From Desulfurella acetivorans A63 (GTDB taxonomy: Bacteria > Campylobacterota_A > Desulfurellia > Desulfurellales > Desulfurellaceae), in NCBI GenBank assembly GCA_000517565.1, contig CP007051.1, positions 581,039 through 645,038 of the forward strand: a DNA stretch of 64,000 bases. Reading direction: 5' to 3'. Position numbers and translations under genes: made by a program. Shown piece after piece: positions 1 through 64,000 of this stretch. How positions within the stretch are numbered: the stretch's first letter is position 1; every line of letters starts with the position of its first letter. Below the pieces are notes generated by a model. The model ran no database searches and was not told the DNA's origin. It saw nothing but the letters and a program-made list of their open reading frames with translations.

Positions 1-1018
1 AGCATATATTGCTTGAGTATGCAAAAACTTTATCAAATGGCAAATCGCCATTTTTTTCAACATCTGATATCACGTGACCAGAAAATTTCCATTTGCCATT
101 TTCACAAAACAATGTTTCGTTGCCAGTAAATGTATTTGAATCTAAGGCGCTTGACATTGTCACAATCTTAAATATGCTTCCTGGTTCAAATAAATAATTT
201 ATAGAATTATTTCTAATATTAGCATAACTATAGTCATAAAATTTATTATTATCATAGCTTGGTACGCTATCTAATGCAACAATGGCACCATCTGGTTTTG
301 CAATTATACCAATTACCATTTTTGCCTGTCTTTCTTTTAAAGTTTCTTTTAGTAAAAAATGAAGGTAATTTTGAATATCTACGTTTATTGTGAGGTGTAG
401 GTTTGCTCCATCTAAAGGTTTTTTTAAAAACTCAAAGTTACCATATGGCGTAATTTTAACTTTTTGCTTTATATTTTGGCCCGAAAGAAAGATATCGTAT
501 TCTTTTTCTAATCCTTCAAGACCGTGTTTGCTATTACCGCAAAAGCCAACAACTTGCGACACATTATTTGCATATGGGTAAAATCTGGAATAATTTTTAA
601 TTAGACCAAATCCTTTTGGTAAATTGGCTCTAACCCATTCAAAATCTTTAGGCTTGATCGTACCAATATTAAAATAGCGTGTATTTTTGTTTTGCTCGAT
701 TATATTTTTTATGTTTAGTTGAAAGTTGGAATTGATATAATTAAAAAAGTTTTTATCATCGGTTTTATTATATTCAGTATAAAACTTTGGGTCCACAAAC
801 AACTGATAAGATGGAATATCCAACGCGAGCGTTTTGTTGTTACAATCATAAATATATCCTCTTTTGCCCTGAATATCTATTAGTGGTTCAACACATTTTG
901 CATAAGCAAGTCTATAGTTTTTATTATCTGCTATTTGAACCAAAAATGCCTTAAAAGCAACCAAAAAAAATCCAGCTATAATTAAAAAAAATAAAAAATT
1001 AAAACGTGTTTTTTTCAC
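1..1018 (-). CDS. ftsI: Peptidoglycan transpeptidase FtsI/PBP3 (partial, N-terminal ~339 residues)
   Basis: Septal class B penicillin-binding protein that cross-links peptidoglycan at the division site. It starts at a GTG at 1018 that overlaps the upstream ftsL stop as GTGA, so the two are translationally coupled. Residues ~6-27 form one membrane anchor. The pedestal-domain signature RGYIYD follows at ~55. The active-site SxxK lies in EPGSIFK (Ser ~281) and an SSN motif sits at the very edge of the window. The KTG motif and C-terminus lie outside. Placement after mraZ-rsmH-ftsL is the canonical dcw order, which separates it from an elongation PBP2. Confidence 0.93.
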   Translation of the reverse strand, partial: MKKTRFNFLFFLIIAGFFLVAFKAFLVQIADNKNYRLAYAKCVEPLIDIQGKRGYIYDCNNKTLALDIPSYQLFVDPKFYTEYNKTDDKNFFNYINSNFQLNIKNIIEQNKNTRYFNIGTIKPKDFEWVRANLPKGFGLIKNYSRFYPYANNVSQVVGFCGNSKHGLEGLEKEYDIFLSGQNIKQKVKITPYGNFEFLKKPLDGANLHLTINVDIQNYLHFLLKETLKERQAKMVIGIIAKPDGAIVALDSVPSYDNNKFYDYSYANIRNNSINYLFEPGSIFKIVTMSSALDSNTFTGNETLFCENGKWKFSGHVISDVEKNGDLPFDKVFAYSSNIC

Positions 1019-1353
1019 TGATAAAACATTAACTGGCTTGTATTTATAGGTTTTAAACCAAGCTTACTTGCTTGAATTAACTCTTTATCTGTACCAAACA
1101 GATGATCAGATTTGTTTAAAAGTGCCGCTTTTTCTATTTGCAAGTTTTTAAGTATTTTTTCTTGATGACTAATATTGTAATTTAACACAGATGCTTTAAG
1201 AGCAATAATTACATTTAGCATAATTAAAAATAAAAAAATAGAGCTTAAAATCAATAATCTTTTGCTTAAAACAATTGGAGCAAAACTAACGGATTCCTGT
1301 GTTGTTTCAACAGTCTTGCTGTTTCCAAGCCAATAATCTGAGTAATCAATCAT
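1015..1353 (-). CDS. ftsL: Probable FtsL-like division protein, single membrane span
   Basis: Protein of 112 aa with one hydrophobic segment (~33-51), a short basic cytoplasmic tail and a periplasmic part with heptad-like spacing (~58-85) consistent with a coiled coil. FtsL binds FtsB/FtsQ and activates FtsWI at the septum. Sequence conservation in FtsL is very low, so the call rests on size, topology and position between rsmH (8-nt overlap) and ftsI (4-nt overlap). It could be another short coiled-coil division protein, but none is more likely here. Confidence 0.72.
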   Translation of the reverse strand: MIDYSDYWLGNSKTVETTQESVSFAPIVLSKRLLILSSIFLFLIMLNVIIALKASVLNYNISHQEKILKNLQIEKAALLNKSDHLFGTDKELIQASKLGLKPINTSQLMFYQ

Positions 1354-2242
1354 ATGTTACCTCCAATTTTTCAGAGCATCTTAATTTTGCGCTGCGAGAT
1401 CTTGGATTTTCATTAATTTCTTGCAAAGATGGTACAATAGGTTTTTTTGTAAGAATGGATAAAATTTTTTGTTGCGAAAAATTTTTGAAAGTGTCTTTAA
1501 CAATTTTATCTTCAAGCGAATGAAAACTAATTACAACTAACCTTGAATAGGGTTTTAATAGTTTAATTGCATCATTTAGTCCTTTTTTTAAACTATCAAG
1601 TTCTGAATTTACTGCAATTCTTAGTGCTTGAAATGTTTTTGTGGCAGGGTGTATTTTTTTGTAAAAGTAAGCAGGTACGGCTTCTTTTACTATATTAGCT
1701 AACTCAAGCGTTGTTTCAATTGGTGCTTTTGCCCGTTTTTCTTCGATTTTTAAAGCAATTCTTTTCGCAAATCTCTCTTGACCATAATTGCGAATAATTT
1801 GTTCTAGTTCCTGTCTGCTCCAATTGTTAATAATTTCTCTTGCACTTAGTGGATTATCTTTGTCCATTCTCATATCAAGTGGGCCGTCTTTTGAAAAGCT
1901 AAATCCTCTTTGGGCATCATCTAATTGAAAAGAAGCTACACCTATGTCCATTATTATCCCATCAAATGAATCAAAGCCTATTTCTTTAACCACACTGTAG
2001 CAATTTGAAAAATTTTCTTTTATCACAATAAGTCTATCTTTATAAATTTCTTTTAATTTTAGAGCAATTTCAATTGCTTTAGAGTCCTGATCAAAAGCCA
2101 CCACAATACCGTCTGGAGCACTAAGTTTTAGTAATTGTTCGCTGTGGCCACCACCACCAAATGTTAAATCTAAATACATCAAACCCCGCTTTGGCTGCAA
2201 AAAATTCATTGACTCATTAAGTAAAACGCTTTTGTGTATCAC
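1346..2242 (-). CDS. rsmH: 16S rRNA (cytosine1402-N4)-methyltransferase RsmH
   Basis: SAM-dependent enzyme that N4-methylates C1402 in the ribosomal P site. It is 298 aa, close to the usual ~310. The glycine-rich SAM loop GGGGHS is at ~29-34. MDIGVASFQLDDAQRGFSF and the HPATKTFQALRIAVN block are family hallmarks, and the C-terminal VISFHSLED motif is present. It starts at a GTG overlapping the mraZ stop by 4 nt (GTGA), so coupling is expected. Confidence 0.97.
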   Translation of the reverse strand: MIHKSVLLNESMNFLQPKRGLMYLDLTFGGGGHSEQLLKLSAPDGIVVAFDQDSKAIEIALKLKEIYKDRLIVIKENFSNCYSVVKEIGFDSFDGIIMDIGVASFQLDDAQRGFSFSKDGPLDMRMDKDNPLSAREIINNWSRQELEQIIRNYGQERFAKRIALKIEEKRAKAPIETTLELANIVKEAVPAYFYKKIHPATKTFQALRIAVNSELDSLKKGLNDAIKLLKPYSRLVVISFHSLEDKIVKDTFKNFSQQKILSILTKKPIVPSLQEINENPRSRSAKLRCSEKLEVTYD

Positions 2243-2685
2243 AGTTTTATGCCCAAACTTTCAATTTCTTGAGCTAATTTTTCTTCATCTTGCATTAATA
2301 GATCCATTTCCTGCTGCCAGTTTTGCGCAGACCATAATTCTATATGGTCTAGGTTACCAAGAACCACAATATTTTTTTCTATATTTGCCAGTTGGCGCAA
2401 TGTTTGAGGGATGATGATTCTTCCTTGCGAATCTAGATTTACGTCGATTGCGCTTGAAAAAAACATTCGCTTAAATCTACGTGCAGATTTATTTGTTAAA
2501 GGCAAACTTAATGCTTTTGATTCTAAGCTTTCCCATATATCTTGAGGATAGGCGTATATGGATTGGTCAAAAAAAGTCATAACTAGCACATTAACACCAC
2601 TTCCTTTTAAAATTTCTAAAAACTTAGAAGGTATTTTTATTCTACCTTTATCATCTAAAATACACTCGAAACGTCCTCTAAGCAT
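2239..2685 (-). CDS. mraZ: Transcriptional regulator MraZ
   Basis: First gene of the dcw operon. It is 148 aa with two SpoVT/AbrB-like half-domains, each with a D-x-x-GR-I-x-(I/L)P motif (near residues 11-19 and 86-94). MraZ forms ring-shaped oligomers that bind direct repeats upstream of its own gene. Such repeats lie immediately in front of this start codon, so autoregulation is very likely. The start MLRGRFE matches the family N-terminus, even though no ordinary Shine-Dalgarno precedes it; the operator repeat occupies that place. Confidence 0.96.
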   Translation of the reverse strand: MLRGRFECILDDKGRIKIPSKFLEILKGSGVNVLVMTFFDQSIYAYPQDIWESLESKALSLPLTNKSARRFKRMFFSSAIDVNLDSQGRIIIPQTLRQLANIEKNIVVLGNLDHIELWSAQNWQQEMDLLMQDEEKLAQEIESLGIKL

Positions 2686-2713
2686 TCCACTTTATTCCAC
2701 TTTGTTCCACTTT
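2684..2713 (-). promoter_or_regulatory. MraZ operator: three tandem 10-bp boxes
   Basis: On the minus strand there are three head-to-tail copies of AAAGTGGAAY with an exact 10-bp period; the last copy runs into the mraZ ATG. MraZ boxes are known as TGGGN or AAAGTGGNNN repeats spaced by one helical turn. The third box covers the ribosome-binding region and the first overlaps the predicted -10, so binding could block both transcription and translation initiation. Confidence 0.85.
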
Positions 2714-2737
2714 ACATATATTTGATCAAATTGTCAA
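2709..2737 (-). promoter_or_regulatory. Promoter of mraZ-rsmH-ftsL-ftsI
   Basis: Consensus -35 TTGACA at 2737-2732, a 17-bp spacer and a -10-like TAAAGT at 2714-2709. The -10 hexamer lies inside the first MraZ box, which fits repression or modulation by MraZ. Confidence 0.6.
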
Positions 2738-2824
2738 TAAAAAAGTTAATGAATTTATATAAGTAGCGGTATGTTTATTAAAACATATTGTATTTAAAAA
2801 AACATTGAACTCTAAGCTATTTTA

Positions 2825-2853
2825 TTGACTAACGGAATTTTTTTTGATACATT
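2825..2853 (+). promoter_or_regulatory. Promoter of the TonB-family gene
   Basis: -35 TTGACT (2825-2830), 17-bp spacer, -10 TACATT (2848-2853). The start codon follows only 10 nt after the -10, so the transcript would be leaderless or nearly so. Confidence 0.6.
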
Positions 2854-2863
2854 TTAAACAATT

Positions 2864-3607
2864 ATGGAAAAAATTTACACAAAAAAAATCTTTGCATCAT
2901 CAATAGTATTGTCTATATTGATCAATGTAGCTGTTCTTTTGCTAGCCATTAAACTTTTAAGTGGATTTTGTAAACCAATTAAAAAACCTATTGAAGTTGT
3001 TTTGCTAGGAATTAGCGAGCCAAAACTAGATAATGAAAATTTACATACTAAAACTAAAATCGTAACTCAAAAAAAGCAAAATATTTTAATAAATCAAAAA
3101 TCAACCCCAAAAGAAAAAATCGATAATAAAGTGTTTTCAAGGCAAAAAATACAAAAGACAACTGAAGTAAAAAGTTCTGACGAAACACATAAAATCGAAA
3201 AAACAAGCAGTGCAATTGTGCATACAGATTCAATCACTAATAATGAATCTAATACTAAAAATTCTAAAGACTCTATTGTTAAAGCCACTCAAAATATTGA
3301 AACTAACCAAATATCAAATCTTCAACAAAGTGTTTCAAAAGAAGATTACGCATTTTTAAGAAAACTAATCGAAGAACACCTAAAATACCCTTACTTAGCA
3401 AGAAGAAACTCCTACGAAGGTACAGTTATCATTTCTTTTATTATAGATAATGGGATAATAAAGGATATTGAAATTGTAAAAAGTTCAGGATATTCCATTT
3501 TAGATAAAAGCGTAATCGAAGCAATCAAAAAAATAGAGCCACTTGTTAAATTAGATAAAAATGTAAAAATTGTTATACCTATTAATTTTAAGTTAAATAA
3601 TTCTTGA
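2864..3607 (+). CDS. TonB-family energy-transducing protein
   Basis: Protein of 247 aa with an N-terminal membrane anchor (~11-34), a Lys/Ser/Thr/Asn-rich periplasmic spacer (~45-155) and a C-terminal TonB domain (~170-245) containing YPYLARRN, GTVIISFIIDNG and the IVKSSG-(x)n-LD block. TonB couples the proton motive force to outer-membrane receptors, or acts as TolA-like in Tol systems. It stands alone here; a second TonB/TolA-like protein sits in the tol operon at 23.9 kb. There is no ribosome-binding site before the ATG. Confidence 0.85.
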   Translation: MEKIYTKKIFASSIVLSILINVAVLLLAIKLLSGFCKPIKKPIEVVLLGISEPKLDNENLHTKTKIVTQKKQNILINQKSTPKEKIDNKVFSRQKIQKTTEVKSSDETHKIEKTSSAIVHTDSITNNESNTKNSKDSIVKATQNIETNQISNLQQSVSKEDYAFLRKLIEEHLKYPYLARRNSYEGTVIISFIIDNGIIKDIEIVKSSGYSILDKSVIEAIKKIEPLVKLDKNVKIVIPINFKLNNS

Positions 3608-3620
3608 TTTAGGAGAAAAA

Positions 3621-4028
3621 ATGAATGTAGTAGAATTTATGAAAAACAACGATCAGGTCAGTAAATGGCTTGGTATCGAAGTAATTGAAGCAAAAGAAGG
3701 CTATGTTTGTACACAAATGCTTGTAAGAAAAGATATGTTAAACGCTGCGGGTGTTTGCCATGGGGGTGTAATTTTTTCTTTATCTGACTATACATTTGCT
3801 GTTGCTTCAAATATTTATGGCAATACTGCACTTGCAATATCAGCAAACATTAATTTTGCAAATGCAGCCAAACAAGGCGATATACTTATTGCAACAGCCA
3901 AAGAATTAAATAGAACAAAAAAAATTGGTATTTATTCTATAACTGTAGAGAGAAAATCTGATAAAAAACTAATAGCTTTTTTCAATGGTGAAGTTTATAT
4001 AAAATCTGAAAGAATTGTTAAAGCTTAA
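3621..4028 (+). CDS. PaaI-family hotdog thioesterase
   Basis: Protein of 135 aa with a single hotdog fold. The family motif HGGVIFSLSDYTFA (~45-60) supplies the catalytic Asp and the acyl-CoA cradle. Such enzymes hydrolyse aryl- or acyl-CoA thioesters in the cytoplasm; no paa catabolic genes are nearby, so a housekeeping CoA-recycling role is inferred. AGGAG lies 6 nt before the ATG, and the gene starts 13 nt after the TonB-family gene, so the two are probably cotranscribed. Confidence 0.87.
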   Translation: MNVVEFMKNNDQVSKWLGIEVIEAKEGYVCTQMLVRKDMLNAAGVCHGGVIFSLSDYTFAVASNIYGNTALAISANINFANAAKQGDILIATAKELNRTKKIGIYSITVERKSDKKLIAFFNGEVYIKSERIVKA

Positions 4029-4069
4029 TACAATTGATTTTTAGCATAAATTGTTTACAATCCATATCT

Positions 4070-4161
4070 GGAGAGGTGGCCGAGTGGTTGAAGGCGGCTG
4101 ACTCGAAATCAGCTGAAGGCAATTTTGCCTTCCGCAGGTTCGAATCCTGTCCTCTCCGCCA
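4070..4161 (+). tRNA. tRNA-Ser (anticodon CGA)
   Basis: A 92-nt class II tRNA. The acceptor GGAGAGG pairs with CCTCTCC, followed by discriminator G and an encoded CCA. The anticodon stem CTGA/TCAG flanks the loop CTCGAAA (anticodon CGA). A long variable arm (GAAGGCA/TGCCTTC) and the T-loop GGTTCGAATCC are present. Confidence 0.98.
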
Positions 4162-4218
4162 GATTTTTACATAAACTTTGCTTTTTACTTGATTTTTGAT
4201 GTAAGCAATCTAAAATGG

Positions 4219-4686
4219 CTAAGCCCTAAGCGTTGCAACGAGCCTTTTTGGGTATAAAAGCAGCTCAAGGGCGCTTACTATATCGCATACTATAATATCG
4301 CTGTTTTGAAGCGCTTCAAGATTTGCGCCTTCTTTACCAATTACACAAATACCCAATTTAGCATATTTTAGCATAAGAGAGTCATTTTTGCCGTTTCCTA
4401 TAGCTACTAAATTTGAAAGCCCGATTGATTTTGCATATTCTAATTTAAATGTTATCTGGTCGATTAATGGCGCAATAATGGTTTTGACATTCAAGCCTTT
4501 TAACTGTTCTTTAGCGCTTGAAAAAGTATCGCCTGTAACAATATGAATATCAAATGCTTTGGATAGTTTTTCTAAAATGTCTTTAGTTTCTTTTATTAGT
4601 ACTCCGCTTGTTGCCAGTGTGCCGTTAAAGTCTAATATGATGCGTTTTAAGACAATTTTACCTACACTCAAAATTTCAATTTCCAT
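4219..4686 (-). CDS. HAD-superfamily phosphatase (soluble P-type-ATPase-like)
   Basis: Protein of 155 aa without a cap domain. Motif I is DFNGTLA (Asp19), motif II lies in HIVTGD (~54-59), and motif III/IV is GNGKNDSLMLKYA (~97-109), which resembles the P-domain of P-type ATPases. It has an unusual Asn in place of the second Asp of DxD, as seen in the DFNGT subgroup. The substrate cannot be told. It overlaps the upstream zinc-ribbon gene by 11 nt, so the two are coexpressed. Confidence 0.85.
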   Translation of the reverse strand: MEIEILSVGKIVLKRIILDFNGTLATSGVLIKETKDILEKLSKAFDIHIVTGDTFSSAKEQLKGLNVKTIIAPLIDQITFKLEYAKSIGLSNLVAIGNGKNDSLMLKYAKLGICVIGKEGANLEALQNSDIIVCDIVSALELLLYPKRLVATLRA

Positions 4687-5053
4687 ATTTTTCCTCCAAT
4701 TTATTAATAAAGTTTGTTAAAAGCATGTTATTTTTTTCTTTTAGTTTATATAGGTATTTTATAGACTCTTTGGTATTTATTAATTTTAGTGTTTTTGCAA
4801 TATAGAAAAGCTCAATTGTATCAGAGCTTGAGCAGGAAAGCTCGTATAGGGGCTTAACTGCTTTTGGGCTTAAAATTTGCCCAAGCATGTAAATTGAAAA
4901 CATTCTGTGATCTCTTATAGGATTTTTAAGTGCTAAGATAAGTTTATCCTCGTAAGAAATTTTTTCAAATTCAGTCAAGTCATAGTTGCAATGCGGACAT
5001 TTATTTGTTTTTCTTTCAATTTGTTGCCAGCAATTTGGACAAAACCATTTCAT
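4676..5053 (-). CDS. Zinc-ribbon protein with HEAT-like helical repeats, function unknown
   Basis: Protein of 125 aa. An N-terminal zinc ribbon has CxxC pairs at Cys5/8 and Cys19/22. It is followed by amphipathic helices (~35-115) resembling two HEAT repeats. A strong GGAGG precedes the ATG. It is translationally coupled to the HAD phosphatase. No specific family function is recognised. Confidence 0.75.
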   Translation of the reverse strand: MKWFCPNCWQQIERKTNKCPHCNYDLTEFEKISYEDKLILALKNPIRDHRMFSIYMLGQILSPKAVKPLYELSCSSSDTIELFYIAKTLKLINTKESIKYLYKLKEKNNMLLTNFINKLEEKYGN

Positions 5054-5062
5054 AAAACCTCC

Positions 5063-5079
5063 CCCTTGCCTGACAAGGG
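5063..5079 (-). other. Small hairpin abutting the ribosome-binding site of the zinc-ribbon gene
   Basis: A perfect 6-bp stem (CCCTTG/CAAGGG, 5-nt loop) lies just before the GGGGGAGG ribosome-binding sequence. It may influence translation or be the trailing part of a terminator for the upstream hydrogenase-like operon. There is no U-tract, so neither role is certain. Confidence 0.3.
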
Positions 5080-5108
5080 ATCATTATATTAATCCCAGGC
5101 TGATGGGC

Positions 5109-6959
5109 TCATAGCTTGAATATAAAGAGTGCAATTATAAACATAGCTATAATGTAGGCTATATAATAATTTAGATTTCCATTCATAATATATTTTGACA
5201 AAAAACAACTAAGTTTTTTAAACAAAATTTCTAAGCCTTGATAAATTAAATTTGAAACATCATAACTTTCAACGTAAGTGTCTTTTTCTTTCGTTCTGTA
5301 AATACCCCTTAGTACATATTCTACTATAAATGAGTAGCCCCGCGTGTTGTACATTTCATTTTCTTTTAATTTGAGACCACCTACCCACGGAGTAACTGTT
5401 TTTGTTTTTTTGTTTGAAAATTTTAACAATAAAGTAAAAAAAAGTAAGAAACCAAAAACTATTGCAAACATAAATGGTGAAACCACGCCAAAGATAGGTC
5501 TACTAGAAACCATTAAAGCAGGTTTTGGTACACCTAATATACCATCTAAAAAATTATTGTATCCAAGATAAAACACAATTAAAAATGAAAATATACCGCT
5601 TAAAATAACTAAAGCACTCATAAGGTTTTCAGCCAGTTTAATAGTAAAGTCTGGAATCTTTTTGATTGTTTGTATAGATTTTCCTAAACTTGAAAATCCT
5701 ACCAACTTTTTTATGCCAAACGAGCTAAGTCCTATTGCAAGGGCAATTAATATACCAGCAAAAGTTACAATTAGCTTAAAAAAATTATCCTGAAATTTAT
5801 ATGATTGAAATAAACTTTCAAGTAGCATCCATTCAGAAACAAAACCTATTAAAGGTGGCACTGCGCTAAATGATAAACCAGAAATTAACATACCAAAACC
5901 AGCTGATTTGCTGACATTTTTTAGTATGCCACCTAAATCGTCTATATTTTCTTTTTGAAGTGTTTCTTTAGCGTGACCTATGGATAAAAACATTGTAGTT
6001 TTAGACAAAGAGTGTGATATTATTAAAAAAATCGCAGTTAGGTAAGAAAAATCAGCTAATATATTTAAATTACTATACCTCGCAAGCATGCTTACGCCTA
6101 AACTTGCTAAAATCATACCATTATTCTCCACTGTGGAATATGCGGGTAGTGTTTTTAACTGAGTTTCTCTGGCTGATTGTAATGCTCCCCAAAATGCACT
6201 TAAAGCACCCAGAATAACAGCTATAATTGCTAAAAAAACTGATTTTTCTAATGAAAAAACTCTAAAAACTCCATATGTGCCCACAAGCGTAAGAGGTACG
6301 GATAGTATAGCAGCGATATTAGATGGCGCTTTTGAGTAAGTTTGACCAATCCATACATGAGTGGGCACGATATCCATTTTTATAATGAACCCTAAAAATG
6401 CAAATAATGCAAATAGGTAATTATTTCGATATGCTTGAAATAAAAAATTTCCACTATGGGCAAATATAATTGCAAAAGCAATCATTAACAAAACACTGGA
6501 GCCTTCAGAAAATGCTAAAAATTTGTAAGCTTGCTTGTATGAATTGGACTTTTCTAATATTAAAAAAAATAAACTAATATTTGTAATCTCAAAAGCAACT
6601 AAAAATGTAATAGCATCTTTTGCACAAAATATAAACAACATACTTAACATTGTGAGGTTTATTAAAAATGACATTGTTTTACTAAATAGTTTTCCAAAAT
6701 CTATTGAATACAAAGCAATTGCACTAAAGCAAACATACGCTATAATTAAAAATACGGCAGATAGTTTATCAACACCTATACTTAAGCTTAGACCATTAAA
6801 TACATTGATTTGATAAGAAAAACCATTAATATAGCCTTCAAATCCTACAAAAGTGCAGCTTATTGCACCAAGGACGGCAAAAATATAACTCAATGATTTA
6901 TTAAAAAAAACAGCCATACCTAAAATAAAAAACAAAATTGCAAAATCAAATGTTAACAT
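5109..6959 (-). CDS. Mrp/NuoL-type antiporter subunit of hydrogenase-like complex (HyfB-like)
   Basis: Protein of 616 aa with about 14-16 membrane helices and the proton-transporting core typical of NuoL/HyfB. The TM5 glutamate is in LVAFEITN and the TM7 lysine in FIIKMDIVPTHVW. A C-terminal extension ends in a further membrane segment. It is the last gene of the six-gene operon and overlaps the small-subunit gene by 7 nt. It should translocate ions as part of the complex; with no redox module in the operon, the driving reaction is unclear. Confidence 0.87.
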   Translation of the reverse strand: MLTFDFAILFFILGMAVFFNKSLSYIFAVLGAISCTFVGFEGYINGFSYQINVFNGLSLSIGVDKLSAVFLIIAYVCFSAIALYSIDFGKLFSKTMSFLINLTMLSMLFIFCAKDAITFLVAFEITNISLFFLILEKSNSYKQAYKFLAFSEGSSVLLMIAFAIIFAHSGNFLFQAYRNNYLFALFAFLGFIIKMDIVPTHVWIGQTYSKAPSNIAAILSVPLTLVGTYGVFRVFSLEKSVFLAIIAVILGALSAFWGALQSARETQLKTLPAYSTVENNGMILASLGVSMLARYSNLNILADFSYLTAIFLIISHSLSKTTMFLSIGHAKETLQKENIDDLGGILKNVSKSAGFGMLISGLSFSAVPPLIGFVSEWMLLESLFQSYKFQDNFFKLIVTFAGILIALAIGLSSFGIKKLVGFSSLGKSIQTIKKIPDFTIKLAENLMSALVILSGIFSFLIVFYLGYNNFLDGILGVPKPALMVSSRPIFGVVSPFMFAIVFGFLLFFTLLLKFSNKKTKTVTPWVGGLKLKENEMYNTRGYSFIVEYVLRGIYRTKEKDTYVESYDVSNLIYQGLEILFKKLSCFLSKYIMNGNLNYYIAYIIAMFIIALFIFKL

Positions 6960-7405
6960 ATCAAACCACCCTGCGCTATTTCTATTAATTTTTTTAAAAT
7001 TCCTGTGGGTTCTGAAACGTTTTTTAGGTGAGCTACCACATTTTTCAAATTTAATTTTTCAAAATAAAGTCCAATATTGCTGTTTTCTATAAGCATTACA
7101 CCATAAGGAGAAGGCATTTGAGAAATAGCTTCTTGTATAATGGGCAACATTTTTTGTGTTGGTCTTGAGAGAATCACAAGCACATCAGCATGACGGGGTG
7201 TATTCGTAAAAAAGATTCCATAAGCGTGTAAGTTATATTTTGGCGATAATAAGCTGTAAAATTCAAGCAGTAACTCAACATCTGATCCTCCATCTATAAA
7301 AAATACATGCAATGATTTTTTAAATACTGTTTTTGAATTATTTGTTTTAAATTCGAATTTTTTGCTGTATTTTTTTGATAGTCCATAAATGGGCCATAAA
7401 AACAT
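6953..7405 (-). CDS. Degenerate NiFe-hydrogenase-like small subunit (NuoB/HyfI homologue without Fe-S ligands)
   Basis: Protein of 150 aa. The HADVLVIL-(x)2-PT block and the PRHAD context align with HyfI/NuoB. The CNGC motif that binds the proximal 4Fe-4S cluster is replaced by DVEL (residues 42-45), and the later cluster cysteines are also missing; the only Cys is the last residue. It cannot carry the usual cluster. Such small subunits are known in energy-converting hydrogenase-related (Ehr) complexes. Confidence 0.8.
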   Translation of the reverse strand: MFLWPIYGLSKKYSKKFEFKTNNSKTVFKKSLHVFFIDGGSDVELLLEFYSLLSPKYNLHAYGIFFTNTPRHADVLVILSRPTQKMLPIIQEAISQMPSPYGVMLIENSNIGLYFEKLNLKNVVAHLKNVSEPTGILKKLIEIAQGGLIC

Positions 7406-7417
7406 TTTATCTCCTCC

Positions 7418-8647
7418 TTATTTCGCCGCATCCGAAAAAAATGCGCCAAACGATTCTACAGTAAACGTAAAATCAGTAAAAATTTGTCCTATTAGAGCTT
7501 TTTCCATTGCTTTAACTAAAAAAAATGATGGTGTTGCGACATAAACATAATCTATTTTATTACCTACAAGTTCAATGTAATAATAAATTGTACCGCTTGG
7601 GGATTCTGTTAGTGCAATAGTGTTTCTTTTTTGTTGATCATCGTCAATACTTATATTTTTATTTTTTTCATCTATATTTTTTTGAAGTTTGATTAAAAGT
7701 TTTTTAATTAAATCTATTGATTGAAAGATTTCTTTTGCCCTCACAATCATCCTTGATAACGCATCTGATCCTTCTTCTAAAATAGGTTTAAAATCATCAA
7801 ATAAATCTTCAAAAGACCTGGTATCTAAAGAAAAATTCATTGCTTTTACAGCTGGACCATCAAAATTAAATTCTTCGAAGTCATCTGTTGTAAGAAGTCC
7901 AGTGTTGTGAAGTCTGTCTAAGTAATTTTCGCTTTTTAGAGAAAATTTATAAAGTTTTTCAAACTTGTTTACAATGTTTTCAAGCTTATTTACAAAAATT
8001 TTTAATTGATCGAGTGATATATATTTTATTGTACCTATGCTGTTGATATTTTTTAAAAATCTGTTTTTAAAAAGATATTTGTTGTTTTCAAGAATTTCGT
8101 CAAATAGGTATATAAGATGATTTGCTAAAACTTTTTGAGCTGCTGCATCTGCTAAACGTGAAATTACATATATATGGTTAAATATACGTTCAGTTTCTAT
8201 AAAAATTAATCGCATAATTTTTGTTTTGTAGCTTGGTTGTATATTAAATGCATTTTCTATTGCTTTTGAATAAGCGCAAGAATGAGAAAATGCAAAACTT
8301 GTGCAAATTTGCTCAGCAAGTCGCAATCCTTCAAAAACATCCTTTTTAATCATTAATTTTTCTATTGAACGTGATTTGTAAGAGTTATCAATATAAACTT
8401 CTTTTATTCTTTCACCATAAGTAAAAATATTGAATGTAACCGATTCCAATAAAGCACCACTTGATGGACCCAATCTAAAATTGAACAACTCGTCTTTTGG
8501 TTCTTTTGACTCAAAAAGTTCTTTTTGCCACTTATATGCTTTAAATTCTTTGCTTTGTGAATTATCAACGAGACCAACAAATGAACCAGAGTTTACAAAT
8601 AATTGCTCTGAATCTTCTTTTTTTATTATGCCAAGTAATCTTTTCAT
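7418..8647 (-). CDS. Degenerate NiFe-hydrogenase-like large subunit (HyfG/HycE homologue lacking Ni ligands)
   Basis: Protein of 409 aa, homologous to group 4 hydrogenase large subunits and NuoD. The N-terminal Ni motif (RxCGxCxxxH) reads ICTSFAFSH, so Cys115 and His122 survive but the second Cys is Phe118. The C-terminal DPCxxC is GAFFSD (401-406), with Phe and Asp in place of both cysteines. Three of four Ni ligands are thus lost. The protein also stops at this point without the usual cleavable tail. This is the hallmark of Ehr-type complexes rather than a working hydrogenase. Confidence 0.85.
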   Translation of the reverse strand: MKRLLGIIKKEDSEQLFVNSGSFVGLVDNSQSKEFKAYKWQKELFESKEPKDELFNFRLGPSSGALLESVTFNIFTYGERIKEVYIDNSYKSRSIEKLMIKKDVFEGLRLAEQICTSFAFSHSCAYSKAIENAFNIQPSYKTKIMRLIFIETERIFNHIYVISRLADAAAQKVLANHLIYLFDEILENNKYLFKNRFLKNINSIGTIKYISLDQLKIFVNKLENIVNKFEKLYKFSLKSENYLDRLHNTGLLTTDDFEEFNFDGPAVKAMNFSLDTRSFEDLFDDFKPILEEGSDALSRMIVRAKEIFQSIDLIKKLLIKLQKNIDEKNKNISIDDDQQKRNTIALTESPSGTIYYYIELVGNKIDYVYVATPSFFLVKAMEKALIGQIFTDFTFTVESFGAFFSDAAK

Positions 8648-10005
8648 TTAATTACTCCTTGAAGGAATCGGTATAAAAATGGCAAGGATATAAAAGTAAG
8701 TATTGATAGTGTAATATTTATTATGGGCACTAACGTAAAATTGCTTTCTTTTATAGCTTTTTTTCTTTGACCACTAAAAACCATATTTATAACTTTGTAA
8801 TTTATAAATAAAAAGCCACATCCAACAAAGGAAATTAATATTGATCCAATAAGCCAGCCATATAGGTCAATAGTTTTTGATAAAATTAGAAATTCTCCAA
8901 AAAAAATAGCAGAAGGCGGAGCACCAGTGACAGCTAAGCTACCAAAAAACAAAAATAAACCAGTGTGTGGCATAGTTTTAATTATGCCATTTATATCTTC
9001 AATTTTTTTGCTTTTATAATTATGCAGTATATTACCCGTGAGCATAAAAATACCAGATTTTGCAAATGCATGGGCAAATATCAAAACAATTGCACCAAAT
9101 AGAGCGTATGATCCCAAACTAATTCCAATCAATGCAAGTCCCATATTTTCAATCGAAGAATAAGCAAAAAGTCTCTTGTATAGTGTTTGGTTTAAACTCA
9201 TAATGCTTGCTGTAGCAACACTCAAAAAACCTAAAATAAAAGCGAATTCAGATAACAATATATTGTGATTTATCTGGAAAAGCCTTATAATTGGATACAG
9301 CGACACAGGTAGTAGTACTGCACTAAATATAGCACTAACTGGTGCTGGTGATTTGCCATGGGCGTCAGCAAGCCAAGTATTCATAGGAAAAATTCCAGCT
9401 TTTGTACCATAGCCTATAATTAAAAGTATTGCGCCTAATAAAAATAAACTACCTGTTGGTTTTATAGTAAGTAATTTGAATATTGATAGCGTATCGCAAG
9501 CAGAGTATAAAAATAATGTAGCAATAAGTGATATTACAAGACCCACAGAAACAATTATAATATAGCGCCATGCAGCTTCCAGTGCTGTAAAGTCATTTTC
9601 TACAGCAACAAGTAAAGCACTTGAAAATGTGGTTGCTTCTATGCCAACCCAAATAAGACCTAAATTGTTTAGTATTACACTGAAAAACATTGCTGCAACG
9701 AAAATATTTAAAAGCATGAAATATTGATAAACTTTTATAAAACGCTCTTTTATATTTGAAATGTACTCAATGGAAAAAATTACGACGCCAAAATATACAA
9801 TAGCTATCATTAAAGAAAATATTTTTGAAAGGTTATCTACATAAAAATAACTGCTTGAATAGTTTTTGCTAAACAAAATGAAAATAGAACTTATTAAACT
9901 CAATAAGCTTGTAAAAACAGATACAGTGCGTTCTTTTTTCCTAAATCCAATAAAGCAAAGTATAGAACCAATTGTAGCAAATAATGCTGGTAGCGTGTAA
10001 ATCAT
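8644..10005 (-). CDS. NuoN/HyfF-type antiporter subunit of the hydrogenase-like complex
   Basis: Protein of 453 aa and about 14 membrane helices, in the NuoL/M/N antiporter family. The conserved glutamate is in GIEATTFS and the lysine in GYGTKAGIFPMNTWL, followed by PAPVSAIFS. It overlaps both neighbours by 4 nt. It is the second antiporter-like subunit of the complex, so the assembly would have two antiporter channels plus the NuoH-like subunit. Confidence 0.88.
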   Translation of the reverse strand: MIYTLPALFATIGSILCFIGFRKKERTVSVFTSLLSLISSIFILFSKNYSSSYFYVDNLSKIFSLMIAIVYFGVVIFSIEYISNIKERFIKVYQYFMLLNIFVAAMFFSVILNNLGLIWVGIEATTFSSALLVAVENDFTALEAAWRYIIIVSVGLVISLIATLFLYSACDTLSIFKLLTIKPTGSLFLLGAILLIIGYGTKAGIFPMNTWLADAHGKSPAPVSAIFSAVLLPVSLYPIIRLFQINHNILLSEFAFILGFLSVATASIMSLNQTLYKRLFAYSSIENMGLALIGISLGSYALFGAIVLIFAHAFAKSGIFMLTGNILHNYKSKKIEDINGIIKTMPHTGLFLFFGSLAVTGAPPSAIFFGEFLILSKTIDLYGWLIGSILISFVGCGFLFINYKVINMVFSGQRKKAIKESNFTLVPIINITLSILTFISLPFLYRFLQGVIK

Positions 10006-10625
10006 CCGTATAGTTCCTCCTCTTTTTGGATATCTTCGTCACGAATTTTCATTAATATACCACCTATCATAACAATGCCTAAAATATCTAAAATAATCCC
10101 TGCTTCAACAATAAAAGGTAATCCGTTAAATAAAAAGGATAACAAGAACATAGAGTTTTCCATAACAAGGTATCCAATCAATTGAGCATATGCATTTGAT
10201 CGAGACATTATTAAGAAAGCACCTTGAAGCATAAGTGTAATAGGAATTGATATCAATGATTTACCAAATTCGAAAAATACTAGTGTGTATAAAATATAGC
10301 TAAAGATAGCAAGTAAAACTGATATTAAAATAGATAGACTAACGCTTACTTTGTGTTTATTTTCTCTTGCTCGAAATATTTGTTTGTTTATGGTATTTAT
10401 TAAGTAACGTGGGATAAAGATTGCTCTAGTCAGAATTGTTAAAATTGATAGAATTATAATTGAAATATTATTATTTAAAACACCAAAATACATCAAAAAA
10501 ATTCCTAAAATCCAGGATTGAATTGAGAATGTTTTGATATTGTTTGAAACATAATTTTGCCATTGCATAAAAATCGATAATGCTATTTCTATAAAACCAA
10601 TCAGTATAAATACATTATGTTGCAT
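10002..10625 (-). CDS. HyfE-like membrane subunit
   Basis: Protein of 207 aa with about six hydrophobic helices. Length and position between the NuoH-like and HyfF-like genes match HyfE (NuoK-related) of hydrogenase-4. It overlaps the next gene by 4 nt. Individual motifs are weak, so the call leans on gene order. Confidence 0.75.
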   Translation of the reverse strand: MQHNVFILIGFIEIALSIFMQWQNYVSNNIKTFSIQSWILGIFLMYFGVLNNNISIIILSILTILTRAIFIPRYLINTINKQIFRARENKHKVSVSLSILISVLLAIFSYILYTLVFFEFGKSLISIPITLMLQGAFLIMSRSNAYAQLIGYLVMENSMFLLSFLFNGLPFIVEAGIILDILGIVMIGGILMKIRDEDIQKEEELYG

Positions 10626-10628
10626 TTT

Positions 10629-11579
10629 TTATCCTCCGCTTGTTGTTATGTAAAATACAAGCATAGCCAATAGCGTAAAACTAAAAGCTATAGCTATATA
10701 ATCAAAGATTTTAAATAGTCTGTATTTTGAAACCATACTGTTAATAAATGCAAAGATTATAAGCAATATAATAATTTTAAAAAAATTGATAAACATATAA
10801 AAAAATATTGAAATCAAGCTTAATTTCATGGGAACAAAAAATGGCCATGTATAAACATTTAAAAAAACATTCATTAAAATAAATTGTTTAATATAGCTGC
10901 CCCATTTTAAGAGAGCTAATTCTCTGCCTGAATATTCATGAATTAATAAAGTATCAATTGAACCTAATTCATTTAAAGAGTTGCTTTCTATGGGTAGTTG
11001 TCCGATTTCAATAATTAAAACAAATAAAAATGCAAGAGCTATAAATAAATGCACTAAAGAATAATACCAGCTTGTTGAAGTTTGCATTATGTTGTTAATT
11101 ACATAAGGATTGTTGGTACCTGAAATAACACCAAGCATAATAAATATTAGCAAAATAACCGGTTCAGTAAATATTCCTATACTTGATGATCGTGATGCGC
11201 CTAAAATTGAATAATTATTTCTGGAATCAAGCGCAGAAAGTTTAATAAGGGTCGATGCAGCACCAAACACTAAGCCGCCACCAACAAAGTCAACAACAGG
11301 ACCAAATGTTAAAGGAAATGCGGTAATAATAGGCAACACCAAAGTTAAAAATAAATACATTGCAAAGCTCATATATGGTACATAAGCAAAAAATATTGAA
11401 GAGGATTCTGGGTAAATGCTTTGTTTTTTAAAATATTTAAATAGATTGTAATACTCTTGGAATATAGAGGGTCCCCCTCTTGAAGACAATCTTTCATTGA
11501 AAAAATTTAAAATTCCAATAGCTAAAGGAGATAGGATAATTACATACAACAATTGCGCAATACTTAAATAAAACAGCAT
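10629..11579 (-). CDS. NuoH/HyfC-type membrane subunit, first gene of the operon
   Basis: Protein of 316 aa and about eight membrane helices. The NuoH signature loop is present as RGGPSIFQEYYNLFKYF near residue 33. The IEIGQLPIES and LLIHEYSGRELALLKW blocks provide the acidic residues linking the quinone/hydrogenase side to the membrane arm. It lies ~65 nt downstream of the fluoride riboswitch. Ribosome-binding sequence is weak (GCGGGG). Confidence 0.88.
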   Translation of the reverse strand: MLFYLSIAQLLYVIILSPLAIGILNFFNERLSSRGGPSIFQEYYNLFKYFKKQSIYPESSSIFFAYVPYMSFAMYLFLTLVLPIITAFPLTFGPVVDFVGGGLVFGAASTLIKLSALDSRNNYSILGASRSSSIGIFTEPVILLIFIMLGVISGTNNPYVINNIMQTSTSWYYSLVHLFIALAFLFVLIIEIGQLPIESNSLNELGSIDTLLIHEYSGRELALLKWGSYIKQFILMNVFLNVYTWPFFVPMKLSLISIFFYMFINFFKIIILLIIFAFINSMVSKYRLFKIFDYIAIAFSFTLLAMLVFYITTSGG

Positions 11580-11645
11580 ATAAAACCCCGCATGTATTTT
11601 TTAAATAAAGAATATATGATTTTAATAATTAAAAATGACACCAAC

Positions 11646-11714
11646 AACCCCTACATAAATAATTTGTAGGAGTTATCAGCCTAGGTAGGCATTTTTGGCG
11701 AACTCCATCGCCAC
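11646..11714 (-). ncRNA. Fluoride riboswitch (crcB motif) with alternative hairpin
   Basis: The minus strand reads GTGGCGATGGAGTTCGCC, an A-rich linker, the hairpin GCCT-ACCT-AGGC, then TGATAACTCC. This follows the fluoride aptamer (GGCGATGGAGTTCGCC...GC-hairpin-GC...TGATnACTCC) almost base for base as I know it from the Bacillus cereus example. The 3' strand AACTCCTACA can instead pair with TGTAGGGGTT (hairpin 11646-11674, 10 bp with one G-T), giving mutually exclusive folds as in an intrinsic-terminator switch, though the following U-tract is imperfect. It faces the hydrogenase-like operon. Confidence 0.92.
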
Positions 11715-11723
11715 TTTTGTATT

Positions 11724-11751
11724 ATTTTAAATTTTTTATTCATTTTGTCAA
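11724..11751 (-). promoter_or_regulatory. Promoter of the riboswitch and hydrogenase-like operon
   Basis: -35 TTGACA at 11751-11746, 16-bp spacer and -10 TAAAAT at 11729-11724. The start would fall a few bases before the riboswitch aptamer at 11714. Confidence 0.7.
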
Positions 11752-11760
11752 GGCTAAAGC

Positions 11761-11789
11761 TTGAAAACACATTAAATTTGCTTTATTAT
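11761..11789 (+). promoter_or_regulatory. Promoter of the CLC gene
   Basis: -35 TTGAAA (11761-11766), 17-bp spacer, -10 TATTAT (11784-11789). The ATG at 11799 begins 10 nt on, so the mRNA would start at or within a few bases of the start codon. Confidence 0.6.
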
Positions 11790-11798
11790 AGCAAAAGA

Positions 11799-13009
11799 AT
11801 GAATATTTCAAGAATAATTAGGTTGAAACTTTATAAACTAACAAAAGATTTTGGTTATGTAATTTCAAATCAATCTTATTTTCTAAAATGGCTTATTTTA
11901 GGATCTATAGTTGGTGTAATTGCTGGTTTTGGTGCTTTAGTTTTTTATTATTCTATAAAACTTTCAGAAAGTTTCTTTTTACAATACTTGCTTGGCGCAA
12001 AATTGCCGCTACCAAAAGGCGAAAATTTAAGTGAAACTTTTGCAATAAAACGTGCATATTTGATACCATTTGTAGTAGCTTTTGGAGGTTTGATTTCAGG
12101 TTATTTAATTTTTAAATTTGCACCAGAAGCAGAAGGACATGGCACAGATGCAGCAATTGATGCTTATCATAATAAACAAGGTAACATTAGACCGCGCGTG
12201 ATTTTTTTAAAAACTATAGCTTCTGCTATAACAATAGGCTCAGGTGGATCAGCTGGTAGGGAAGGGCCGACTGCTTTGATTTCGGCTGGCATCGGGTCTT
12301 TAATTGGCAAAATTCTACACCTTAATGTTCAAGATAAGAGAAAAATTGTAGCAATTGGTATTGGTGCAGGGATTGGTACAATTTTTAAAGCACCAATAGG
12401 TGGTGCAATTTTAGCTGCTGAGGTTCTTTATAAAAGAGATTTGCAGTCTGAAGTAATTTATCCAGCTATTGTAGCAAGCGCGATAGGTTACTCTATATTT
12501 GGAAGTTTTGTAGGGTTTGAGCCTATTTTTGGGTTTTATAAATCGCCATTTAACCCATTAAGGTTGCCGTTTTATATTATTTTAGGTGTTGTGTGTGGAT
12601 ATTTAGCTATTGTTTACCCAAAAACATTTTATTATGTAAAAGAAAAATTTGCAAAACTTAATATAAATAACATTTACAAACCAGCAATCGGTGCATTTAT
12701 AAGTGGCTTAATTTCTCTTATTTTTCCTGAAGTAATAGGCGTTGGTTATGGGTGGATTCAGTTACTTATAGATGGGAAATTTAACGTATTGCCAACACTT
12801 GGTTTACCAGTTTTGTTAATTTTTTTAATAATGCCTTATCGGCTACAATTTCTACGACACTTGAAGATGCATGGAAACTTATGAGTGCAAATAAAACCAC
12901 ATGGCTACCTGTTGTTGAAGATTCTATGTTTCTTGGCATTGTTAGTTTTGCTGATATATCTGATATTTACAGCAAAAAGCTTAAGGAATTAAATTTGGAT
13001 AACAAATGA
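11799..13009 (+). pseudogene. Disrupted CLC chloride-channel gene with remnant of C-terminal CBS domain
   Basis: From the ATG at 11799 the reading frame encodes helices A to about M of a CLC channel: GHGTDAAI, GREGPTA with the gating Glu, and IFKAPIGGAILAAEV. It then stops at 12884 after the sense is lost near 12830. In another frame from about 12827 to 13009 runs an intact end of a CBS domain (TTLEDAWKLMSANKTTW, then WLPVVEDSMFLGIVSFADI). The last CLC helices, including the GxFxP region, and the first CBS repeat are missing, so an internal deletion plus frame change has occurred. The CBS stop overlaps the next gene as ATGA, a relic of coupling. Confidence 0.85.
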
Positions 13010-13980
13010 ACGATTTTGTTTTTACTGGTAAAATAAGCATTAATGCATTTTGTTCTCATAATACATATTGGAAGAGTGCGTGCAGTAAATGTATAGAGGT
13101 ATGCCCATTCGAAGCTTTAGCTATTGATTTTGAGAATAATGTTGTGGTTGGTGATTGTATTGGCTGTGGTGTGTGTTATAGTGCCTGCGAAAACGATGCT
13201 ATAGAATTAAACCGAAATTTGGATATAGATATTATAAAGAATGTTACAGAGCCTTCATTTGGCTGTATTTTTGCTAAAGGTGATAACAAAATATCATGTA
13301 TTTCGAGGTTAGGTGAAAATTTGATTGTGTATTTTGTATTGAAATTTGGCTATATTAATATTTTTAAAGGAAATTGCGAAAAGTGCAAATTTAAAATGTC
13401 ACTTGAGGTTTTTGAAAAAAATTTAAAAAAAACCCAGGAAATTTTAAAAGCACTTGATATAAGTTTTGATGCAGTAAAAATTGAGCAGTCCAGTTTGGAT
13501 AAGCCTTTTGAGCCAAATTTTGGTATTTCCAGAAGAGATGTCTTTAAAATTAAAGAAAGAGTACCTAAAAGAGACTTTTTGATTGAGCTTATTAAAGAAA
13601 ATATAAAACAAAGTGCAGAATATATTGGCACAATAAGGCTTTCAATAAATGAAATTTGTGATTTTTGTTCAATTTGTGAGTCAGTTTGTCCAAAAGGTGC
13701 AATTATTATAGAAAAACGCGAAACTGCTGCTATTTACTTTAACCCATCGCTGTGCAGTGCTTGTAAAAATTGCATTGATGCATGTCCAAAAAATGCTATT
13801 ACTGCAAAAAAAGCTTTTGTAGAAGATTTAATACCAAAAGCATTAAAGCTTTTTGAAAAACCTAAAAAAATTTGTTCTTGTGGCAATGTTTACTATACTG
13901 ATGAAGAAATTTGCCCAGAGTGCGAGATAAAAAATAAAAAAAGACAGGAATTGCTAAGCTACATAAAGGATTTATTTTGA
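13006..13980 (+). CDS. Multi-cluster ferredoxin-type protein with C-terminal zinc ribbon
   Basis: Protein of 324 aa. The N-terminal pair of 4Fe-4S motifs is CSKCIEVCP and CIGCGVCYSACE. A middle segment with scattered cysteines (CEKCKFK) follows, then a second ferredoxin pair CDFCSICESVCP and CSACKNCIDACP, and a C-terminal CSCGN...CPEC zinc ribbon. It is cytoplasmic, with no signal. It could shuttle electrons to an unknown partner; the specific role is not recognised. It was coupled to the now broken CLC gene, and its end overlaps the convergent STT3 gene by 9 nt. Confidence 0.75.
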   Translation: MNDFVFTGKISINAFCSHNTYWKSACSKCIEVCPFEALAIDFENNVVVGDCIGCGVCYSACENDAIELNRNLDIDIIKNVTEPSFGCIFAKGDNKISCISRLGENLIVYFVLKFGYINIFKGNCEKCKFKMSLEVFEKNLKKTQEILKALDISFDAVKIEQSSLDKPFEPNFGISRRDVFKIKERVPKRDFLIELIKENIKQSAEYIGTIRLSINEICDFCSICESVCPKGAIIIEKRETAAIYFNPSLCSACKNCIDACPKNAITAKKAFVEDLIPKALKLFEKPKKICSCGNVYYTDEEICPECEIKNKKRQELLSYIKDLF

Positions 13981-16005
13981 TAATTGTTTGGGTTCTTTGT
14001 TTACTTTGTATAAAACCATTGTAGGAAAATTATCAAAGACTAACTCAAAATACTCTGGATCATAGTTTCTTAAAATATACATTTGGTTAAACATTGAGTA
14101 AAATGGTTGTTTTTGCAGAATGTAAACATTTATTTTTGAGTTTTTAAGATAAACTACATCAATATGCAAACCGTCACTATCAAGACTTTTAATAGTTAGT
14201 TTTTTGTCTTTATAAATGGCAAGTGTATTGATATTAAGTTTTAAAGATGGGGTTTTTAAGTACATTTTTTTTATATTTATTTCATTTAGTCCACAGAAAA
14301 CTGTATCTTCTGATTTTTTTTTGCAATCTCCAAGTTGCCCAATTGGCTCAAAAATACCTTTTTTCTTTTTAAAATCCCATGTTCCAAAATAGTTTATCCA
14401 ACCAAATTTGCCAATTTCATCACCAGTAAATGCAAAGTATGTAGGCCTTTTAAGTGGTGCGTTAAACTTTCCTTCAAATATTTTGTCTCTAATTTCCTGA
14501 GGGGTATTTTTTTCTTTTAGTAATTTTTCTATGCCTGTATTGCCAATATTTGATATAGCACTTATTGTATTGTACGCAATTTCTGGGTTTGAATCAGAAT
14601 AACTTGTAGCTATAAAGTAAGTTTTTGGGTATATCTGTGATTGCCCATCGTGAAAAGTGGCTCTATTTGCAAGAAATTCTATAGCAGTACCGTAATCCCA
14701 CCATGTCCAGATTACAGACGACTTTGGCGTAATTTTATTCAAATTAACGAAATCTGCATAAAGCTGTGGCGTAATTTTAGGTTCTGCAATTACTATGTTT
14801 GGTGCAAGAGGAATTATTGTCAATACAATAGCCATAATACTTGCAACAACATTTTTTACATTATTGATTTTTTTTATATTCAATTTTACTAACATATCAA
14901 ACAAATAACCAAACCCTAATCCTAAAAAAGGCGCAAGATACATAGCAAATCTTTCAGCACCTTTAAAAGACATCAAACCTATAAAAAATAATGGTAAAAA
15001 AACCATGAATTTTCTAAAATTCATTATTAAAAACAGTGCCAAACCAACAAGTGATGCCAAAAAAACTATAAAATTTCCACTTGTTAGCTGTGATAGATAA
15101 TGTAAATTAACGCGTGCGGCTTCTGCGATAGATACAAATACATTTGGAAAAACGCCCATTGTAGGTTTAAAGAAATCAATCAAATAAACATTAATTAAAA
15201 AAATAGCATTGTGTATACCCATATATAGTATGATTGGGTTTGTGCTTATTAGAAAAAGAATACTTTCTTTCCAGCGTTTTTTATAAACATTTGGGTCAAA
15301 TATATGAAAAAATTTATCAGTTTTTTGAGTAAAACCAAACGAGAGTATATACACAATGGCAAACGCTAATATTATGCCTTCGTGCATATACCACCAGTAA
15401 TAAAGTTGCGCAAAAATACCAGCTATAATTGCATAAAGGTAGCTTTTTTTAGGTTGCCTAAACTGGCTTAAATACAAAAAATATCCAATTGCCAGTGGAA
15501 AAAATAAATTCATACAATCTGGCCTTAGTCTTGCAATTAATGTTCGTGCTATATAAATTAAAGACAAAACACCCGTTACAGAAGAGCTGAAAGCTGCCAA
15601 AGGATAACCCAAATCCATTAGATAAAAAACAAGCGGTATAACAAAAAGTACTGCAAGTATAGGTACCATATAAACAGACAAATTTTGAATTGAAACATGT
15701 AGTAATTTTGAAAGTTCAGCACTTAAAAAGCTTATCATAAAAATTACAGGCGGAAATGTAGCTATTTTATCTGGATAGAATCTTAGAGGATCTTGCTTTA
15801 ACGGTTTATATAAGCCTTCATTAAAAGCTTTTGCATAGTAAGAATAGTAGAATGCATCGTATTCAGTATATAATGCATTCCCTTTGTAGTAGTATTTGGA
15901 AGGGTTCTGGTTCCAAACATACAAACTATAGAACCTGTATGCAAGACCAAGTGAAATGGCTATACATATTATTAAAAGCGAAATTAAAACTTTTTTTCTA
16001 CTCAA
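13972..16005 (-). CDS. Oligosaccharyltransferase STT3/PglB-type
   Basis: Protein of 677 aa that transfers lipid-linked glycan to Asn of exported proteins. There are about 11-13 N-terminal membrane helices. The acidic ExD in EYDAFYY (Asp50) is the metal/catalytic loop, and the periplasmic domain carries WWDYG (435-439), which recognises the sequon Ser/Thr. TTG start at 16005 with AGGAAG 6 nt upstream. No pgl glycan genes are adjacent. It is close in size to Campylobacter PglB (~713) and also to archaeal AglB. Confidence 0.9.
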   Translation of the reverse strand: MSRKKVLISLLIICIAISLGLAYRFYSLYVWNQNPSKYYYKGNALYTEYDAFYYSYYAKAFNEGLYKPLKQDPLRFYPDKIATFPPVIFMISFLSAELSKLLHVSIQNLSVYMVPILAVLFVIPLVFYLMDLGYPLAAFSSSVTGVLSLIYIARTLIARLRPDCMNLFFPLAIGYFLYLSQFRQPKKSYLYAIIAGIFAQLYYWWYMHEGIILAFAIVYILSFGFTQKTDKFFHIFDPNVYKKRWKESILFLISTNPIILYMGIHNAIFLINVYLIDFFKPTMGVFPNVFVSIAEAARVNLHYLSQLTSGNFIVFLASLVGLALFLIMNFRKFMVFLPLFFIGLMSFKGAERFAMYLAPFLGLGFGYLFDMLVKLNIKKINNVKNVVASIMAIVLTIIPLAPNIVIAEPKITPQLYADFVNLNKITPKSSVIWTWWDYGTAIEFLANRATFHDGQSQIYPKTYFIATSYSDSNPEIAYNTISAISNIGNTGIEKLLKEKNTPQEIRDKIFEGKFNAPLKRPTYFAFTGDEIGKFGWINYFGTWDFKKKKGIFEPIGQLGDCKKKSEDTVFCGLNEINIKKMYLKTPSLKLNINTLAIYKDKKLTIKSLDSDGLHIDVVYLKNSKINVYILQKQPFYSMFNQMYILRNYDPEYFELVFDNFPTMVLYKVNKEPKQLSK

Positions 16006-16028
16006 CTTAAACTTCCTAAAAAAACTTA

Positions 16029-16055
16029 TTGCATTTTATATGATAATTGTATAAA
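16029..16055 (+). promoter_or_regulatory. Possible promoter of the geranylgeranyl-reductase/atp operon
   Basis: -35-like TTGCAT (16029-16034) and -10 TATAAA (16050-16055) with a short 15-bp spacer. The ATG at 16064 lies 8 nt after the -10 with no ribosome-binding site, as for other operon-first genes in the window. Confidence 0.4.
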
Positions 16056-16063
16056 AATCAATT

Positions 16064-17119
16064 ATGTTTTATGATTGCGTGGTAGTTGGGGCAGGACCAG
16101 CTGGGTCGACTGCTGCTAAAATTTTATCCAGTTTTGGCTACAGGGTTCTGATAATTGATTCAAAGATTTTTCCGCGAGAAAAATTATGTGGTGGATGCGT
16201 ATCGGCAAAAATAATTGATTATATACCCCAGATAAATAGTTTGGCAAAAGCCAGTACAAATAAAGCCATCTTAAGCTACAAAAAAACCGCTTGTTTAGAA
16301 ATAGAATCGAAAGACCCCTTTGCATACTTTGTTGAAAGAAAAACTTTTGATAAATATCTGCTTGATAGCGCACTTGAAAATGGTTGCGAGTTTAGAAATG
16401 AAAAATTGTTATCTTTAAGTTATAATGATTCTGGCATCGAAGTTTTTACAAATGCCAACAACTATAAAACAATATACTTAATTGGGGCAGATGGAGCAAA
16501 TTCAATAGTTAGAAAAATTTTACACATAAAGCCAAAATTTTTAGTAAAAACCCTACAGGTAGAAACAATTTATTACAATGATTCTAATGTCAATATTGAC
16601 ATAGGTTTTAAAGGATTAAATTATTACTGGAATTTTCCTCAAAATGGTGTTTGGGGTATTGCTTCAATAAAAAAAAATATTAATAAACTTTTTTTTAAGT
16701 ACTATGGAAACGATATGCTTATCAATCCAAAAGGCTATTTTATTCCAATAGCTTTTTCCAAAAAAAATTTAGGTAAAAAAAATATACTGCTTGTTGGCGA
16801 TGCTGCATGTTTGGCAGACCCTTTTAGTCTAGAAGGTATATACAATGCAATTTTTAGTGCACATCTGGCTTCTGCTTCTATTTTAAGTTATCCTAAAAAC
16901 CCTTGTCAGGCTTATAGCGCTTTAGCTGATAAAATTTTAGAAGAAAATAAATATAGCTACTTTATATCAAAAATTGTTTTAAATTTTCCATATTTCTCTT
17001 TTTTTCAATTGTCAAAGGGTAATGAAAACGCTTTAGCTGATTATTTGACTGGTAAAAAAAGTTCCAAAGAATTATTTTGGTTACTTTTAAAAAGTTTATA
17101 TCAAAAAACGATTAAATAA
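16064..17119 (+). CDS. Geranylgeranyl-reductase-family FAD oxidoreductase
   Basis: Protein of 351 aa. The FAD-binding GxGPAGS motif is at residues 9-15. KLCGGCVSAKI is typical of the family. The second FAD motif VGDAACLADPFSLEGIYNA is at ~245-265. These enzymes saturate isoprenoid chains, for example of menaquinone or glycolipids; the substrate here is inferred only. It begins the strand leading into the ATP synthase genes (60 nt gap). Confidence 0.83.
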   Translation: MFYDCVVVGAGPAGSTAAKILSSFGYRVLIIDSKIFPREKLCGGCVSAKIIDYIPQINSLAKASTNKAILSYKKTACLEIESKDPFAYFVERKTFDKYLLDSALENGCEFRNEKLLSLSYNDSGIEVFTNANNYKTIYLIGADGANSIVRKILHIKPKFLVKTLQVETIYYNDSNVNIDIGFKGLNYYWNFPQNGVWGIASIKKNINKLFFKYYGNDMLINPKGYFIPIAFSKKNLGKKNILLVGDAACLADPFSLEGIYNAIFSAHLASASILSYPKNPCQAYSALADKILEENKYSYFISKIVLNFPYFSFFQLSKGNENALADYLTGKKSSKELFWLLLKSLYQKTIK

Positions 17120-17179
17120 CAATTGACTTTTTTTTTTAAATTTGGTAACCTATCGCAGATTTTTGATAAGGAGGTGCGC

Positions 17180-17614
17180 GTGATAAGCGTAAACTTGGTA
17201 TGGCAATTTATTCTTGCGCAGATGTTTGGTTTTATATTTTTGCTTTTTATTTTAAATTTCCTTTTATATAAACCTGTTCTTGAAATAATAAGAAAAAGAC
17301 AGGAATATATCTTAAATCTTTTAGCTGAAAGCCAAAAACTAAAAGAAGAAGCAAAAGCAAAACTAGAGCAATATCATCAAGAAAAATTAAATGCTGAAGA
17401 AGAAGGTAAGAAAATCTTTAATTCTATGCTTGAAGAAGCCAGGAAAATCAAAGAAGAAAAGCTTGCCCAAATAAATGAATTATTTAAAAAAGAGCAAGCG
17501 GAATTTGCAAGTGCTATTGAACAAGATATTAAAATCCAAACACAAAATATCGATTCAATAACTAACCAAATATCAAGCCTTCTTTTAAAAAATATTGTAA
17601 AGGGTGAGGGCTAA
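17180..17614 (+). CDS. atpF': ATP synthase Fo subunit b' (AtpF')
   Basis: Peripheral-stalk subunit of 144 aa with one N-terminal membrane helix (~9-27) and a long charged coiled coil. The GTG at 17180 is chosen because AAGGAGG ends 5 nt before it; an upstream ATG at 17123 would add an unlikely 19-residue lead. The b'/b pair instead of one b is usual in Campylobacterota, Cyanobacteria and Aquificae. Confidence 0.85.
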   Translation: MISVNLVWQFILAQMFGFIFLLFILNFLLYKPVLEIIRKRQEYILNLLAESQKLKEEAKAKLEQYHQEKLNAEEEGKKIFNSMLEEARKIKEEKLAQINELFKKEQAEFASAIEQDIKIQTQNIDSITNQISSLLLKNIVKGEG

Positions 17615-17615
17615 T

Positions 17616-18167
17616 ATGAAATTTATTTATTCTTTATTCATTTTAGTTGCAATGCCACTTACTGCTTTTGCCAGTGAATCTGAATCTGCTGGTGCACACA
17701 TGCTTTGGCGCGTTATTGATTTTATTATATTTGCCTCATTGATAGTTTATTTTTTGCGAAAACCTGTTGCAAACTATTTTAGAAACAGAAAAAAACAGAT
17801 ATTTGAAGAAATAGAAAACGTTAAAAAAGCCAAAGAAGAAGCTCAGCAGGCGCTTAATGAAGCTCAAAGCTTACTATCAAAACTTTCAAGCGAAATTGAA
17901 AATATAATAAACACTTACAAGCAAATGGGAGAAAAAGAAAAAGAGGATTATGCCAATATGGCAAAAGAACTAGAAGAAATCTTTAAAAAGCGCCTTGAGC
18001 AAGAAAAGACTATGATTTTAAATAAAGCTTATAAAGATTTTATAGATAAAGTTATATCTAAAGCTATTACAAAGGCAAAACAGCAGTTTATGGCTTTAAA
18101 CAATCAGGATCTGCGCAGCATAAACAAAAGATACTTTGATTATTTTGGGGTTGAATATGATAAGTAA
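17616..18167 (+). CDS. atpF: ATP synthase Fo subunit b
   Basis: Second peripheral-stalk subunit, 183 aa from ATG 17616. It has a signal-like N-terminus (to AFAS at ~20), then a membrane helix (~31-48) and a long coiled coil (~55-150). The leading signal-like segment is a known trait of b subunits in this phylum. A GTG at 17604 is an alternative start, but GAGG upstream fits the ATG. Confidence 0.87.
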   Translation: MKFIYSLFILVAMPLTAFASESESAGAHMLWRVIDFIIFASLIVYFLRKPVANYFRNRKKQIFEEIENVKKAKEEAQQALNEAQSLLSKLSSEIENIINTYKQMGEKEKEDYANMAKELEEIFKKRLEQEKTMILNKAYKDFIDKVISKAITKAKQQFMALNNQDLRSINKRYFDYFGVEYDK

Positions 18168-18711
18168 AATAATTTCTCTAAGATATGCTAGAGCTTTGGA
18201 AAAAGTTTGCAAAAGTCAATCTATCAGTCTCGAATCTGCTTATAATGATTTAAGTAAAGTTTGTATACTGCTTCAGGAAAATAAAAAGCTGTTTGAATTA
18301 TTGAAAGTATCTATTTATCCAATTGAAAACAAAATAGCTATACTAAAGGATATATCAAGTGGAATTATATACAATTTACTTAAATTTATGGTTTCAAATG
18401 GGAGAATAGGATTAATTTTCGATGTTCTTGATAGCTTTAATCAGATAATGCTTCAAAGTCAAAACAAAGCAAAGGCTAGAGTAATAAGTGCTATAGAGCT
18501 TATTGATAGCGAAAAGAAAGTATTGTCGGATATATTTTCTAAGATTTCTGGGAAGATACTGGATTTTGAGTTTTTTGTAGACAAAAACCTCATAGGTGGG
18601 ATTGTAGTTGAAATAGAAGGTAAAATCTATGATGGAAGTATTAAAACTTACCTTACAAATATAGCCAATAGACTAAATAATTTGAACATTTCTCAAGGAG
18701 GGATTGGATGA
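18157..18711 (+). CDS. atpH: ATP synthase F1 subunit delta
   Basis: OSCP-type stalk subunit of 184 aa from ATG 18157. The start [17 protein letters not shown] is the family N-terminus, and [20 protein letters not shown] matches the C-terminal signature. It overlaps atpF by 11 nt and atpA by 4 nt (ATGA). Confidence 0.93.
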
Positions 18712-20216
18712 ATATCAAACCTAGCGAAATTAGTGAAATAATCGCTAAAGAAATAGAGGAAGCCAAAGATTTTGTTGAAATTAGCGAAGTTGGTAAAGTA
18801 TTGAGCGTTGGTGACGGTATAGCTCGAATATACGGATTAACAAATGTCATGGCCAACGAGCTTATAGAATTCCAGAATGGTGTGGTTGGCATGGCTTTAA
18901 ACCTTGAAGAAGACAATGTAGGCGCTGTTATATTAGGCGATGATACAGGTATCAAAGAAGGTGACTCGGTAAAAAGAACCGGTAAGATAACCCAGGTGCC
19001 AGTTGGAGAAGCTCTTGTAGGCAGGGTGGTAGATGCTTTAGGCAACCCCATTGATGGAATGGGACCTATTAATGCCCAAAACTACAGACGTGTGGAAATT
19101 AAAGCACCAGGTATTGTAAAAAGGCAACCGGTTAAAGAACCATTGCAAACAGGTATCAAAGCAATAGATACAATGATACCAATTGGTAGAGGTCAAAGGG
19201 AGCTTATAATAGGTGACAGGCAGGTAGGAAAAACTCAGATTGCCCTTGATACCATTGTTAACCAAAAAGGTGAAAATGTTTATTGCATATACGTAGCTAT
19301 TGGACAGAAACGCTCTACTATAGCTAGAATTAAAAAACAATTAGAAGATTTAGGCGCTATGGAATACACCACAATTGTAGCAGCAACTGCATCAGACCCA
19401 GCTCCACTTCAGTACTTGGCTCCCTATGCTGGTGTTACAATGGGTGAGTATTTTAGGGATAATGGTAAACATGCTTTGTTAGTATACGATGATTTAAGTA
19501 AACATGCTCAAGCTTACAGGCAAATGTCTTTGCTTCTTAGAAGGCCACCAGGCAGAGAAGCATATCCAGGCGATGTATTTTACCTTCACTCAAGATTACT
19601 TGAGAGGGCGGCCAAATTATCCGATGAGTTAGGTGGAGGCTCACTAACGGCGCTTCCAATAATTGAAACCCAGGCTGGCGATATTTCAGCCTACATTCCA
19701 ACAAACGTAATATCCATTACAGACGGCCAAATATTCCTTGAAGCAGATTTATTTTATGCAGGTATAAGACCTGCTGTTAACGTAGGTCTGTCTGTATCCA
19801 GGGTTGGTGGTGCAGCCCAAATAAAAGCTATGAAACAAGTTGCAGGTATGCTCAGGCTTTCACTTGCTCAATACAGAGAGTTAGCTGCCTTTGCTCAATT
19901 TGGCAGTGACCTTGACAAAGTAACTCTCCAGCAACTTAACAGAGGTTCAAAGCTCACAGAAATATTAAAACAACCGCCATTTGCTCCACTTCCTGTGTAT
20001 AAGCAAATTCTTATTGTTTATGCAGGAAATAATGGCTTTTTAGATGATTTGCCAAACAAAGCTTTAAAAAAATACGAAGAAGAGTTGTATAAATTTGTTG
20101 AAACCAAGTACCCAGATATTTTTAAAGAAATAAAAGAAAAGAAAACAATAAGTGATGAGTTAAAGTCAAAGATAGATAAAGCCTTAGAAGAATTTAAAGC
20201 TATATTTAAGGCTTGA
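18708..20216 (+). CDS. atpA: ATP synthase F1 subunit alpha
   Basis: Regulatory nucleotide-binding subunit of 502 aa. The P-loop GDRQVGKT is at ~170. The ISVSRVGG-type signature ([16 protein letters not shown]) is near residue 365. The length is standard. Confidence 0.99.
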
Positions 20217-20225
20217 GGTTAGAAT

Positions 20226-21095
20226 ATGCCAAGTTCAAGGGATATTAAAAGAAAGATAAACAGTATAGCCAAAACGCAGCAAATAACCAAAGCAATGAAA
20301 ATGGTTGCCGCTGCAAAGCTAAGAAAAGTGCAACACACAGCTATGCAGTTTAGACCTTACATAGGAAAATTCGAAGAGATTATAAAGTATCTATCTGAGT
20401 ATACGCCACCCCAAGATAACAAGTTTTTGTTTCTAAGAGATGTAAAAGCTGCCGAAATCATTGTTGTTGCATCGGATAAAGGTTTATGTGGTGGTTTTAA
20501 CCATAATATAATTAAAGAAACAGAAAACTTAGTATCAAACCTTTCATCTAAAAATATATCAGTATCAATAACAGTTGTAGGCAAAAAGGTTTATGATTAT
20601 TTTCATTTTAAAGGCATACAAATAAAACACTTCTATACAGGCATACTTAAAAATGAAGCACATTTTGTTGATGCAAAAAAGATTATGAATGTAGCTATTA
20701 AAGATTTTTTGGAAGAAAAAACTGACGAAGTCTATATTGTTTACAACAAGTTTGTCAATATGCTTATTCAAAGACCTATTGTAAAAAAAGTTCTGCCAAT
20801 TAGTTTTGAAGAAGAAAACGGCCAAAAGCAAAAGTACGAGAAATTTACATTTGAGCCTTCAAAAGAAATAGTTTTGGAAGAAATGTTATTAAAGTATGTT
20901 TACATGTCCCTTTATGATAGCTTTTTGGAGTCCCTAGCCGGTGAGTACGCAGCCAGAATGCTCGCTATGGAAGCTGCTACAAAGAATGCTCAGGATATGA
21001 TTAAGAAATTGACTTTATTTTACAATAAGGCAAGGCAGGCTGCTATTACAAAAGAATTAATAGAAATAACAACAAGTATAGAAGCAATGAAATAA
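20226..21095 (+). CDS. atpG: ATP synthase F1 subunit gamma
   Basis: Central rotor shaft of 289 aa. N-terminal RDIKRKINSIAKTQQITKAM and C-terminal NKARQAAITKELIEI helices form the coiled coil. The gene lies between alpha and beta in the standard order. Confidence 0.98.
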   Translation: MPSSRDIKRKINSIAKTQQITKAMKMVAAAKLRKVQHTAMQFRPYIGKFEEIIKYLSEYTPPQDNKFLFLRDVKAAEIIVVASDKGLCGGFNHNIIKETENLVSNLSSKNISVSITVVGKKVYDYFHFKGIQIKHFYTGILKNEAHFVDAKKIMNVAIKDFLEEKTDEVYIVYNKFVNMLIQRPIVKKVLPISFEEENGQKQKYEKFTFEPSKEIVLEEMLLKYVYMSLYDSFLESLAGEYAARMLAMEAATKNAQDMIKKLTLFYNKARQAAITKELIEITTSIEAMK

Positions 21096-22517
<1,422 letters not shown>

Positions 22518-22519
22518 TT

Positions 22520-22930
22520 ATGGATAAAATACACTGTAGTATAGTTACACCTGAAAGAATCATAGCAAGCAAAGAAGTTGACCAGGTCATAGCGCCTGGT
22601 GTAAGTGGTGAGTTTGGTATTTTGGCCAACCATATGCCTTTTATAAGCATACTAGACATTGGAACCATCAAGCTTCTATACGAAAATGCGCAAGATAAGT
22701 ATGTGATAGGAGGTGGTTATTTAGAGTTTGATAATAATACAGCAAATATTCTTTGTGATGAAGTATTTACAAAAGACAATATTACCAAAGAAGAAACACT
22801 TAAAATGATAAGCAAAATTGAATCTAGGTTAAAAGAAGAAAAGCCTAATACACCAGAATATACCAGCGTGTATAAGGAATTAGAAAAATATAAATATGTG
22901 ATAAATATTTTATTTGAAGGGGAAAAGTAA
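22520..22930 (+). CDS. atpC: ATP synthase F1 subunit epsilon
   Basis: Protein of 136 aa. The N-terminal beta-barrel contains VTPERIIAS and APGVSGEFGILANHMPF. The C-terminal helical hairpin is inhibitory in this family. Its stop shares one base with the tolQ start (TAATG). Confidence 0.96.
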   Translation: MDKIHCSIVTPERIIASKEVDQVIAPGVSGEFGILANHMPFISILDIGTIKLLYENAQDKYVIGGGYLEFDNNTANILCDEVFTKDNITKEETLKMISKIESRLKEEKPNTPEYTSVYKELEKYKYVINILFEGEK

Positions 22931-23499
22931 TGTCATCAAGTATTGGGTTTGAGCATATTGGTGCAATAGCAATTGTGGTTTTGGGTATTTTGCTTATTAT
23001 GTCAATTATATCTTGGACAATCATGATATACAAATGGATTCAACTATCTTCACTTAGGGCTAGAAACAATGTTTTTTTAGAAAGGTTTATTGATGGAGAA
23101 AGCGAAAGCACCCTAAATAGTTTTGCTCGTATAAACGAATCATTAAATGCTAGGGTTTATATGCTAAGCAAACAATCTCTTTCTGTTGCTAAAGCTTATT
23201 TAGCTAAAGAAGTTAATCATTTGGAAAGGGGTTTTAGTATTTTAGCATCTGTGGGTTCAACTGCCCCTTTTGTTGGGCTATTTGGCACTATCTGGGGTAT
23301 TATAAATGCTTTCAGAAGTATTGGTCTGTCGGATTCTACAAGTATAAGTGTTGTGGCGCCAGGGATATCTGAAGCATTGATTACTACTGCAGCTGGTATT
23401 TTTGTTGCTGTTGTTGCTGTCATTGGATATAATTTACTTTATTCGTTATATACTTCTATTATTAGAGAAACAGAAAATTTTCTTGAGGCTATAGGATGA
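22930..23499 (+). CDS. tolQ: TolQ/ExbB proton channel subunit
   Basis: Inner-membrane motor subunit of 189 aa, shorter than E. coli TolQ (230). Helices are at ~10-33, ~105-125 and ~145-170. The family block GSTAPFVGLFGTIWGIINAF and GISEALITTAAGIFVAV are both present. The tol context favours TolQ over ExbB. Confidence 0.92.
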   Translation: MSSSIGFEHIGAIAIVVLGILLIMSIISWTIMIYKWIQLSSLRARNNVFLERFIDGESESTLNSFARINESLNARVYMLSKQSLSVAKAYLAKEVNHLERGFSILASVGSTAPFVGLFGTIWGIINAFRSIGLSDSTSISVVAPGISEALITTAAGIFVAVVAVIGYNLLYSLYTSIIRETENFLEAIG

Positions 23500-23894
23500 A
23501 AATAAACGGATCTAAAGGTGTTTTTTCTGATATAAACATAACACCACTTGTTGATGTAATGTTAGTACTGCTTGTAATCTTTATGGTTACTACGCCTATG
23601 CTTGTCAAAGGTATAAAGGTCAATTTGCCAAAAACACATTCAGGCAGTACCAACATTACAAAAAAAGATTTGATTGTAAGTATTGATGATCAGGGCAGGA
23701 TCTATTTAAATAAGCAGCAAACCGATTTGGATGGTTTAAAAAAAGCTTTCGAAGAAAATCATGGCAATGAAGTTGTGATTGAAGCAGATAAAGCTATAGA
23801 GTACGGACTTGTAGTTAGAATTATTGATATAGCCAAACAAAGTGGTATTGAAAAAGTAGGTCTTGCAACAACAAACAAATCAACAAAAACCTAA
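23496..23894 (+). CDS. tolR: TolR/ExbD subunit
   Basis: Protein of 132 aa with one N-terminal helix carrying the proton-relay Asp in INITPLVDVMLVLLVIFMV, then a periplasmic domain with the VSIDDQGRIYLN strand pair. It overlaps tolQ by 4 nt. With TolQ it forms the pmf-driven motor. Confidence 0.93.
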   Translation: MKINGSKGVFSDINITPLVDVMLVLLVIFMVTTPMLVKGIKVNLPKTHSGSTNITKKDLIVSIDDQGRIYLNKQQTDLDGLKKAFEENHGNEVVIEADKAIEYGLVVRIIDIAKQSGIEKVGLATTNKSTKT

Positions 23895-23900
23895 TATTAA

Positions 23901-24746
23901 ATGAAACTAGCCAGTTTTCTATTATCATTATTTATACATATCATAATTATTGGTTTATTATTTTTGCTATTTAAAAGTGTTCCAACACATACAATGCCAA
24001 CTTATACTGTTAGTTTATTAACGCCAGGTGAAGGCAGGGCAGGGCATCAACATACAATACAGCCTCTTACTACTTCGCCTAAACCAATACCTCATGCTGC
24101 TACAACACTTCCACCAAAAATTAACAAAGAAGTACAAAAAACTCAAGAGCAGATTCCACCAAAGCCACAAAATATAGAAGAACATAAAAAGGTTATTGAA
24201 AAACCACAAACAGAACTTAAAAAAGTAGAAAAAGAAGTGCAAAAACCTAAAGTAAATCAAAAAGAAATCCAAGAAAATATCCAAAATAAAATTCAACAAC
24301 TCAAAGCAAAAGCACTTCAAGAAAAAATTACGCAATTAAAAGAAGCAATGTTAGAAAATAAAATACGTGAAATTGCACAACAACTAAGAGAAAATTCTCA
24401 AACTCAATCCGGTGTTGGTAATATTAAAGCTCAAGGTAGTGGAGTTGGCAATCAGGATAAACTTTTTTCAGATTATTTATCAGTTGTACAAGGAATTATT
24501 CATTCAAATTGGTTTGTAGATCAAAATTTATTACCAAACAATAAACTTGTAACGCGTGTTAAAATTACAATTGCACCAAACGGTAAAATAATTAGTGTTA
24601 GTATCGTAAAGTCTAGTGGAAATCCATATTATGATAGGACTGTTATAACAGCAATTAATAATTCCACACTTCCTCCGGTGCCTAAAAAATATTTAAATAA
24701 TAGAAATACCCTTGACTTAATTTTGAATTTCTTTATAAAAGACTAA
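23901..24746 (+). CDS. TolA/TonB-like periplasm-spanning protein
   Basis: Protein of 281 aa with an N-terminal anchor (~5-22), a Pro/Lys/Gln/Glu-rich helical stalk (~50-170) and a C-terminal TonB/TolA-fold domain (~185-280) with VRITIAPNGKI-type strands (TRVKITIAPNGKIISVSIVKSSG). By position between tolR and tolB it serves as TolA, linking the TolQR motor to Pal. Confidence 0.85.
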   Translation: MKLASFLLSLFIHIIIIGLLFLLFKSVPTHTMPTYTVSLLTPGEGRAGHQHTIQPLTTSPKPIPHAATTLPPKINKEVQKTQEQIPPKPQNIEEHKKVIEKPQTELKKVEKEVQKPKVNQKEIQENIQNKIQQLKAKALQEKITQLKEAMLENKIREIAQQLRENSQTQSGVGNIKAQGSGVGNQDKLFSDYLSVVQGIIHSNWFVDQNLLPNNKLVTRVKITIAPNGKIISVSIVKSSGNPYYDRTVITAINNSTLPPVPKKYLNNRNTLDLILNFFIKD

Positions 24747-24757
24747 GGAGGTATAAA

Positions 24758-25999
24758 ATGAGGAAAATTATATTTTTTTTTATTATGTTATTTTTTGTAT
24801 ATAGCGGTCTAATATATGCTCAAAATTATGAATTAAACATTACTAATCCAAATTATCAAAAAATTATAATTAATGTATACAACCTAAAATCTTCAAACCC
24901 TCAATTAGCCTCAAAAGTAAAGAGTGTTATAGTAAGAGATTTAAATATGAGCGGTTTTTACCAAGCAAATGATATAAATTCAACAATAAATAACCCATCT
25001 GATATTAGTGGTTGTAATTATGGGATTTATGGTAGCGTTAGCGGAAGTGAAAATAATGTAGTATTGGAGGCAGTAGTATATGATGTTACAAATCAAAAAA
25101 TTGTTATAGATACTAAAATTACAGCAAATAATTTTGCATGGGTTTCGCATAAATTGGTAGACAATTTTATGCTATATGATACGGGTATATATGGTCCATT
25201 TGAAAGTAAAATCATATTTTCAGCAGGATCAAAAAACGTTAAAAACTTATATATAGCTGATTTTGATGGAGAAAATATACAACAAATAACACACTATAAT
25301 ACTAATTTATTGCTCCCAATGTGGACAACAGATAATGAGGTAAGTTTTACGGCTTATCTGAATAAATATCCAAGTGTCTATTTATTAAATTTATCTAATG
25401 GTCACGTTAGAAGTTTATATTCTGCTTCAAATTTTAGTGAAAATGGTACTTACTATAAGAATGGTCTATATGCAGTTTCGATCAATAAAAATTCGAATAT
25501 AAATATTTTTCTAGTTGATAAAGCTGGTAATATTGTTAAACAATTAACAAACAATAATGGTATAACAATATCGCCTTACTTTACTCCTGATTTATCAAAG
25601 ATGATTTATGTTTCAAATTCTGAAGGTTCTCCTCAAATTTATTCTTTGGATTTAGGATTAGGCGTTTCGACTAGACTAACGTATAATTGTCCAAATTCTC
25701 AATCTCCAGCAGTTTCATCGGATGGTACGAAAATTGCGTATATTTGTGCAGGTTCGGATTTTTCATTAAATGTTATCGGTGTAAATGGCGGCAATAATGA
25801 AAATATAATTAGCTCTTATTATCTTGATTCACCTAGTTGGTCATACGATAATAGATATGTTGCAGTCTATGGTAGTATTGACTCTAAAGATGGAATATAT
25901 ATAATTAACACAATAAATGGCAATTTTTCGCTTGCAATTGGAGCTAATAAGTTGTATTCTCATTTTGGTGGGCTAGATGTTAGTAAAAAAATAAATTGA
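24758..25999 (+). CDS. tolB: Periplasmic beta-propeller TolB
   Basis: Protein of 413 aa. Signal peptide to ~22 (ends IYAQ). The N-terminal TolB domain is followed by WD40-like propeller blades with repeating SSDGTKIAY-type motifs (for example LYIADFDGENIQQIT, PAVSSDGTKIAYI). It binds Pal and is released by TolA. AAGGAGG precedes the ATG. Confidence 0.93.
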   Translation: MRKIIFFFIMLFFVYSGLIYAQNYELNITNPNYQKIIINVYNLKSSNPQLASKVKSVIVRDLNMSGFYQANDINSTINNPSDISGCNYGIYGSVSGSENNVVLEAVVYDVTNQKIVIDTKITANNFAWVSHKLVDNFMLYDTGIYGPFESKIIFSAGSKNVKNLYIADFDGENIQQITHYNTNLLLPMWTTDNEVSFTAYLNKYPSVYLLNLSNGHVRSLYSASNFSENGTYYKNGLYAVSINKNSNINIFLVDKAGNIVKQLTNNNGITISPYFTPDLSKMIYVSNSEGSPQIYSLDLGLGVSTRLTYNCPNSQSPAVSSDGTKIAYICAGSDFSLNVIGVNGGNNENIISSYYLDSPSWSYDNRYVAVYGSIDSKDGIYIINTINGNFSLAIGANKLYSHFGGLDVSKKIN

Positions 26000-26011
26000 G
26001 GAGGTATTGTT

Positions 26012-26563
26012 ATGAATAAGACTTATCTTTCGCTTGCTGCAATCGTTAGTGCGTCGTTTTTGGCTTACAGTTGTAGTTGTACGACACCAAAAAAGCCTGT
26101 TGCTGAGGCTCCAGCACCAGTAAAACAAGAGGTTCAACAACAAGCACCAGCAGCTCCAGCACCAGTAACTACACCTGAAGTCAGCGAGGAAGAAAGGCTA
26201 AAGGAAATCTTCCAACGCATTCATTTTAACTTCGACAAGTATAATTTAACTCACATTGACAAATGGGGTATTAATCAGGATGTTCCAAAAGTACTAGATG
26301 GTATAGCAGATTATATGGCAAAACATCCAAACATCAAAATTAAGATTGAAGGAAACTGCGATGAGCGTGGAACGGAAGCCTATAACCTAGCTTTAGGCCA
26401 AAAAAGGGCTGATGCAGCAAAGAACTACCTTGTAATGCATGGTATATCACCAGATAGGATTGAAACATTGAGCAATGGTAAACTAAAGCCAGTTGATCCT
26501 GCTCATAATGAATATGCCTGGGCAAAAAATAGAAATGATCAGTTTGTGATTTTATCTAAGTAA
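26012..26563 (+). CDS. pal: Peptidoglycan-associated lipoprotein Pal
   Basis: Outer-membrane lipoprotein of 183 aa. The lipobox LAYSC is at ~17-21, followed by a Pro/Ala-rich linker (~30-60) and an OmpA domain with IEGNCDERGTEAYNLALGQKRA, which binds diaminopimelate in the wall. Strong GAGGAGG before the ATG. Confidence 0.95.
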   Translation: MNKTYLSLAAIVSASFLAYSCSCTTPKKPVAEAPAPVKQEVQQQAPAAPAPVTTPEVSEEERLKEIFQRIHFNFDKYNLTHIDKWGINQDVPKVLDGIADYMAKHPNIKIKIEGNCDERGTEAYNLALGQKRADAAKNYLVMHGISPDRIETLSNGKLKPVDPAHNEYAWAKNRNDQFVILSK

Positions 26564-26577
26564 TTAAGGGTACTACT

Positions 26578-27321
26578 ATGAAAAAGGCCTTGATAGCACT
26601 TATAATTTTGGTTAGCTTAGTAAGCAGCGCTTTTGCCCAAGAAAATCCATATAGTTCTTTATTAGATCAGATTTCAAAAAATTCTGCCGATATTAAGACG
26701 CTTCAATCAAATCAAGCAAATCTTTATCTCAAAATTGAAGATTTGCTTGTTAAATATGGTGAATTAAAAGGCAGAATTGATGATCTTGCAAGAAAAATTG
26801 AAAGTATTCAAGCTAACAGCGGTGCTTCGCCTGAAATTAAAGAGCAACTAAATAAACTTCAAGCTGAATTAAACGCATTAAAGCAGCAGATTTCTGCTCA
26901 ACCTATGCAAACTTCACAAACAAGTGCAGCTCAATCGCCAACTATTTCACCAGAAGATGCTGAATTTAAAAAAGCTAAGGCGCTATTTGATGCTAAAGAA
27001 TACAATCAAGCTATCAAGGCCTTTACTAATTTTCAAAAAACTTATAAAAATTCTAAATATAATGACCAGGTTTTATACTATATAGCTGACAGCTATTATA
27101 ATTTAAAAATTTATGATAAAGCAATTATTAATTTTGATCAGATAGTCAATACTTATCCTAAAAGTAAATTTGCAAGTATGGCTATGTTGAAAGAAGGATT
27201 ATCGTTTATTAATCTTGGAGACAAAATTGACGGGCGTTTTCTTTTGGAAAAAGTTATAAAAACGTATCCTAATTCACCAGAAGCCAAGCAAGCCAAGGTT
27301 TATTTAGAAAAGACTAAATGA
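26578..27321 (+). CDS. cpoB: Tol-Pal accessory protein CpoB/YbgF
   Basis: Protein of 247 aa with a signal peptide (cut after AFAQ ~21), an N-terminal coiled coil (~25-105) for trimerisation, a Gln/Ser-rich linker and three TPR-like repeats (~122-245: FKKAKALFDAKEYNQAIKAF and following). It coordinates peptidoglycan synthesis with outer-membrane constriction. It overlaps dxs by 4 nt. Confidence 0.92.
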   Translation: MKKALIALIILVSLVSSAFAQENPYSSLLDQISKNSADIKTLQSNQANLYLKIEDLLVKYGELKGRIDDLARKIESIQANSGASPEIKEQLNKLQAELNALKQQISAQPMQTSQTSAAQSPTISPEDAEFKKAKALFDAKEYNQAIKAFTNFQKTYKNSKYNDQVLYYIADSYYNLKIYDKAIINFDQIVNTYPKSKFASMAMLKEGLSFINLGDKIDGRFLLEKVIKTYPNSPEAKQAKVYLEKTK

Positions 27322-29189
27322 TAGAAACAATTAATTCGCCAAGTGACTTAAAAAAGCTAAAGCTTAAAGATTTAAGTAATTTAGCAAACGAAATCAGACA
27401 ACTTATAATAGAAACAGTATCAAAAAATGGGGGTCACCTTGCTTCTTCATTAGGTGCTGTAGAGTTAACTTTGGCTTTGCACTATGTATTTAATACACCA
27501 AAAGATAAAATTGTTTGGGATGTTGGACATCAAACGTATGCACACAAAATTATTACGGGCAGAAGAGATCAATTTAAAACCTTAAGAACTTACGGCGGAA
27601 TAAGTGGATTTCCAAAAATAACAGAAAGTGAGTATGATACTTTTAATGTAGGACACGCCAGCACAGCAATATCAGCTGCTTTGGGTATGACTACTGCCAA
27701 AGATCTTCTAAACACTAAAGAAAAAATTATAGCTGTAATTGGTGATGGAGCGCTCACTAGTGGCATCACTTTTGAAGCATTAAATAATTCAGGTGAGTTA
27801 GATAAAGATCTAATAGTTGTTTTAAATGACAATAAAATGTCTATATCGAAGTCTTTAGGAGCTATATCCACATATTTAACAAAAAGACTAACAGGTCCTA
27901 CGTATAACACACTAAGAAAAGAAATTGAAAAAGCCATAAAAGGTTTTCCTGTACTAAACGAACCTGCTTTAAAACTTGCAAAAAAAATAGAAGAATCTTT
28001 TAAATTTTTTTCTCCGGGTTTACTTTTTGAAGAATTTGGTTTTAAATATTTTGGTCCTGTTGATGGAGAAAATATTGAAGACTTAGTTACCATATTTGAG
28101 AATGTTAAAAATTTAAGAGGTCCTATTTTTGTTCATATTCTCACAAAAAAAGGCAAAGGTTATAAATATGCTGAAGAAAATCCTTCGAAATTCCATGGCA
28201 TAGGACCATTTGATATTTCAACAGGTCAAACACTGGAAAAGAATGCAACTCAAAGTTATTCTTCAGTGTTTGGAGAAAGTGTAATAAATATAATGCAGGA
28301 TAATCCAAAAGTTGTTGCTATTAGTGCAGCCATGCTTATAGGTACTGGTCTTGAAAAAGCTAAAAATATTTTTCCAGATAGGGTTTTTGATGTAGGCATT
28401 GCAGAGCAGCATGCGGTGACATTTGCGGGTGGGCTTGCTATCTCTGGCATGAAACCAATTGTTGCAATTTACTCAACATTTTTGCAACGATCATACGATC
28501 AAATCATACATGATATAGCACTTCAAAAATTAAATGTAGTATTTGCTATTGATAGAGCTGGTATTGTTGGAGATGATGGTGAAACTCATCAGGGTATTTT
28601 TGATGTATCTTATTTAAATTTAGTTCCAAATATGATCATAACTGCGCCAAAAGATGCAACTGAGCTTGATGCTCTATTAAAGTTTGCTATTAATGGTAAT
28701 TTTGGTCCTTTTGCAATAAGGTACCCTAGAGGAGAATCTGTTAATTTTGAGGATGGATTTATAGATACAATAGAGTTTGGTAAATGGCAGGTTTTGAATG
28801 CATCCGATGCAAATGATATTTGTATAATTGCATATGGCAACTGTATAAAATATGCTATGCAGGCCCTAGAAGAATTAAAAAGTAATGGTATAAATCCCCA
28901 TATTATAAATGCTCTTTTTATAAAACCGTTTGATACAAAAATGTTTTCTGATATTTTGAATACTTTTAATAATATTATTATAATGGAAGAAAATACCTAC
29001 ATTGGTTCACTTGGCCAAACTTTAATTTATCATGCTTATTTAAATAGTAATGGTAAGTATCCAAAAATTAAACATATAGCTTTACCTGATGCATTTATTG
29101 AACAGGGTGATAGTGAATTCTTAAGACACAAGTATTTTTTATCTAAAGACAATCTTATAGAGAAAATTTATAATCTTCTAAAAAAATAG
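27318..29189 (+). CDS. dxs: 1-deoxy-D-xylulose-5-phosphate synthase
   Basis: First enzyme of the MEP isoprenoid pathway, a thiamine-diphosphate transketolase-type protein of 623 aa. It has GHASTAISAALG, the ThDP motif GDGALTSG, and the catalytic Glu/His region VGIAEQHAVTFAGG. Its tail overlaps the convergent methyltransferase gene by 35 nt, so no intrinsic terminator separates them. Confidence 0.98.
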   Translation: MIETINSPSDLKKLKLKDLSNLANEIRQLIIETVSKNGGHLASSLGAVELTLALHYVFNTPKDKIVWDVGHQTYAHKIITGRRDQFKTLRTYGGISGFPKITESEYDTFNVGHASTAISAALGMTTAKDLLNTKEKIIAVIGDGALTSGITFEALNNSGELDKDLIVVLNDNKMSISKSLGAISTYLTKRLTGPTYNTLRKEIEKAIKGFPVLNEPALKLAKKIEESFKFFSPGLLFEEFGFKYFGPVDGENIEDLVTIFENVKNLRGPIFVHILTKKGKGYKYAEENPSKFHGIGPFDISTGQTLEKNATQSYSSVFGESVINIMQDNPKVVAISAAMLIGTGLEKAKNIFPDRVFDVGIAEQHAVTFAGGLAISGMKPIVAIYSTFLQRSYDQIIHDIALQKLNVVFAIDRAGIVGDDGETHQGIFDVSYLNLVPNMIITAPKDATELDALLKFAINGNFGPFAIRYPRGESVNFEDGFIDTIEFGKWQVLNASDANDICIIAYGNCIKYAMQALEELKSNGINPHIINALFIKPFDTKMFSDILNTFNNIIIMEENTYIGSLGQTLIYHAYLNSNGKYPKIKHIALPDAFIEQGDSEFLRHKYFLSKDNLIEKIYNLLKK

Positions 29190-29811
29190 GCGAATTCACC
29201 GTTATATAAGTTTTAGCAAATTTTTTTGCTTCAATAATACAAAATTTTGATATTGTTTTTTTTGTTCCATATATTGGCTGAATTGTTTTTATACCAAATT
29301 TTTTATTTGATAGTTCAGTAAATAACTCAAATAATCTTGTTGGGTGAAATGAAAGTCGAAATAGGCCATTTTTTTTAATTTTAGGCGTTATTTTTTCTAG
29401 CATCTGTGAGAGCGGTAAAGTTTCAAATTTTTGCATTTCAAATTTTTTTGATATGCGAAAACTAGATTTTGTATAATAGGGTGGGTTACTTAATACTAAT
29501 TCCAAAGAATTATTTGGCAATTTCTCGATGCAATCAATAATCTCAATGTTTTTAACATTATTTATGCATATATTTTTTTGTATTATTTTAATATAATCAA
29601 CGTTTGTTTCAACTGCAAATATTTTTTCTAAATGAAACTTTTTTGATAGTAAAATTGCAATAATTCCACAACCACTGCCAAAATCGGCTGCGAATTTGAT
29701 ATGTTTTGGTAAATCTATATCGGTTAGAATAAATGGTTCGAAACTGAAACGATAGCCAAATTTTGGTTGATAAAGCTGAATAAACTTAAAATCGCAAAGT
29801 TCAAGCTCCAT
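29155..29811 (-). CDS. tRNA1(Val)-type adenine-N6 methyltransferase (TrmN6-like)
   Basis: Protein of 218 aa and Rossmann-type class I fold. The SAM motif is DFGSGCGIIAILLS (~43-56) and the N6-adenine catalytic motif is NPPYY (~108). The N-terminal YQPKFGYRFSFEPFIL is typical of the TrmN6/YfiC family acting on A37 of tRNA-Val. It overlaps galE by 11 nt. Confidence 0.85.
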   Translation of the reverse strand: MELELCDFKFIQLYQPKFGYRFSFEPFILTDIDLPKHIKFAADFGSGCGIIAILLSKKFHLEKIFAVETNVDYIKIIQKNICINNVKNIEIIDCIEKLPNNSLELVLSNPPYYTKSSFRISKKFEMQKFETLPLSQMLEKITPKIKKNGLFRLSFHPTRLFELFTELSNKKFGIKTIQPIYGTKKTISKFCIIEAKKFAKTYITVNSPIFLEDYKFSL

Positions 29812-30787
29812 AATAACTAAGTTTTTTTTCCCATTCCCACGCTGTTTGTATAATATATTCTAAATTATTATATTTAGGCTCCCATTTAAGTAATTCTTTA
29901 ATTTTATCATTTGAAGCTACAAGATAGGCTGGATCACCTTGTCGTCTTTTTGCTTCAACAACCTTAAAATCAATCTTTGTTACTTCTTTGACTTTATTAA
30001 TCACTTCTTTTACAGAATAGCCCTTTGAGTAACCAACATTGAAAGCTTCATTTTTTATATTGTTAAAAAGTGCTTTAAGTGAAAGCAGGTGTGCAAAAGC
30101 CAGATCATCAACGTGTATATAATCTCTTATACAGGTACCATCTGGTGTAGGATAATCTGTTCCGTATATTTCTAATTTTTCAAATTTACCTTTGGCAGTC
30201 TTTAGGGCCCTTGTTATCAAGTGCGTAGCAAATTTGTATGCCTGTCCAATTTGTGCATCTTTGTCAGCGCCAGCAGCATTAAAATACCTTAGCGCAATGT
30301 ACTCAATTTGATTTGCGAAAGCCATATCGGATAATATTTTTTCTATCATTAATTTTGTTTGACCGTATGGGTTAATAGGCAAAGTCTGGCATGTTTCTTT
30401 TACGGGATTGTTGTCTTTTGGTATTCCGTAAACTGCAGCACTTGATGAAAATACAATTTTGTTTACATTGTTTTTTATCATAGCATTTAGTAGGTTGATT
30501 GTATTTTTTACATTGTTTGAATAGTACAAAATGGGGTTTACAACAGATTCTCCAACTTGTATTGATGCTGCAAAGTGAATGACTGCATCTGGCTTGAAGT
30601 AAACAATTGCTTTATTTATAGCATCTATGTCTTCTAAATCACCTACAAATAATTTTTCGCCCAGTAAAGCCCATTTATGTCCAGTTGATAGATTGTCAAA
30701 TGTTAGTGTATCTATACCTTCATTTTTTAGAGATTTAATTGTATGAGAACCAATATAACCAGCACCACCAGTAACTAAAACTTTCAT
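29801..30787 (-). CDS. galE: UDP-glucose 4-epimerase
   Basis: Extended SDR of 328 aa. The NAD loop is GGAGYIGSHT (~7-16), SSSAAVYG and the catalytic YGQTK (~147-151) are present, and RYFNAAGADKD is GalE-specific. It supplies UDP-galactose for surface glycans. A TATAAT element and an AAGAGG lie in the 55-nt gap before it, so it may have its own promoter. Confidence 0.95.
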   Translation of the reverse strand: MKVLVTGGAGYIGSHTIKSLKNEGIDTLTFDNLSTGHKWALLGEKLFVGDLEDIDAINKAIVYFKPDAVIHFAASIQVGESVVNPILYYSNNVKNTINLLNAMIKNNVNKIVFSSSAAVYGIPKDNNPVKETCQTLPINPYGQTKLMIEKILSDMAFANQIEYIALRYFNAAGADKDAQIGQAYKFATHLITRALKTAKGKFEKLEIYGTDYPTPDGTCIRDYIHVDDLAFAHLLSLKALFNNIKNEAFNVGYSKGYSVKEVINKVKEVTKIDFKVVEAKRRQGDPAYLVASNDKIKELLKWEPKYNNLEYIIQTAWEWEKKLSYYGA

Positions 30788-30842
30788 TATTATTTTACCT
30801 CTTAGTTGACATAATGTAAATTATACGAAGTTAAATATTTTT

Positions 30843-31757
30843 CTAAATCTGATTCAACCAATATGGTTTTAAAAAGCCTAAATCTTCCAATACTTGCACT
30901 TCTTGCTTTGGAGAACCAATTATTACATAAGATTTTTTATCTTTTAATAAACTTGAAACAAGTTTATAATTTAAATTGTGACCTGATTTATATGCGATAT
31001 AATGAGCTTTTAAATCATAATTTAAAATTGATAAGTCTCCAATCGCATCAAGTATTTTATGTCTTACAAATTCATTTTCATACCTAAGGGGATCTTCATT
31101 AATTACACCGTAATCATCAACCACAACTGCATTGTCAAGGCTTCCGCCAAGTGCTAAATTATTTTGCTGCATATATTCAATGTCTCTTAAAAAACAAAAA
31201 GTTCTTGCCTTGCTTATTTCTTTAATAAAACTTTGTTCATTAACTTCAAGTTCATATTTTTGTTTATTAATGAAAGTACCTTCAAATGAAATTGCATAAC
31301 TTATTTTAAATTTTCTACATGGCACAAGTGCGACAAATTTACCATTTTCTTTAATTTTTACAGGCTTTGTTATTATTAAAACTTTTTTATAATGTTTTTG
31401 CTCAACATAGGAAGCATTTTTTAATAAATATACCCATGGAGCACTAGAACCATCCAATATAGGCACTTCTTCATTATCTATTCTTATAATGCAGTTATCT
31501 ATATTTAATGCATACAAACTTGCAAGCAAATGTTCAACAGTTTTAACATAGACTCCATTTAAACCTATTGTAGTGGATAAAGTTGTATCTACAACATTGT
31601 TTTGATTTACCGGTATTAGAACGTTTTTATCTGTTCTATAAAAAACTATGCCTGTATCATCTGGAGCTGGTTCTATTATAACATCAACTTTTTTCCCAGT
31701 ATGGACGCCTATACCAGAAACTTTCACAATTTCTTTAATTGTTCTTTGTTTTCTCAA
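30843..31757 (-). CDS. lpxC: UDP-3-O-acyl-N-acetylglucosamine deacetylase LpxC
   Basis: Committed step of lipid A synthesis, a zinc amidase. Zinc ligands sit in VKTVEHLL (first His), VRHKILDAIGD (His and Asp) and the catalytic region SGHNLNY. I place the start at TTG 31757 (304 codons) because GGAGG lies 6 nt upstream and the product begins at the family N-terminus RKQRTIKEIVKVSGIGVHTG. It overlaps carA by 23 nt. Confidence 0.95.
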   Translation of the reverse strand: MRKQRTIKEIVKVSGIGVHTGKKVDVIIEPAPDDTGIVFYRTDKNVLIPVNQNNVVDTTLSTTIGLNGVYVKTVEHLLASLYALNIDNCIIRIDNEEVPILDGSSAPWVYLLKNASYVEQKHYKKVLIITKPVKIKENGKFVALVPCRKFKISYAISFEGTFINKQKYELEVNEQSFIKEISKARTFCFLRDIEYMQQNNLALGGSLDNAVVVDDYGVINEDPLRYENEFVRHKILDAIGDLSILNYDLKAHYIAYKSGHNLNYKLVSSLLKDKKSYVIIGSPKQEVQVLEDLGFLKPYWLNQI

Positions 31758-32889
31758 TTTCGCCTCCTGTAACCATTTTATAAAACTCATCAAAAAGATA
31801 ATTTGAATCGTGAGGTCCAGCACTGGCTTCTGGGTGGTATTGAACAGCAAATATTGGTAATTTTTTGTGCTTTATGCCTTCTATGCTATTATCGTTTAGA
31901 TTCTTATGTGTTATTTCAAAATCATTTTTTAATAAACTATCTTCTGTAGCTGCATAATTATGGTTTTGAACAGTTATTTCTATTTTTTCAGTAAGTAAAT
32001 TTTTAACGGGATGATTTGCTCCATGATGACCAAATTTTAATTTATAAATTTCTGCGTTAAAAATTCTGGCAATTATTTGTAATCCAAAACAAATACCAAA
32101 TGTTGGATATTCTAAAATTGTTTTTTTTACTTCTGTTAAGTGTTTATCACTAAGACCTCTTGGGTCTCCTGGTCCATTGGATAAAAAAATAGCATCAGGT
32201 GATAATTTTTTAATATCTTCGTATGTAGTGTAAGCATTTACAACCATTACTTCAAAACCTGTGCTATATAGGTGTCGTAAAATATTTCTTTTTGTGCCAA
32301 AATCGAATACTATAACTCTGGGTCTTTTTTGTATATTTTTTGTTTGCGTTTTGTTTTCAAAATCAAAGTGATATAATGGTTCGTCCCATCTATATGAAGT
32401 TGAGCATGTAACATATTGTACTAAATCTTTTCCCACAATTGTGCCTAAATTTTTAGATTTAGCTATAAGTTCATTTTTTGTGAGTTCTTCAGTTGTTATC
32501 ATGCCCATCATACTACCGTATTCACGTAAAATTTTGGTCAAATACCTTGTATCTATATCCGAAATGCCAACTATTGAGTACATTTTAAGATACTCATCAA
32601 GTGTATATTTGCTTCTGAAATTTGAGGCTATTGGAGACAATTCTTTTATAATAAAACCTTCAACTGTTGGTTTTTCACTTTCAAGATCTATATCATTTGT
32701 TCCATAATTGCCAATTTGGGGGTATGTCATAAGTACAATTTGACCTTTATATGAAGGATCTGTAAGTATTTCCTGGTAACCGCTCATGCTTGTATTGAAT
32801 ACAATTTCACCTATTGTCGTACCTTGAGCACCAAATGACTTTCCTTCAAATATAGTGCCATTTTCCAAAACTAAATAAGCTTTTGTCAT
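31735..32889 (-). CDS. carA: Carbamoyl-phosphate synthase small subunit
   Basis: Glutamine amidotransferase of 384 aa that feeds ammonia to CarB for arginine and pyrimidine synthesis. The N-terminal domain has GTTIGEIVFNTSMSGYQEILTDPSY. The class I nucleophile Cys is in FGICFGLQ, and the His/Glu pair in QYHPEAS. carB is not in the window. It overlaps the downstream DUF507 gene by 4 nt upstream of its start. Confidence 0.97.
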   Translation of the reverse strand: MTKAYLVLENGTIFEGKSFGAQGTTIGEIVFNTSMSGYQEILTDPSYKGQIVLMTYPQIGNYGTNDIDLESEKPTVEGFIIKELSPIASNFRSKYTLDEYLKMYSIVGISDIDTRYLTKILREYGSMMGMITTEELTKNELIAKSKNLGTIVGKDLVQYVTCSTSYRWDEPLYHFDFENKTQTKNIQKRPRVIVFDFGTKRNILRHLYSTGFEVMVVNAYTTYEDIKKLSPDAIFLSNGPGDPRGLSDKHLTEVKKTILEYPTFGICFGLQIIARIFNAEIYKLKFGHHGANHPVKNLLTEKIEITVQNHNYAATEDSLLKNDFEITHKNLNDNSIEGIKHKKLPIFAVQYHPEASAGPHDSNYLFDEFYKMVTGGEIEKTKNN

Positions 32890-33161
32890 TTTAATAACCT
32901 TTTATTTAACTCTTGTTCGTATATCTGATTAAACGTTATATCCCACTCAATGCTTCCAGCCATAATTTTCTTTTTCTTTTTAATTTCTTCCAAAGCAGCT
33001 TCGTAAGCTTGAATATTTATTTTAAAATAATCCTCAATAACATTTTCAATCTCTGACAATAGAATATCTCTTGATACTAAAAAGTCAACCACTTTGTTGT
33101 TTTCTAGATTTTTTACTATATTTCTAGCTATATTGCGTATTCTATCCTTTGAGTATTTCAT
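32886..33161 (-). CDS. DUF507 family protein (copy 1)
   Basis: Protein of 91 aa, highly charged, with mostly helical heptads. It resembles the neighbouring 93-aa protein, with the same pattern of an N-terminal I-x2-IA-x-IV-N-L segment, a central 'VEDYFK'-like acidic helix and a Q-E-L-N-K/R end. DUF507 is of unknown function. Overlaps of 4 nt on both sides tie it to carA and copy 2. Confidence 0.75.
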   Translation of the reverse strand: MKYSKDRIRNIARNIVKNLENNKVVDFLVSRDILLSEIENVIEDYFKINIQAYEAALEEIKKKKKIMAGSIEWDITFNQIYEQELNKRLLK

Positions 33162-33439
33162 AAAACAAATCCTTCTCTTTCTGCAATTTTTCGTTTTATC
33201 ATTTGAAAAAATTTTGTTTGATCAATATTTTCCTGTTTTATTTGTTCTTTGTAGTTTTCAATGTACAAAAGTGTTTTTTGATCAATTTCTTTTTCTCTTT
33301 GAGCATCTTGTTCTAAAGTTTGTTTAACAAAATCTACTATTACCGGCTTATCTTTTTTTAATTGAATAAGGCCTTTTCTAATAAGAGTATTGACAATTTT
33401 ATCAGCTATAAAATAGATTTCTTTTTCATTTAATGCCAT
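33158..33439 (-). CDS. DUF507 family protein (copy 2)
   Basis: Protein of 93 aa, rich in Lys/Glu/Gln, with an N-terminal IYFIADKIVNTLIRKGLI segment and a long basic helix ending in MIKRKIAEREG. Tandem DUF507 copies are likely to work together. No known role. The gene starts directly downstream of plsY. Confidence 0.75.
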   Translation of the reverse strand: MALNEKEIYFIADKIVNTLIRKGLIQLKKDKPVIVDFVKQTLEQDAQREKEIDQKTLLYIENYKEQIKQENIDQTKFFQMIKRKIAEREGFVL

Positions 33440-33441
33440 AT

Positions 33442-34041
33442 TTAAACTCTCCCTTCGATTTTATGTTCTTTTCCTTCTAATATTCTTTTTATATTGCTGA
33501 AATGTCTAATTATCATTAGACATAATAAAATTAAAAAAGTGATTTTTACTTTAATGCTTGTTTCAAATATTAAAACAAGCAGAACCGTAATGCTAAACGA
33601 CAATAAAGAAGCAAGGGAGGCGTATTTTGTGATTTTTAAAATAATTAGCCATAGCAGTAAACCAATGTAAGCATAGTTAGAGTATATAAGTATGCTACCA
33701 TATGTTGTAGCTACACCTTTTCCGCCTTTAAATTTTAAGAAAATTGAAAAATCATGTCCTAAAACTACAGACACTATCGAAACAGGTACTAAAATTTCTT
33801 TTAAATTTTGAGCAAAAGGGATTTTTTCAACACATAAAACTACAATAAAACCTTTTGCCATATCAAATAGTAGAGTAAGTAAAGCCTCTTTTTTGCCAAG
33901 AACTCTATACGCATTTGATGCGCCAATATTACCACTACCAGTGGATTTTAAATCTATACCTTTAGTTTTTCCTATCAAATAACCAGAAGGTATACTCCCA
34001 ATCAAAAAAGAAAAAAAAGCAATTAAAAATATTAGGCCCAA
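33442..34041 (-). CDS. plsY: Acyl-phosphate:glycerol-3-phosphate acyltransferase PlsY
   Basis: Membrane acyltransferase of 199 aa that makes lysophosphatidic acid from acyl phosphate. It has five or more helices and the three family motifs: SIPSGYLIGK, GSGNIGASNAYRVLGKK and FKGGKGVATTYG. Confidence 0.96.
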   Translation of the reverse strand: MGLIFLIAFFSFLIGSIPSGYLIGKTKGIDLKSTGSGNIGASNAYRVLGKKEALLTLLFDMAKGFIVVLCVEKIPFAQNLKEILVPVSIVSVVLGHDFSIFLKFKGGKGVATTYGSILIYSNYAYIGLLLWLIILKITKYASLASLLSFSITVLLVLIFETSIKVKITFLILLCLMIIRHFSNIKRILEGKEHKIEGRV

Positions 34042-34045
34042 TTTT

Positions 34046-35167
34046 CTACTCTTCTTTATTTCTTATGTAAGTTGGTATATCAAATTTATCTTCAATTGGC
34101 ATTTCAGATATTTTCCTTATTTCATTGAAGTAATTTTTATCTATATTTTTATACTTTATATTGGTTTTTTTTATTGAATCTTTATTTTTTTCTTCAAAAC
34201 CAGTTGCAATAATTGTTACTCTTACTTTATCTTCTAATGCATCATTGACAATAAAACCATATTTAAATATTGCTTGCTCATTCATGGCATTTTGGATTAT
34301 GCTAGCCGCTTCTTCCAATTCTTGTAATCCAAAATTACTGCTTGCTGTGATATTCATTAAAATACCTTTTGCGCCTTCAATGCTAGTATTTTCAAGCAAA
34401 GGGTTTGATATTGCCATTTCTGTAGCTATTTTAATTCTGTTATCGCCAGTTGCTTCACCTATTCCCATTAGAGCAATACCTTTTTCACTCATTATTGTTT
34501 GTGCATCTGCAAAATCAATATTAATAATAAATGAAGCATTATCAGAAGGTTTTTGAACAAGTTCAACTATACTTTGTACTGCTTGTCTTAAAATATCATC
34601 AACTTTTTTAAAAGCATCAATAAGTGTTAAATTTTTGTAAAAATCAAACAGTTTTTGATTAGGTACGATAATTATACTATCAACAATTTGTTTAAGCGAT
34701 TCTAAGCCTTCTTTAGCAATTTTTTCTTTATTTTTTCCTTCATAGCTGAATGGTTTTGTTACAACACCAATTGTTAGTGCCCCTAATTCTTTAGCTACCT
34801 TTGCTATTATTGGGCTTGCGCCTGTGCCTGTGCCACCTCCCATTCCTGCTGTTATAAAAACCATATCAGCGCCTTGAAGTGTTTTTTTGATATCTTCAAT
34901 GCTTTCTTCTGCGGCTTGTTTGCCTTTTTGAGGATCACTGCCTGCACCTAAGCCTTTTGTTAAATTAACACCGATTTGTAATTTATTTGGGGCCAAAGAT
35001 AAATCCAAAGCTTGTTTATCTGTGTTAATTGATATGAATTCTACATGTTTTATTCCATATTTAACCATATTGTTTACTGCGTTAGAACCACCACCGCCTA
35101 CGCCAACAACCTTTATAATAGCCCCATCACGAAATGTCTCAGTTATTTTTTGCTTTGAATCACTCAT
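34046..35167 (-). CDS. ftsZ: Cell-division GTPase FtsZ
   Basis: Tubulin-like ring protein of 373 aa. It has the [11 protein letters not shown] loop near 24, the signature [13 protein letters not shown] near 112, and the T7 region [11 protein letters not shown]. The C-terminal tail ends [11 protein letters not shown], the conserved peptide that binds FtsA. It starts directly after the ftsA stop. Confidence 0.98.
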
Positions 35168-36406
35168 TTAAAACATCTCCTTAATCCATTTCTTCATTTT
35201 CGAAATAATTGAAGAAAAAGACGTATCACCACTATTTGGTGTTGCCAAAACATCACCTTTTTCTTGTCTATTTTCTACTGCATACATTGTAAGACCAATA
35301 GCCGTTGAATACATTGGGTTATTCAATGCATCTTTTATACCACCAATGTTTATAGGATAGCCTACCCTAACAGGTAATTTAAATATGTTTTCCGCTAAAT
35401 CTGTTATATTTTCAAGCATAGCAGTTCCACCAGTTAAAACTACACCAGCACCTAATAGTCCTAAAATATTCATTTTATCAAGTTCTTCTTTCACTAAAGA
35501 AAATATTTCTTCTATTCTTGGTTCTATTACTTGAGCTAAATCACTTTTGTAGATTTGTTTAATTTTTGATGAAAAATTTCTTTGAAGTTCGATTGTTTCG
35601 TCTTCATAGTTACCTTCTATCATGGCTGTACCATAGTTGATTTTTAAATTTTCCGCTTCTTTATATGGCAGTCTGAATGCTACGGAAATGTCATTTGTTA
35701 TATGATCTCCACCAATTGATAAAACAAAAGTATGTCTTAGTGAATTGTTTAAAAATACAGCTACATCAGTAGTGCCACCGCCAATATCAACCAAACAAAC
35801 TCCAATATCTTTTTCATCTTGTGTTAATACAGCAAGTGATGATGCTATTGGTTGCAAAACAATATCAACTACATTTAAACTACTTTTTTGGCAGCATTTT
35901 ATAATATTTTGTATATTTGATACGCCACCTGTGACAACATGTACTTTGGCTTCAAGCCTGGTGCAAGACATACCAAGTGGTTCTTTTATTCCAGTTTGTT
36001 CGTCAACAATGAATTCTTGAGGTATGACATGTATAATTTCTCTATCTGGAGGAATAATAATAGCTTTAGCGCCATCAATTACCCTTTTTATATCGGCTTC
36101 TGTAACTTCGTTACCTTTTACAGCTATTACACCAGTTGAATTATATGAACGTATGTGGCTACCTGAAATGCCAGCATAGACATTTGTTATTTTAATACCG
36201 CTCATTTGTTCAGCTTTGAAGATGGATTTTTTGATTGAATCAACAGCTTGATCTATGTTTATTACAATACCTTTTCTAAGGCCGGAAGATGGGTTTGTTC
36301 CAATACCAATTATTCTTAACTCTGTTGAATCATATTTGCCTACAACTGTGCACACTTTGGTTGTACCTATGTCCAAACCTACTATAATTCTACCGCTATC
36401 TTCCAC
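35168..36406 (-). CDS. ftsA: Cell-division actin-like protein FtsA
   Basis: Membrane tether for FtsZ, 412 aa. Phosphate-1 motif GLDIGTTKV (~9-17), the 1C SHS2 domain, DIGGGTTDVAVF, and a C-terminal amphipathic membrane-targeting helix (KMKKWIKEMF). It overlaps ftsQ by 11 nt. Confidence 0.97.
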   Translation of the reverse strand: MEDSGRIIVGLDIGTTKVCTVVGKYDSTELRIIGIGTNPSSGLRKGIVINIDQAVDSIKKSIFKAEQMSGIKITNVYAGISGSHIRSYNSTGVIAVKGNEVTEADIKRVIDGAKAIIIPPDREIIHVIPQEFIVDEQTGIKEPLGMSCTRLEAKVHVVTGGVSNIQNIIKCCQKSSLNVVDIVLQPIASSLAVLTQDEKDIGVCLVDIGGGTTDVAVFLNNSLRHTFVLSIGGDHITNDISVAFRLPYKEAENLKINYGTAMIEGNYEDETIELQRNFSSKIKQIYKSDLAQVIEPRIEEIFSLVKEELDKMNILGLLGAGVVLTGGTAMLENITDLAENIFKLPVRVGYPINIGGIKDALNNPMYSTAIGLTMYAVENRQEKGDVLATPNSGDTSFSSIISKMKKWIKEMF

Positions 36407-37196
36407 TTTTTGTCTCCTTTGTTTTCCATTTTATAATAATTCTATCTGGATAACATATTGATACATTTTCAATCTTATCAGTATCGGGTAAAAGCTTTGG
36501 CCAAATTATTTCAAGCCTTTTTATGGATTTATCATAATCACAATTAAACATGTTAGCTGTTACCATAATTCCATTTTTCAAATTAACCCCAAACTTATTA
36601 TCTTCCATTATAATATAACTAATTTTTTCTAGTTTGTCTAATTTTTTGTATAAATTTACAAGCTCTAATACGACCTTTTTATTGTTAATTTGAGGCGTTA
36701 AATTTGCCATTTTAATGTGTAAAATTTTATCGACCTTAATTTTTTTAGGATCAATATTATCAGTTATATATTGACCATCATTAGAGAATAGTAACTGTTT
36801 GTTATTTACCTCTAAGATACATAATGGGGTCTTTTCATTAATATCAATATAAAGCGTATCTGGTTTAATAATAGCAATTTTTGCGTTTTCAATAAATGGA
36901 TTTTTTTTTAATTTATTGTAAACATCTAATTTTAAGTGTGAATTTAATTTTGTATTATTGGATATACCTAAACTATGGATTAGATAGTTAGATTGAAGGA
37001 TTTTATTGCCCTTTATATATACATATCGTAATTTTGATTCTTGAGAATTTTTCAAGATATAGAAAACTTGATATATTCCATAAGAAAAAACTGCAAGTAT
37101 TAATACTAATAATAGTTTTAAAAATATTTTTCTTTTAATATTAGAATAATTTTTTTTGGTTTTTTTATAAGTTTTAAAATTCTTAAAATCCTTCAT
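36396..37196 (-). CDS. ftsQ: FtsQ/DivIB-type division protein
   Basis: Protein of 266 aa from ATG 37196. It has a very basic cytoplasmic tail, one membrane span (~25-45), a POTRA domain beginning YVYIKGNKIL and an FtsQ domain (PDTLYIDINEKTPLCI). The farther start at 37232 would overlap ddl by 50 nt; 37196 gives a 14-nt overlap and a cleaner N-terminus. Divergent in sequence, but placement between ddl and ftsA is decisive. Confidence 0.88.
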   Translation of the reverse strand: MKDFKNFKTYKKTKKNYSNIKRKIFLKLLLVLILAVFSYGIYQVFYILKNSQESKLRYVYIKGNKILQSNYLIHSLGISNNTKLNSHLKLDVYNKLKKNPFIENAKIAIIKPDTLYIDINEKTPLCILEVNNKQLLFSNDGQYITDNIDPKKIKVDKILHIKMANLTPQINNKKVVLELVNLYKKLDKLEKISYIIMEDNKFGVNLKNGIMVTANMFNCDYDKSIKRLEIIWPKLLPDTDKIENVSICYPDRIIIKWKTKETKSGR

Positions 37197-38079
37197 ATGC
37201 AGATTTAAGTATTTTTTCAACAAGCATTTCAAAATTTATATTGACACTTTTTGCTGCGTTTGGTAACAGACTTGTTTGAGTCATACCAGGAATTGTATTT
37301 ATTTCTAAAACGTATGGTATGTTTTTTTCTATCATCATATCAATTCTTATTGCACCTTTACAATAAAATGCTTTATATATTGTTTTTCCAATTCTATTAA
37401 TTTCGTCAATAGTTGATTGATTTATTCTTGCGGGTATTATATATTCGGTTGCACCAGATGTGTATTTGTTTTGATAATCATAAAAGCCTTTTTTGGGTGC
37501 AATTTCTATTAAAGGTAGGCATTCTGAGTTTATCATGCTAAGTGTTACTTCTGTGCCTGTAATTTTTTCTTCAATAATTAATTCTTTAAATTGTTTTATA
37601 AGTTCGCTAAATTTTGCTTTGAGTTGAATGTCATCGTAGGCGAATTCAACACCAATTGAAGAGCCTTCATTGTTTGGTTTAATGCATACTGGAAAACTAT
37701 TTATATTAATTATATCTTTTATATCCTTTGCTAAAAGTGCGGGTTTTGTGGGTATATGATATTCTTTTAAAATAGCTTTTGTAAAAAATTTATTCATACA
37801 TACTTTACTGGTTAGTGAATTTGAACCAGTATATTTTATATTATGCATTTCAAGTGCTGCTTGAAGAGTACCGTCTTCACCAAATCCACCATGTAAAGCT
37901 ATAAAAACTACATCAGGTTTTTTCTTTAGTATTGTTTCTATACAATCTTTTTTGTTTTCGCAAATATATTTTTGCGCATCATATTTTAAATTTAAAAGAG
38001 CTTGGTGAATCGCGCTTCCGCTTCTTATTGATACTTCTCTTTCTGATGAATCACCTCCACACACAACAAGTATGCTCAT
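37183..38079 (-). CDS. ddl: D-alanine-D-alanine ligase
   Basis: ATP-grasp ligase of 298 aa. N-terminal VCGGDSSEREVSIRSG, HGGFGEDGTLQAALE and the C-terminal EINTIPGMTQTSL are all family motifs. It makes the D-Ala-D-Ala end of the wall pentapeptide. It overlaps murB by 4 nt. Confidence 0.97.
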   Translation of the reverse strand: MSILVVCGGDSSEREVSIRSGSAIHQALLNLKYDAQKYICENKKDCIETILKKKPDVVFIALHGGFGEDGTLQAALEMHNIKYTGSNSLTSKVCMNKFFTKAILKEYHIPTKPALLAKDIKDIININSFPVCIKPNNEGSSIGVEFAYDDIQLKAKFSELIKQFKELIIEEKITGTEVTLSMINSECLPLIEIAPKKGFYDYQNKYTSGATEYIIPARINQSTIDEINRIGKTIYKAFYCKGAIRIDMMIEKNIPYVLEINTIPGMTQTSLLPNAAKSVNINFEMLVEKILKSAYEGF

Positions 38080-38891
38080 AAAATTACAACCTCCTCTTCA
38101 AGCTCAACATTGAATTTTTTATAAACATTGTTTTTTATAATATCAATTAAATACAAGACATCATCTGCAGTGGCTTTGTTTAAATTTACTATATAGTTGG
38201 CATGTTTTTTGCAAATCATAGCATCACCTATAATTTTACCTTTAAGATAACATTCTTCAATTAATTTACCAGCCACCATGTTTGGTGGATTTTTAAAAAC
38301 ACTACCAAATGTACGAAGTAATGGAGCTTTTGAAAGCCTTATTTTGGTGTTTTCGTTTAATTTAGTTATGATATCGTGATAATTTGATTTTTTAAGCCTT
38401 AGACCTACTTCTAGAATAACATTATCCTTAAAATTTGAATTCCTGTAGGAAAAATAAGCATTATCTTTATGAATAGTATAAATGCCTTTATCATGATTAT
38501 AACATATGGCATACTCAAAAATATCTGAAATACTTTTTCCAAACGCACCAGCATTCATTCTAACACATCCTCCGATGCTTGCTGGAACTCCGCCTAGAAA
38601 TTCAAGGCCAGATAAACCATTTTTTATTAAAATTTTATTTATAAGACTGATTTTAGTTGATCCTCCGACAATAACCAAAGAATCTACAATATTTACATAT
38701 GAAAATGTTTTAGAAAGTTTATATAAATTTTGATGGTTTCTTATTATAATATTGCTTCCTTCGCCGACTAATTTGCCCTGCTCTATTTCATGCAAATCAT
38801 CCATATTTTCTATGACATTTAGTGTGCATGTTCCATTTTGCTTAAAAGATGTTATAAGATTGGTATTTATTTTAATTTGTTTCATTAGCAT
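38076..38891 (-). CDS. murB: UDP-N-acetylenolpyruvoylglucosamine reductase MurB
   Basis: FAD enzyme of 271 aa. GEGSNIIIR binds FAD. GGVPASIGGCVRMNAGAFG and FSYRNSNFK (catalytic Arg) are present, as is the Ser proton donor in FGSVFKNP. The N-terminal section is short compared with E. coli MurB, as in type II enzymes. It overlaps murC by 14-20 nt, with two possible starts (38891 and 38885). Confidence 0.94.
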   Translation of the reverse strand: MLMKQIKINTNLITSFKQNGTCTLNVIENMDDLHEIEQGKLVGEGSNIIIRNHQNLYKLSKTFSYVNIVDSLVIVGGSTKISLINKILIKNGLSGLEFLGGVPASIGGCVRMNAGAFGKSISDIFEYAICYNHDKGIYTIHKDNAYFSYRNSNFKDNVILEVGLRLKKSNYHDIITKLNENTKIRLSKAPLLRTFGSVFKNPPNMVAGKLIEECYLKGKIIGDAMICKKHANYIVNLNKATADDVLYLIDIIKNNVYKKFNVELEEEVVIL

Positions 38892-40260
38892 TAAGCTGAT
38901 AAGAAAGTTTAGTAATGTCGCCTGCTCCCATTGTAATTACTAAATCGCCAGATTTTGTTTCTTTAAGTAACATTGGTTTTATTTTTGATATGTCATCAAT
39001 ATAAATACAATTGTTTGAAAATTTATTGATATTTTCTGCAAGTATTTTTGAATTTATTCCCTCAATTGGGGACTCACCTGCCGGATAAATATCAAGCAAA
39101 AATACCACATCAGCAAGTTTAAAAGATTTTGCAAACTCATTCATTAGAGATTGTACTCTAGTGTAGCGATGTGGCTGAAAAATTGCAATAACCCGAGATT
39201 TAGCAGTTTGTTTAGCTGCTTGAAGCGTAGCTTCTATTTCTCTTGGGTGATGTGCATAATCATCATATACTTCAACGCCATCTTTTAAAAACGATCTGAA
39301 ACTAAATCTTCTATCCACACCGCTAAAAAACTCAAGTGTTCTTTGTAAATAATGTTTTTCTATGCGCAATATATGTGATAATGCTACGATTGCTAAAGAG
39401 TTTGAAATATTATGAATTCCTGGTATATTTAGTGTTATATCAATATTTTCTTGAGGCGTGTGGACAACAAATTGACTTGATTTTCCATTATGCGTTATAT
39501 TTTCAGCCCAAAAATGAGCGTTTTTATTTTGAATAGAATAAGTAAAACAACGCTCTTTGTTTAATTGCTTCATAATTTTTGATAAATTTTCATCATCTAT
39601 ATTTAGTATTGCATAATTACTTTTTTTAATAAATTCTTTAAACGCTTCTATTTCATTTTCAAAATTTTTGTAAAAATTTAAATGGTCGTTGTCTATGTTT
39701 GTTACAATAGCTATTTTTGGGTTTAAAAGCAAAAAGCCTCCATCGCTTTCATCTGCTTCGGCAATAAAGTAATTACTGTTTCCACACATTACATTTTGCT
39801 TTATTTTTTGGATTTTGCCGCCAATAATAGCTGTAGGGTTTAAAGATGCTTCACATAAAAGTTCTGTGGCAAGAGATGTAGTTGTAGTTTTTCCATGAGA
39901 ACCTGCAATTGCTATACCAAATTTTTCATTAAAAAGCAAAGCCAGTAATTCATACCTTTTTAAAACTCTTATATTGTTTTTTTTGGCTTGAATAACTTCA
40001 GGATTATCCTCTTTTATAGCAGATGATATTACAACAAGCGCTATATCATCAGTTAAATTTTGCGGAAAATGTCCTATATTTACTTTTATACCTAATTCTT
40101 TTAATGCTGAGACATTTTTATTTTCGCTTTGGTCTGAGCCTTTTATTTTATAACCTTTTGTATGTAAGTATTGTGCAATAGAACTCATTCCAATGCCACC
40201 AATGCCAATAAAATATATAGTTTTTTGTTTAAATTCATCTAAATTAAAACCCTGATAAAT
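38872..40260 (-). CDS. murC: UDP-N-acetylmuramate-L-alanine ligase MurC, with unusual start
   Basis: Wall-precursor ligase. AGSHGKTTTTSL is the ATP loop, and DDYAHHPREIEATLQAA is present. The essential N-terminal UDP-binding motif FIGIGGIGM lies upstream of the first in-frame ATG (40188), so that ATG is too short. The frame is open back to 40275 but holds no ATG, GTG or TTG there. The best candidate is ATT at 40260, with AGGGGGG 7 nt upstream. Alternatively ATG 40238 would be used if one base were inserted in the A6 run nearby. The start is therefore uncertain; the identity is not. Confidence 0.9.
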   Translation of the reverse strand: MYQGFNLDEFKQKTIYFIGIGGIGMSSIAQYLHTKGYKIKGSDQSENKNVSALKELGIKVNIGHFPQNLTDDIALVVISSAIKEDNPEVIQAKKNNIRVLKRYELLALLFNEKFGIAIAGSHGKTTTTSLATELLCEASLNPTAIIGGKIQKIKQNVMCGNSNYFIAEADESDGGFLLLNPKIAIVTNIDNDHLNFYKNFENEIEAFKEFIKKSNYAILNIDDENLSKIMKQLNKERCFTYSIQNKNAHFWAENITHNGKSSQFVVHTPQENIDITLNIPGIHNISNSLAIVALSHILRIEKHYLQRTLEFFSGVDRRFSFRSFLKDGVEVYDDYAHHPREIEATLQAAKQTAKSRVIAIFQPHRYTRVQSLMNEFAKSFKLADVVFLLDIYPAGESPIEGINSKILAENINKFSNNCIYIDDISKIKPMLLKETKSGDLVITMGAGDITKLSYQLNANETN

Positions 40261-40877
40261 ATTTTTGCCCCCCTTTCAGTTAAATTTTCTTTATTTTTTG
40301 CTGTGTCGTAAAAAATATTGAATTTAGTTTTTTTAATATTTGATATTAGATTTTCATTTTCAAAAATAAACATATTGGCAAAATCAAATTTTTTTAATCT
40401 ATCTATATCATTTTGTGTTCGTATCTCGTATATTGGCTCAATACCCATAGCAAGGCTTAATAGTGAAATTTTTTCTAATGTTTGATCATCAATTAAACTT
40501 GGCTCTATAATAATACCATCTGCTTGGTAAATCCTTATTAAATAAACCTGATACTCTTCCAAAAAAAAATCTCTTGCTATTACTGGTAAATTAAAATTTT
40601 CTTTGGCATAAGAAATATTTTCCAATGAACCATGTAAAAATACATCATCAGAATTGATAATAAGAGCACTTGTAGTTTCAGCTATATTATAAGTTTTATC
40701 TTGGTCAAAATTTTTTATTTCTATTATTTCACAAAAATCTTTTGAAAATATTTTTTTTAAATCTATTGGTTCTTTATATAGCATGTTAAGACCCATTTCT
40801 AATATATGAGAAGGTAACTCTTTTTTCTTATCTTCTATGGATTTAAGTTTTAGTGATATTATTTCTTCAGGTTGCAT
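40239..40877 (-). CDS. Degenerate TrpC-like (indole-3-glycerol phosphate synthase-like) protein
   Basis: Protein of 212 aa. The middle part aligns with TrpC barrel strands: LPVIARDFFLEEYQVYLIRIYQADGIII corresponds to the family block V-L-R-K-D-F-(x)n-YQ. The catalytic Lys of RKDF is Arg102 here, the N-terminal substrate Lys/Glu motif is not recognisable and the C-terminal strands are shortened. It probably no longer makes indoleglycerol phosphate. It lies between lgt (11-nt overlap) and murC, away from any trp gene, which suggests a new role or decay. Confidence 0.65.
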   Translation of the reverse strand: MQPEEIISLKLKSIEDKKKELPSHILEMGLNMLYKEPIDLKKIFSKDFCEIIEIKNFDQDKTYNIAETTSALIINSDDVFLHGSLENISYAKENFNLPVIARDFFLEEYQVYLIRIYQADGIIIEPSLIDDQTLEKISLLSLAMGIEPIYEIRTQNDIDRLKKFDFANMFIFENENLISNIKKTKFNIFYDTAKNKENLTERGAKIFIRVLI

Positions 40878-41685
40878 TTTTCCATTTTTTTCTGAGGATA
40901 ATAAAGAAAATTGTAGATACTAAAATCATAGCTAAACACAACCATTGTCCCATAGTAAAACCCAGAATAAAACCTATTTGAGGGTCTGGTTCTCTTGTAA
41001 ATTCAACAAAAAATCTAAATATACCATATAACAATACAAATAACCAGAATAAAAAACCTTCTTTTTTAATTAGTTTATCACGCGAAAAATACAAGATCAA
41101 AAATAATATTAGACCTTCAAATAAAGCTTCGTAGAGTTGAGATGGTTGCCTTGGAATATAGCCGCCTCTTGGAAAGGCAATTGCCCATGGAAGATTTGAT
41201 GGCCTACCCCACAATTCGTCGTTTATAAAATTTGCAATTCTTCCAAAGAAAATACCAACAGGAGCAATAACAGCAACTTCATCTGCAAGTTTATAAAACC
41301 TTACATTGTATTTTTTGGAGATATACAAACCTACCAAAACAAGACCTACTAAAGCACCGTGGAAACTCATCCCACCTTGCCATACATAGAATATTCTAAG
41401 CGGGTGATTCATATAATAAGCAAAGTTGTAAATGAGCACATAGCCTAGCCTACCACCAATTATTACTACTATTATGGAATAAAATATCAAATCGTCTGCT
41501 ATCGATTTGTTTTTAAAATAATCAGAAATTTTTATTCTGTGTTTGATATAAAAATATCCTATTAAAAAACCTAATGCATAAGCTATACCGTACCACCTTG
41601 CATTAAATGGTCCAATTGTTTTGCCAAAGATATGAAATGGCCCGATTGAAAAAGCTATTGGGTTAATGTTTGGGTAAGGTATCAT
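40867..41685 (-). CDS. lgt: Prolipoprotein diacylglyceryl transferase
   Basis: Membrane enzyme of 272 aa with about seven helices that attaches diacylglycerol to lipobox Cys. It has ARWYGIAYALGF, GGRLGYVLIYN, VWQGGMSFHG and RIANFINDELWGRP, the signature with the essential Arg. Overlaps of 4 and 11 nt with its neighbours indicate an operon. Confidence 0.97.
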   Translation of the reverse strand: MIPYPNINPIAFSIGPFHIFGKTIGPFNARWYGIAYALGFLIGYFYIKHRIKISDYFKNKSIADDLIFYSIIVVIIGGRLGYVLIYNFAYYMNHPLRIFYVWQGGMSFHGALVGLVLVGLYISKKYNVRFYKLADEVAVIAPVGIFFGRIANFINDELWGRPSNLPWAIAFPRGGYIPRQPSQLYEALFEGLILFLILYFSRDKLIKKEGFLFWLFVLLYGIFRFFVEFTREPDPQIGFILGFTMGQWLCLAMILVSTIFFIILRKKWKNAT

Positions 41686-42407
41686 TGTTTCCTCTCATAT
41701 ATTATAGGCAGATTTGTTATGCCTTCTGTTTTTAATTTTTCTGCAACTTTATTTGCCTGTGAAAGACTATGAACTGCTATTATTACTCTTGTGTATGGAG
41801 TATTGTTTATTATTGTCTGCTCACTTGAAGCATTATAGCCTTTTTGGATAAGTGAAATAACCAAATTTAATGCTTTCGATCTATCAGGAAATGATGCAAC
41901 TTGAACGATGTAATTGGCTTGTTCTTTAGGTACCTTTTGCTGACTAGATACTTTTTGTTCATTAACGTTTGTAGTTGAGTTTTTAATTTCATGTATTTTT
42001 GGTTTAGCCTGTGTAGCTATTTGTTGCGCAGATTTTTGGATTTCTTGCGTTTTTGAGCTTTTGGTTTCATTTGTTTGATTGGCAAGACTGTTAGCAATTG
42101 CATTTATCTCAGATTTCGTGGTATTTGTGCTATTTGTTTGAATAGTTATTTTAGCCTGGTTATTTGTAATTGATTTTGGTTTTTGTGGTTCGGCAGATGA
42201 AGTGTTGTTAGCTTGAAGTATCTGTATATTACTTGCAAGTTCTTTGTTTATATTGATATTTCTAAAATAAGCAGATGAAACAAAACCTACACCATAGCCA
42301 AAACCAAAAGCAATTATAATTGAGATAATCAATGTCCAAATTCCAAAACTCGTTTTTCTTTGTGAGTTTTGGTTGCTTTGATCAAATTTAAATTTTTCTT
42401 GATCCAT
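41682..42407 (-). CDS. SPOR-domain membrane protein
   Basis: Protein of 241 aa from ATG 42407, with GAGG 5 nt upstream. It has a short cytoplasmic tail, one membrane span (~20-42), a Gln/Asn/Thr/Ser-rich periplasmic linker (~55-160) and a C-terminal SPOR domain (YIVQVASFPDRSKALNLV onward) that binds denuded peptidoglycan at the septum. It is likely a division or wall-remodelling factor. Confidence 0.85.
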   Translation of the reverse strand: MDQEKFKFDQSNQNSQRKTSFGIWTLIISIIIAFGFGYGVGFVSSAYFRNININKELASNIQILQANNTSSAEPQKPKSITNNQAKITIQTNSTNTTKSEINAIANSLANQTNETKSSKTQEIQKSAQQIATQAKPKIHEIKNSTTNVNEQKVSSQQKVPKEQANYIVQVASFPDRSKALNLVISLIQKGYNASSEQTIINNTPYTRVIIAVHSLSQANKVAEKLKTEGITNLPIIYERKQ

Positions 42408-42414
42408 AATAACC

Positions 42415-44046
42415 TCACATTTTGTTCTTTGCTTGAATACCAATTAATGATAAACCCAAAGCCAAAACAAAAGCAACGGTTTTAATTAATCCCACCCTTG
42501 CACAACTTAAATCTTTATTTTCACCAATAACTTTGTGTTTATTGTAAAATTGATGTAGTTTTTCTGAAATCATAAGCAAAGATTTTGTAATCAGATATGG
42601 TTCTAAAGTTTTTGCGCTATCATGCAAATACTCTTTAAACTGAAGTAAAGATTTAATTAGATTAATTTCTTCAGTTTCTTGCAAAAGCTTGATCATACTT
42701 TCATCTAATTCGTTATTGCAATTACTTTTTTCTAAAATGCTCATAATTCGAGCATGAGCGTATTGTATGTAGTAAACCGGGTTATCCATAGATTTTTTCT
42801 TTAAAAGTGAAATATCTATATCTAAATGTGAATTAATGCTTTTTGATACAAAAATAAATCGAGCAGCATCTGTGCCAATTTCTTTGATAAGTTCTTTTAG
42901 TTCTATATATGTTGCTTTTCTTGTTGACATAGAAATTTTATTATTTTCTTGGATTAAATTTACGAATTGTACAAGTAACACAATTAATTTTTGACTATCA
43001 ATGCCTAAAGCTTCCAATGCAGCTTTAAGCCTTGCAACATATCCATGATGATCTGAACCCCAAATATCTATAACCATATCAAATCCACGCTTTAAAAATT
43101 TGTTTTTATGGTATGCAATATCACTTGACAAATAAGTATACTTACCATCTTGTTTTATGAGGACCCTATCTTTGTCATCATTAAACTGTGTTGTTTTAAG
43201 CCATAAAGCACCATCTTTTTCGTAAGTAAAACCTTTAGATTTAAGAAGTTCAATGGTGTGTTCTACTTCGTTGTTTTGGAATAAACTACTTTCGCTAAAG
43301 AAAACATCAAATGTTACCTTAAAATTTTCCATATCGTGCAGTATATCATTCATAATTGTGTTTTTAGCTTTATCTAAACAGATGTCGATAGCATTATCCA
43401 TACTGAGTAAATTATCTTGGTAAGTTTTTATTAAATCACGTGCAATATCTTTTATGTATTCTCCCTGGTAAGCATCTTGTGGAAATTCTATTTTTTGACC
43501 AAGCAACTCTTTATATCTTAAGAAAGTTGATAAACCAAGTATGTACATTTGGTAACCAGCATCATTAATATAGTATTCTCTAACTACATTATAGCCCAAA
43601 AAATTAAGTATTCTTGCTAAACTATCTCCTATTGCAGCACCTCTGCCATGTCCTATATGAAGTGGTCCTGTTGGATTAGCGCTAACAAACTCTATTTGAA
43701 TCTTTTTTTTTGGCATGTTTTCGAATTGGAAATATGTCTCTTTTTTTTGATATAATGTTAAAAATTCTTTAGAAATAGTTTCATTTGTTAAAAAAAAGTT
43801 AATAAAACCTGGCTTTTCAATTTTGATTTTAAATTTGTTGCTAAATTCAGAATTTTCACAAAAAGCTTTAAAGTCTTGTGCTATATTTATGGGATTCTGT
43901 TTAATTTTTTTTGCTAAAACCATTGCAAGGTTTGTTGAGTAATCGCCAAATACTGCTTCTGGAGGATAATCTATGCTATAATTTACGTACTCATAAGACT
44001 TATTTTCTAAATATTTATCAATGATTGGTTTTATTAAGAATTTCAT
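42415..44046 (-). CDS. argS: Arginyl-tRNA synthetase
   Basis: Class I synthetase of 543 aa. The HIGH motif lies in NPTGPLHIGHGRGAAIGD (~residue 130), the KMSKS equivalent is KISMSTRKA, and the C-terminal DALR domain is present. The start ATG overlaps the tatA stop. Confidence 0.98.
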   Translation of the reverse strand: MKFLIKPIIDKYLENKSYEYVNYSIDYPPEAVFGDYSTNLAMVLAKKIKQNPINIAQDFKAFCENSEFSNKFKIKIEKPGFINFFLTNETISKEFLTLYQKKETYFQFENMPKKKIQIEFVSANPTGPLHIGHGRGAAIGDSLARILNFLGYNVVREYYINDAGYQMYILGLSTFLRYKELLGQKIEFPQDAYQGEYIKDIARDLIKTYQDNLLSMDNAIDICLDKAKNTIMNDILHDMENFKVTFDVFFSESSLFQNNEVEHTIELLKSKGFTYEKDGALWLKTTQFNDDKDRVLIKQDGKYTYLSSDIAYHKNKFLKRGFDMVIDIWGSDHHGYVARLKAALEALGIDSQKLIVLLVQFVNLIQENNKISMSTRKATYIELKELIKEIGTDAARFIFVSKSINSHLDIDISLLKKKSMDNPVYYIQYAHARIMSILEKSNCNNELDESMIKLLQETEEINLIKSLLQFKEYLHDSAKTLEPYLITKSLLMISEKLHQFYNKHKVIGENKDLSCARVGLIKTVAFVLALGLSLIGIQAKNKM

Positions 44047-44222
44047 TTTGTGTTTTCTTTATCTTCGAGTTTTTCTGGCTCTTCTTCCTTAGTATCTTTT
44101 ATGGAATTTTTAAAATTTTTAATACCTTTTCCTAACCCTGCCCCAATTTCTGGTAATTTTCTTGCGCCAAAAATCAAAGCCACAAGTAATACTACAAGAA
44201 TAATATGGGTTTCACTAAGCAT
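44043..44222 (-). CDS. tatA: Twin-arginine translocase subunit TatA/E
   Basis: Protein of 59 aa. One membrane helix (HIILVVLLVALIFGARKLPE) leads into the amphipathic helix GAGLGKGIKNFKNS with the FG...LPE hallmark, then an acidic tail. It forms the Tat pore for folded exported proteins. AAGGAGG lies 6 nt before the ATG; its TGA overlaps the argS ATG (ATGA). No tatC is in the window. Confidence 0.92.
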   Translation of the reverse strand: MLSETHIILVVLLVALIFGARKLPEIGAGLGKGIKNFKNSIKDTKEEEPEKLEDKENTK

Positions 44223-44358
44223 CTTATACCTCCTTGTTTGTATATATCATAAGTTTTAGAAACTTGCAAATTGTATTTTTAATTTAAAATAAATAATTTG
44301 ACAAACAAAAAGTGTTGCAATTTTAGATTAAATATGATAAAAAATTGAAGCTGTTTTA

Positions 44359-44436
44359 CGGGGTGTAGCGCAGTTTGGTTAGCGCACCTGCCTTGGGAGC
44401 AGGGGGTCGGTGGTTCAAATCCACTCACCCCGACCA
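44359..44436 (+). tRNA. tRNA-Pro (anticodon TGG)
   Basis: 78 nt. Acceptor CGGGGTG/CACCCCG, anticodon stem CCTGC/GCAGG around CTTGGGA, T-arm GGTTCAAATCC and an encoded CCA. A TTGACA at 44298 upstream could be part of its promoter, but a matching -10 is poor. Confidence 0.97.
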
Positions 44437-44442
44437 CTATAA

Positions 44443-44519
44443 GCGCCCGTAGCTCAGCTGGATAGAGCAACGGCCTTCTAAGCCGTGGGCCAGAGGTTCG
44501 AATCCTCTCGGGCGCGCCA
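44443..44519 (+). tRNA. tRNA-Arg (anticodon TCT)
   Basis: 77 nt. Acceptor GCGCCCG/CGGGCGC, anticodon stem ACGGC/GCCGT around CTTCTAA, T-loop GGTTCGAATCC and encoded CCA. It lies 6 nt after tRNA-Pro, so they are cotranscribed. Confidence 0.97.
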
Positions 44520-44557
44520 TTTTTTTGTGAGTATTAAATGATTATGTAATAATTGAT

Positions 44558-45313
44558 TCAAGTAATTTCGAAAGTAAATGTTTCTTTTGTTTTTTGCATA
44601 TGATTTTCTTCCGTAAGGATAGCTTTATTATTATTGTCTATTATTAAGACATACGAGTATTGGGTTCCATAATTTTGAGTTTTGACAAAAATCGAAGAAA
44701 GCTCTATTTCAAATGCTTTATCAATACCTGTATTTGGTAAATTATCTTTAAATTTTGTGGTATCATGTAGCATTTCTAATAATGAATCAATTAGTGTATT
44801 CTGATTTTTAGTTGATGATATGATATTTTGAAAATTTATTTTTGCTTTTTGAGTTTTGGGCCAATTTGCATCTATAAAACTATTACTTAACGTGTGAATT
44901 CCATTTTTTATTTTAAGTAGTTTTTTATTGATATTGGAAAAATAATAAAGCTCATCAATTGTACCAAATACAAAATTAAAAGGGTTAAATTTTTCAGGTT
45001 GTATATTTTTTATAAACTTTTTTTCGTCAATATTTTTAGTTAGATAATCCCATACAATTAAACCTCTAGATGGTGCATCTGTTTTTAATAAATAAGGATT
45101 TCTATAATTTGTTAAAAATGCTAATTTACCTTTTTTTGTAATACCAAAAAAACTTCCGAATGCTTCAAGGTCTCTTGGTGCAAGTAATGTATCGTGGTCA
45201 AATTCGTACCAATCAAAAGATAAACTTTTTCTTTTATAGTATTCATCACGATTAGCTGCTAAAATTAATTTGTATTGTTGCAAATGGTTTATAGAAAAGA
45301 CAACTAAACACAT
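44558..45313 (-). CDS. NRDE/TANGO2 family protein
   Basis: Protein of 251 aa with the family motif AANRDEYY (~19-26) and an N-terminal Cys2 that could act as an Ntn-hydrolase-type nucleophile after Met removal. Human TANGO2 affects Golgi/lipid and haem handling; the bacterial role is not established. It lies 12 nt upstream of nothing else on its strand and 12 nt downstream of the cyclopropane-synthase gene, so it is probably in its operon. Confidence 0.82.
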   Translation of the reverse strand: MCLVVFSINHLQQYKLILAANRDEYYKRKSLSFDWYEFDHDTLLAPRDLEAFGSFFGITKKGKLAFLTNYRNPYLLKTDAPSRGLIVWDYLTKNIDEKKFIKNIQPEKFNPFNFVFGTIDELYYFSNINKKLLKIKNGIHTLSNSFIDANWPKTQKAKINFQNIISSTKNQNTLIDSLLEMLHDTTKFKDNLPNTGIDKAFEIELSSIFVKTQNYGTQYSYVLIIDNNNKAILTEENHMQKTKETFTFEIT

Positions 45314-45325
45314 ATTTATTATAAC

Positions 45326-46390
45326 TTAAAATCCATTATAAATTTCTCCCCTATAAAGCGGTATATCTATTTGACCTTTTGAGAAGACTATCTGGTATAG
45401 CTGAGTATTTCTCCATCTAAATGATGCTTGCGCCCCATTTAGGTAGAGCCTCCAAATTCTAACAAACTTATCATCAAATAGTTGTTGTACTTTAACAATG
45501 TTTTTTTCAAATCGTTCAATCCAGTGATGTATTGTTTTTGCATAATGAGGTCTTAAGTTTTCTATATCAATAATGTAGAATTTTACTTTTCTGATTCTTT
45601 TTACAAGTTCTTCTAAAGATGGCAGGTAACCACCCGGAAAAATATACTTCAGTGTCCATGGATCTGTTAGAAGCGGTTCATTGTGCCCTATTGTATGTAA
45701 AAGACCTATTGAGTATGGCTCAAGAAGAGTATCTATTTTGATTTTGTCTTTTGCAAACTCATACTGGTTTTTGGATATAGTGCAGCCCAAACCCTTTATA
45801 TAATTTCTTTTTGCTGCATATATCAAAAAACCACCAAACCCACAGCCTACATCTAAAACAGTATCATTATCTTTCAGATGAATTTTTCTACATATAAGCT
45901 CATACTTGTTGTTTTGAGCATTTTCAATTGTGTCGTCTGGGTTTTTAAAGTAAGCGCATGAGTAAGTATAGCTTTTATCCAAAAACAAACCAAAGAATTC
46001 ATTGCCTAAATCATAATGGTGTGATATGTTTTTCTTTGAACCTTTTTTGGAATTTATATTTGAAAGCTTGTTTGCAAGGATTTCGAGTTTTGTTTTTACA
46101 GGTGCTTTTATGCCTATTTCTCTTATAAAATGTTCAAGGTATAAAATATCTTGCAGGTTTCCTTCTATCTCTAGATTTCCATTTGTGTAATTTTCTCCAA
46201 AACCAAGACTCAAATCACTCATTAGCTCTTTTAAAACCAAAGGGCTATTTATCTTTATTGTTATCTTGCCTGGTGTTGTTCCAAACTGTTTTGTAGAGCC
46301 ATCCCAGTAAATAATATTTGAAGGAATACTATTGCTTACTTTCTCTAGTATGCTTTCTATTAATTTTTGAAAACCAGCTATTGTATCCAT
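45326..46390 (-). CDS. Cyclopropane-fatty-acid synthase-like protein with internal in-frame deletion
   Basis: Protein of 354 aa. The N-terminal domain is normal. Cys145 (YSCAYF) and the SAM loop VLDVGCGFGG (178-187) are present, as is LLHTIG (231-235) and the C-terminal block. However, the ~45 residues that usually lie between the SAM domain helix (ISKNQYEFAKDKI, to ~218) and LLHTIG are missing. They include the VSxGMFEHVG strand with the bicarbonate-binding Glu. The reading frame is kept. The product probably folds poorly or is inactive; transfer of methylene to membrane lipids is thus doubtful. Good AGGAGG before the ATG. Confidence 0.85.
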   Translation of the reverse strand: MDTIAGFQKLIESILEKVSNSIPSNIIYWDGSTKQFGTTPGKITIKINSPLVLKELMSDLSLGFGENYTNGNLEIEGNLQDILYLEHFIREIGIKAPVKTKLEILANKLSNINSKKGSKKNISHHYDLGNEFFGLFLDKSYTYSCAYFKNPDDTIENAQNNKYELICRKIHLKDNDTVLDVGCGFGGFLIYAAKRNYIKGLGCTISKNQYEFAKDKIKIDTLLEPYSIGLLHTIGHNEPLLTDPWTLKYIFPGGYLPSLEELVKRIRKVKFYIIDIENLRPHYAKTIHHWIERFEKNIVKVQQLFDDKFVRIWRLYLNGAQASFRWRNTQLYQIVFSKGQIDIPLYRGEIYNGF

Positions 46391-46469
46391 ATAAATCCTC
46401 CTTTTACTAAAATAAGCCAGCTAAAGAGTTTTTCTACAATAAACTTTAATAGTTTTAATGTATGTTTTC

Positions 46470-46590
46470 GTTATTCTGAAGGCCACTTTAGTGGCCGAAG
46501 AATCCCGTCATCCTGAAGGCGCGCAAGCGACGAAGGATCTCATAAACATTAAAAAAATAAGTAGATTTTTCGCTAGCACTTCAGAATGAC
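46470..46590. repeat. Dispersed-type intergenic inverted repeat (REP/MITE-like)
   Basis: The 231-nt gap between korB and the cfa-like gene contains GTTATTCTGAAGG, then GTCATCCTGAAGGCGCG...CGAAGGATCT and finally AGATTTTTCGCTAGCACTTCAGAATGAC, which is the inverted partner. The GTCATTCTGA...GAAGAATCT theme is common as a dispersed intergenic repeat in many bacterial genomes. It also has a small inner hairpin (GGCCACTTTAGTGGCC, 46481-46496). No other copy is seen in the window. Confidence 0.7.
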
Positions 46591-46621
46591 AAAATATGAT
46601 AAATTAATTTATTGATTTATG

Positions 46622-47488
46622 CTAAAAATTTTCATCTATAAAATGTTTAATTTTATCGATTTGTGTACTCCTTTTAAACAATGGTGTATTGTCTTGTTTG
46701 TAACACATTAGATTTTCTTCAAATGTTTTTTTATCGTTTATGTAAAAAACACCAAGTGGCATAGGATCGTTTTCAAGTGCTTTTTGAAGTGCGAGTATTT
46801 TGTTTTTGGGATCGTGATTTTGCATTATGTATGTGTGTTCACTATACCATTGATAGGTATTGACTTTATTAAAACTGACACATGGTTGAAACAGTTCAAC
46901 CACAGCAAAACCTTTATGATTTATTGCTTGGGCAATAATATCTGCTGTGTAATCTTTGTTTCCAACATAAGCTCTTGCTACAAATGAGGCATTTAAAACT
47001 ATTGCAAGCGCAATTGCATTTAATGGCTCTTCAAATACGCCAAATGGCTGAGTAGTTGTATGCTGACCCATCATTGTTGTAGGCGAGCCCTGCCCTTTTG
47101 TTAAACCATAAATTTGGTTATTATGTATGATAACTGTAATATCTGAGTTTCTCCTTATACCATGCAAAAAATGGTTTCCCCCTTCTGAATACATATCGCC
47201 ATCGCCACCTTCAGCAATTACGACAAGATTTGGGTTTGAAGCTTTAAGTGCCGAGGCAATAGGTATTGCTCTTCCGTGTAGCGAATGAAAACCGTGCGTA
47301 TTTATATAATGAACTATTTTTGCAGCCTGCCCTATGCCGCTAACTATAGCTATATCTGTTGGCTTTAAATTCAATTTTTTGAAAGCTGAAGCCAGTGCAT
47401 CTCTTAGTGGAAAATTGCCACAGCCTGGACACCATGATACATCATAAGAATCAGGTCTTTTTGGTTCAAATTCACCAAGCGTGCTCAT
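46622..47488 (-). CDS. korB: 2-oxoacid:ferredoxin oxidoreductase beta subunit (KorB-like)
   Basis: ThDP-binding subunit of 288 aa. Cys motif CPGCGNF (~20-26), ThDP/Mg motif GDGDMYSEGGNHFLHG and NNQIYGLTKGQ(G)SPTT are typical. With KorA it interconverts 2-oxoglutarate and succinyl-CoA using ferredoxin. In this group it would run in the carboxylating direction of the reductive TCA cycle. Pyruvate or other oxoacid specificity cannot be excluded. It overlaps korA by 4 nt. Confidence 0.9.
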   Translation of the reverse strand: MSTLGEFEPKRPDSYDVSWCPGCGNFPLRDALASAFKKLNLKPTDIAIVSGIGQAAKIVHYINTHGFHSLHGRAIPIASALKASNPNLVVIAEGGDGDMYSEGGNHFLHGIRRNSDITVIIHNNQIYGLTKGQGSPTTMMGQHTTTQPFGVFEEPLNAIALAIVLNASFVARAYVGNKDYTADIIAQAINHKGFAVVELFQPCVSFNKVNTYQWYSEHTYIMQNHDPKNKILALQKALENDPMPLGVFYINDKKTFEENLMCYKQDNTPLFKRSTQIDKIKHFIDENF

Positions 47489-49170
47489 TTAACCTCCAAT
47501 GCCATTTCAAGTTTTTCTTTTAATTCTTCAACAAAAAATTGTCTTCCTGTGTACTTATTTATGAGCTTATCTACTTTTATGCCATATTCTTTCCAGATCA
47601 GGTTTGCAAATTGACCTGAAAAGTTTTGCTCAACAAAGATTAATTTCTGTGCTTTTTTAAGGTAATTTAAGCCATCATCATTTAAAGGGTACAACTGAGA
47701 ATAGCATAATAGTCCTGTATCATCTCTTTTTAATAATTCTAAGGCCTCTTTTGTATTTTCATACAATGAGCCATAACAAACAACTAAATTTTTAAATATT
47801 TGTGGTCCTATATACATCGGTTTTAATGATTCACTTTTTATACCATCTATTTTTCTCATTCTTTTTTCAAGCATGAGTTTAGACAACGTTTCATCTTCTG
47901 TAATATCTCCATACTCATCATGCTCGTTGCCATTTGCTACAATAATTCCATCGCCAAAACCTGGGATACCTCTTTTTGATATACCGTTTTGAGTTAATTC
48001 GTACCTTTTGTAATCTTGAGGTGTTTGAATGATATAGTTTTTGGGTTCCAAAAATTCTAATTGCGTTGAATCAATATTATACATCATGCTCATAAAATAT
48101 TGGTCAGTCAAAATATAGCTTACACATTGGTATTTATCAGCTATATCAAAAGCTTTTTGCGTTACAAAAAACGCATCTTCTATATTTCTAGGTGAAAATA
48201 TGGCTCTTGGAAAATCACCATGGGAGGAGTACAAAACTAAGTTGAGGTCGCTTTGAGATGTTCTTGTAGGAAGACCGGTTGCAGGCGATGGTCTTTGAGC
48301 TAAATGAACCACAAGTGGTGTTTCAGTCATACCAGCAAGACTTACGCCTTCTTCCATAAGAGCATAACCTCCCCCAGATGTTGTAACAAAAGCTCTAACT
48401 CCGCCAAACCATGCACCAATTGCAGCGTTAACTGCTGATATTTCATCTTCAAATTGTTCTACTACGATATCAAATTTATCCATTTGATGGGCTAAAAATA
48501 TTGCAACATCTGTAGATGGTGACATTGGATAAAAAGATAAAAACTTTGCATTTGAAGATAATGCTCCAAGTGATACAGCCTGTGAACCACTTAGTAAAGC
48601 ATATTTTTTTGGTGTTAGGTAATCAATTTGTGGTTTGATTTTGCTATATGAGCTATCTTTAAATAGATTATAGCCAGCATTGTATGCCTCAATGTTTTTT
48701 TGTGCAACATCAGGATCTTTAAAATGATTTTTAATTGCATTATGTGCAATGTCAGCATTAATCTTAAAAATTGATGATATAAACCCAAACGCAACAGTAT
48801 TGGCAAATATTGCGCTGCCAAGATTTTTAGCTATTTTTAAAAAATCAACTGTAAAAAATTGAGACTTATACTCATCTGTTATAAAATCTTCTTCTGAAAA
48901 AATTATTGTATCTTTTGATATTCTATTTTTTGAATGATCAAGTGCATTTTTTGTAAATAAGAATAAAAAATCGGCAAACTGCTTGTAACCTTTATTTTCT
49001 TTTGATGAAACCCTTATGGTGGTAGAGTTTACGCCACCTCTTACCCTCGACATATATTCTTTATCGGAAAACACAAAAAAATTTGCTTCTTTAAAGGCTT
49101 TTGAGACTAATGCTTCAACCGTTTCAACGCCTTGACCTGCTGCGGCTGTAAGGACAATAGTATAATCCAT
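47485..49170 (-). CDS. korA: 2-oxoacid:ferredoxin oxidoreductase, fused gamma-alpha subunit (KorA-like)
   Basis: Protein of 561 aa. Residues 1-~185 are the gamma domain (AAAGQGVETVEAL, SRVRGGVNSTTIRV). The rest is the alpha domain with GSQAVSLGAL, YPMSPSTDVAIFLA, EDEISAVNAAIGAWFGG and TSGGGYALMEEGVSLAGMTETP, a pattern favouring the 2-oxoglutarate type. It has no ferredoxin domain, so it needs an external one. Confidence 0.9.
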   Translation of the reverse strand: MDYTIVLTAAAGQGVETVEALVSKAFKEANFFVFSDKEYMSRVRGGVNSTTIRVSSKENKGYKQFADFLFLFTKNALDHSKNRISKDTIIFSEEDFITDEYKSQFFTVDFLKIAKNLGSAIFANTVAFGFISSIFKINADIAHNAIKNHFKDPDVAQKNIEAYNAGYNLFKDSSYSKIKPQIDYLTPKKYALLSGSQAVSLGALSSNAKFLSFYPMSPSTDVAIFLAHQMDKFDIVVEQFEDEISAVNAAIGAWFGGVRAFVTTSGGGYALMEEGVSLAGMTETPLVVHLAQRPSPATGLPTRTSQSDLNLVLYSSHGDFPRAIFSPRNIEDAFFVTQKAFDIADKYQCVSYILTDQYFMSMMYNIDSTQLEFLEPKNYIIQTPQDYKRYELTQNGISKRGIPGFGDGIIVANGNEHDEYGDITEDETLSKLMLEKRMRKIDGIKSESLKPMYIGPQIFKNLVVCYGSLYENTKEALELLKRDDTGLLCYSQLYPLNDDGLNYLKKAQKLIFVEQNFSGQFANLIWKEYGIKVDKLINKYTGRQFFVEELKEKLEMALEVK

Positions 49171-49172
49171 AT

Positions 49173-49667
49173 TTACTCCTTTCTTAGCTGTTCTTCGATA
49201 TGGCTAAACTCGGCTGATTCAACCCATTCCTGACCTTTCCTTATAAATTCCATTAAGTTTTCAAGGATAATTCTGTGTTTATCTTCTTCTTTTGAAATTA
49301 GCTGGAGTATGTTTTTTTCGTTTTCATTATCGGATTCAAGAGATTTTTGTTTGTAAAAATCTCTTGAATCTATTTCTATTTTTATTGCTTTGCTGTAGAC
49401 ATCTAATAAATTTTGTTCATCTGAAAAATCACTATTTTGATTTTTTAGTTTTTTAAATAAATTTGGCACATTGTCAAATGTTGAGGTAGGCAGGTATTCG
49501 TATACACCTTCTTTAAATTTTTCTATAATTTTATAATGTCTTGTCTCATCAGCTGCAAGCATTAAAAATAAAGACCTAATCTCCTCTTTTTTTGCTTTTA
49601 AAGCTTGTTCATTGTAATAGTTTTTGCCATCTTCTTCTAAAGCTAAAGCATAATCAATTGCGTTCAT
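49173..49667 (-). CDS. Rubrerythrin-type ferritin-like diiron protein
   Basis: Protein of 164 aa with two repeats, each with the diiron pattern E-x(n)-YY/FY then ExxH (EEDGKNYY/DETRHYKI and EIDSRDFY/EEDKHRII). No rubredoxin domain is attached. It likely reduces peroxide. It overlaps the peroxiredoxin gene by 14 nt and lies 2 nt from korA. Confidence 0.83.
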   Translation of the reverse strand: MNAIDYALALEEDGKNYYNEQALKAKKEEIRSLFLMLAADETRHYKIIEKFKEGVYEYLPTSTFDNVPNLFKKLKNQNSDFSDEQNLLDVYSKAIKIEIDSRDFYKQKSLESDNENEKNILQLISKEEDKHRIILENLMEFIRKGQEWVESAEFSHIEEQLRKE

Positions 49668-50124
49668 GATTTTCCTCCAAAAACTTGATAATCTCGTTTA
49701 TATCCGGTAATTCTTTGATTGGGTAAACTTTAGTAAAAATTACATTAAAATTTTCATCAAGCAGCATGTTTACTCTGCCTGAAAAGCCGTATTTTTCAAT
49801 AAAAACATCGAGTTTTTTTGAAACTTCTCCGTGGGGCCAAAAATCACACAAAAGTGGTGTCTTTTCTATATTTAGGCTTTTGGCCCAGGCTTTTTTAGAT
49901 GGTACTGTATCTATGCTAAGACCCAGACATACAGTATTTAATTGTTTGAAAATATCAAAATTTTCTTCTAAACTTTGCATTTGTTTTGCACACACATCTG
50001 TCCATGCAAGTGGGTGAAACGATAGTAATACTTTTTTGCCCTTATAAGAGTTTAAACTTATATCTTTAGAGTTCTGATCTTTTAATGTAAAATCCTCAAC
50101 TTTAGAACCAATTGCTAAAGCCAT
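49654..50124 (-). CDS. AhpC/TSA-family peroxiredoxin
   Basis: Thioredoxin-fold peroxidase of 156 aa. The peroxidatic Cys is in HPLAWTDVCAKQM (~38-50), with T-x2-C and Pro as in the family. No obvious resolving Cys, so 1-Cys or partner-resolved. Part of the aconitase/Kor operon. Confidence 0.9.
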   Translation of the reverse strand: MALAIGSKVEDFTLKDQNSKDISLNSYKGKKVLLSFHPLAWTDVCAKQMQSLEENFDIFKQLNTVCLGLSIDTVPSKKAWAKSLNIEKTPLLCDFWPHGEVSKKLDVFIEKYGFSGRVNMLLDENFNVIFTKVYPIKELPDINEIIKFLEENHERN

Positions 50125-50144
50125 AAAACCTCCTTTATTTTTAA

Positions 50145-50624
50145 TTATTCCTGACTCATTGGTATTTTAATCTTTATAATATGCCATATACCAACTGGTG
50201 TTTTTAAATTATTACCAAAGGTATCACCGGGTTTTTTATCGCCTTCAAAGTAGTAAAGTGGTTTATTGTCGTATGAAATTTGTAATTTACCATCAGGTCT
50301 TTTAAATACTTTAAAATCTTTAGATTTTAACATTCTTGGTATAAAAAGTTCTTTTTCATAAAAGATAGGCCATTTAGACAAACAAACTTCATTTTTACAT
50401 TTTATGTTGTTGTCAGTTTCATTTTCTAAATAATATAGAGTCATACCGGTTGGACCTGCTAAATATGTGCCAATTTCTGGTTTTTTGGCTACATTTACAG
50501 TAAAAGTTGTTACAATTGAACAATCTCCTTCAACTTTTAGTCCAGAAAAATTAGCCGCAAATGCATTATTTAGACCTAAAAATGTAAAAAAACCAATACC
50601 TGCAATAAAATACTTGAGTTTCAT
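50145..50624 (-). CDS. Exported protein with PF03640-type secreted repeats
   Basis: Protein of 159 aa with a signal peptide (cut near AFAA ~24) followed by two copies of the G-x-TLYYL/PLYYFEGD module. The first is GMTLYYLEN with C-x-NEVCLSKWP, the second is KPLYYFEGDKKPGDTFGNN with GIWHII at the end. The family's function is unknown; it is often near redox or stress genes. Confidence 0.8.
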   Translation of the reverse strand: MKLKYFIAGIGFFTFLGLNNAFAANFSGLKVEGDCSIVTTFTVNVAKKPEIGTYLAGPTGMTLYYLENETDNNIKCKNEVCLSKWPIFYEKELFIPRMLKSKDFKVFKRPDGKLQISYDNKPLYYFEGDKKPGDTFGNNLKTPVGIWHIIKIKIPMSQE

Positions 50625-50642
50625 AAAAAATACCTCCTTAGA

Positions 50643-50876
50643 TTATTTTGAATTTTTTATTTTTATTATGTTTTCTTCTATATCTTTTAGTATCTTTCTT
50701 AAAGAAGCTTCGTGTCCTTTTTCCTGTTCAGCAAGAGATAAAAAAAGCTGGATAGATTCTTGAGTTTTAAATTTTTTTGATGCATTCAGGTAAAAATCTC
50801 TTGCACTGATTTCTTTCGGGATTGCTATTAGAATAATTTGTTTCATTTCTTCTAACTCTTCAAGCGTGTAATCCAT
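50643..50876 (-). CDS. Half-length ferritin-like protein
   Basis: Protein of 77 aa from ATG 50876 (AAGGAGG 8 nt upstream). It has two helices with the iron-ligand pattern E-I-x2-RDFY (first helix) and E-x2-GH (second, LAEQEKGHEASL). This is only half a four-helix bundle, so it must dimerise. Half-size ferritins of the encapsulated-ferritin type share this plan, but no encapsulin gene is in the window. Confidence 0.7.
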   Translation of the reverse strand: MDYTLEELEEMKQIILIAIPKEISARDFYLNASKKFKTQESIQLFLSLAEQEKGHEASLRKILKDIEENIIKIKNSK

Positions 50877-50899
50877 AAAATATCCTCCTTCTATTAAGT

Positions 50900-51577
50900 T
50901 TAAGCCCAAGTAATCTTTCCGCCTTCATACGCTATAAAAAGTACGATAGGTAAATTTGCAAAAATAAGGACATTATATATGATAAATGCAAGGCTATTTG
51001 TGCTTGAAATGTCTGGATTTGTAACCCTGATAACTATGCCTGTAATACCTATTAAAACTAATATAATAGAAAATGTTATCTTATTTTTAAAAATTTTTGT
51101 TGTTTGCTTATCATAGTTTATCCACCAGCTTAAGAAACCAGCTGATATTGCAGGTATAGCCATAATAGTAGCAACAAAGAAAGCATAAATAGCACTTAAT
51201 TCAAAGCTTGAAAGTGAAGTTAAAAGAAAAAGTAACTGCATAAGCGCAGCAAAGAAGAATAAACCCAAAGGATAGTGGATTAGAACTGGGTGCGGATGAA
51301 ATTTCTGATAAAATTTTATCAGTGTTTCTTTTGAACTTTGTGTTTTTGATTCATCAATTTCAAGCGTATCTACTACTTCAAATGATTTTAAAACTTCATC
51401 AGTATGTGGAGCTAAAGCCAAAAAATCTGTTAAATCTTCTCCAGCCCTATGACGAGCCATATGAACTCCGTTTTGCCATCTTTTAGAATTTGTTACATCA
51501 TAAACCTTACCTTTGTAGGCAACGTAAGCTTTTTCTCCATTTTGACCATTATGTTTTGAGAGTTCTTCCAATTTCAT
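50900..51577 (-). CDS. Cytochrome b5-domain/DUF2231 membrane protein
   Basis: Protein of 225 aa. The N-terminal haem-binding cytochrome-b5-like domain (1-~78) has WQNGVHMARHRAGEDLT and LAPHTDEVLKSF with the His ligands. It is followed by a DUF2231 module with about four membrane helices (FHPHPVLIHYPLGLFFF onward). It may pass electrons at the membrane. Its ATG overlaps the acnA stop by one base (TAATG). Confidence 0.82.
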   Translation of the reverse strand: MKLEELSKHNGQNGEKAYVAYKGKVYDVTNSKRWQNGVHMARHRAGEDLTDFLALAPHTDEVLKSFEVVDTLEIDESKTQSSKETLIKFYQKFHPHPVLIHYPLGLFFFAALMQLLFLLTSLSSFELSAIYAFFVATIMAIPAISAGFLSWWINYDKQTTKIFKNKITFSIILVLIGITGIVIRVTNPDISSTNSLAFIIYNVLIFANLPIVLFIAYEGGKITWA

Positions 51578-54330
51578 TAGTTCCCCCTTGCCTGTGTTTG
51601 TTTAAGTAATTTTCTTAAAACAAAACTTAAAATACCGTCATTTTTGTAATATTCAATTTCTTTTTGCGTATCTAATCTGGCAATAACATCAAATTCAATC
51701 TTTTGTTTATCAGATTTTATTGCTGTAATATGTAATAATTTATTTGGATTAAGATCTTCGAGTCCTTTTATAAAAAAAATTTCGCTCCCATCAAGGTTTA
51801 ATGTTGCATAATCTTGATTTTCATTAAATTGCAAAGGTAATATGCCCATATCGATAAGGTTACTTCGGTGAATTCTCTCAAAAGATTTTGCAAGAATTGC
51901 TTTAACTCCAAGTAATTTTGGACCCTTTGCAGCCCAATCGCGAGATGATCCGCTTCCATATTCTTTTCCAGCAATAACAATTAAAGGAATTCCTTCTTGT
52001 TGATATTTTACCGATGCATCGTATATGAACTCAATGTTTTTTTGATCAAACTTAAGTGTGTAAGCCCCTTCTTTTGGTTTAACCAAAAGATTTTTTAACC
52101 TTACATTTCCAAATGTGCCTCTTGTTAATACCTCGTGATTACCCCTCCTTGATCCATATGTATTAAAATCTTTTTCTTCTACACCGTTATGAATTAAATA
52201 GTTATCTGCAGGGTAATCTTTTGGTATTTTTCCAGCTGGAGAGATATGATCTGTAGTAATAGAATCTCCAAATAACGCAAGTACTCGTGCGTTATTTATT
52301 TCTGAAATCGGGTTAATATCGATTTTAAAATTATCAAAATAAGGGGCTTTTTTTATATAAGTAGAATTATTTTGCCATTTATATAAATCAGTAGCTTCAA
52401 CTTTTAAATTATCCCAGATTTTATCATTAAAAATCGTGGCATACTTATCTTCAAATAGATCTTTTTTGAGATATTTACTAATATAGTCATTAATTTCATA
52501 ACTGGAAGGCCACAAATCTTTTAAAAAAACATTATTGCCATTTACATCTTTTCCTAAAGGTTCAGTTGTCATATCAATATCAATGTTTCCAGATAAAGCA
52601 AAAGCAACAACAAGCATAGGTGAAGCAAGGTAATTTACTTTTACGCTATTATTTATGCGCGCTTCAAAATTTCTATTGCCTGATAATACGCTTGCCACTA
52701 TTAAATTTTCTTTTTTAACAACTTCTTCTATTACAGGGTGAAGTGGACCGGAATTTCCAATGCAAGTTGTGCATCCATGACCTACAACATGAAACCTCAA
52801 AGCTTCTAAATATGGCAAAAGATTTGCTTTCTTTAGATATTCATCTACTACCCAGGATCCAGGAGCCAATGATGTTTTTATGTATGGTTTAACACTTAAT
52901 CCTAACTCTACAGCTTTTTTAGCCAAAAGACCCGCTCCAATCATTACATATGGGTTTGATGTATTGGTACAAGAAGTAATGGCTGCTATTGCTATACTAC
53001 CATCTGATAGTAAAAACTCTTCATTTTCAAATTCTATTTTAACAAACTTTTTTTTGTTATATACCTTTACTTCACCTAATTTCATATTTTTTAGTAGTTC
53101 GTCTATTGAAGTTTCGTTTTTTAAAGTATTTTCTTTACTTTGCATATTTTTATTTAATAATTCATTAAAATTACGCTTTAGATCCTTTAAAATTATTTTA
53201 TCCTGCGGTCTAGATGGGCCTGCGAGGGAAGGTTTAACGCTAGATAAATCAAAATCAATGATTTTAGAATATTCTGGTTCATATGAACTATCATAAAATA
53301 CACCTTGATGTTTTGCATAAGCTTCAATCAAATCAATTAAATGTGACCTGTTTGTTAGCTCCAGGTATTCTAAAGTTTGATTATCTATTGGAAAAAAACC
53401 TACCGTGGAGCCATACTCTGGCGACATATTGGATATTGTAGCTCTATCTGGAACGCTCAAATGGTTTAAAGCAGGACCAAAATACTCAACAAAGCTATCT
53501 ACCACATTATTCTTTCTGAGTTCATTTGTTATGCTTAAAGCTAAATCCGTTGGTGTTGAGCCTTCTTTTAGTTTTCCTTTTAATCTAACTCCAATAACAT
53601 TTGGTATTTTCATGTAGTATGGTTCACCTAAAATTACCGCTTCTGCTTCTATACCTCCAACGCCAAAGCCAAATATACTTAAACCATTTATCATTGTAGT
53701 ATGTGAATCTGTACCAATTAATGTATCAAAAAAAGCCATTTTTTCATTGTTTATTTTTTTTGTTTTTACAACTTCACCTAAATATTCAAGATTAACCTGG
53801 TGCACGATACCAGCATTTGGTGGGAACGCTCTAAAATTTTTTAATGAAAGACTTGCCCATTTAATCAATTCGTAGCGCTCCATGTTTCTTTTGTACTCTT
53901 TTGCAAGATTATAATCCATCGCTTTAATTGTTCCATATTGATCTACCTGAATTGAGTGGTCGATAATTAAATCAACTGGTACTGATAAATCAACTTTCTT
54001 TGGATCACCGCCAAGAAAAGCATAAGCATCTTTAAGTGTTGCAATATCTACAATAGCCGGTACACCAGTAAAATCTTGCATGACAACTCTTTCTGGGAAA
54101 AAAGTTATTGCTTTTGATTTATCTGTTTTATCAAAGTTAATTAGGTTTAAAATGTCGTATTTGTTTATATATACATCATCTTTATGTCTAAGCATATTTT
54201 CAAGTAAAATTTTAATGCAAAATGGCATTCGTTCTATTTGTTGGTATGTTTTAGCTATAACTTTTAGACTATGTATAAGGTAATTCTCATTTTTTATTTT
54301 TAAAATCGTTTTTGCATCTAAATCAACCAT
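51577..54330 (-). CDS. acnA: Aconitate hydratase AcnA
   Basis: 4Fe-4S dehydratase of 917 aa, AcnA/IRP1 type. Cluster cysteines are in AITSCTNTSN and HGCTTCIGNSG. DSHTTMINGL and the C-terminal GSSRDWAAKGPKLLGVKAI (residues near the end) are all present. It interconverts citrate and isocitrate, used here with KorAB in the oxidative or reversed TCA cycle. Length is standard. Confidence 0.98.
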   Translation of the reverse strand: MVDLDAKTILKIKNENYLIHSLKVIAKTYQQIERMPFCIKILLENMLRHKDDVYINKYDILNLINFDKTDKSKAITFFPERVVMQDFTGVPAIVDIATLKDAYAFLGGDPKKVDLSVPVDLIIDHSIQVDQYGTIKAMDYNLAKEYKRNMERYELIKWASLSLKNFRAFPPNAGIVHQVNLEYLGEVVKTKKINNEKMAFFDTLIGTDSHTTMINGLSIFGFGVGGIEAEAVILGEPYYMKIPNVIGVRLKGKLKEGSTPTDLALSITNELRKNNVVDSFVEYFGPALNHLSVPDRATISNMSPEYGSTVGFFPIDNQTLEYLELTNRSHLIDLIEAYAKHQGVFYDSSYEPEYSKIIDFDLSSVKPSLAGPSRPQDKIILKDLKRNFNELLNKNMQSKENTLKNETSIDELLKNMKLGEVKVYNKKKFVKIEFENEEFLLSDGSIAIAAITSCTNTSNPYVMIGAGLLAKKAVELGLSVKPYIKTSLAPGSWVVDEYLKKANLLPYLEALRFHVVGHGCTTCIGNSGPLHPVIEEVVKKENLIVASVLSGNRNFEARINNSVKVNYLASPMLVVAFALSGNIDIDMTTEPLGKDVNGNNVFLKDLWPSSYEINDYISKYLKKDLFEDKYATIFNDKIWDNLKVEATDLYKWQNNSTYIKKAPYFDNFKIDINPISEINNARVLALFGDSITTDHISPAGKIPKDYPADNYLIHNGVEEKDFNTYGSRRGNHEVLTRGTFGNVRLKNLLVKPKEGAYTLKFDQKNIEFIYDASVKYQQEGIPLIVIAGKEYGSGSSRDWAAKGPKLLGVKAILAKSFERIHRSNLIDMGILPLQFNENQDYATLNLDGSEIFFIKGLEDLNPNKLLHITAIKSDKQKIEFDVIARLDTQKEIEYYKNDGILSFVLRKLLKQTQARGN

Positions 54331-54346
54331 TTTCCCCCCAGTTTAT

Positions 54347-54910
54347 TTAATCTTTTAAGCAATAAGTATTTAAGCAGGCAAATTCTTCAAAAGCTTTTCT
54401 TGGCGGTCTTTGAAGTTCATCCTGTTTTTGTTTTTCACTTAAAAGTGGGTCTATTTCTTTATTATGTTTGCCAAATATTATTAAAGCAATAATTTGCAAA
54501 TCTTGTGGACTATTAATTACATTTCTTACTTTTAACGGATCATAACCTGCAATTGGGTGTGCAACATAGCCAAGCTCTTGAGCTTTAAGCATCAAAAAAG
54601 CAACGCTCATTCCAGTATCAAACAAAAAATACTTTCTATCGCCCAGGATACAATCATCAGTTTCTTTTGATAATACTGCTATTATCATTGAAGCATTATA
54701 TGCCCACTCATTGCCTTTAGATAAAGACTGCTTTAAATTGCTCAAATAGGGTTCATCGTAGACAAAGACAAATCTTTGTGGCTGTTTGTTAAAACACGAT
54801 GGAGCCAAAGAAGCAGCACCAGCCAAATCTTTTATAAGTTCTTGAGATATTTCTACCTTTAATAAAGACCTAAAAGAGCGTCTTTTTTCAATTGCCTCAG
54901 CTACATTCAT
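54347..54910 (-). CDS. Nitroreductase-family FMN oxidoreductase
   Basis: Protein of 187 aa. N-terminal EAIEKRRSFRSL binds FMN, APSCFNKQPQRFVFV is the family second motif, and DTGMSVAFLMLKAQELGY is typical. Substrate unknown. It lies 16 nt upstream of acnA. Confidence 0.87.
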   Translation of the reverse strand: MNVAEAIEKRRSFRSLLKVEISQELIKDLAGAASLAPSCFNKQPQRFVFVYDEPYLSNLKQSLSKGNEWAYNASMIIAVLSKETDDCILGDRKYFLFDTGMSVAFLMLKAQELGYVAHPIAGYDPLKVRNVINSPQDLQIIALIIFGKHNKEIDPLLSEKQKQDELQRPPRKAFEEFACLNTYCLKD

Positions 54911-54922
54911 TTTGAACCCCCT

Positions 54923-55228
54923 TTATTCTCTTAATTTTTTAATTTTAGATTTACTATAGTTAGACTTTGTAGCATTATTTTCAAAATTTATAATTTTATC
55001 AATTGCTAACAAAAAAAGGCCAAATCTATACTCGCCTACCTTGTTTTTGTCGTAGTTTTGCATAAAAAAAGCATTTTCATCTTCTTCTTCGAAAATCTTC
55101 ATTTGATGAAATATTTCTATTTGAGCTTTTAATGGCAAATTGCAGAAATAATCCAATTTCTCTTTAAATTGATTGTTTGGTATTTTAGTTATTTGTTCTA
55201 TAAATCCGATATCAAAATTTAGTTTCAT
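54923..55228 (-). CDS. Hypothetical protein, first gene of the aconitase/Kor operon
   Basis: Protein of 101 aa, soluble and mainly helical, with acidic and basic stretches and a Lys/Arg-rich end. No family recognised and no membrane segment. 12 nt upstream of the nitroreductase gene; it is preceded by the palindrome-bearing promoter. Confidence 0.6.
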   Translation of the reverse strand: MKLNFDIGFIEQITKIPNNQFKEKLDYFCNLPLKAQIEIFHQMKIFEEEDENAFFMQNYDKNKVGEYRFGLFLLAIDKIINFENNATKSNYSKSKIKKLRE

Positions 55229-55295
55229 TTTTAAATTTGTAAAAATAACAACCCAGCATACTTTTTTTTAACAAATACAACAATTCTGTTTTTTG

Positions 55296-55314
55296 CTTTT
55301 AGAGATTCTAAAAG
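55296..55314. promoter_or_regulatory. Palindromic candidate operator
   Basis: Perfect 8-bp inverted repeat CTTTTAGA/TCTAAAAG with a 3-nt centre. It begins 1 nt after the predicted -10 and so covers the transcription start of the aconitase/Kor operon. Too short a loop and no U-tract for a terminator; a repressor site is the simplest reading. Confidence 0.55.
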
Positions 55315-55315
55315 T

Positions 55316-55343
55316 AAAATAATTCTCTTTTAAATATTGTCAA
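55316..55343 (-). promoter_or_regulatory. Promoter of the aconitase/Kor/oxidative-defence operon
   Basis: -35 TTGACA at 55343-55338, 16-bp spacer, -10 TATTTT at 55321-55316. It leaves a leader of ~80 nt before the first gene. Confidence 0.55.
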
Positions 55344-55366
55344 TGATTGTTTATAATTTTATTTAG

Positions 55367-56548
55367 CTATTTAATTACTTTAACTAAATTTGAGTAGATT
55401 TCAAAATATTCTTGTGTTATTTTTTGCCATGAATAATTTTTTCTTATAAATTCATCGGCTTTAAAGTGATTTCTTTCGTCTATCAAGGATTGTTTTATAG
55501 CTTTATAAATTGATTGCAAATCGTAGCTATTGCAAAAATATGCATAATTTTTAAAATACTCAAGTGTACTATCGCAAGCGCCTATAACTAGATTTGCACC
55601 AAACAAACCAGCTTCTAAGCTTGCAAGTCCAGGTGTTTCAAGCCAGCTTACAAGTGCGTGTGTATGTGCAGCCTTGTAAGCGCCAGAAATTTCTCTTTGA
55701 TCAAGTGTTGCATTTATGTGTATTACTTTGTCTGGTTTTATGTATTCAAGACATTTTTTGTAGTACTCTTTGTGTGTTGGATAAACTTTTCCAATTAAAA
55801 CTATTTTGATATTCCAATCATCAGCCGTAGCTTTAAGAAGATTTAGTATGTTTTTTCTTTCATCAATACGAGCCACGCACAAAACAAACTTCTCAAAATT
55901 GATTTTGTATTTTTGTTTAAACTCTGATGCACTCATTGAGTTAAACAAAAGATTTTCATCAACGCCGTTTTTTATAACTCTAATTTTGGATTCATCTTCA
56001 ACGAAGTTTTTGAGGTAGTTTTTTTCTGCAATAGAGTTTGGCAATATAAAATCGCACGCATTTAGTGTTTCTTTAAATAATTTATCAAAGTTGTGTAGGT
56101 TTTCTTTTAAAAATGTCTTATAGGATAGACCATTTGTTACTCTTTTAATATCTTTTGCTAAGTTGAAAATGTTTTTTGGTAGTATTTTTTTTATTAATTT
56201 GTAGTAGATTGACCTGCCCATTTTTTCAAGCTCTGAAAAGTCCGCGTAAATGGGTGATATTACAATTTTCTTATTGTGTTTTTTGGCTAGTTTTACAAAA
56301 AAAGCAGTTTCGCTTAAGCGCTGTATATTAAATATATGGACAATATCGAATTTGTCTATGATTTTTTCTATAATGTTTGGGTCCGTTTGTATTGAGCTTT
56401 CAATTTCATCTTTTAAGTTATTTATTATAGCAAGCATTTGTATAGTATCGCCACCTAAATTTTCTAAATAATCTTTTCTGTTTATAAATAAAATCTTTAG
56501 TTTTTGGCTATCTTTTGTAAAAATTTGATTATTCTGCAACTTGAACAC
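55367..56548 (-). CDS. Glycosyltransferase family 1 (GT4-like)
   Basis: Protein of 393 aa with two Rossmann lobes. The N-terminal lobe begins KILFINRKDYLENLGGDT. The C-terminal lobe carries FVLCVARIDERKNI, and E-x7-E is seen as ETPGLASLEAGLFGA. Likely adds a sugar to a surface polymer. GTG start at 56548 overlaps the glycerophosphotransferase gene by 52 nt, so a later start is possible. Confidence 0.87.
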   Translation of the reverse strand: MFKLQNNQIFTKDSQKLKILFINRKDYLENLGGDTIQMLAIINNLKDEIESSIQTDPNIIEKIIDKFDIVHIFNIQRLSETAFFVKLAKKHNKKIVISPIYADFSELEKMGRSIYYKLIKKILPKNIFNLAKDIKRVTNGLSYKTFLKENLHNFDKLFKETLNACDFILPNSIAEKNYLKNFVEDESKIRVIKNGVDENLLFNSMSASEFKQKYKINFEKFVLCVARIDERKNILNLLKATADDWNIKIVLIGKVYPTHKEYYKKCLEYIKPDKVIHINATLDQREISGAYKAAHTHALVSWLETPGLASLEAGLFGANLVIGACDSTLEYFKNYAYFCNSYDLQSIYKAIKQSLIDERNHFKADEFIRKNYSWQKITQEYFEIYSNLVKVIK

Positions 56549-57627
56549 CCACTGCGATTGAATTTTTGGGCAAATTTGCCAATCTCGTCCTTTTTGTAAT
56601 TTTCAAATATGTTTGTTAGAGACTCTTTTATTTCGTTCAAACTGTAGCATTTATAAAAAGGTAGATTTTCTATGTCTAAATAAAAACCGTTCCTTAGATC
56701 TTTGTATTCTTCGATATCGTATAAAAACAAAACAATTGGTCTTTCTAAAATTGAGTAATCAAAAAAAACAGAAGAATAATCGCTTACCAAAATATCGCTT
56801 GCAATTAAGAGCTCTTGGATATCTATATCTGGCTGTTTAAAATAAGCTATATCTTTATCCAACGGGTGAAGTTTAACAATCAGCTCAATCTCGTGTGAAG
56901 TAAATATGTTTTGAAGCTCTCTTATTAAATTTACCCTGCATGTGTGCTTATCTCTAAATGTTGGTGCATAAAGGGCAATTTTTTTTGCGCTAATACCTAG
57001 CTTTTTTTTCACAGACTCTTTTATGCTCAAAGCAAATAAGGGGTTTTGTTTTGCAATAAAGAGCAAATCGTTCCTTGGCTGACCTGTTGGCAGAATCTTT
57101 TTTGCAGGTATACCAAAAGAGCTTTTGAATGCATCTATAGTGTAGCTTGAAGCAACGCATAGATAATCAATATATTTATGCTCAAAAAGCCCTAATTTCT
57201 TTTTTAAGTAAAATTTTTTTGCGTCGATAAATGCATCAAAGCCCATTTTTTTTAAAGGTGTACCATGCCATAAATTAACCACGAGGGTTTTTTTATTTTT
57301 TACATAATACACATCTTGAAAGTTATGTGTGGTTATAAAAAATTTTGCTTTTATTGCTTTAAAAAACATTCCAAAGCCAATTTTAATTACAGGCAGGTTT
57401 TGTTTTTTTAACAAATTATAGGTATTTATATCGTGGGCAACATAAAAAGCTTTAAAGCCCTTATTTTTAAGCATAGCTAAATACAGATACTTTGTATTGT
57501 CTGTAAATGCTCCATTTAGAGAAGAAAATAGCACAAGACTTCTATCTATTTTTACAAATGGACTAAAAAGTGCCTTTGCAATGTTTAAAAAAAGAATAAT
57601 TGAGTATTTTTTAAGCTTCCTTATCAC
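56497..57627 (-). CDS. CDP-glycerol:poly(glycerophosphate) glycerophosphotransferase-like protein
   Basis: Protein of 376 aa of the TagB/TagF type. LWHGTPLKKMGFD (the HGTP motif), ILPTGQPRND, YAPTFRDK and SDYSSVFFDYSILERPIVLFLYD are family motifs. It adds glycerol phosphate or a similar alcohol phosphate to a membrane-linked acceptor, as in capsule or LPS decoration in Gram-negatives. Confidence 0.9.
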   Translation of the reverse strand: MIRKLKKYSIILFLNIAKALFSPFVKIDRSLVLFSSLNGAFTDNTKYLYLAMLKNKGFKAFYVAHDINTYNLLKKQNLPVIKIGFGMFFKAIKAKFFITTHNFQDVYYVKNKKTLVVNLWHGTPLKKMGFDAFIDAKKFYLKKKLGLFEHKYIDYLCVASSYTIDAFKSSFGIPAKKILPTGQPRNDLLFIAKQNPLFALSIKESVKKKLGISAKKIALYAPTFRDKHTCRVNLIRELQNIFTSHEIELIVKLHPLDKDIAYFKQPDIDIQELLIASDILVSDYSSVFFDYSILERPIVLFLYDIEEYKDLRNGFYLDIENLPFYKCYSLNEIKESLTNIFENYKKDEIGKFAQKFNRSGCSSCRIIKFLQKIAKN

Positions 57628-58294
57628 TAAAAAGCGCCTTTGCTAAATTTAAATCTTCTAAAAAATCAATTTCTATACAACGCTTTTTGCCTATATCAAG
57701 AGCAGAAATTTTTACATCTTTTTGTATTAGTTTGTTTATTCCTTCTTCAAAATAGTCTTTATTTGTGCACTCTTTTAAGCAATTTTTAAATAATTCCAGA
57801 TGTTGAGCCTTGATAAAATTGATACCAAGTGCTTCACCTTTTGCATTTTCTAAATTCTTTGACACTTGCGCGATGTAGCCATTTTTATCCAAAATGTACT
57901 TTACCTCTTCTTGTGCTACAGCTGATACATTTGTTGCCATGCAGTTAGCATTAAGATTTAAAATATCTAAAATAATTTCATCATCGAAAACAATATCGGC
58001 ATTAAGCCACAACACATCTTCGTTTTTAATTTTATTTAAGGCAAGTAAAAGACTTTTGGCAGTATTGGTTGAGTGAAAATTGTTGTTGTATACAAATAAA
58101 AGTTCGGGAAAAGCTTCCATAATCATTTCTTTTTTAAAACCTATAACAATTAAAATATCATTTATATCAATATATTTTGTAATATTTTCTATTTGTTTTT
58201 CAAGAATTGTTTTGTTATGTATCTTTGTAAGTGTTTTTGGTATTGAATTTTCAAGTCTCATACCAAATCCAGCAGCTAATATTACGACTTTCAT
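57611..58294 (-). CDS. Sugar- or choline-phosphate nucleotidyltransferase (LicC/GlmU-like)
   Basis: Protein of 227 aa. The N-terminal pyrophosphorylase signature LAAGFGMRLENSIPKTL (~6-22), and a metal-site Asp in WLNADIVFDDEI. It could make a CDP-activated precursor for the neighbouring glycerophosphotransferase, since overlaps of 17 and 4 nt tie it to that gene and wecB; the substrate is inferred. Confidence 0.85.
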   Translation of the reverse strand: MKVVILAAGFGMRLENSIPKTLTKIHNKTILEKQIENITKYIDINDILIVIGFKKEMIMEAFPELLFVYNNNFHSTNTAKSLLLALNKIKNEDVLWLNADIVFDDEIILDILNLNANCMATNVSAVAQEEVKYILDKNGYIAQVSKNLENAKGEALGINFIKAQHLELFKNCLKECTNKDYFEEGINKLIQKDVKISALDIGKKRCIEIDFLEDLNLAKALFSDKEA

Positions 58295-59391
58295 TTTAGC
58301 TCCTTTAATATATTGATTATTCTTTGGGATGTTTTTCCATCGCCATAAGGGTTTACACGGTTAGACATCGATTTGTAAAAATCTAAATCTGTAAGCAATA
58401 GTTTTGCCTCATTGTATATTTTTTGGGTATTTGTCCCAACAAGTTTTGCTATATTAGCCACAATACCTTCCTGCCTTTCTGTGGTATTTCTAATGACCAA
58501 AACTGGGATGCCAAATGCTGGAGCCTCTTCTTGTACACCACCAGAATCGGTTATAACAAGGTAGGATTTGCTTAATATATAAACAAATTCAGGGTAAGTC
58601 AGTGGCTTTGTAAGTTTGATATTTTTAAAACCAGTTAACATTTCAAATGCTAAATTTTTAACATTGGGATTTAAATGGACAGGGTAAACTACCTCAATAT
58701 CATCAAACTCCTGTGCTATTTGTTTTATGGCTTCAAATATTGATCTCATGGGTTTGCCAAAGCTTTCTCTTCTATGAGATGTAAATAAAATAATGCGTTT
58801 TGTAAAATCAATGTCTTTGAAAACATCAAAATGAGTGTTTTCTATTTCAAGTTTTTCCAAAATTAAATGCAATGCATCAACAACGCTATTTCCTGTTAAA
58901 TAAACATTTTTTTTAATCCCTTCATTTTGCAAGTTATCATAAGCAAGTTTTGTTGGTGCAAAATGATAGGTAGCTATTGCAGAAATTAGTTTTCTGTTTG
59001 CTTCTTCTGGGTATGGATTAAAAAGATCAAAGCTACGAAGTCCTGCTTCAACATGTGCTATTTTAATTTTAAGATAAAATGCAGATAGGGCCGCAGCAAA
59101 AGCCGTTGTTGTATCACCTTGTACAATAACTATGTCTGGTTTTTCTTTTTCATATATGCTTTTTATTTTTATTAATATATTGCTTGTTATATCAAAAAGT
59201 GATTGAGAATTTTTCATTATATGCAGGTTGTAATCTATGTTTATATTAAAAAAATCTGTAACCTGGTATAACATTTCTTTATGTTGTTCGCTAACGCATA
59301 CAACTGTATCAAAATATTTTTTTGATTCTAAAATAATTGGCGCTAATTTGATAGCTTCAGGTCTTGTGCCAAAAACAAACATTGTTTTCAT
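58291..59391 (-). CDS. wecB: UDP-N-acetylglucosamine 2-epimerase (non-hydrolysing)
   Basis: Protein of 366 aa from the ATG at 59391, whose product MKTMFVFGTRPEAIKLAPI matches the family start; an upstream ATG at 59409 would add six residues. HVEAGLRSFD, PYPEEANRKLI, TSHRRES and ITDSGGVQEEAP are all present. It makes UDP-ManNAc for surface glycan. Confidence 0.94.
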   Translation of the reverse strand: MKTMFVFGTRPEAIKLAPIILESKKYFDTVVCVSEQHKEMLYQVTDFFNINIDYNLHIMKNSQSLFDITSNILIKIKSIYEKEKPDIVIVQGDTTTAFAAALSAFYLKIKIAHVEAGLRSFDLFNPYPEEANRKLISAIATYHFAPTKLAYDNLQNEGIKKNVYLTGNSVVDALHLILEKLEIENTHFDVFKDIDFTKRIILFTSHRRESFGKPMRSIFEAIKQIAQEFDDIEVVYPVHLNPNVKNLAFEMLTGFKNIKLTKPLTYPEFVYILSKSYLVITDSGGVQEEAPAFGIPVLVIRNTTERQEGIVANIAKLVGTNTQKIYNEAKLLLTDLDFYKSMSNRVNPYGDGKTSQRIINILKELK

Positions 59392-59440
59392 AAAGCTTAC
59401 TTTTAGCATATATTGTCAAAAAAAACAAGGAATTGAAGAA

Positions 59441-59469
59441 TTGCTAGTGGAAAAAAAATATGTTAATAT
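59441..59469 (+). promoter_or_regulatory. Promoter of queE-queC
   Basis: -35 TTGCTA (59441-59446), 17-bp spacer, -10 TAATAT (59464-59469). The ATG at 59477 follows 7 nt later without a ribosome-binding site. The next upstream ATG (59468) lies inside the -10. Confidence 0.55.
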
Positions 59470-59476
59470 GATTTTA

Positions 59477-60127
59477 ATGAAAGCTAAAGTTTGTGAAATT
59501 TTTTACTCTCTACAATTAGAAGGCTCAATGTTGGGCTATCCGGCTGTTTTTGTAAGGTTTAGCGGGTGTAATTTAAATTGCGAATTTTGCGACACTAAGT
59601 ATGCTTTTTTTGAATATGATACTTTAACTCAAAGCGAAATTGAAAATAAAATTTCTCTGTACAATTGCAAAAGAATAATTTTTACTGGTGGAGAACCTCT
59701 CTTAAATGCTTATTTTATAGAATCTTTTATTAATAAACTTAAAAGTAAATATGAGTTTTTTTTAGAGACAAATGGCACGATATGGGTGGATTTTGCAAGC
59801 AAGTTTAAACACATTGTAGTTAGCCCAAAATTTGACAATTTAAATTTTGATGTATTAAAAAAATATAGCTTGCAAAACAATGTAGAGTTTAAAGTTTTAG
59901 TTGAAAACCCTGATTCTCTAAAACAAATTGAAGATTTTCTTAAAAGTTTAAATATAAATTCTGCCACACTGCAACCTATTTATTTTCCAGATGAACCTCT
60001 AAATCAATTTTTAGAGCGCACAAGAAATATTATTGAAGCTTTTAAACAAAGTAAACTTACAAATAAAGACATAAGGCTTATTATACAAAATCATAAAATA
60101 ATCTACGAAAAACAAAGGGGTGTTTAA
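59477..60127 (+). CDS. queE: 7-carboxy-7-deazaguanine synthase QueE
   Basis: Radical SAM enzyme of 216 aa. The cluster motif CNLNCEFC (a CX3CX2C) is at ~30-37, and FTGGEPLLN is typical. It converts carboxytetrahydropterin to CDG in queuosine/preQ0 synthesis. The start is set at 59477 because the promoter overlaps farther candidates and the product begins MKAKVCEIFYSLQLEG. Followed directly by queC. Confidence 0.93.
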   Translation: MKAKVCEIFYSLQLEGSMLGYPAVFVRFSGCNLNCEFCDTKYAFFEYDTLTQSEIENKISLYNCKRIIFTGGEPLLNAYFIESFINKLKSKYEFFLETNGTIWVDFASKFKHIVVSPKFDNLNFDVLKKYSLQNNVEFKVLVENPDSLKQIEDFLKSLNINSATLQPIYFPDEPLNQFLERTRNIIEAFKQSKLTNKDIRLIIQNHKIIYEKQRGV

Positions 60128-60844
60128 ATGAAAAAATGCTTGTTAATATTTTCTGGAGGCCTTGATTCAACAACATGCCTTTTTTGGGCACTAGATTATT
60201 ATGATGAAGTGCATACAATTACATTTGATTATCACCAAAGGCATGTAATAGAAAAGAAAATGGCTTTAGAAACTATTAAATTAGCAAAAAGCATAAAGCA
60301 AAAAGACATAGATTATTTTGAGTTTAATATAGATTTATCTAAAATTGGCGCAAGTGCTCTTACAGATTTTTCAATTAATGTGCCTAAAAATAGAAATATA
60401 GATAATCAGATACCAATAACATATGTACCTTTTAGAAATGGTATATTTTTGGCAATTTCTGTTGCCTATGCAGAAAAGCTGGACATAAGCAACATTATTG
60501 GGGGATGGAATGTTTTAGATTACTCAGGATACCCAGATTGCAGACCAGATTTTTTGGAAAGCTTTAGGCAAGCAGCTACACTTGGCACGAAAATTGGCCA
60601 AACAAAACCTTTCAATATCATAGCACCATTAATTGGATTAAAAAAATCCGAAATTATAAAACTCGGAAAAAAACATAACGCCGATTATTCTTATGCTTAT
60701 TCATGCTACGAAGGCAACGAAATACCTTGCGGTCAGTGTGATTCATGTATCCTGCGCGCAAAAGGTTTTAAAGAAGCAGGTTTTGTAGATGACTATATGG
60801 TTAGGCTTGCTACTTCATCAAAGGAAACAAAATCACATCCCTGA
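60128..60844 (+). CDS. queC: 7-cyano-7-deazaguanine synthase QueC
   Basis: ATP-dependent PP-loop enzyme of 238 aa that makes preQ0. SGGLDSTT (~9-16) is the P-loop, and the zinc site is the Cys cluster CYEGNEIPCGQCDSC near the C-terminus. The 3' end overlaps lysS by 35 nt convergently. Confidence 0.97.
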   Translation: MKKCLLIFSGGLDSTTCLFWALDYYDEVHTITFDYHQRHVIEKKMALETIKLAKSIKQKDIDYFEFNIDLSKIGASALTDFSINVPKNRNIDNQIPITYVPFRNGIFLAISVAYAEKLDISNIIGGWNVLDYSGYPDCRPDFLESFRQAATLGTKIGQTKPFNIIAPLIGLKKSEIIKLGKKHNADYSYAYSCYEGNEIPCGQCDSCILRAKGFKEAGFVDDYMVRLATSSKETKSHP

Positions 60845-62282
60845 TAGATGTATTGTTTGTTAAAAGCATTACAAGCCTATCAATACCAATGCCTTCTCCT
60901 GCCGTAGGTGCAAGTCCATATTCCAGTGCAACTATATAATCTTCATCATACATAGAGGCTTCTTCATCGCCTTTGTTTCTTTCTTCCAATTGCTTTATAA
61001 ATCGCTCTTTTTGGTCAAATGGGTCGTTAAGCTCTGAAAATCCATTTGCAATTTCCATATTTGCAATAAACAACTCAAACCTATCTGTAAAAAGAGGGTC
61101 TTGTTTGTTTTTCTTTGCAAGAGGGCTTATCTCAACTGGGTAATGCGTGACAAATGTAGGGTTTATTAGTTTTGGCTCAACCAAAGCATCAAATAGTTCG
61201 GCTAAAATTTTTGCGTGGGAGGTATTTTCATCAACCTTTTTTTCTAATTGCAAAGCAAGTTTTAAACACTGATCTTTATCTGAAATTATATCATCTGTGA
61301 GTTCACCTATTTCCTTTAGGGCATCTATAAACTTTATGCGCTTAAAAGGTCTTGAAAAATCTATCTCAAGCCCACCATAAGTTATTTTTTTACCTAGATC
61401 TAAATTATTTAATAGATAATCAAATAATTCTTCTGTAAAATCAAGCAAAAAGTTGTACTCTTTGTATGCACAGTAAAATTCCATCATTGTAAATTCTGGG
61501 TTATGCTTTAAGTCCATACCTTCATTTCTAAAGTTTCTGTTTATCTCAAAAACCCTCTCAAGCCCTCCTACAACCAAGCGTTTTAAGTAAAGCTCTGGTG
61601 CAATTCTTAGGTACATATCAATATCAAGTGCATTTAAATGCGTAACAAAAGGTTTTGCCGCAGCTCCACCAACGAGTTTATGCAACATTGGTGTTTCCAC
61701 TTCAAGAAATTTATTATTTATCATAAATTCTCTAATCAAAGCAATAATTTTTGAGCGTTTAAAAAATGTTTCTCTAACGTCGTCATTCACAATTAAGTCT
61801 ACATAACGCTGTCTGTATCTAAGTTCTTTATCTTGTAAACCGTGGAATTTTTCAGGCAATGGCCTTATTGATTTAGTTAACAAATGTAGCTTAGTTGCAT
61901 TAATTGTAACTTCTTGTGTTTTTGTTTTAAAGACATTGCCTTCAATACCTATAATATCTCCAACATCAAGTTTTTTATATAAAGCATATTGTTCACCCAG
62001 TACATTTTTTTGGCAATATACCTGAAGGGTTCCACTTACATCCTTAAGTTTCAAAAAAGCTGCTTTACCAAAATCTCTAATGGAAATAATTCTTCCTGCA
62101 ATTTTAAAATTAGTATTTATACTTTTTAATTTTTCACTATCAATATCTTTGTATTTATTTAAAATGTCATTTAAAAAATATTCTGGCGAAAATCCGTTAT
62201 AGTAAGGATCAATACCTAAGGCTTTTATCTCTTCTAATTTTTCTATTCTTCTTTTTATGAGTTTATTTTCTTCTTCAATCAT
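60810..62282 (-). CDS. lysS: Lysyl-tRNA synthetase (class II)
   Basis: Protein of 490 aa. N-terminal OB fold (~60-150), motif 2 in FRNEGMDLKHNPEFTMMEFY, and motif 3 in GIGIDRLVMLL. Length standard. It overlaps prfB by 8 nt. Confidence 0.98.
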   Translation of the reverse strand: MIEEENKLIKRRIEKLEEIKALGIDPYYNGFSPEYFLNDILNKYKDIDSEKLKSINTNFKIAGRIISIRDFGKAAFLKLKDVSGTLQVYCQKNVLGEQYALYKKLDVGDIIGIEGNVFKTKTQEVTINATKLHLLTKSIRPLPEKFHGLQDKELRYRQRYVDLIVNDDVRETFFKRSKIIALIREFMINNKFLEVETPMLHKLVGGAAAKPFVTHLNALDIDMYLRIAPELYLKRLVVGGLERVFEINRNFRNEGMDLKHNPEFTMMEFYCAYKEYNFLLDFTEELFDYLLNNLDLGKKITYGGLEIDFSRPFKRIKFIDALKEIGELTDDIISDKDQCLKLALQLEKKVDENTSHAKILAELFDALVEPKLINPTFVTHYPVEISPLAKKNKQDPLFTDRFELFIANMEIANGFSELNDPFDQKERFIKQLEERNKGDEEASMYDEDYIVALEYGLAPTAGEGIGIDRLVMLLTNNTSIRDVILFPLMK

Positions 62283-63355
62283 TTTCTTCTCCTTTTAAGT
62301 ATTTTAAGTCTTCATATAAAAAGTCATTTATATCACCATTTAAAACATTTTCTGCTGCAACATTTGTTTTTTCTAGGTTGGTTCTATGGTCTTTCACCAT
62401 TTTATAGGGATGTAGCACATAAGATCTAATTTGACTACCCCACTCAACTTTCTTTTTTTCACCACTTATGTTTTTTAGTTGTTCTGCCTTTTTTTCTTCT
62501 TCAAGCTTATATAATTTTGACTTTAGTATTTTCATAGCGGTAGCTTTATTTTTCATCTGGCTGCGTTCTGTCTGGCATGTTACAACTATGCCGGTTGGAA
62601 GGTGTGTTATTCTTATAGCAGAATCAGTTTTGTTAACATATTGACCGCCTGCTCCGCTTGCTCTAAATGTATCGATTTTTAAATCTTCCGGCTTTATATC
62701 AATATTTATATCATTTTCTATATCTGGTATTACACTTACGGCTGCAAACGAAGTGTGTCTTCTTTTATTTGAATCAAAAGGTGAAATTCTAACCAAGCGA
62801 TGTATGCCGTTTTCACCTTTCAAATAACCGTATGGATGATCCCCAGACACAATAAATGTAATACTTTTATAGCCTGCTTGGTCACCTTCTTGCATATCTG
62901 CTATTTCAATTTTGTAATTATTGCTTTGAGCCCACATGGCATACATTCTAAAAAGCATGGCAACCCAGTCGCAACTTTCAGTCCCCCCTGCTCCTGAGTG
63001 AATGGTAACAATTGCATCATCTTCATCATGGGGACCTGATAAAAGTGATTGTACTTCAAAGGACTCAACTTTTTTGCTTAATTGTTGTATTTCACTTTCA
63101 AATAAATTTTCATCATTTTCCTGTAGAATCATTTCTTCGATTAAAGTTAGTTCATCATCTAGCTCTTTAACCTGGTTTATAATATTTTGTAAGTTTCTTT
63201 TTTTTCTTTCAAACTGTTGCAAAAGAGCGTAATCATTCCAAACTTCTTTGTCTTGAAGTTTTCCTTCGATTTCTTTTATTGTTTGTAATTTACTTTCTAA
63301 GTCAAAGATACTCCTTTATATTATCTAATTTTTTCCTTAATTCTTTGAGTGTCAT
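62275..63355 (-). CDS. prfB: Peptide chain release factor 2, with programmed +1 frameshift
   Basis: Recognises UGA/UAA. The frame from ATG 63355 encodes 17 codons and then meets TGA at 63304-63302. Immediately before it is the slippery CTT, and AAGGAG lies just upstream. Skipping the T at 63304 gives LDLESKLQT and joins the main body, which holds SPF (stop recognition) and the GGQ catalytic motif (ASGAGGQYVNKTDSA). This is the classical RF2 autoregulatory frameshift. The total is about 359 aa. Confidence 0.96.
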
Positions 63356-63698
63356 CGTCTTTCTCCCTTTGATTATTTAAAAACATTTTTCTTAAAATTT
63401 TTCGCGCTTTTTTAATTTCTTCTGGTGACAACTCACCTATTTTTTTATACATATCTTTTCGATTCAGTGTTGCTATTTTGTTAAATCTTACATAGCTTGG
63501 CATAAGCAAGCCCTTTTCTCTATAATTTTCTATTTCAAGTTCCATTTCCTCGTTATGTTTGTGTGTTGTTATCCTTGCAACTACAATATCTTCGTCACCA
63601 GTGTCAATAAGTACAAGCGCAGGCCTTCTTATAGTTTTATCTAAATTTGTAAATGGAAATGATACTACAACAACATCACCAAACGCATACTTCGTCAT
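63321..63698 (-). CDS. MazF/PemK-family toxin-like protein
   Basis: Protein of 125 aa from ATG 63698 (GAGG upstream). The N-terminal FGDVVVVSFPF and RRPALVL (residues ~5-40) are the MazF/PemK barrel signature of sequence-specific endoribonucleases. The C-terminal basic tail overlaps the prfB start by 35 nt, and its own start lies within the small gene upstream (23-nt overlap). It may be a free-standing toxin-family enzyme or pair with that small gene. Confidence 0.78.
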   Translation of the reverse strand: MTKYAFGDVVVVSFPFTNLDKTIRRPALVLIDTGDEDIVVARITTHKHNEEMELEIENYREKGLLMPSYVRFNKIATLNRKDMYKKIGELSPEEIKKARKILRKMFLNNQREKDDDTQRIKEKIR

Positions 63699-63882
63699 AT
63701 ATACTATCCTCAAGTAAGTCATCGAAAAAATAATTGTATGCCAAAAGCATCCATAATTTATCTTCTTCTGCTAAAAAAACGTTACAAACAATATCAAACA
63801 CGCAATAGTTAATAACTTCCGCTTGCTGAAAAAAGTTTATTGCATTTTGTTGTACCTGTATATCCAAGAGATATTTCTCCAT
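63676..63882 (-). CDS. Small hypothetical protein, possible antitoxin partner
   Basis: Acidic protein of 68 aa. No known antitoxin DNA-binding motif can be seen, so a partner role is inferred only from its position directly before, and overlapping, the MazF/PemK-like gene. Strong AAGGAGG 8 nt before the ATG, overlapping the end of the ubiE-type gene. Confidence 0.55.
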   Translation of the reverse strand: MEKYLLDIQVQQNAINFFQQAEVINYCVFDIVCNVFLAEEDKLWMLLAYNYFFDDLLEDSIYDEVCVW

Positions 63883-63885
63883 AAA

Positions 63886-64000
63886 CTACCCCTCCTTGCA
63901 TGCAACATGCAAACAAGCTATGCCAAAACTCAAAAGATTAAAATTTACTTGTTTGAAACCAACATGCATTATTGCATCTGATAAAAATTCTGGGTTTGGA
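63886..64000 (-). CDS. Menaquinone/ubiquinone methyltransferase UbiE/MenG (partial, C-terminal end)
   Basis: Only the last ~38 codons are in the window. The visible residues FLSDAIMHVGFKQVNF and LLSFGIACLHVACK match the C-terminal signature of the UbiE family (F-L-x-x-A-G-F-...-G-I-x-x-L-H/Y-x-x-x-K). It would C-methylate the demethylmenaquinone ring. The 5' part lies beyond the edge. Confidence 0.75.
   Translation of the reverse strand, partial: PNPEFLSDAIMHVGFKQVNFNLLSFGIACLHVACKEG

Follow-up and report, generated by a model that had tools for sequence, protein, structure and literature searches.

Energy-converting hydrogenase-related (Ehr) complexes are by definition without Ni- and Fe-coordinating residues (PMC6349859), and genes labelled 'formate hydrogenlyase' have already been listed behind fluoride riboswitches (Weinberg 2010, PMC2864571; 2024 review, PMC11139923). 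The initial annotation of the locus described here had mentioned this second association, correctly according to both sources. The 2024 review interprets 'formate hydrogen lyase' behind the riboswitch as an enzyme of fermentation, and Na+/H+ antiporters are ranked directly behind the exporters in frequency among riboswitch genes (PMC11139923).

We analyzed a window of 64,000 nucleotides from Desulfurella acetivorans A63 (contig CP007051.1, positions 581,039 to 645,038), in which a fluoride riboswitch lies upstream of six genes in the order C-E-F-G-I-B (11579-5109), with open reading frames that abut or overlap. The following features were identified:

11724 to 11751, minus strand: sigma-70-like promoter TTGACA-16-TAAAAT, immediately 5' of the aptamer (consensus match only)
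11660 to 11721, minus strand: fluoride riboswitch aptamer (RF01734; 55.5 bits, E 1.1e-12)
11631 to 11680, minus strand: expression platform, 16-bp terminator-like hairpin and U-run, predicted fluoride-ON
10629 to 11579, minus strand: C subunit, NuoH/HyfC-like (PF00146, E 5.2e-25)
10002 to 10625, minus strand: E subunit, HyfE-like (NF008556, E 1.2e-11)
8644 to 10005, minus strand: F subunit, HyfF-like antiporter-type (PF00361, E 7.2e-53)
7418 to 8647, minus strand: G subunit, NuoD/HyfG-like large subunit without Ni-Fe site (PF00346/PF00374)
6953 to 7405, minus strand: I subunit, NuoB/HyfI-like small subunit without Fe-S cysteines (NF005012, E 4.7e-10)
5109 to 6959, minus strand: B subunit, HyfB-like antiporter-type (PF00361, E 1.4e-29)
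4676 to 5053, minus strand: zinc-ribbon/HEAT protein directly downstream of the operon, possible distal transcript gene
4219 to 4686, minus strand: HAD-type phosphatase directly downstream, possible distal transcript gene

The aptamer matched the curated Rfam covariance model over its full length, well above the cut-off of 34 bits, and a genome-wide search returned a single real copy. The initial annotation had described a near-perfect fluoride aptamer with its own promoter in the operon leader; the Rfam search upheld the aptamer but moved its extent from 11646-11714 to 11660-11721, and the putative promoter matched 11/12 consensus positions. The aptamer's 3' half has an alternative fold, the 16-bp hairpin (about 11680-11640), which is followed by CATTTTT, has a fold z of -4.7 and was equalled in stability by none of 200 shuffles. 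This hairpin is mutually exclusive with aptamer P3 and the pseudoknot, an overlap that is predicted to be the layout of an ON switch. In relatives, the P1 stem and the loop/3' pseudoknot covary, with two-sided change in 6 pairs and 0/500 shuffles scoring as high; P3 was omitted from this count, the alignment being off by one there.

We found the aptamer directly before the C gene in all 20 operon-carrying genomes of the Desulfurellales phylum and in none of the five genomes of that phylum without the operon. The survey for aptamers before cysteine-less Hyf-like operons, suggested at the outset, found the link in about 40 operons from deeply diverged lineages. Aptamer and operon also occur together in Thermotogota (8), Spirochaetota (3), Bacteroidota (5, including two weak aptamers that were missed by model R1 and counted by eye only) and two further lineages, as well as in Burkholderia, Caballeronia and Mycobacterium. 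The pairing was present in every relative examined, across at least six bacterial phyla. One carrier of the operon was a conjugative plasmid. The fluoride-switched operons form one clade (UFBoot 100), whereas no aptamer precedes the eight sister Ehr-type operons, whose genes are arranged in a different order. Operon neighbours include fluoride-resistance genes (crcB, pyrophosphatase, enolase, MutS-like and dynamin genes), and the operons lie partly within fluoride-resistance islands.

A shared function of aptamer and complex does not follow from operon trees, and the aptamer could be pictured as a passenger or degenerating copy with no bearing on what the complex does, for which the two weak Bacteroidota aptamers would speak. 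Its conserved position, the covariation in about 40 deeply diverged operons and the setting of operons in fluoride islands make this very improbable. The earlier worry about a decayed, unconserved copy was dispelled by the same conservation and covariation, a local or decayed aptamer was rejected, and the proposed fluoride control of the operon is strongly supported by an aptamer retained across phyla.

The two genes beyond the B gene may belong to the same transcript. The zinc-ribbon/HEAT gene follows the operon in both congeners, has relatives near the operon at loci L085 and L087, and is possibly co-transcribed. The HAD-type phosphatase is conserved in the genus, has a homologue 3' of a fluoride riboswitch in Burkholderia island L092, and is likewise a possible member of the operon transcript.

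Domain searches agreed with the first description of a six-gene membrane complex comprising two antiporter-type, one NuoH-like, one HyfE-like and two hydrogenase-like subunits. Purifying selection acts on each of the six genes (dN/dS 0.05-0.23 per subunit). The reported loss of active-site cysteines from both hydrogenase-like subunits was confirmed. In the large subunit of the window, three of the four Ni-Fe cysteines are gone, the first Cys of CxxC-1 being left and the others replaced by F, F and D; the second Cys of CxxC-1 and both Cys of CxxC-2 were missing in 26/26 large subunits. The window small subunit kept none of its proximal [4Fe-4S] cluster cysteines, and no main-clade small subunit (0/26) had a complete set. 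The fold appears to be retained in structure predictions made without plasmid rows: the G subunit was predicted by AlphaFold at pLDDT 89 with HycE of formate hydrogenlyase (FHL; 7z0s) as its best structural match, and the I subunit fold matches HycG/MbhJ/NuoB.

These observations bear on the literature label, under which the complex would be a genuine formate hydrogenlyase or hydrogenase-4. The best subunit scores were against Hyf/FHL/NuoD models, in line with the filing in the 2024 review (PMC11139923). However, Ni-Fe ligands were missing in every fluoride-clade member examined, and domain searches of the six operon genes found neither a formate dehydrogenase nor a ferredoxin-like electron-input subunit. 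Hydrogenase or FHL function was rejected on the missing ligands and is refuted for the members examined, leaving this label a negligible probability; the initial view that the complex is not a hydrogenase is strongly supported by its sequences.

A redox pump that uses an unknown carrier, the mode of action proposed for Ehr complexes, was also considered. Both arm subunits are predicted to retain their fold, and in Burkholderia and Caballeronia the complex retains Fe-S cysteines as well as a ferredoxin domain; therefore, that branch could still be redox-active. The main clade, with its incomplete cluster-cysteine sets and operons without a ferredoxin subunit, argues against such a pump, which we regard as improbable. 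With no electron input or output, a redox pump would be impossible and a secondary transporter, driven by the proton motive force (pmf), would be required.

We then assessed the ion-path residues of the membrane arm. The TM5 Glu, TM7 Lys and TM12 Lys/Glu of Complex I and Mrp antiporter-type subunits were present in F (23/23) and B (25/25). In F, TM5 Glu, TM7 Lys and TM12 Glu are invariant; in B, E144/K229/K342 are invariant and position 399 is Glu or Asp (one Asp at TM12). In the C subunit, R148/E220/E228 (E. coli NuoH numbering) were kept in 22/22 and E157 in 21/22. The invariant charged residues of the antiporter subunits are consistent with ion translocation by the complex, as the initial annotation had proposed; overall, its interpretation is partly supported. 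At TM8, the proton-path Lys (or His/Asn) was absent in the main clade, being Pro in F (23/23) and Leu/Val in B (25/25); the coupling may therefore differ.

An Mrp-like cation/H+ antiporter that restores pH and pmf once HF has entered, without moving fluoride, would accord with the Glu/Lys/Glu retained in both antiporter subunits and with the high rank of Na+/H+ antiporters among riboswitch genes (PMC11139923). It would, however, leave the window's genome without a known fluoride exporter, and Mrp-type E/F/G partners are missing from the transcript. This is a serious contender, at somewhat less than even odds.

As first stated, no exporter lies on the operon transcript, where neither a PF02537 domain nor an F-type CLC was found. 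CrcB/Fluc was absent from the window's genome, from 25 genomes of the Desulfurellales phylum and from all Thermotogota sampled, and a CLC-F-like protein was absent from the window's genome and from 40 operon-bearing genomes, as judged from one query and motifs. A non-F-type CLC gene divergent from the operon (11745-12884) is a broken remnant in this genome; it was rejected as a regulated exporter, being broken, on the wrong strand, and carrying GREGP versus GREGT of a riboswitch-controlled CLC. The six-gene operon is the sole fluoride-switched transcript of the genome.

These absences, together with the sole switched transcript, would suit a fluoride exporter of several subunits, working by F-/H+ antiport or F- uniport in place of Fluc and CLC-F. 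This would be a third kind of fluoride exporter, a complex I-type machine that shed all its redox centres for pmf-driven efflux in Desulfurellales and Thermotogota. Against it, crcB co-occurs with the complex in Burkholderia, some Bacteroidota and genome G295, and the CLC-F absence depends on that one query and motifs. Subunits of this superfamily are known for handling H+, Na+ or K+ and are not known for anions. Both the exporter and its replacing role appear rather unlikely.

The complex has lost its redox metal sites, and the fluoride switch is present in every relative examined; it is therefore probably a fluoride-defence ion transporter and not a 'formate hydrogenlyase'. The best explanation, to which we assign a probability of roughly 0.6, is a fluoride-induced, non-redox, pmf-driven complex that translocates ions and belongs to the complex I / group 4 hydrogenase superfamily, as a fluoride-dedicated branch of Ehr complexes. 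Fluoride bound to the leader RNA would block the overlapping terminator and switch on all six subunits, as aptamer identity and conservation suggest. These would assemble into two antiporter-type, NuoH-like and HyfE-like subunits with a metal-free NuoD/NuoB-like arm, perhaps serving as scaffold or gate. H+-coupled exchange might then limit cytoplasmic fluoride, or restore pH and cation balance during HF entry. Antiporter-type subunits are normally redox-driven via the arm whose centres are lost here, which counts against this explanation, as do the replaced TM8 Lys and the possible redox activity of the Burkholderia and Caballeronia branch.

The standing reading is corrected in that the riboswitch-linked 'formate hydrogen lyase' members examined cannot make or use H2. 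Fluoride biology gains a large, unstudied putative resistance component, conserved in at least six phyla and borne in part on a conjugative plasmid. For bioenergetics, it offers a natural experiment in which a complex I-type machine lost its redox chemistry in evolution and retained its ion path, and such a redox-free complex bears on the coupling mode of antiporter subunits.

Compared with FHL and hydrogenase-4 (E. coli Hyc, Hyf), the window complex has homologous large, small and membrane subunits of the same predicted fold, but differs in having no Ni-Fe site, Fe-S clusters, ferredoxin or formate dehydrogenase. Among solved structures, P. furiosus Mbh (6cfw) comes closest to the large subunit in sequence, although Mbh carries the active site and Fe-S clusters. 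The complex falls within the Ehr definition through its Hyf-like subunits, antiporter-type membrane arm and absent Ni/Fe ligands. However, window-type operons are fluoride-switched, ordered C-E-F-G-I-B rather than B-C-E-F-G-I, and form a separate clade. Its main branch is also devoid of small-subunit Fe-S cysteines, a NuoC-like domain and ferredoxin parts. Ehr complexes are suspected of coupling charge translocation to a redox reaction in the cytoplasm; no redox centre is left in that branch, whereas Burkholderia and Caballeronia kept them. Mrp cation/proton antiporters likewise possess antiporter-type subunits with conserved Glu/Lys/Glu and no redox chemistry; the window complex adds a NuoH-like subunit and a NuoD/NuoB-like cytoplasmic arm. 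With the fluoride-riboswitch regulon (crcB, CLC-F, enolase, pyrophosphatase, MutS) it shares aptamer class and genomic neighbourhoods, while the 'formate hydrogen lyase' entry of that regulon is, in the members examined, a non-hydrogenase clade. What appears new is a distinct fluoride clade without a Ni-Fe site, the main branch of which, among members examined, is free of any redox centre.

Rfam identified a single fluoride aptamer in the 1.82 Mb genome (the second-best match was at chance level), and six ORFs were found downstream of it without notable gaps. The order to which this genome belongs includes MAGs named Desulfurellales/Hippea.

Features of the leader and its surroundings in the window
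11721-11660, minus strand: fluoride aptamer RF01734 (Rfam, 55.5 bits, E 1.1e-12)
ending at 11724, minus strand: promoter match TTGACA-16-TAAAAT (sequence match)
11579-5109, minus strand: six-gene operon C-E-F-G-I-B, lettered after Hyf-like subunits
11745-12884, tail to 13006, plus strand: CLC-type gene remnant, divergent from the operon

By folding, the 3' strands of P3 and the pseudoknot were able to pair into an alternative 16-bp hairpin with a U-run after it (z -4.7). Because the aptamer shares these strands with the terminator-like hairpin, fluoride binding is predicted to block termination.

Pfam and NCBIfam classified the encoded proteins as relatives of NuoH/HyfC, HyfE, HyfF, NuoD/HyfG, NuoB/HyfI, and HyfB, with all six scoring well under the equivalog cut-offs. 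Among solved structures, the large-subunit (G) profile best matched Mbh, formate hydrogenlyase (FHL), and complex I, and AlphaFold models of the large and small subunits retained the hydrogenase/complex I folds. Aligned with E. coli HycE, the window large subunit possessed C/F/F/D at the four Ni-Fe cysteine positions, the second to fourth of which were never cysteine in 26 relatives. The complete set of small-subunit cluster cysteines was encountered in 0 of 26 proteins, approximately 10 of which were without any cysteine, and no ferredoxin gene was found on the window's operon.

We found that dN/dS between congeners was 0.05-0.23 for each subunit, both metal-less subunits included, with values involving the congener G001 being rough as dS is near saturation. 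The complex is no ruin. Both antiporter-type subunits had an invariant Glu in TM5 and an invariant Lys in TM7 (F, 23/23; B, 25/25), and TM12 carried Glu, one Asp excepted, while the TM8 Lys was substituted across the main clade (Pro in F, Leu/Val in B). The NuoH-like subunit kept R148, E220, and E228 in 22/22 sequences and Glu at E157 in 21/22. These patterns indicate that selection acts on the ion path despite the missing redox part.

The aptamer was noted in 20 of 25 genomes of the window's phylum, in each case immediately upstream of C; orthologs of the complex were not seen in the other five. A search of GTDB genomes with the large-subunit alignment recovered 25 loci spanning Desulfurellales, Thermotogota, Spirochaetota, Bacteroidota, and other lineages, all ordered C-E-F-G-I-B wherever the sequence spans enough. 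Every locus that includes the C start (21/21) possessed the aptamer, some under the Rfam cut-off; three of five Bacteroidota aptamers were recovered at E 1e-4 to 2e-5 by a model built without Bacteroidota, and two were recognised by eye only. Four further Thermotogota and two further Spirochaetota genomes also carried it. Compensatory changes in P1 and the pseudoknot far exceeded shuffles that were not corrected for relatedness. Upstream of C in L078, L081, and L084, three Bacteroidota aptamers have a common A.C mismatch within the pseudoknot (GGAACU with AGCUCC or GGCUCC).

Through tblastn against plasmids, relatives with identical gene order and an upstream RF01734 were found in Burkholderia, Caballeronia, and Mycobacterium.

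RF01734 matches at plasmid-search loci
L092, 5155-5225: followed by the C gene at 5465
L172, 3584-3654: followed by the C gene at 3891
L090, 4830-4903: followed by a NUDIX gene and then C

The Burkholderia stretch, on a plasmid typed as conjugative, contained seven fluoride riboswitches as well as crcB, inorganic diphosphatase, dynamin-type GTPase, HAD phosphatase, and CLC genes. When C, F, G, and B were combined in one tree (32 taxa, with E. coli Hyf as the root), all aptamer-bearing operons formed a single group (UFBoot 100). Outside it were eight operons resembling energy-converting hydrogenase-related (Ehr) complexes, from Azospirillum, Rhizobium, Paraburkholderia, Cupriavidus, Methylocalor, Rhodococcus, and Allomeiothermus; none of the eight had an aptamer in a scanned stretch that takes in the operon start. 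No aptamer was found at the distant operons L190, L192, and L193, where the scanned stretch excludes the operon starts. Redox loss was graded inside the fluoride clade: the Burkholderia and Caballeronia versions are without the Ni-Fe site and keep Fe-S cysteines and a ferredoxin domain, the Mycobacterium version is missing the small-subunit cysteines, and the main branch is missing Ni-Fe site, Fe-S cysteines, and ferredoxin domain alike. The fluoride role is thus either older than the loss of redox chemistry or has outlived it.

Genes neighboring the operon or other fluoride aptamers were also noted. Dynamin-type GTPases lie behind fluoride riboswitches in ten loci of the window's phylum (L055, L060, L062, L063, L064, L039, L040, L044, L045, L046), in L101, and, with one gene between, in Burkholderia L092 (209-2314); the PF00350 assignment was checked for five of these loci and Burkholderia. 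No mention of this pairing was found in the literature searched. In Thermotogota L111, L119, L122, L128, and L130, MoxR-type AAA ATPase genes follow fluoride aptamers, some sub-threshold, with a second ORF after most. MutS-like genes stand behind fluoride aptamers or adjoin the complex operon in L103, L105, L110, L112, L129, and L083 (13786-15366), in agreement with the MutS association noted in 2010. Among Bacteroidota, the operon is followed by enolase in L085 and by the MutS-like gene in L083. Throughout the genus, HAD phosphatase and zinc-ribbon/HEAT genes lie downstream of the operon (window 4219-5053, minus strand), and a homologue of the HAD gene lies behind a fluoride riboswitch in Burkholderia L092. 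A DUF6062 protein is encoded directly downstream of the operon in the Thermotogota locus L071 (12630-13265), and in L124 a weak fluoride aptamer precedes an ORF that looks similar. In L174, a fluoride island on an Alicyclobacillus plasmid, there are five riboswitches, and a large-subunit gene (6732-8434) lies downstream of one of them, the other subunits being absent from the 15 kb covered.

Known exporters were scarce in the genomes bearing the operon, within the limits set by MAG incompleteness and a single CLC-F query. CrcB/Fluc (PF02537) was found in 0/25 phylum genomes, with the control search positive in 10/14 known genomes, and was missing from 10 of the 15 other genomes with the operon and from four further Thermotogota. 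Across 40 operon-bearing genomes, the CLC-F query, one riboswitch-controlled CLC from Caballeronia, recovered nothing closer than 22-32% relatives scoring no more than 114 bits, and the sampled phylum CLCs carried GREGP versus GREGT in the query. The window's CLC, disrupted by an internal deletion and a frameshift, is what remains of a 609-aa gene that G001 has intact; the gene is broken in the congener G002 too.

At the sequence level, we established the aptamer, the operon, the lost redox sites, the kept ion-path residues, and the conserved pairing. We infer that fluoride induces the operon, that the subunits assemble into a membrane complex, and that this complex works by secondary transport; with no electrons available to it, the energy would have to come from pmf or another ion gradient. 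Secondary transport would cover two sub-models. The complex may couple F- efflux to H+, a plausible reading given the absence of known exporters, or it may exchange a cation for H+, toward which we lean slightly because of family precedent. By weak-acid physics, HF acidifies the cell as it enters, and fluoride becomes trapped where the cytoplasm is alkaline; an antiporter that imports protons could therefore lower fluoride as well.

Motifs of crcB type before 'formate hydrogen lyase' genes were already noted by Weinberg 2010 (PMC2864571), and a 2024 review placed this enzyme among the commonest riboswitch-associated ones, with a metabolic explanation (PMC11139923). Ehr complexes without Ni/Fe ligands were also already described (PMC6349859). 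No paper joining fluoride riboswitch, 'FHL' label, and Ehr was found in the literature searched, and parts may be remarked elsewhere. What appears new is that, in the members examined, the fluoride-linked complex bears the 'FHL' label in the literature yet has lost the Ni-Fe site, that its members occur in genomes without known exporters, and that it forms a mostly cofactor-free clade, derived from Ehr complexes yet separate from them.

Follow-up and report, generated by a model that had tools for sequence, protein, structure and literature searches.

The window, by which we mean the whole stretch of 64,000 nucleotides from Desulfurella acetivorans A63 that was analysed, carries a six-gene operon in the order hyfC-E-F-L-S-B, with intergenic distances of -7 to +12 bases (Table 1). 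Four of the genes encode membrane subunits, while L and S encode a hydrogenase-like pair. The host genome (1.82 Mb) groups with Hippea/Desulfurella-type genomes and also encodes an ordinary complex I elsewhere, at 248-250 kb. The relatives that matter most for what follows are the energy-converting hydrogenase-related (Ehr) complexes, such as those of Geobacter and comammox Nitrospira (PMC7894505, PMC10284858).

Table 1. The six genes of the cassette, with positions in the window
Gene	Position	Strand	Length (aa)	Assignment
hyfC	10629..11579	-	316	NuoH/HycD-like membrane subunit; Pfam NADHdh, E 5e-25; matches HycD 7z0s_D
hyfE	10002..10625	-	207	NuoK-like part; NCBIfam hydrogenase 4 membrane subunit E, 1e-11
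hyfF	8644..10005	-	453	antiporter-like, NuoN/HyfF type; Pfam Proton_antipo_M, E 7e-53; PDB alignments
L	7418..8647	-	409	hydrogenase/NuoD-like large subunit without Ni ligands and without complex I quinone ligands
S	6953..7405	-	150	NuoB/MbhJ-like small subunit without any Fe-S ligand
hyfB	5109..6959	-	616	antiporter-like, NuoL/HyfB/HycC type; NCBIfam hydrogenase 4 subunit B, E 8e-88; aligned to HycC and MbhH (PDB)

The large and small subunits lack redox ligands

The large subunit has matches to the 49-kDa complex I family as well as to NiFe hydrogenases. Its N-terminal motif reads QIC115TSF118AFSH122S, as opposed to CGxCxxxH in hydrogenases, and its C-terminus SFGAF403F404SD406AAK (G401 to K409), as opposed to the hydrogenase DPCxxCxxR; the latter aligns without gaps to the hydrogenase SIDPCxSCTER and to SxDxVxGExDR of complex I. 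Both Ni-binding CxxC pairs of group-4 hydrogenases are replaced, by C115-x-x-F118 and F403-x-x-D406, and the alignment to hydrogenases and complex I thus confirms the four residues that an earlier, sequence-only reading had placed at the Ni-ligand positions. F118, H122, F404 and D406 are each fixed in all 25 aligned copies, while C115 is kept in 23 of the 25 and is V or S in the other two; for this last reason a metal site formed by C115 and the conserved His was rejected. Since F118 and F404 are invariant at the old Ni site and C115 is not, the residues suggest that this site has become a plugged pocket, and an open substrate pocket at this place is not favored, although the sequence-only reading had suggested looking for such a pocket in the large subunit. 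Neither His38 nor Tyr87 (Thermus Nqo4 numbering), the two main quinone ligands of complex I, is present in L: the His38 column falls on L67, which is variable, and the Tyr87 column on T116, where the copies have G, S, A or T.

The small subunit is equally devoid of ligands. Its profile alignment to Pyrococcus furiosus MbhJ is gap-free and places D42-V43-E44-L45 opposite C-N-G-C (S41-D42-V43-E44-L45 opposite SCNGC), so that an alternative by-eye alignment, in which CNGC was deleted instead of substituted, could be rejected. Both loops in which the third and fourth cluster cysteines would lie are shorter and free of Cys, the sole cysteine of the Desulfurella protein being its C-terminal residue, C150. 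Both the change from CNGC to DVEL and the disappearance of the later cluster cysteines, as claimed from the sequence before, are hence borne out. L45 is fixed in 26 of 26 aligned copies, 11 of these 26 proteins contain no cysteine at all, and compensating conserved cysteines were found in neither S nor L of any orthologue. The Thermotogota and Spirochaetota copies do retain cysteines at ligand positions three and four; we considered this pair as a compensating site and, because the CxxC is missing there, read it as a relict, from which it follows that the ancestor of the cassette once bound a cluster.

The best PDB sequence matches of L and S are 6cfw and 7z0s; S has weak NuoB family matches and no Pfam family match. 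AlphaFold models built from family alignments reached a pLDDT of 86.7 for L, with TM scores of about 0.74-0.79 against complex I and 0.76 against MbhL (6cfw_L), and of 80 for S, which matches MbhJ and NuoB structures (TM 0.67 to MbhJ, 6cfw_J). Judging from these models, the hydrogenase/complex I fold is kept in both subunits.

Pfam and NCBIfam searches found no ferredoxin domain in any of the six genes, which agrees with the earlier claim that the operon encodes no ferredoxin-like subunit. With the Ni, Fe-S and main quinone ligands absent as well, the statement that no internal electron path is visible gains support, and the energy source of the complex stays as open as it was said to be. Electrons might be supplied from outside, either by a redox enzyme docked on L-S or through a quinone at L-HyfC that is reduced by a soluble partner, in which case the complex would still be a redox-driven pump. 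This would fit the usual assumption that Ehr complexes receive their electrons from a partner, formate dehydrogenase for example (PMC6349859, PMC7894505), the retention of the L-S fold and of the HyfC acids facing L-S, and the presence of a polyferredoxin gene near the Desulfurella operon (13006-13980). However, without a proximal cluster there is no relay from a docked donor to the membrane, the H38/Y87 quinone columns hold variable small residues, and the ferredoxin domain of canonical Ehr is missing. Moreover, a neighbor comparison found neither the polyferredoxin nor the other neighbors beside the cassette in other genera, and no constant partner gene adjoining it; a constant redox partner next to the operon was rejected because the neighbors vary from genus to genus and the polyferredoxin is specific to Desulfurella. 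An external donor is, in our opinion, rather unlikely.

The cassette is conserved across phyla

A large-subunit search recovered the cassette in 17 of 25 genomes of the Desulfurella/Hippea group, with the gene order C-E-F-L-S-B in all 17 save at contig ends; none of the 25 genomes has L without S or S without L, and the cassette is either there in its entirety or missing altogether. Fifteen further operons, from Thermotogae, Spirochaetota, Bacteroidetes and other bacteria, came from a scan of bacterial genomes, and another three Thermotogota copies were read over their full length. The 35 copies of L and S inspected come from at least five phyla, and every one of them lacks a CxxC pair and a proximal-cluster set. 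Pairwise dN/dS, computed by YN00 on the closer pairs (the more diverged W-L035 pair was left out except for hyfE), amounts to 0.11-0.18 for L and 0.09-0.32 for S, well below 1, and indicates purifying selection.

One could perceivably regard the operon as a decaying hydrogenase drifting towards loss, given that the Thermotogota and Spirochaetota copies still have the two relict ligand cysteines and that the cassette is missing from several genomes of the group. Nevertheless, the reading frames are intact in nearly all copies (the exception being a split hyfF in L052), dN/dS lies at about 0.1-0.3, the substitutions are fixed and the cassette occurs in several phyla. For these reasons local decay or drift is rejected, and for the clade as a whole a decaying hydrogenase has next to no probability left; that the loss of ligands exceeds simple decay, as was proposed from the sequence, therefore holds.

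The cassette is a sister of canonical Ehr

In a maximum-likelihood tree of L with 78 rows, the cassette forms a clade of 26 rows (support 100/100) whose stem is long, at about 2 changes per column. Canonical Ehr is its sister group, the two being united with a support of 100/99, and both branch from the group 4 NiFe hydrogenases. One row (L209) is complex I, falls with complex I and stands outside the cofactorless count. The operon had been called a clear Ehr-type complex; the kinship stands, but the cassette is not canonical, given that the S ligands and the ferredoxin domain are absent and hyfB has moved. Because the cluster and the ferredoxin domain are missing, we set it apart from canonical Ehr and, in view of its descent, prefer to call it a sister clade of Ehr that is free of cofactors.

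Loss of the Ni ligands in L alone is the usual state of Ehr and of complex I and has been described before. What is unusual is that the small subunit has lost its cluster and the ferredoxin domain has gone with it; the open-access papers on Ehr that we consulted do not mention a small subunit without its cluster, an earlier mention elsewhere being possible. In its loss of the cluster the cassette does not stand alone. A second Ehr lineage without the proximal cluster, found in six genomes, reads D-x-x-[A/C], D and N at the ligand positions, with one of its two ferredoxin clusters apparently complete, and a third (L132) has A, G and D at the later positions. The tree requires three changes, that is, at least three independent losses of the proximal-cluster ligands across the wider Ehr group, and Ehr-type complexes have therefore been kept repeatedly without this electron path. 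A single origin of the N2-less state was rejected (AU test, p = 2e-39), as was a shared origin of the other two Ehr losses (AU test, p = 0.0012). The Desulfurellota cassettes are not monophyletic (p = 0.0004), and we therefore infer that the six-gene set has moved between phyla as a unit.

The ion path of the membrane arm is kept

The proton-path positions of the membrane arm were identified as the homologous positions in PDB alignments of complex I relatives. The charged residues at these positions are at least 90% conserved and mostly invariant: E123, K202, H312, K316 and E371 in HyfF; E124, K194, H316, K320 and E381 in HyfB; E156, E174 and D180 in HyfE; and E191, E198, E204, D209 and E215 in HyfC. 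Among the six subunits HyfC is conserved best (63% mean pairwise identity vs 45-51% in the others), and it carries a conserved, clade-specific loop, TNNPYxxNNxxQTS, which is absent from canonical Ehr HyfC and which, by homology to NuoH, would lie on the outer face.

This conservation bears on the possibility that L-S is a pseudoenzyme with no task but the assembly or regulation of the membrane arm or of some other respiratory complex, in which case the cassette itself would have no role in transport. Such subunits often persist as scaffolds, and L and S do evolve somewhat faster than HyfC. On the other hand, ion-path residues are kept in all four membrane subunits, and transfer of the cassette as a complete six-gene unit suits a self-contained machine, so that we consider a purely scaffolding role quite improbable.

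Discussion

Because no metal or quinone site can be recognized any longer, whereas the whole set is conserved and has been transferred between phyla, the cassette probably moves ions without electron chemistry of its own. The model that we propose on the basis of its sequence, and to which we would give an even chance, is that of a complex-I/Ehr-like membrane complex acting, free of redox, as an Mrp-like exchanger of cations and protons or as a gated proton conductor. The membrane potential itself would power the complex. Protons and/or another cation would pass through the charged channels of HyfB and HyfF, and the acidic path in HyfE and HyfC would connect with these channels along the membrane axis. 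The L-S pair would cover HyfC on the cytoplasmic side, as a non-catalytic cap by which the path is kept gated or under regulation, and the outer loop of HyfC would be the best candidate for a site of ion entry or for a partner. There is precedent for the individual elements: the antiporter modules of complex I, when isolated, conduct protons in the absence of redox (PMC11496545), Mrp antiporters are reported to exchange cations on the proton motive force alone (PMC7419157, PMC8415708), and DAB2 couples a gradient to a non-redox reaction (PMC13144422).

The strongest objection to an exchanger is that the L-S cap is kept under strong constraint, although transport alone would not obviously call for it; a non-redox reaction or a regulatory input where L meets HyfC may thus have its place. 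The conserved acids and lysines would, in addition, fit a pump driven by an unseen cytoplasmic reaction equally well. The membrane potential could accordingly be coupled to a non-redox reaction or a ligand change, much as DAB2 is to CO2 hydration, with the site at the HyfC-L interface and not at the old Ni site. Besides the example of DAB2, in which a NuoL-like subunit drives a non-redox cytoplasmic reaction (PMC13144422), the exceptional conservation of HyfC with its clade-specific polar loop and a set of clade-specific invariant residues in L (R58, H177, D244, Y356 and D406) speak in favor of such coupling. Several of these invariant residues may, however, be merely structural, the old Ni site is apparently plugged, and the operon contains no carbonic-anhydrase-like or other enzymatic domain; in particular, Pfam and NCBIfam searches found no DabA carbonic-anhydrase-like domain in the six genes or their immediate neighbors. 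We thus consider a coupled non-redox reaction unlikely and retain the exchanger or gated conductor as our working model.

Taken together, we hold it slightly more probable than its opposite that the cassette represents a widespread class of complex-I-like machines in which the Q-module scaffold, made of NuoB, NuoD and NuoH homologues, is kept with zero redox chemistry, and in which the gradient alone exchanges ions or drives another reaction. With redox centers lost in parallel several times, the proton-path function would then be separable from electron transfer in nature. The fixed loss of all recognizable redox sites, the retention of the ion path and the two further cluster losses within Ehr argue that the transport half can be useful alone. 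Ehr complexes are generally assumed to pass electrons and, to our knowledge, have no known function; the cofactor-free clade supplies a testable hypothesis for it. Annotation of such operons as hydrogenase-4 or formate hydrogenlyase calls for caution.

Comparison with known systems

No described enzyme works with certainty as the cassette does. Canonical Ehr shares with it the six subunits HyfB, C, E, F, L and S in one operon and a large subunit without Ni ligands. In contrast to the cassette, the canonical small subunits sampled keep the CNxC, GxC and PGCP ligands and are fused to a ferredoxin domain, the canonical gene order is B-C-E-F-L-S, hyfB having moved to the end in the cassette, and the canonical L retains GPIHAG and has mostly lost C1, whereas the cassette L retains C1 and H122 and has lost the GPIHAG His. 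The group 4 [NiFe] hydrogenases (MBH, formate hydrogenlyase and Hyf) have the L/S fold, sequence homology and the types of membrane subunit in common with the cassette, which differs from them in having no Ni-Fe site with its two CxxC pairs, no proximal cluster and no ferredoxin subunits.

With Mrp antiporters the cassette shares the antiporter-like HyfB and HyfF with their conserved Glu/Lys path, the MrpC/NuoK-like part of HyfE and the absence of redox centers, but it adds the NuoH-like HyfC and a NuoB/NuoD-like cap. True Mrp complexes contain MrpA-type C-terminal regions together with MrpB, E, F and G, all of which are missing from the six genes, and this counts against reading the cassette as an exchanger. 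Desulfurella and 13 of the 17 genomes of the group that carry the cassette lack the Mrp-specific MnhG family; this is compatible with an antiporter role of the cassette without proving it. The DAB2/DabAB CO2 hydration complex (PMC13144422) likewise joins a NuoL-like membrane subunit to a redox-free cytoplasmic part, which in the cassette is a hydrogenase-like pair instead of a DabA-type carbonic anhydrase.

To complex I, finally, the cassette is related through Nqo4/NuoD, Nqo6/NuoB, NuoH and NuoL/M/N; it shares the acidic residue at the fourth Cys position, which is NuoD-like, and the homologous charges of the membrane arm, and differs in having no N2 cluster ligands, no H38/Y87 quinone ligands and no NADH module. 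If our reading is correct, nature would provide in it a complex I that works without redox, and the gating of the membrane arm by the hydrophilic domain could be examined there directly.

Loss of the proximal cluster in Ehr small subunits

Altered small-subunit cluster ligands occur in Ehr operons of Spirochaetota, Bacteroidota and genome G039 (homologous loci L185, L190, L195, L122, L150, L181 and L132). Six genomes carry D, A/C, D and N in place of the four proximal-cluster cysteines, and in L132 the cluster cysteines are lost in another way, with A, G and D at later positions. These losses, in the six genomes and in L132, are independent events affecting the same cluster; the ferredoxin-domain cysteines are retained in these small subunits.

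Genes neighboring the cassette

Pairs of MutS-like proteins stand close to the cassette in three phyla; their recurrence there hints that pair and cassette may have been transferred jointly. The cassette-side ClC proteins of Desulfurella and of one Thermotogota genome (L058) are 57% identical, and Paludibacter-like genomes (L072, L074) encode distant homologues of the zinc-ribbon/HEAT-repeat protein close to the cassette. Conservation of the polyferredoxin-type gene is restricted to the genus Desulfurella.

Features near the cassette, in the window and at homologous loci (L-numbers)
Feature	Location	Strand	Remark
Small zinc-ribbon/HEAT-repeat protein	window 4676-5053	-	immediately downstream of hyfB
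ClC chloride channel gene	window 11745-12884	+	divergent, adjoins operon in Desulfurella
Polyferredoxin-type protein	window 13006-13980	+	upstream of operon; several 4Fe-4S motifs
Membrane protein, 677 residues	window 13972-16005	-	WWDYG, read from sequence
ClC chloride channel gene	L058 15603-17399		Thermotogota; ~4 kb from cassette
Adjacent MutS-like pair	L035 15362-18350		ATPase domain, read from sequence
Adjacent MutS-like pair	L058 2804-5871		as L035
Adjacent MutS-like pair	L070 12786-15943		as L035
Adjacent MutS-like pair	L133 14763-17001		as L035
Adjacent MutS-like pair	L135 14742-17836		as L035

The WWDYG motif of the 677-residue membrane protein also occurs in the STT3/PglB oligosaccharyltransferases.
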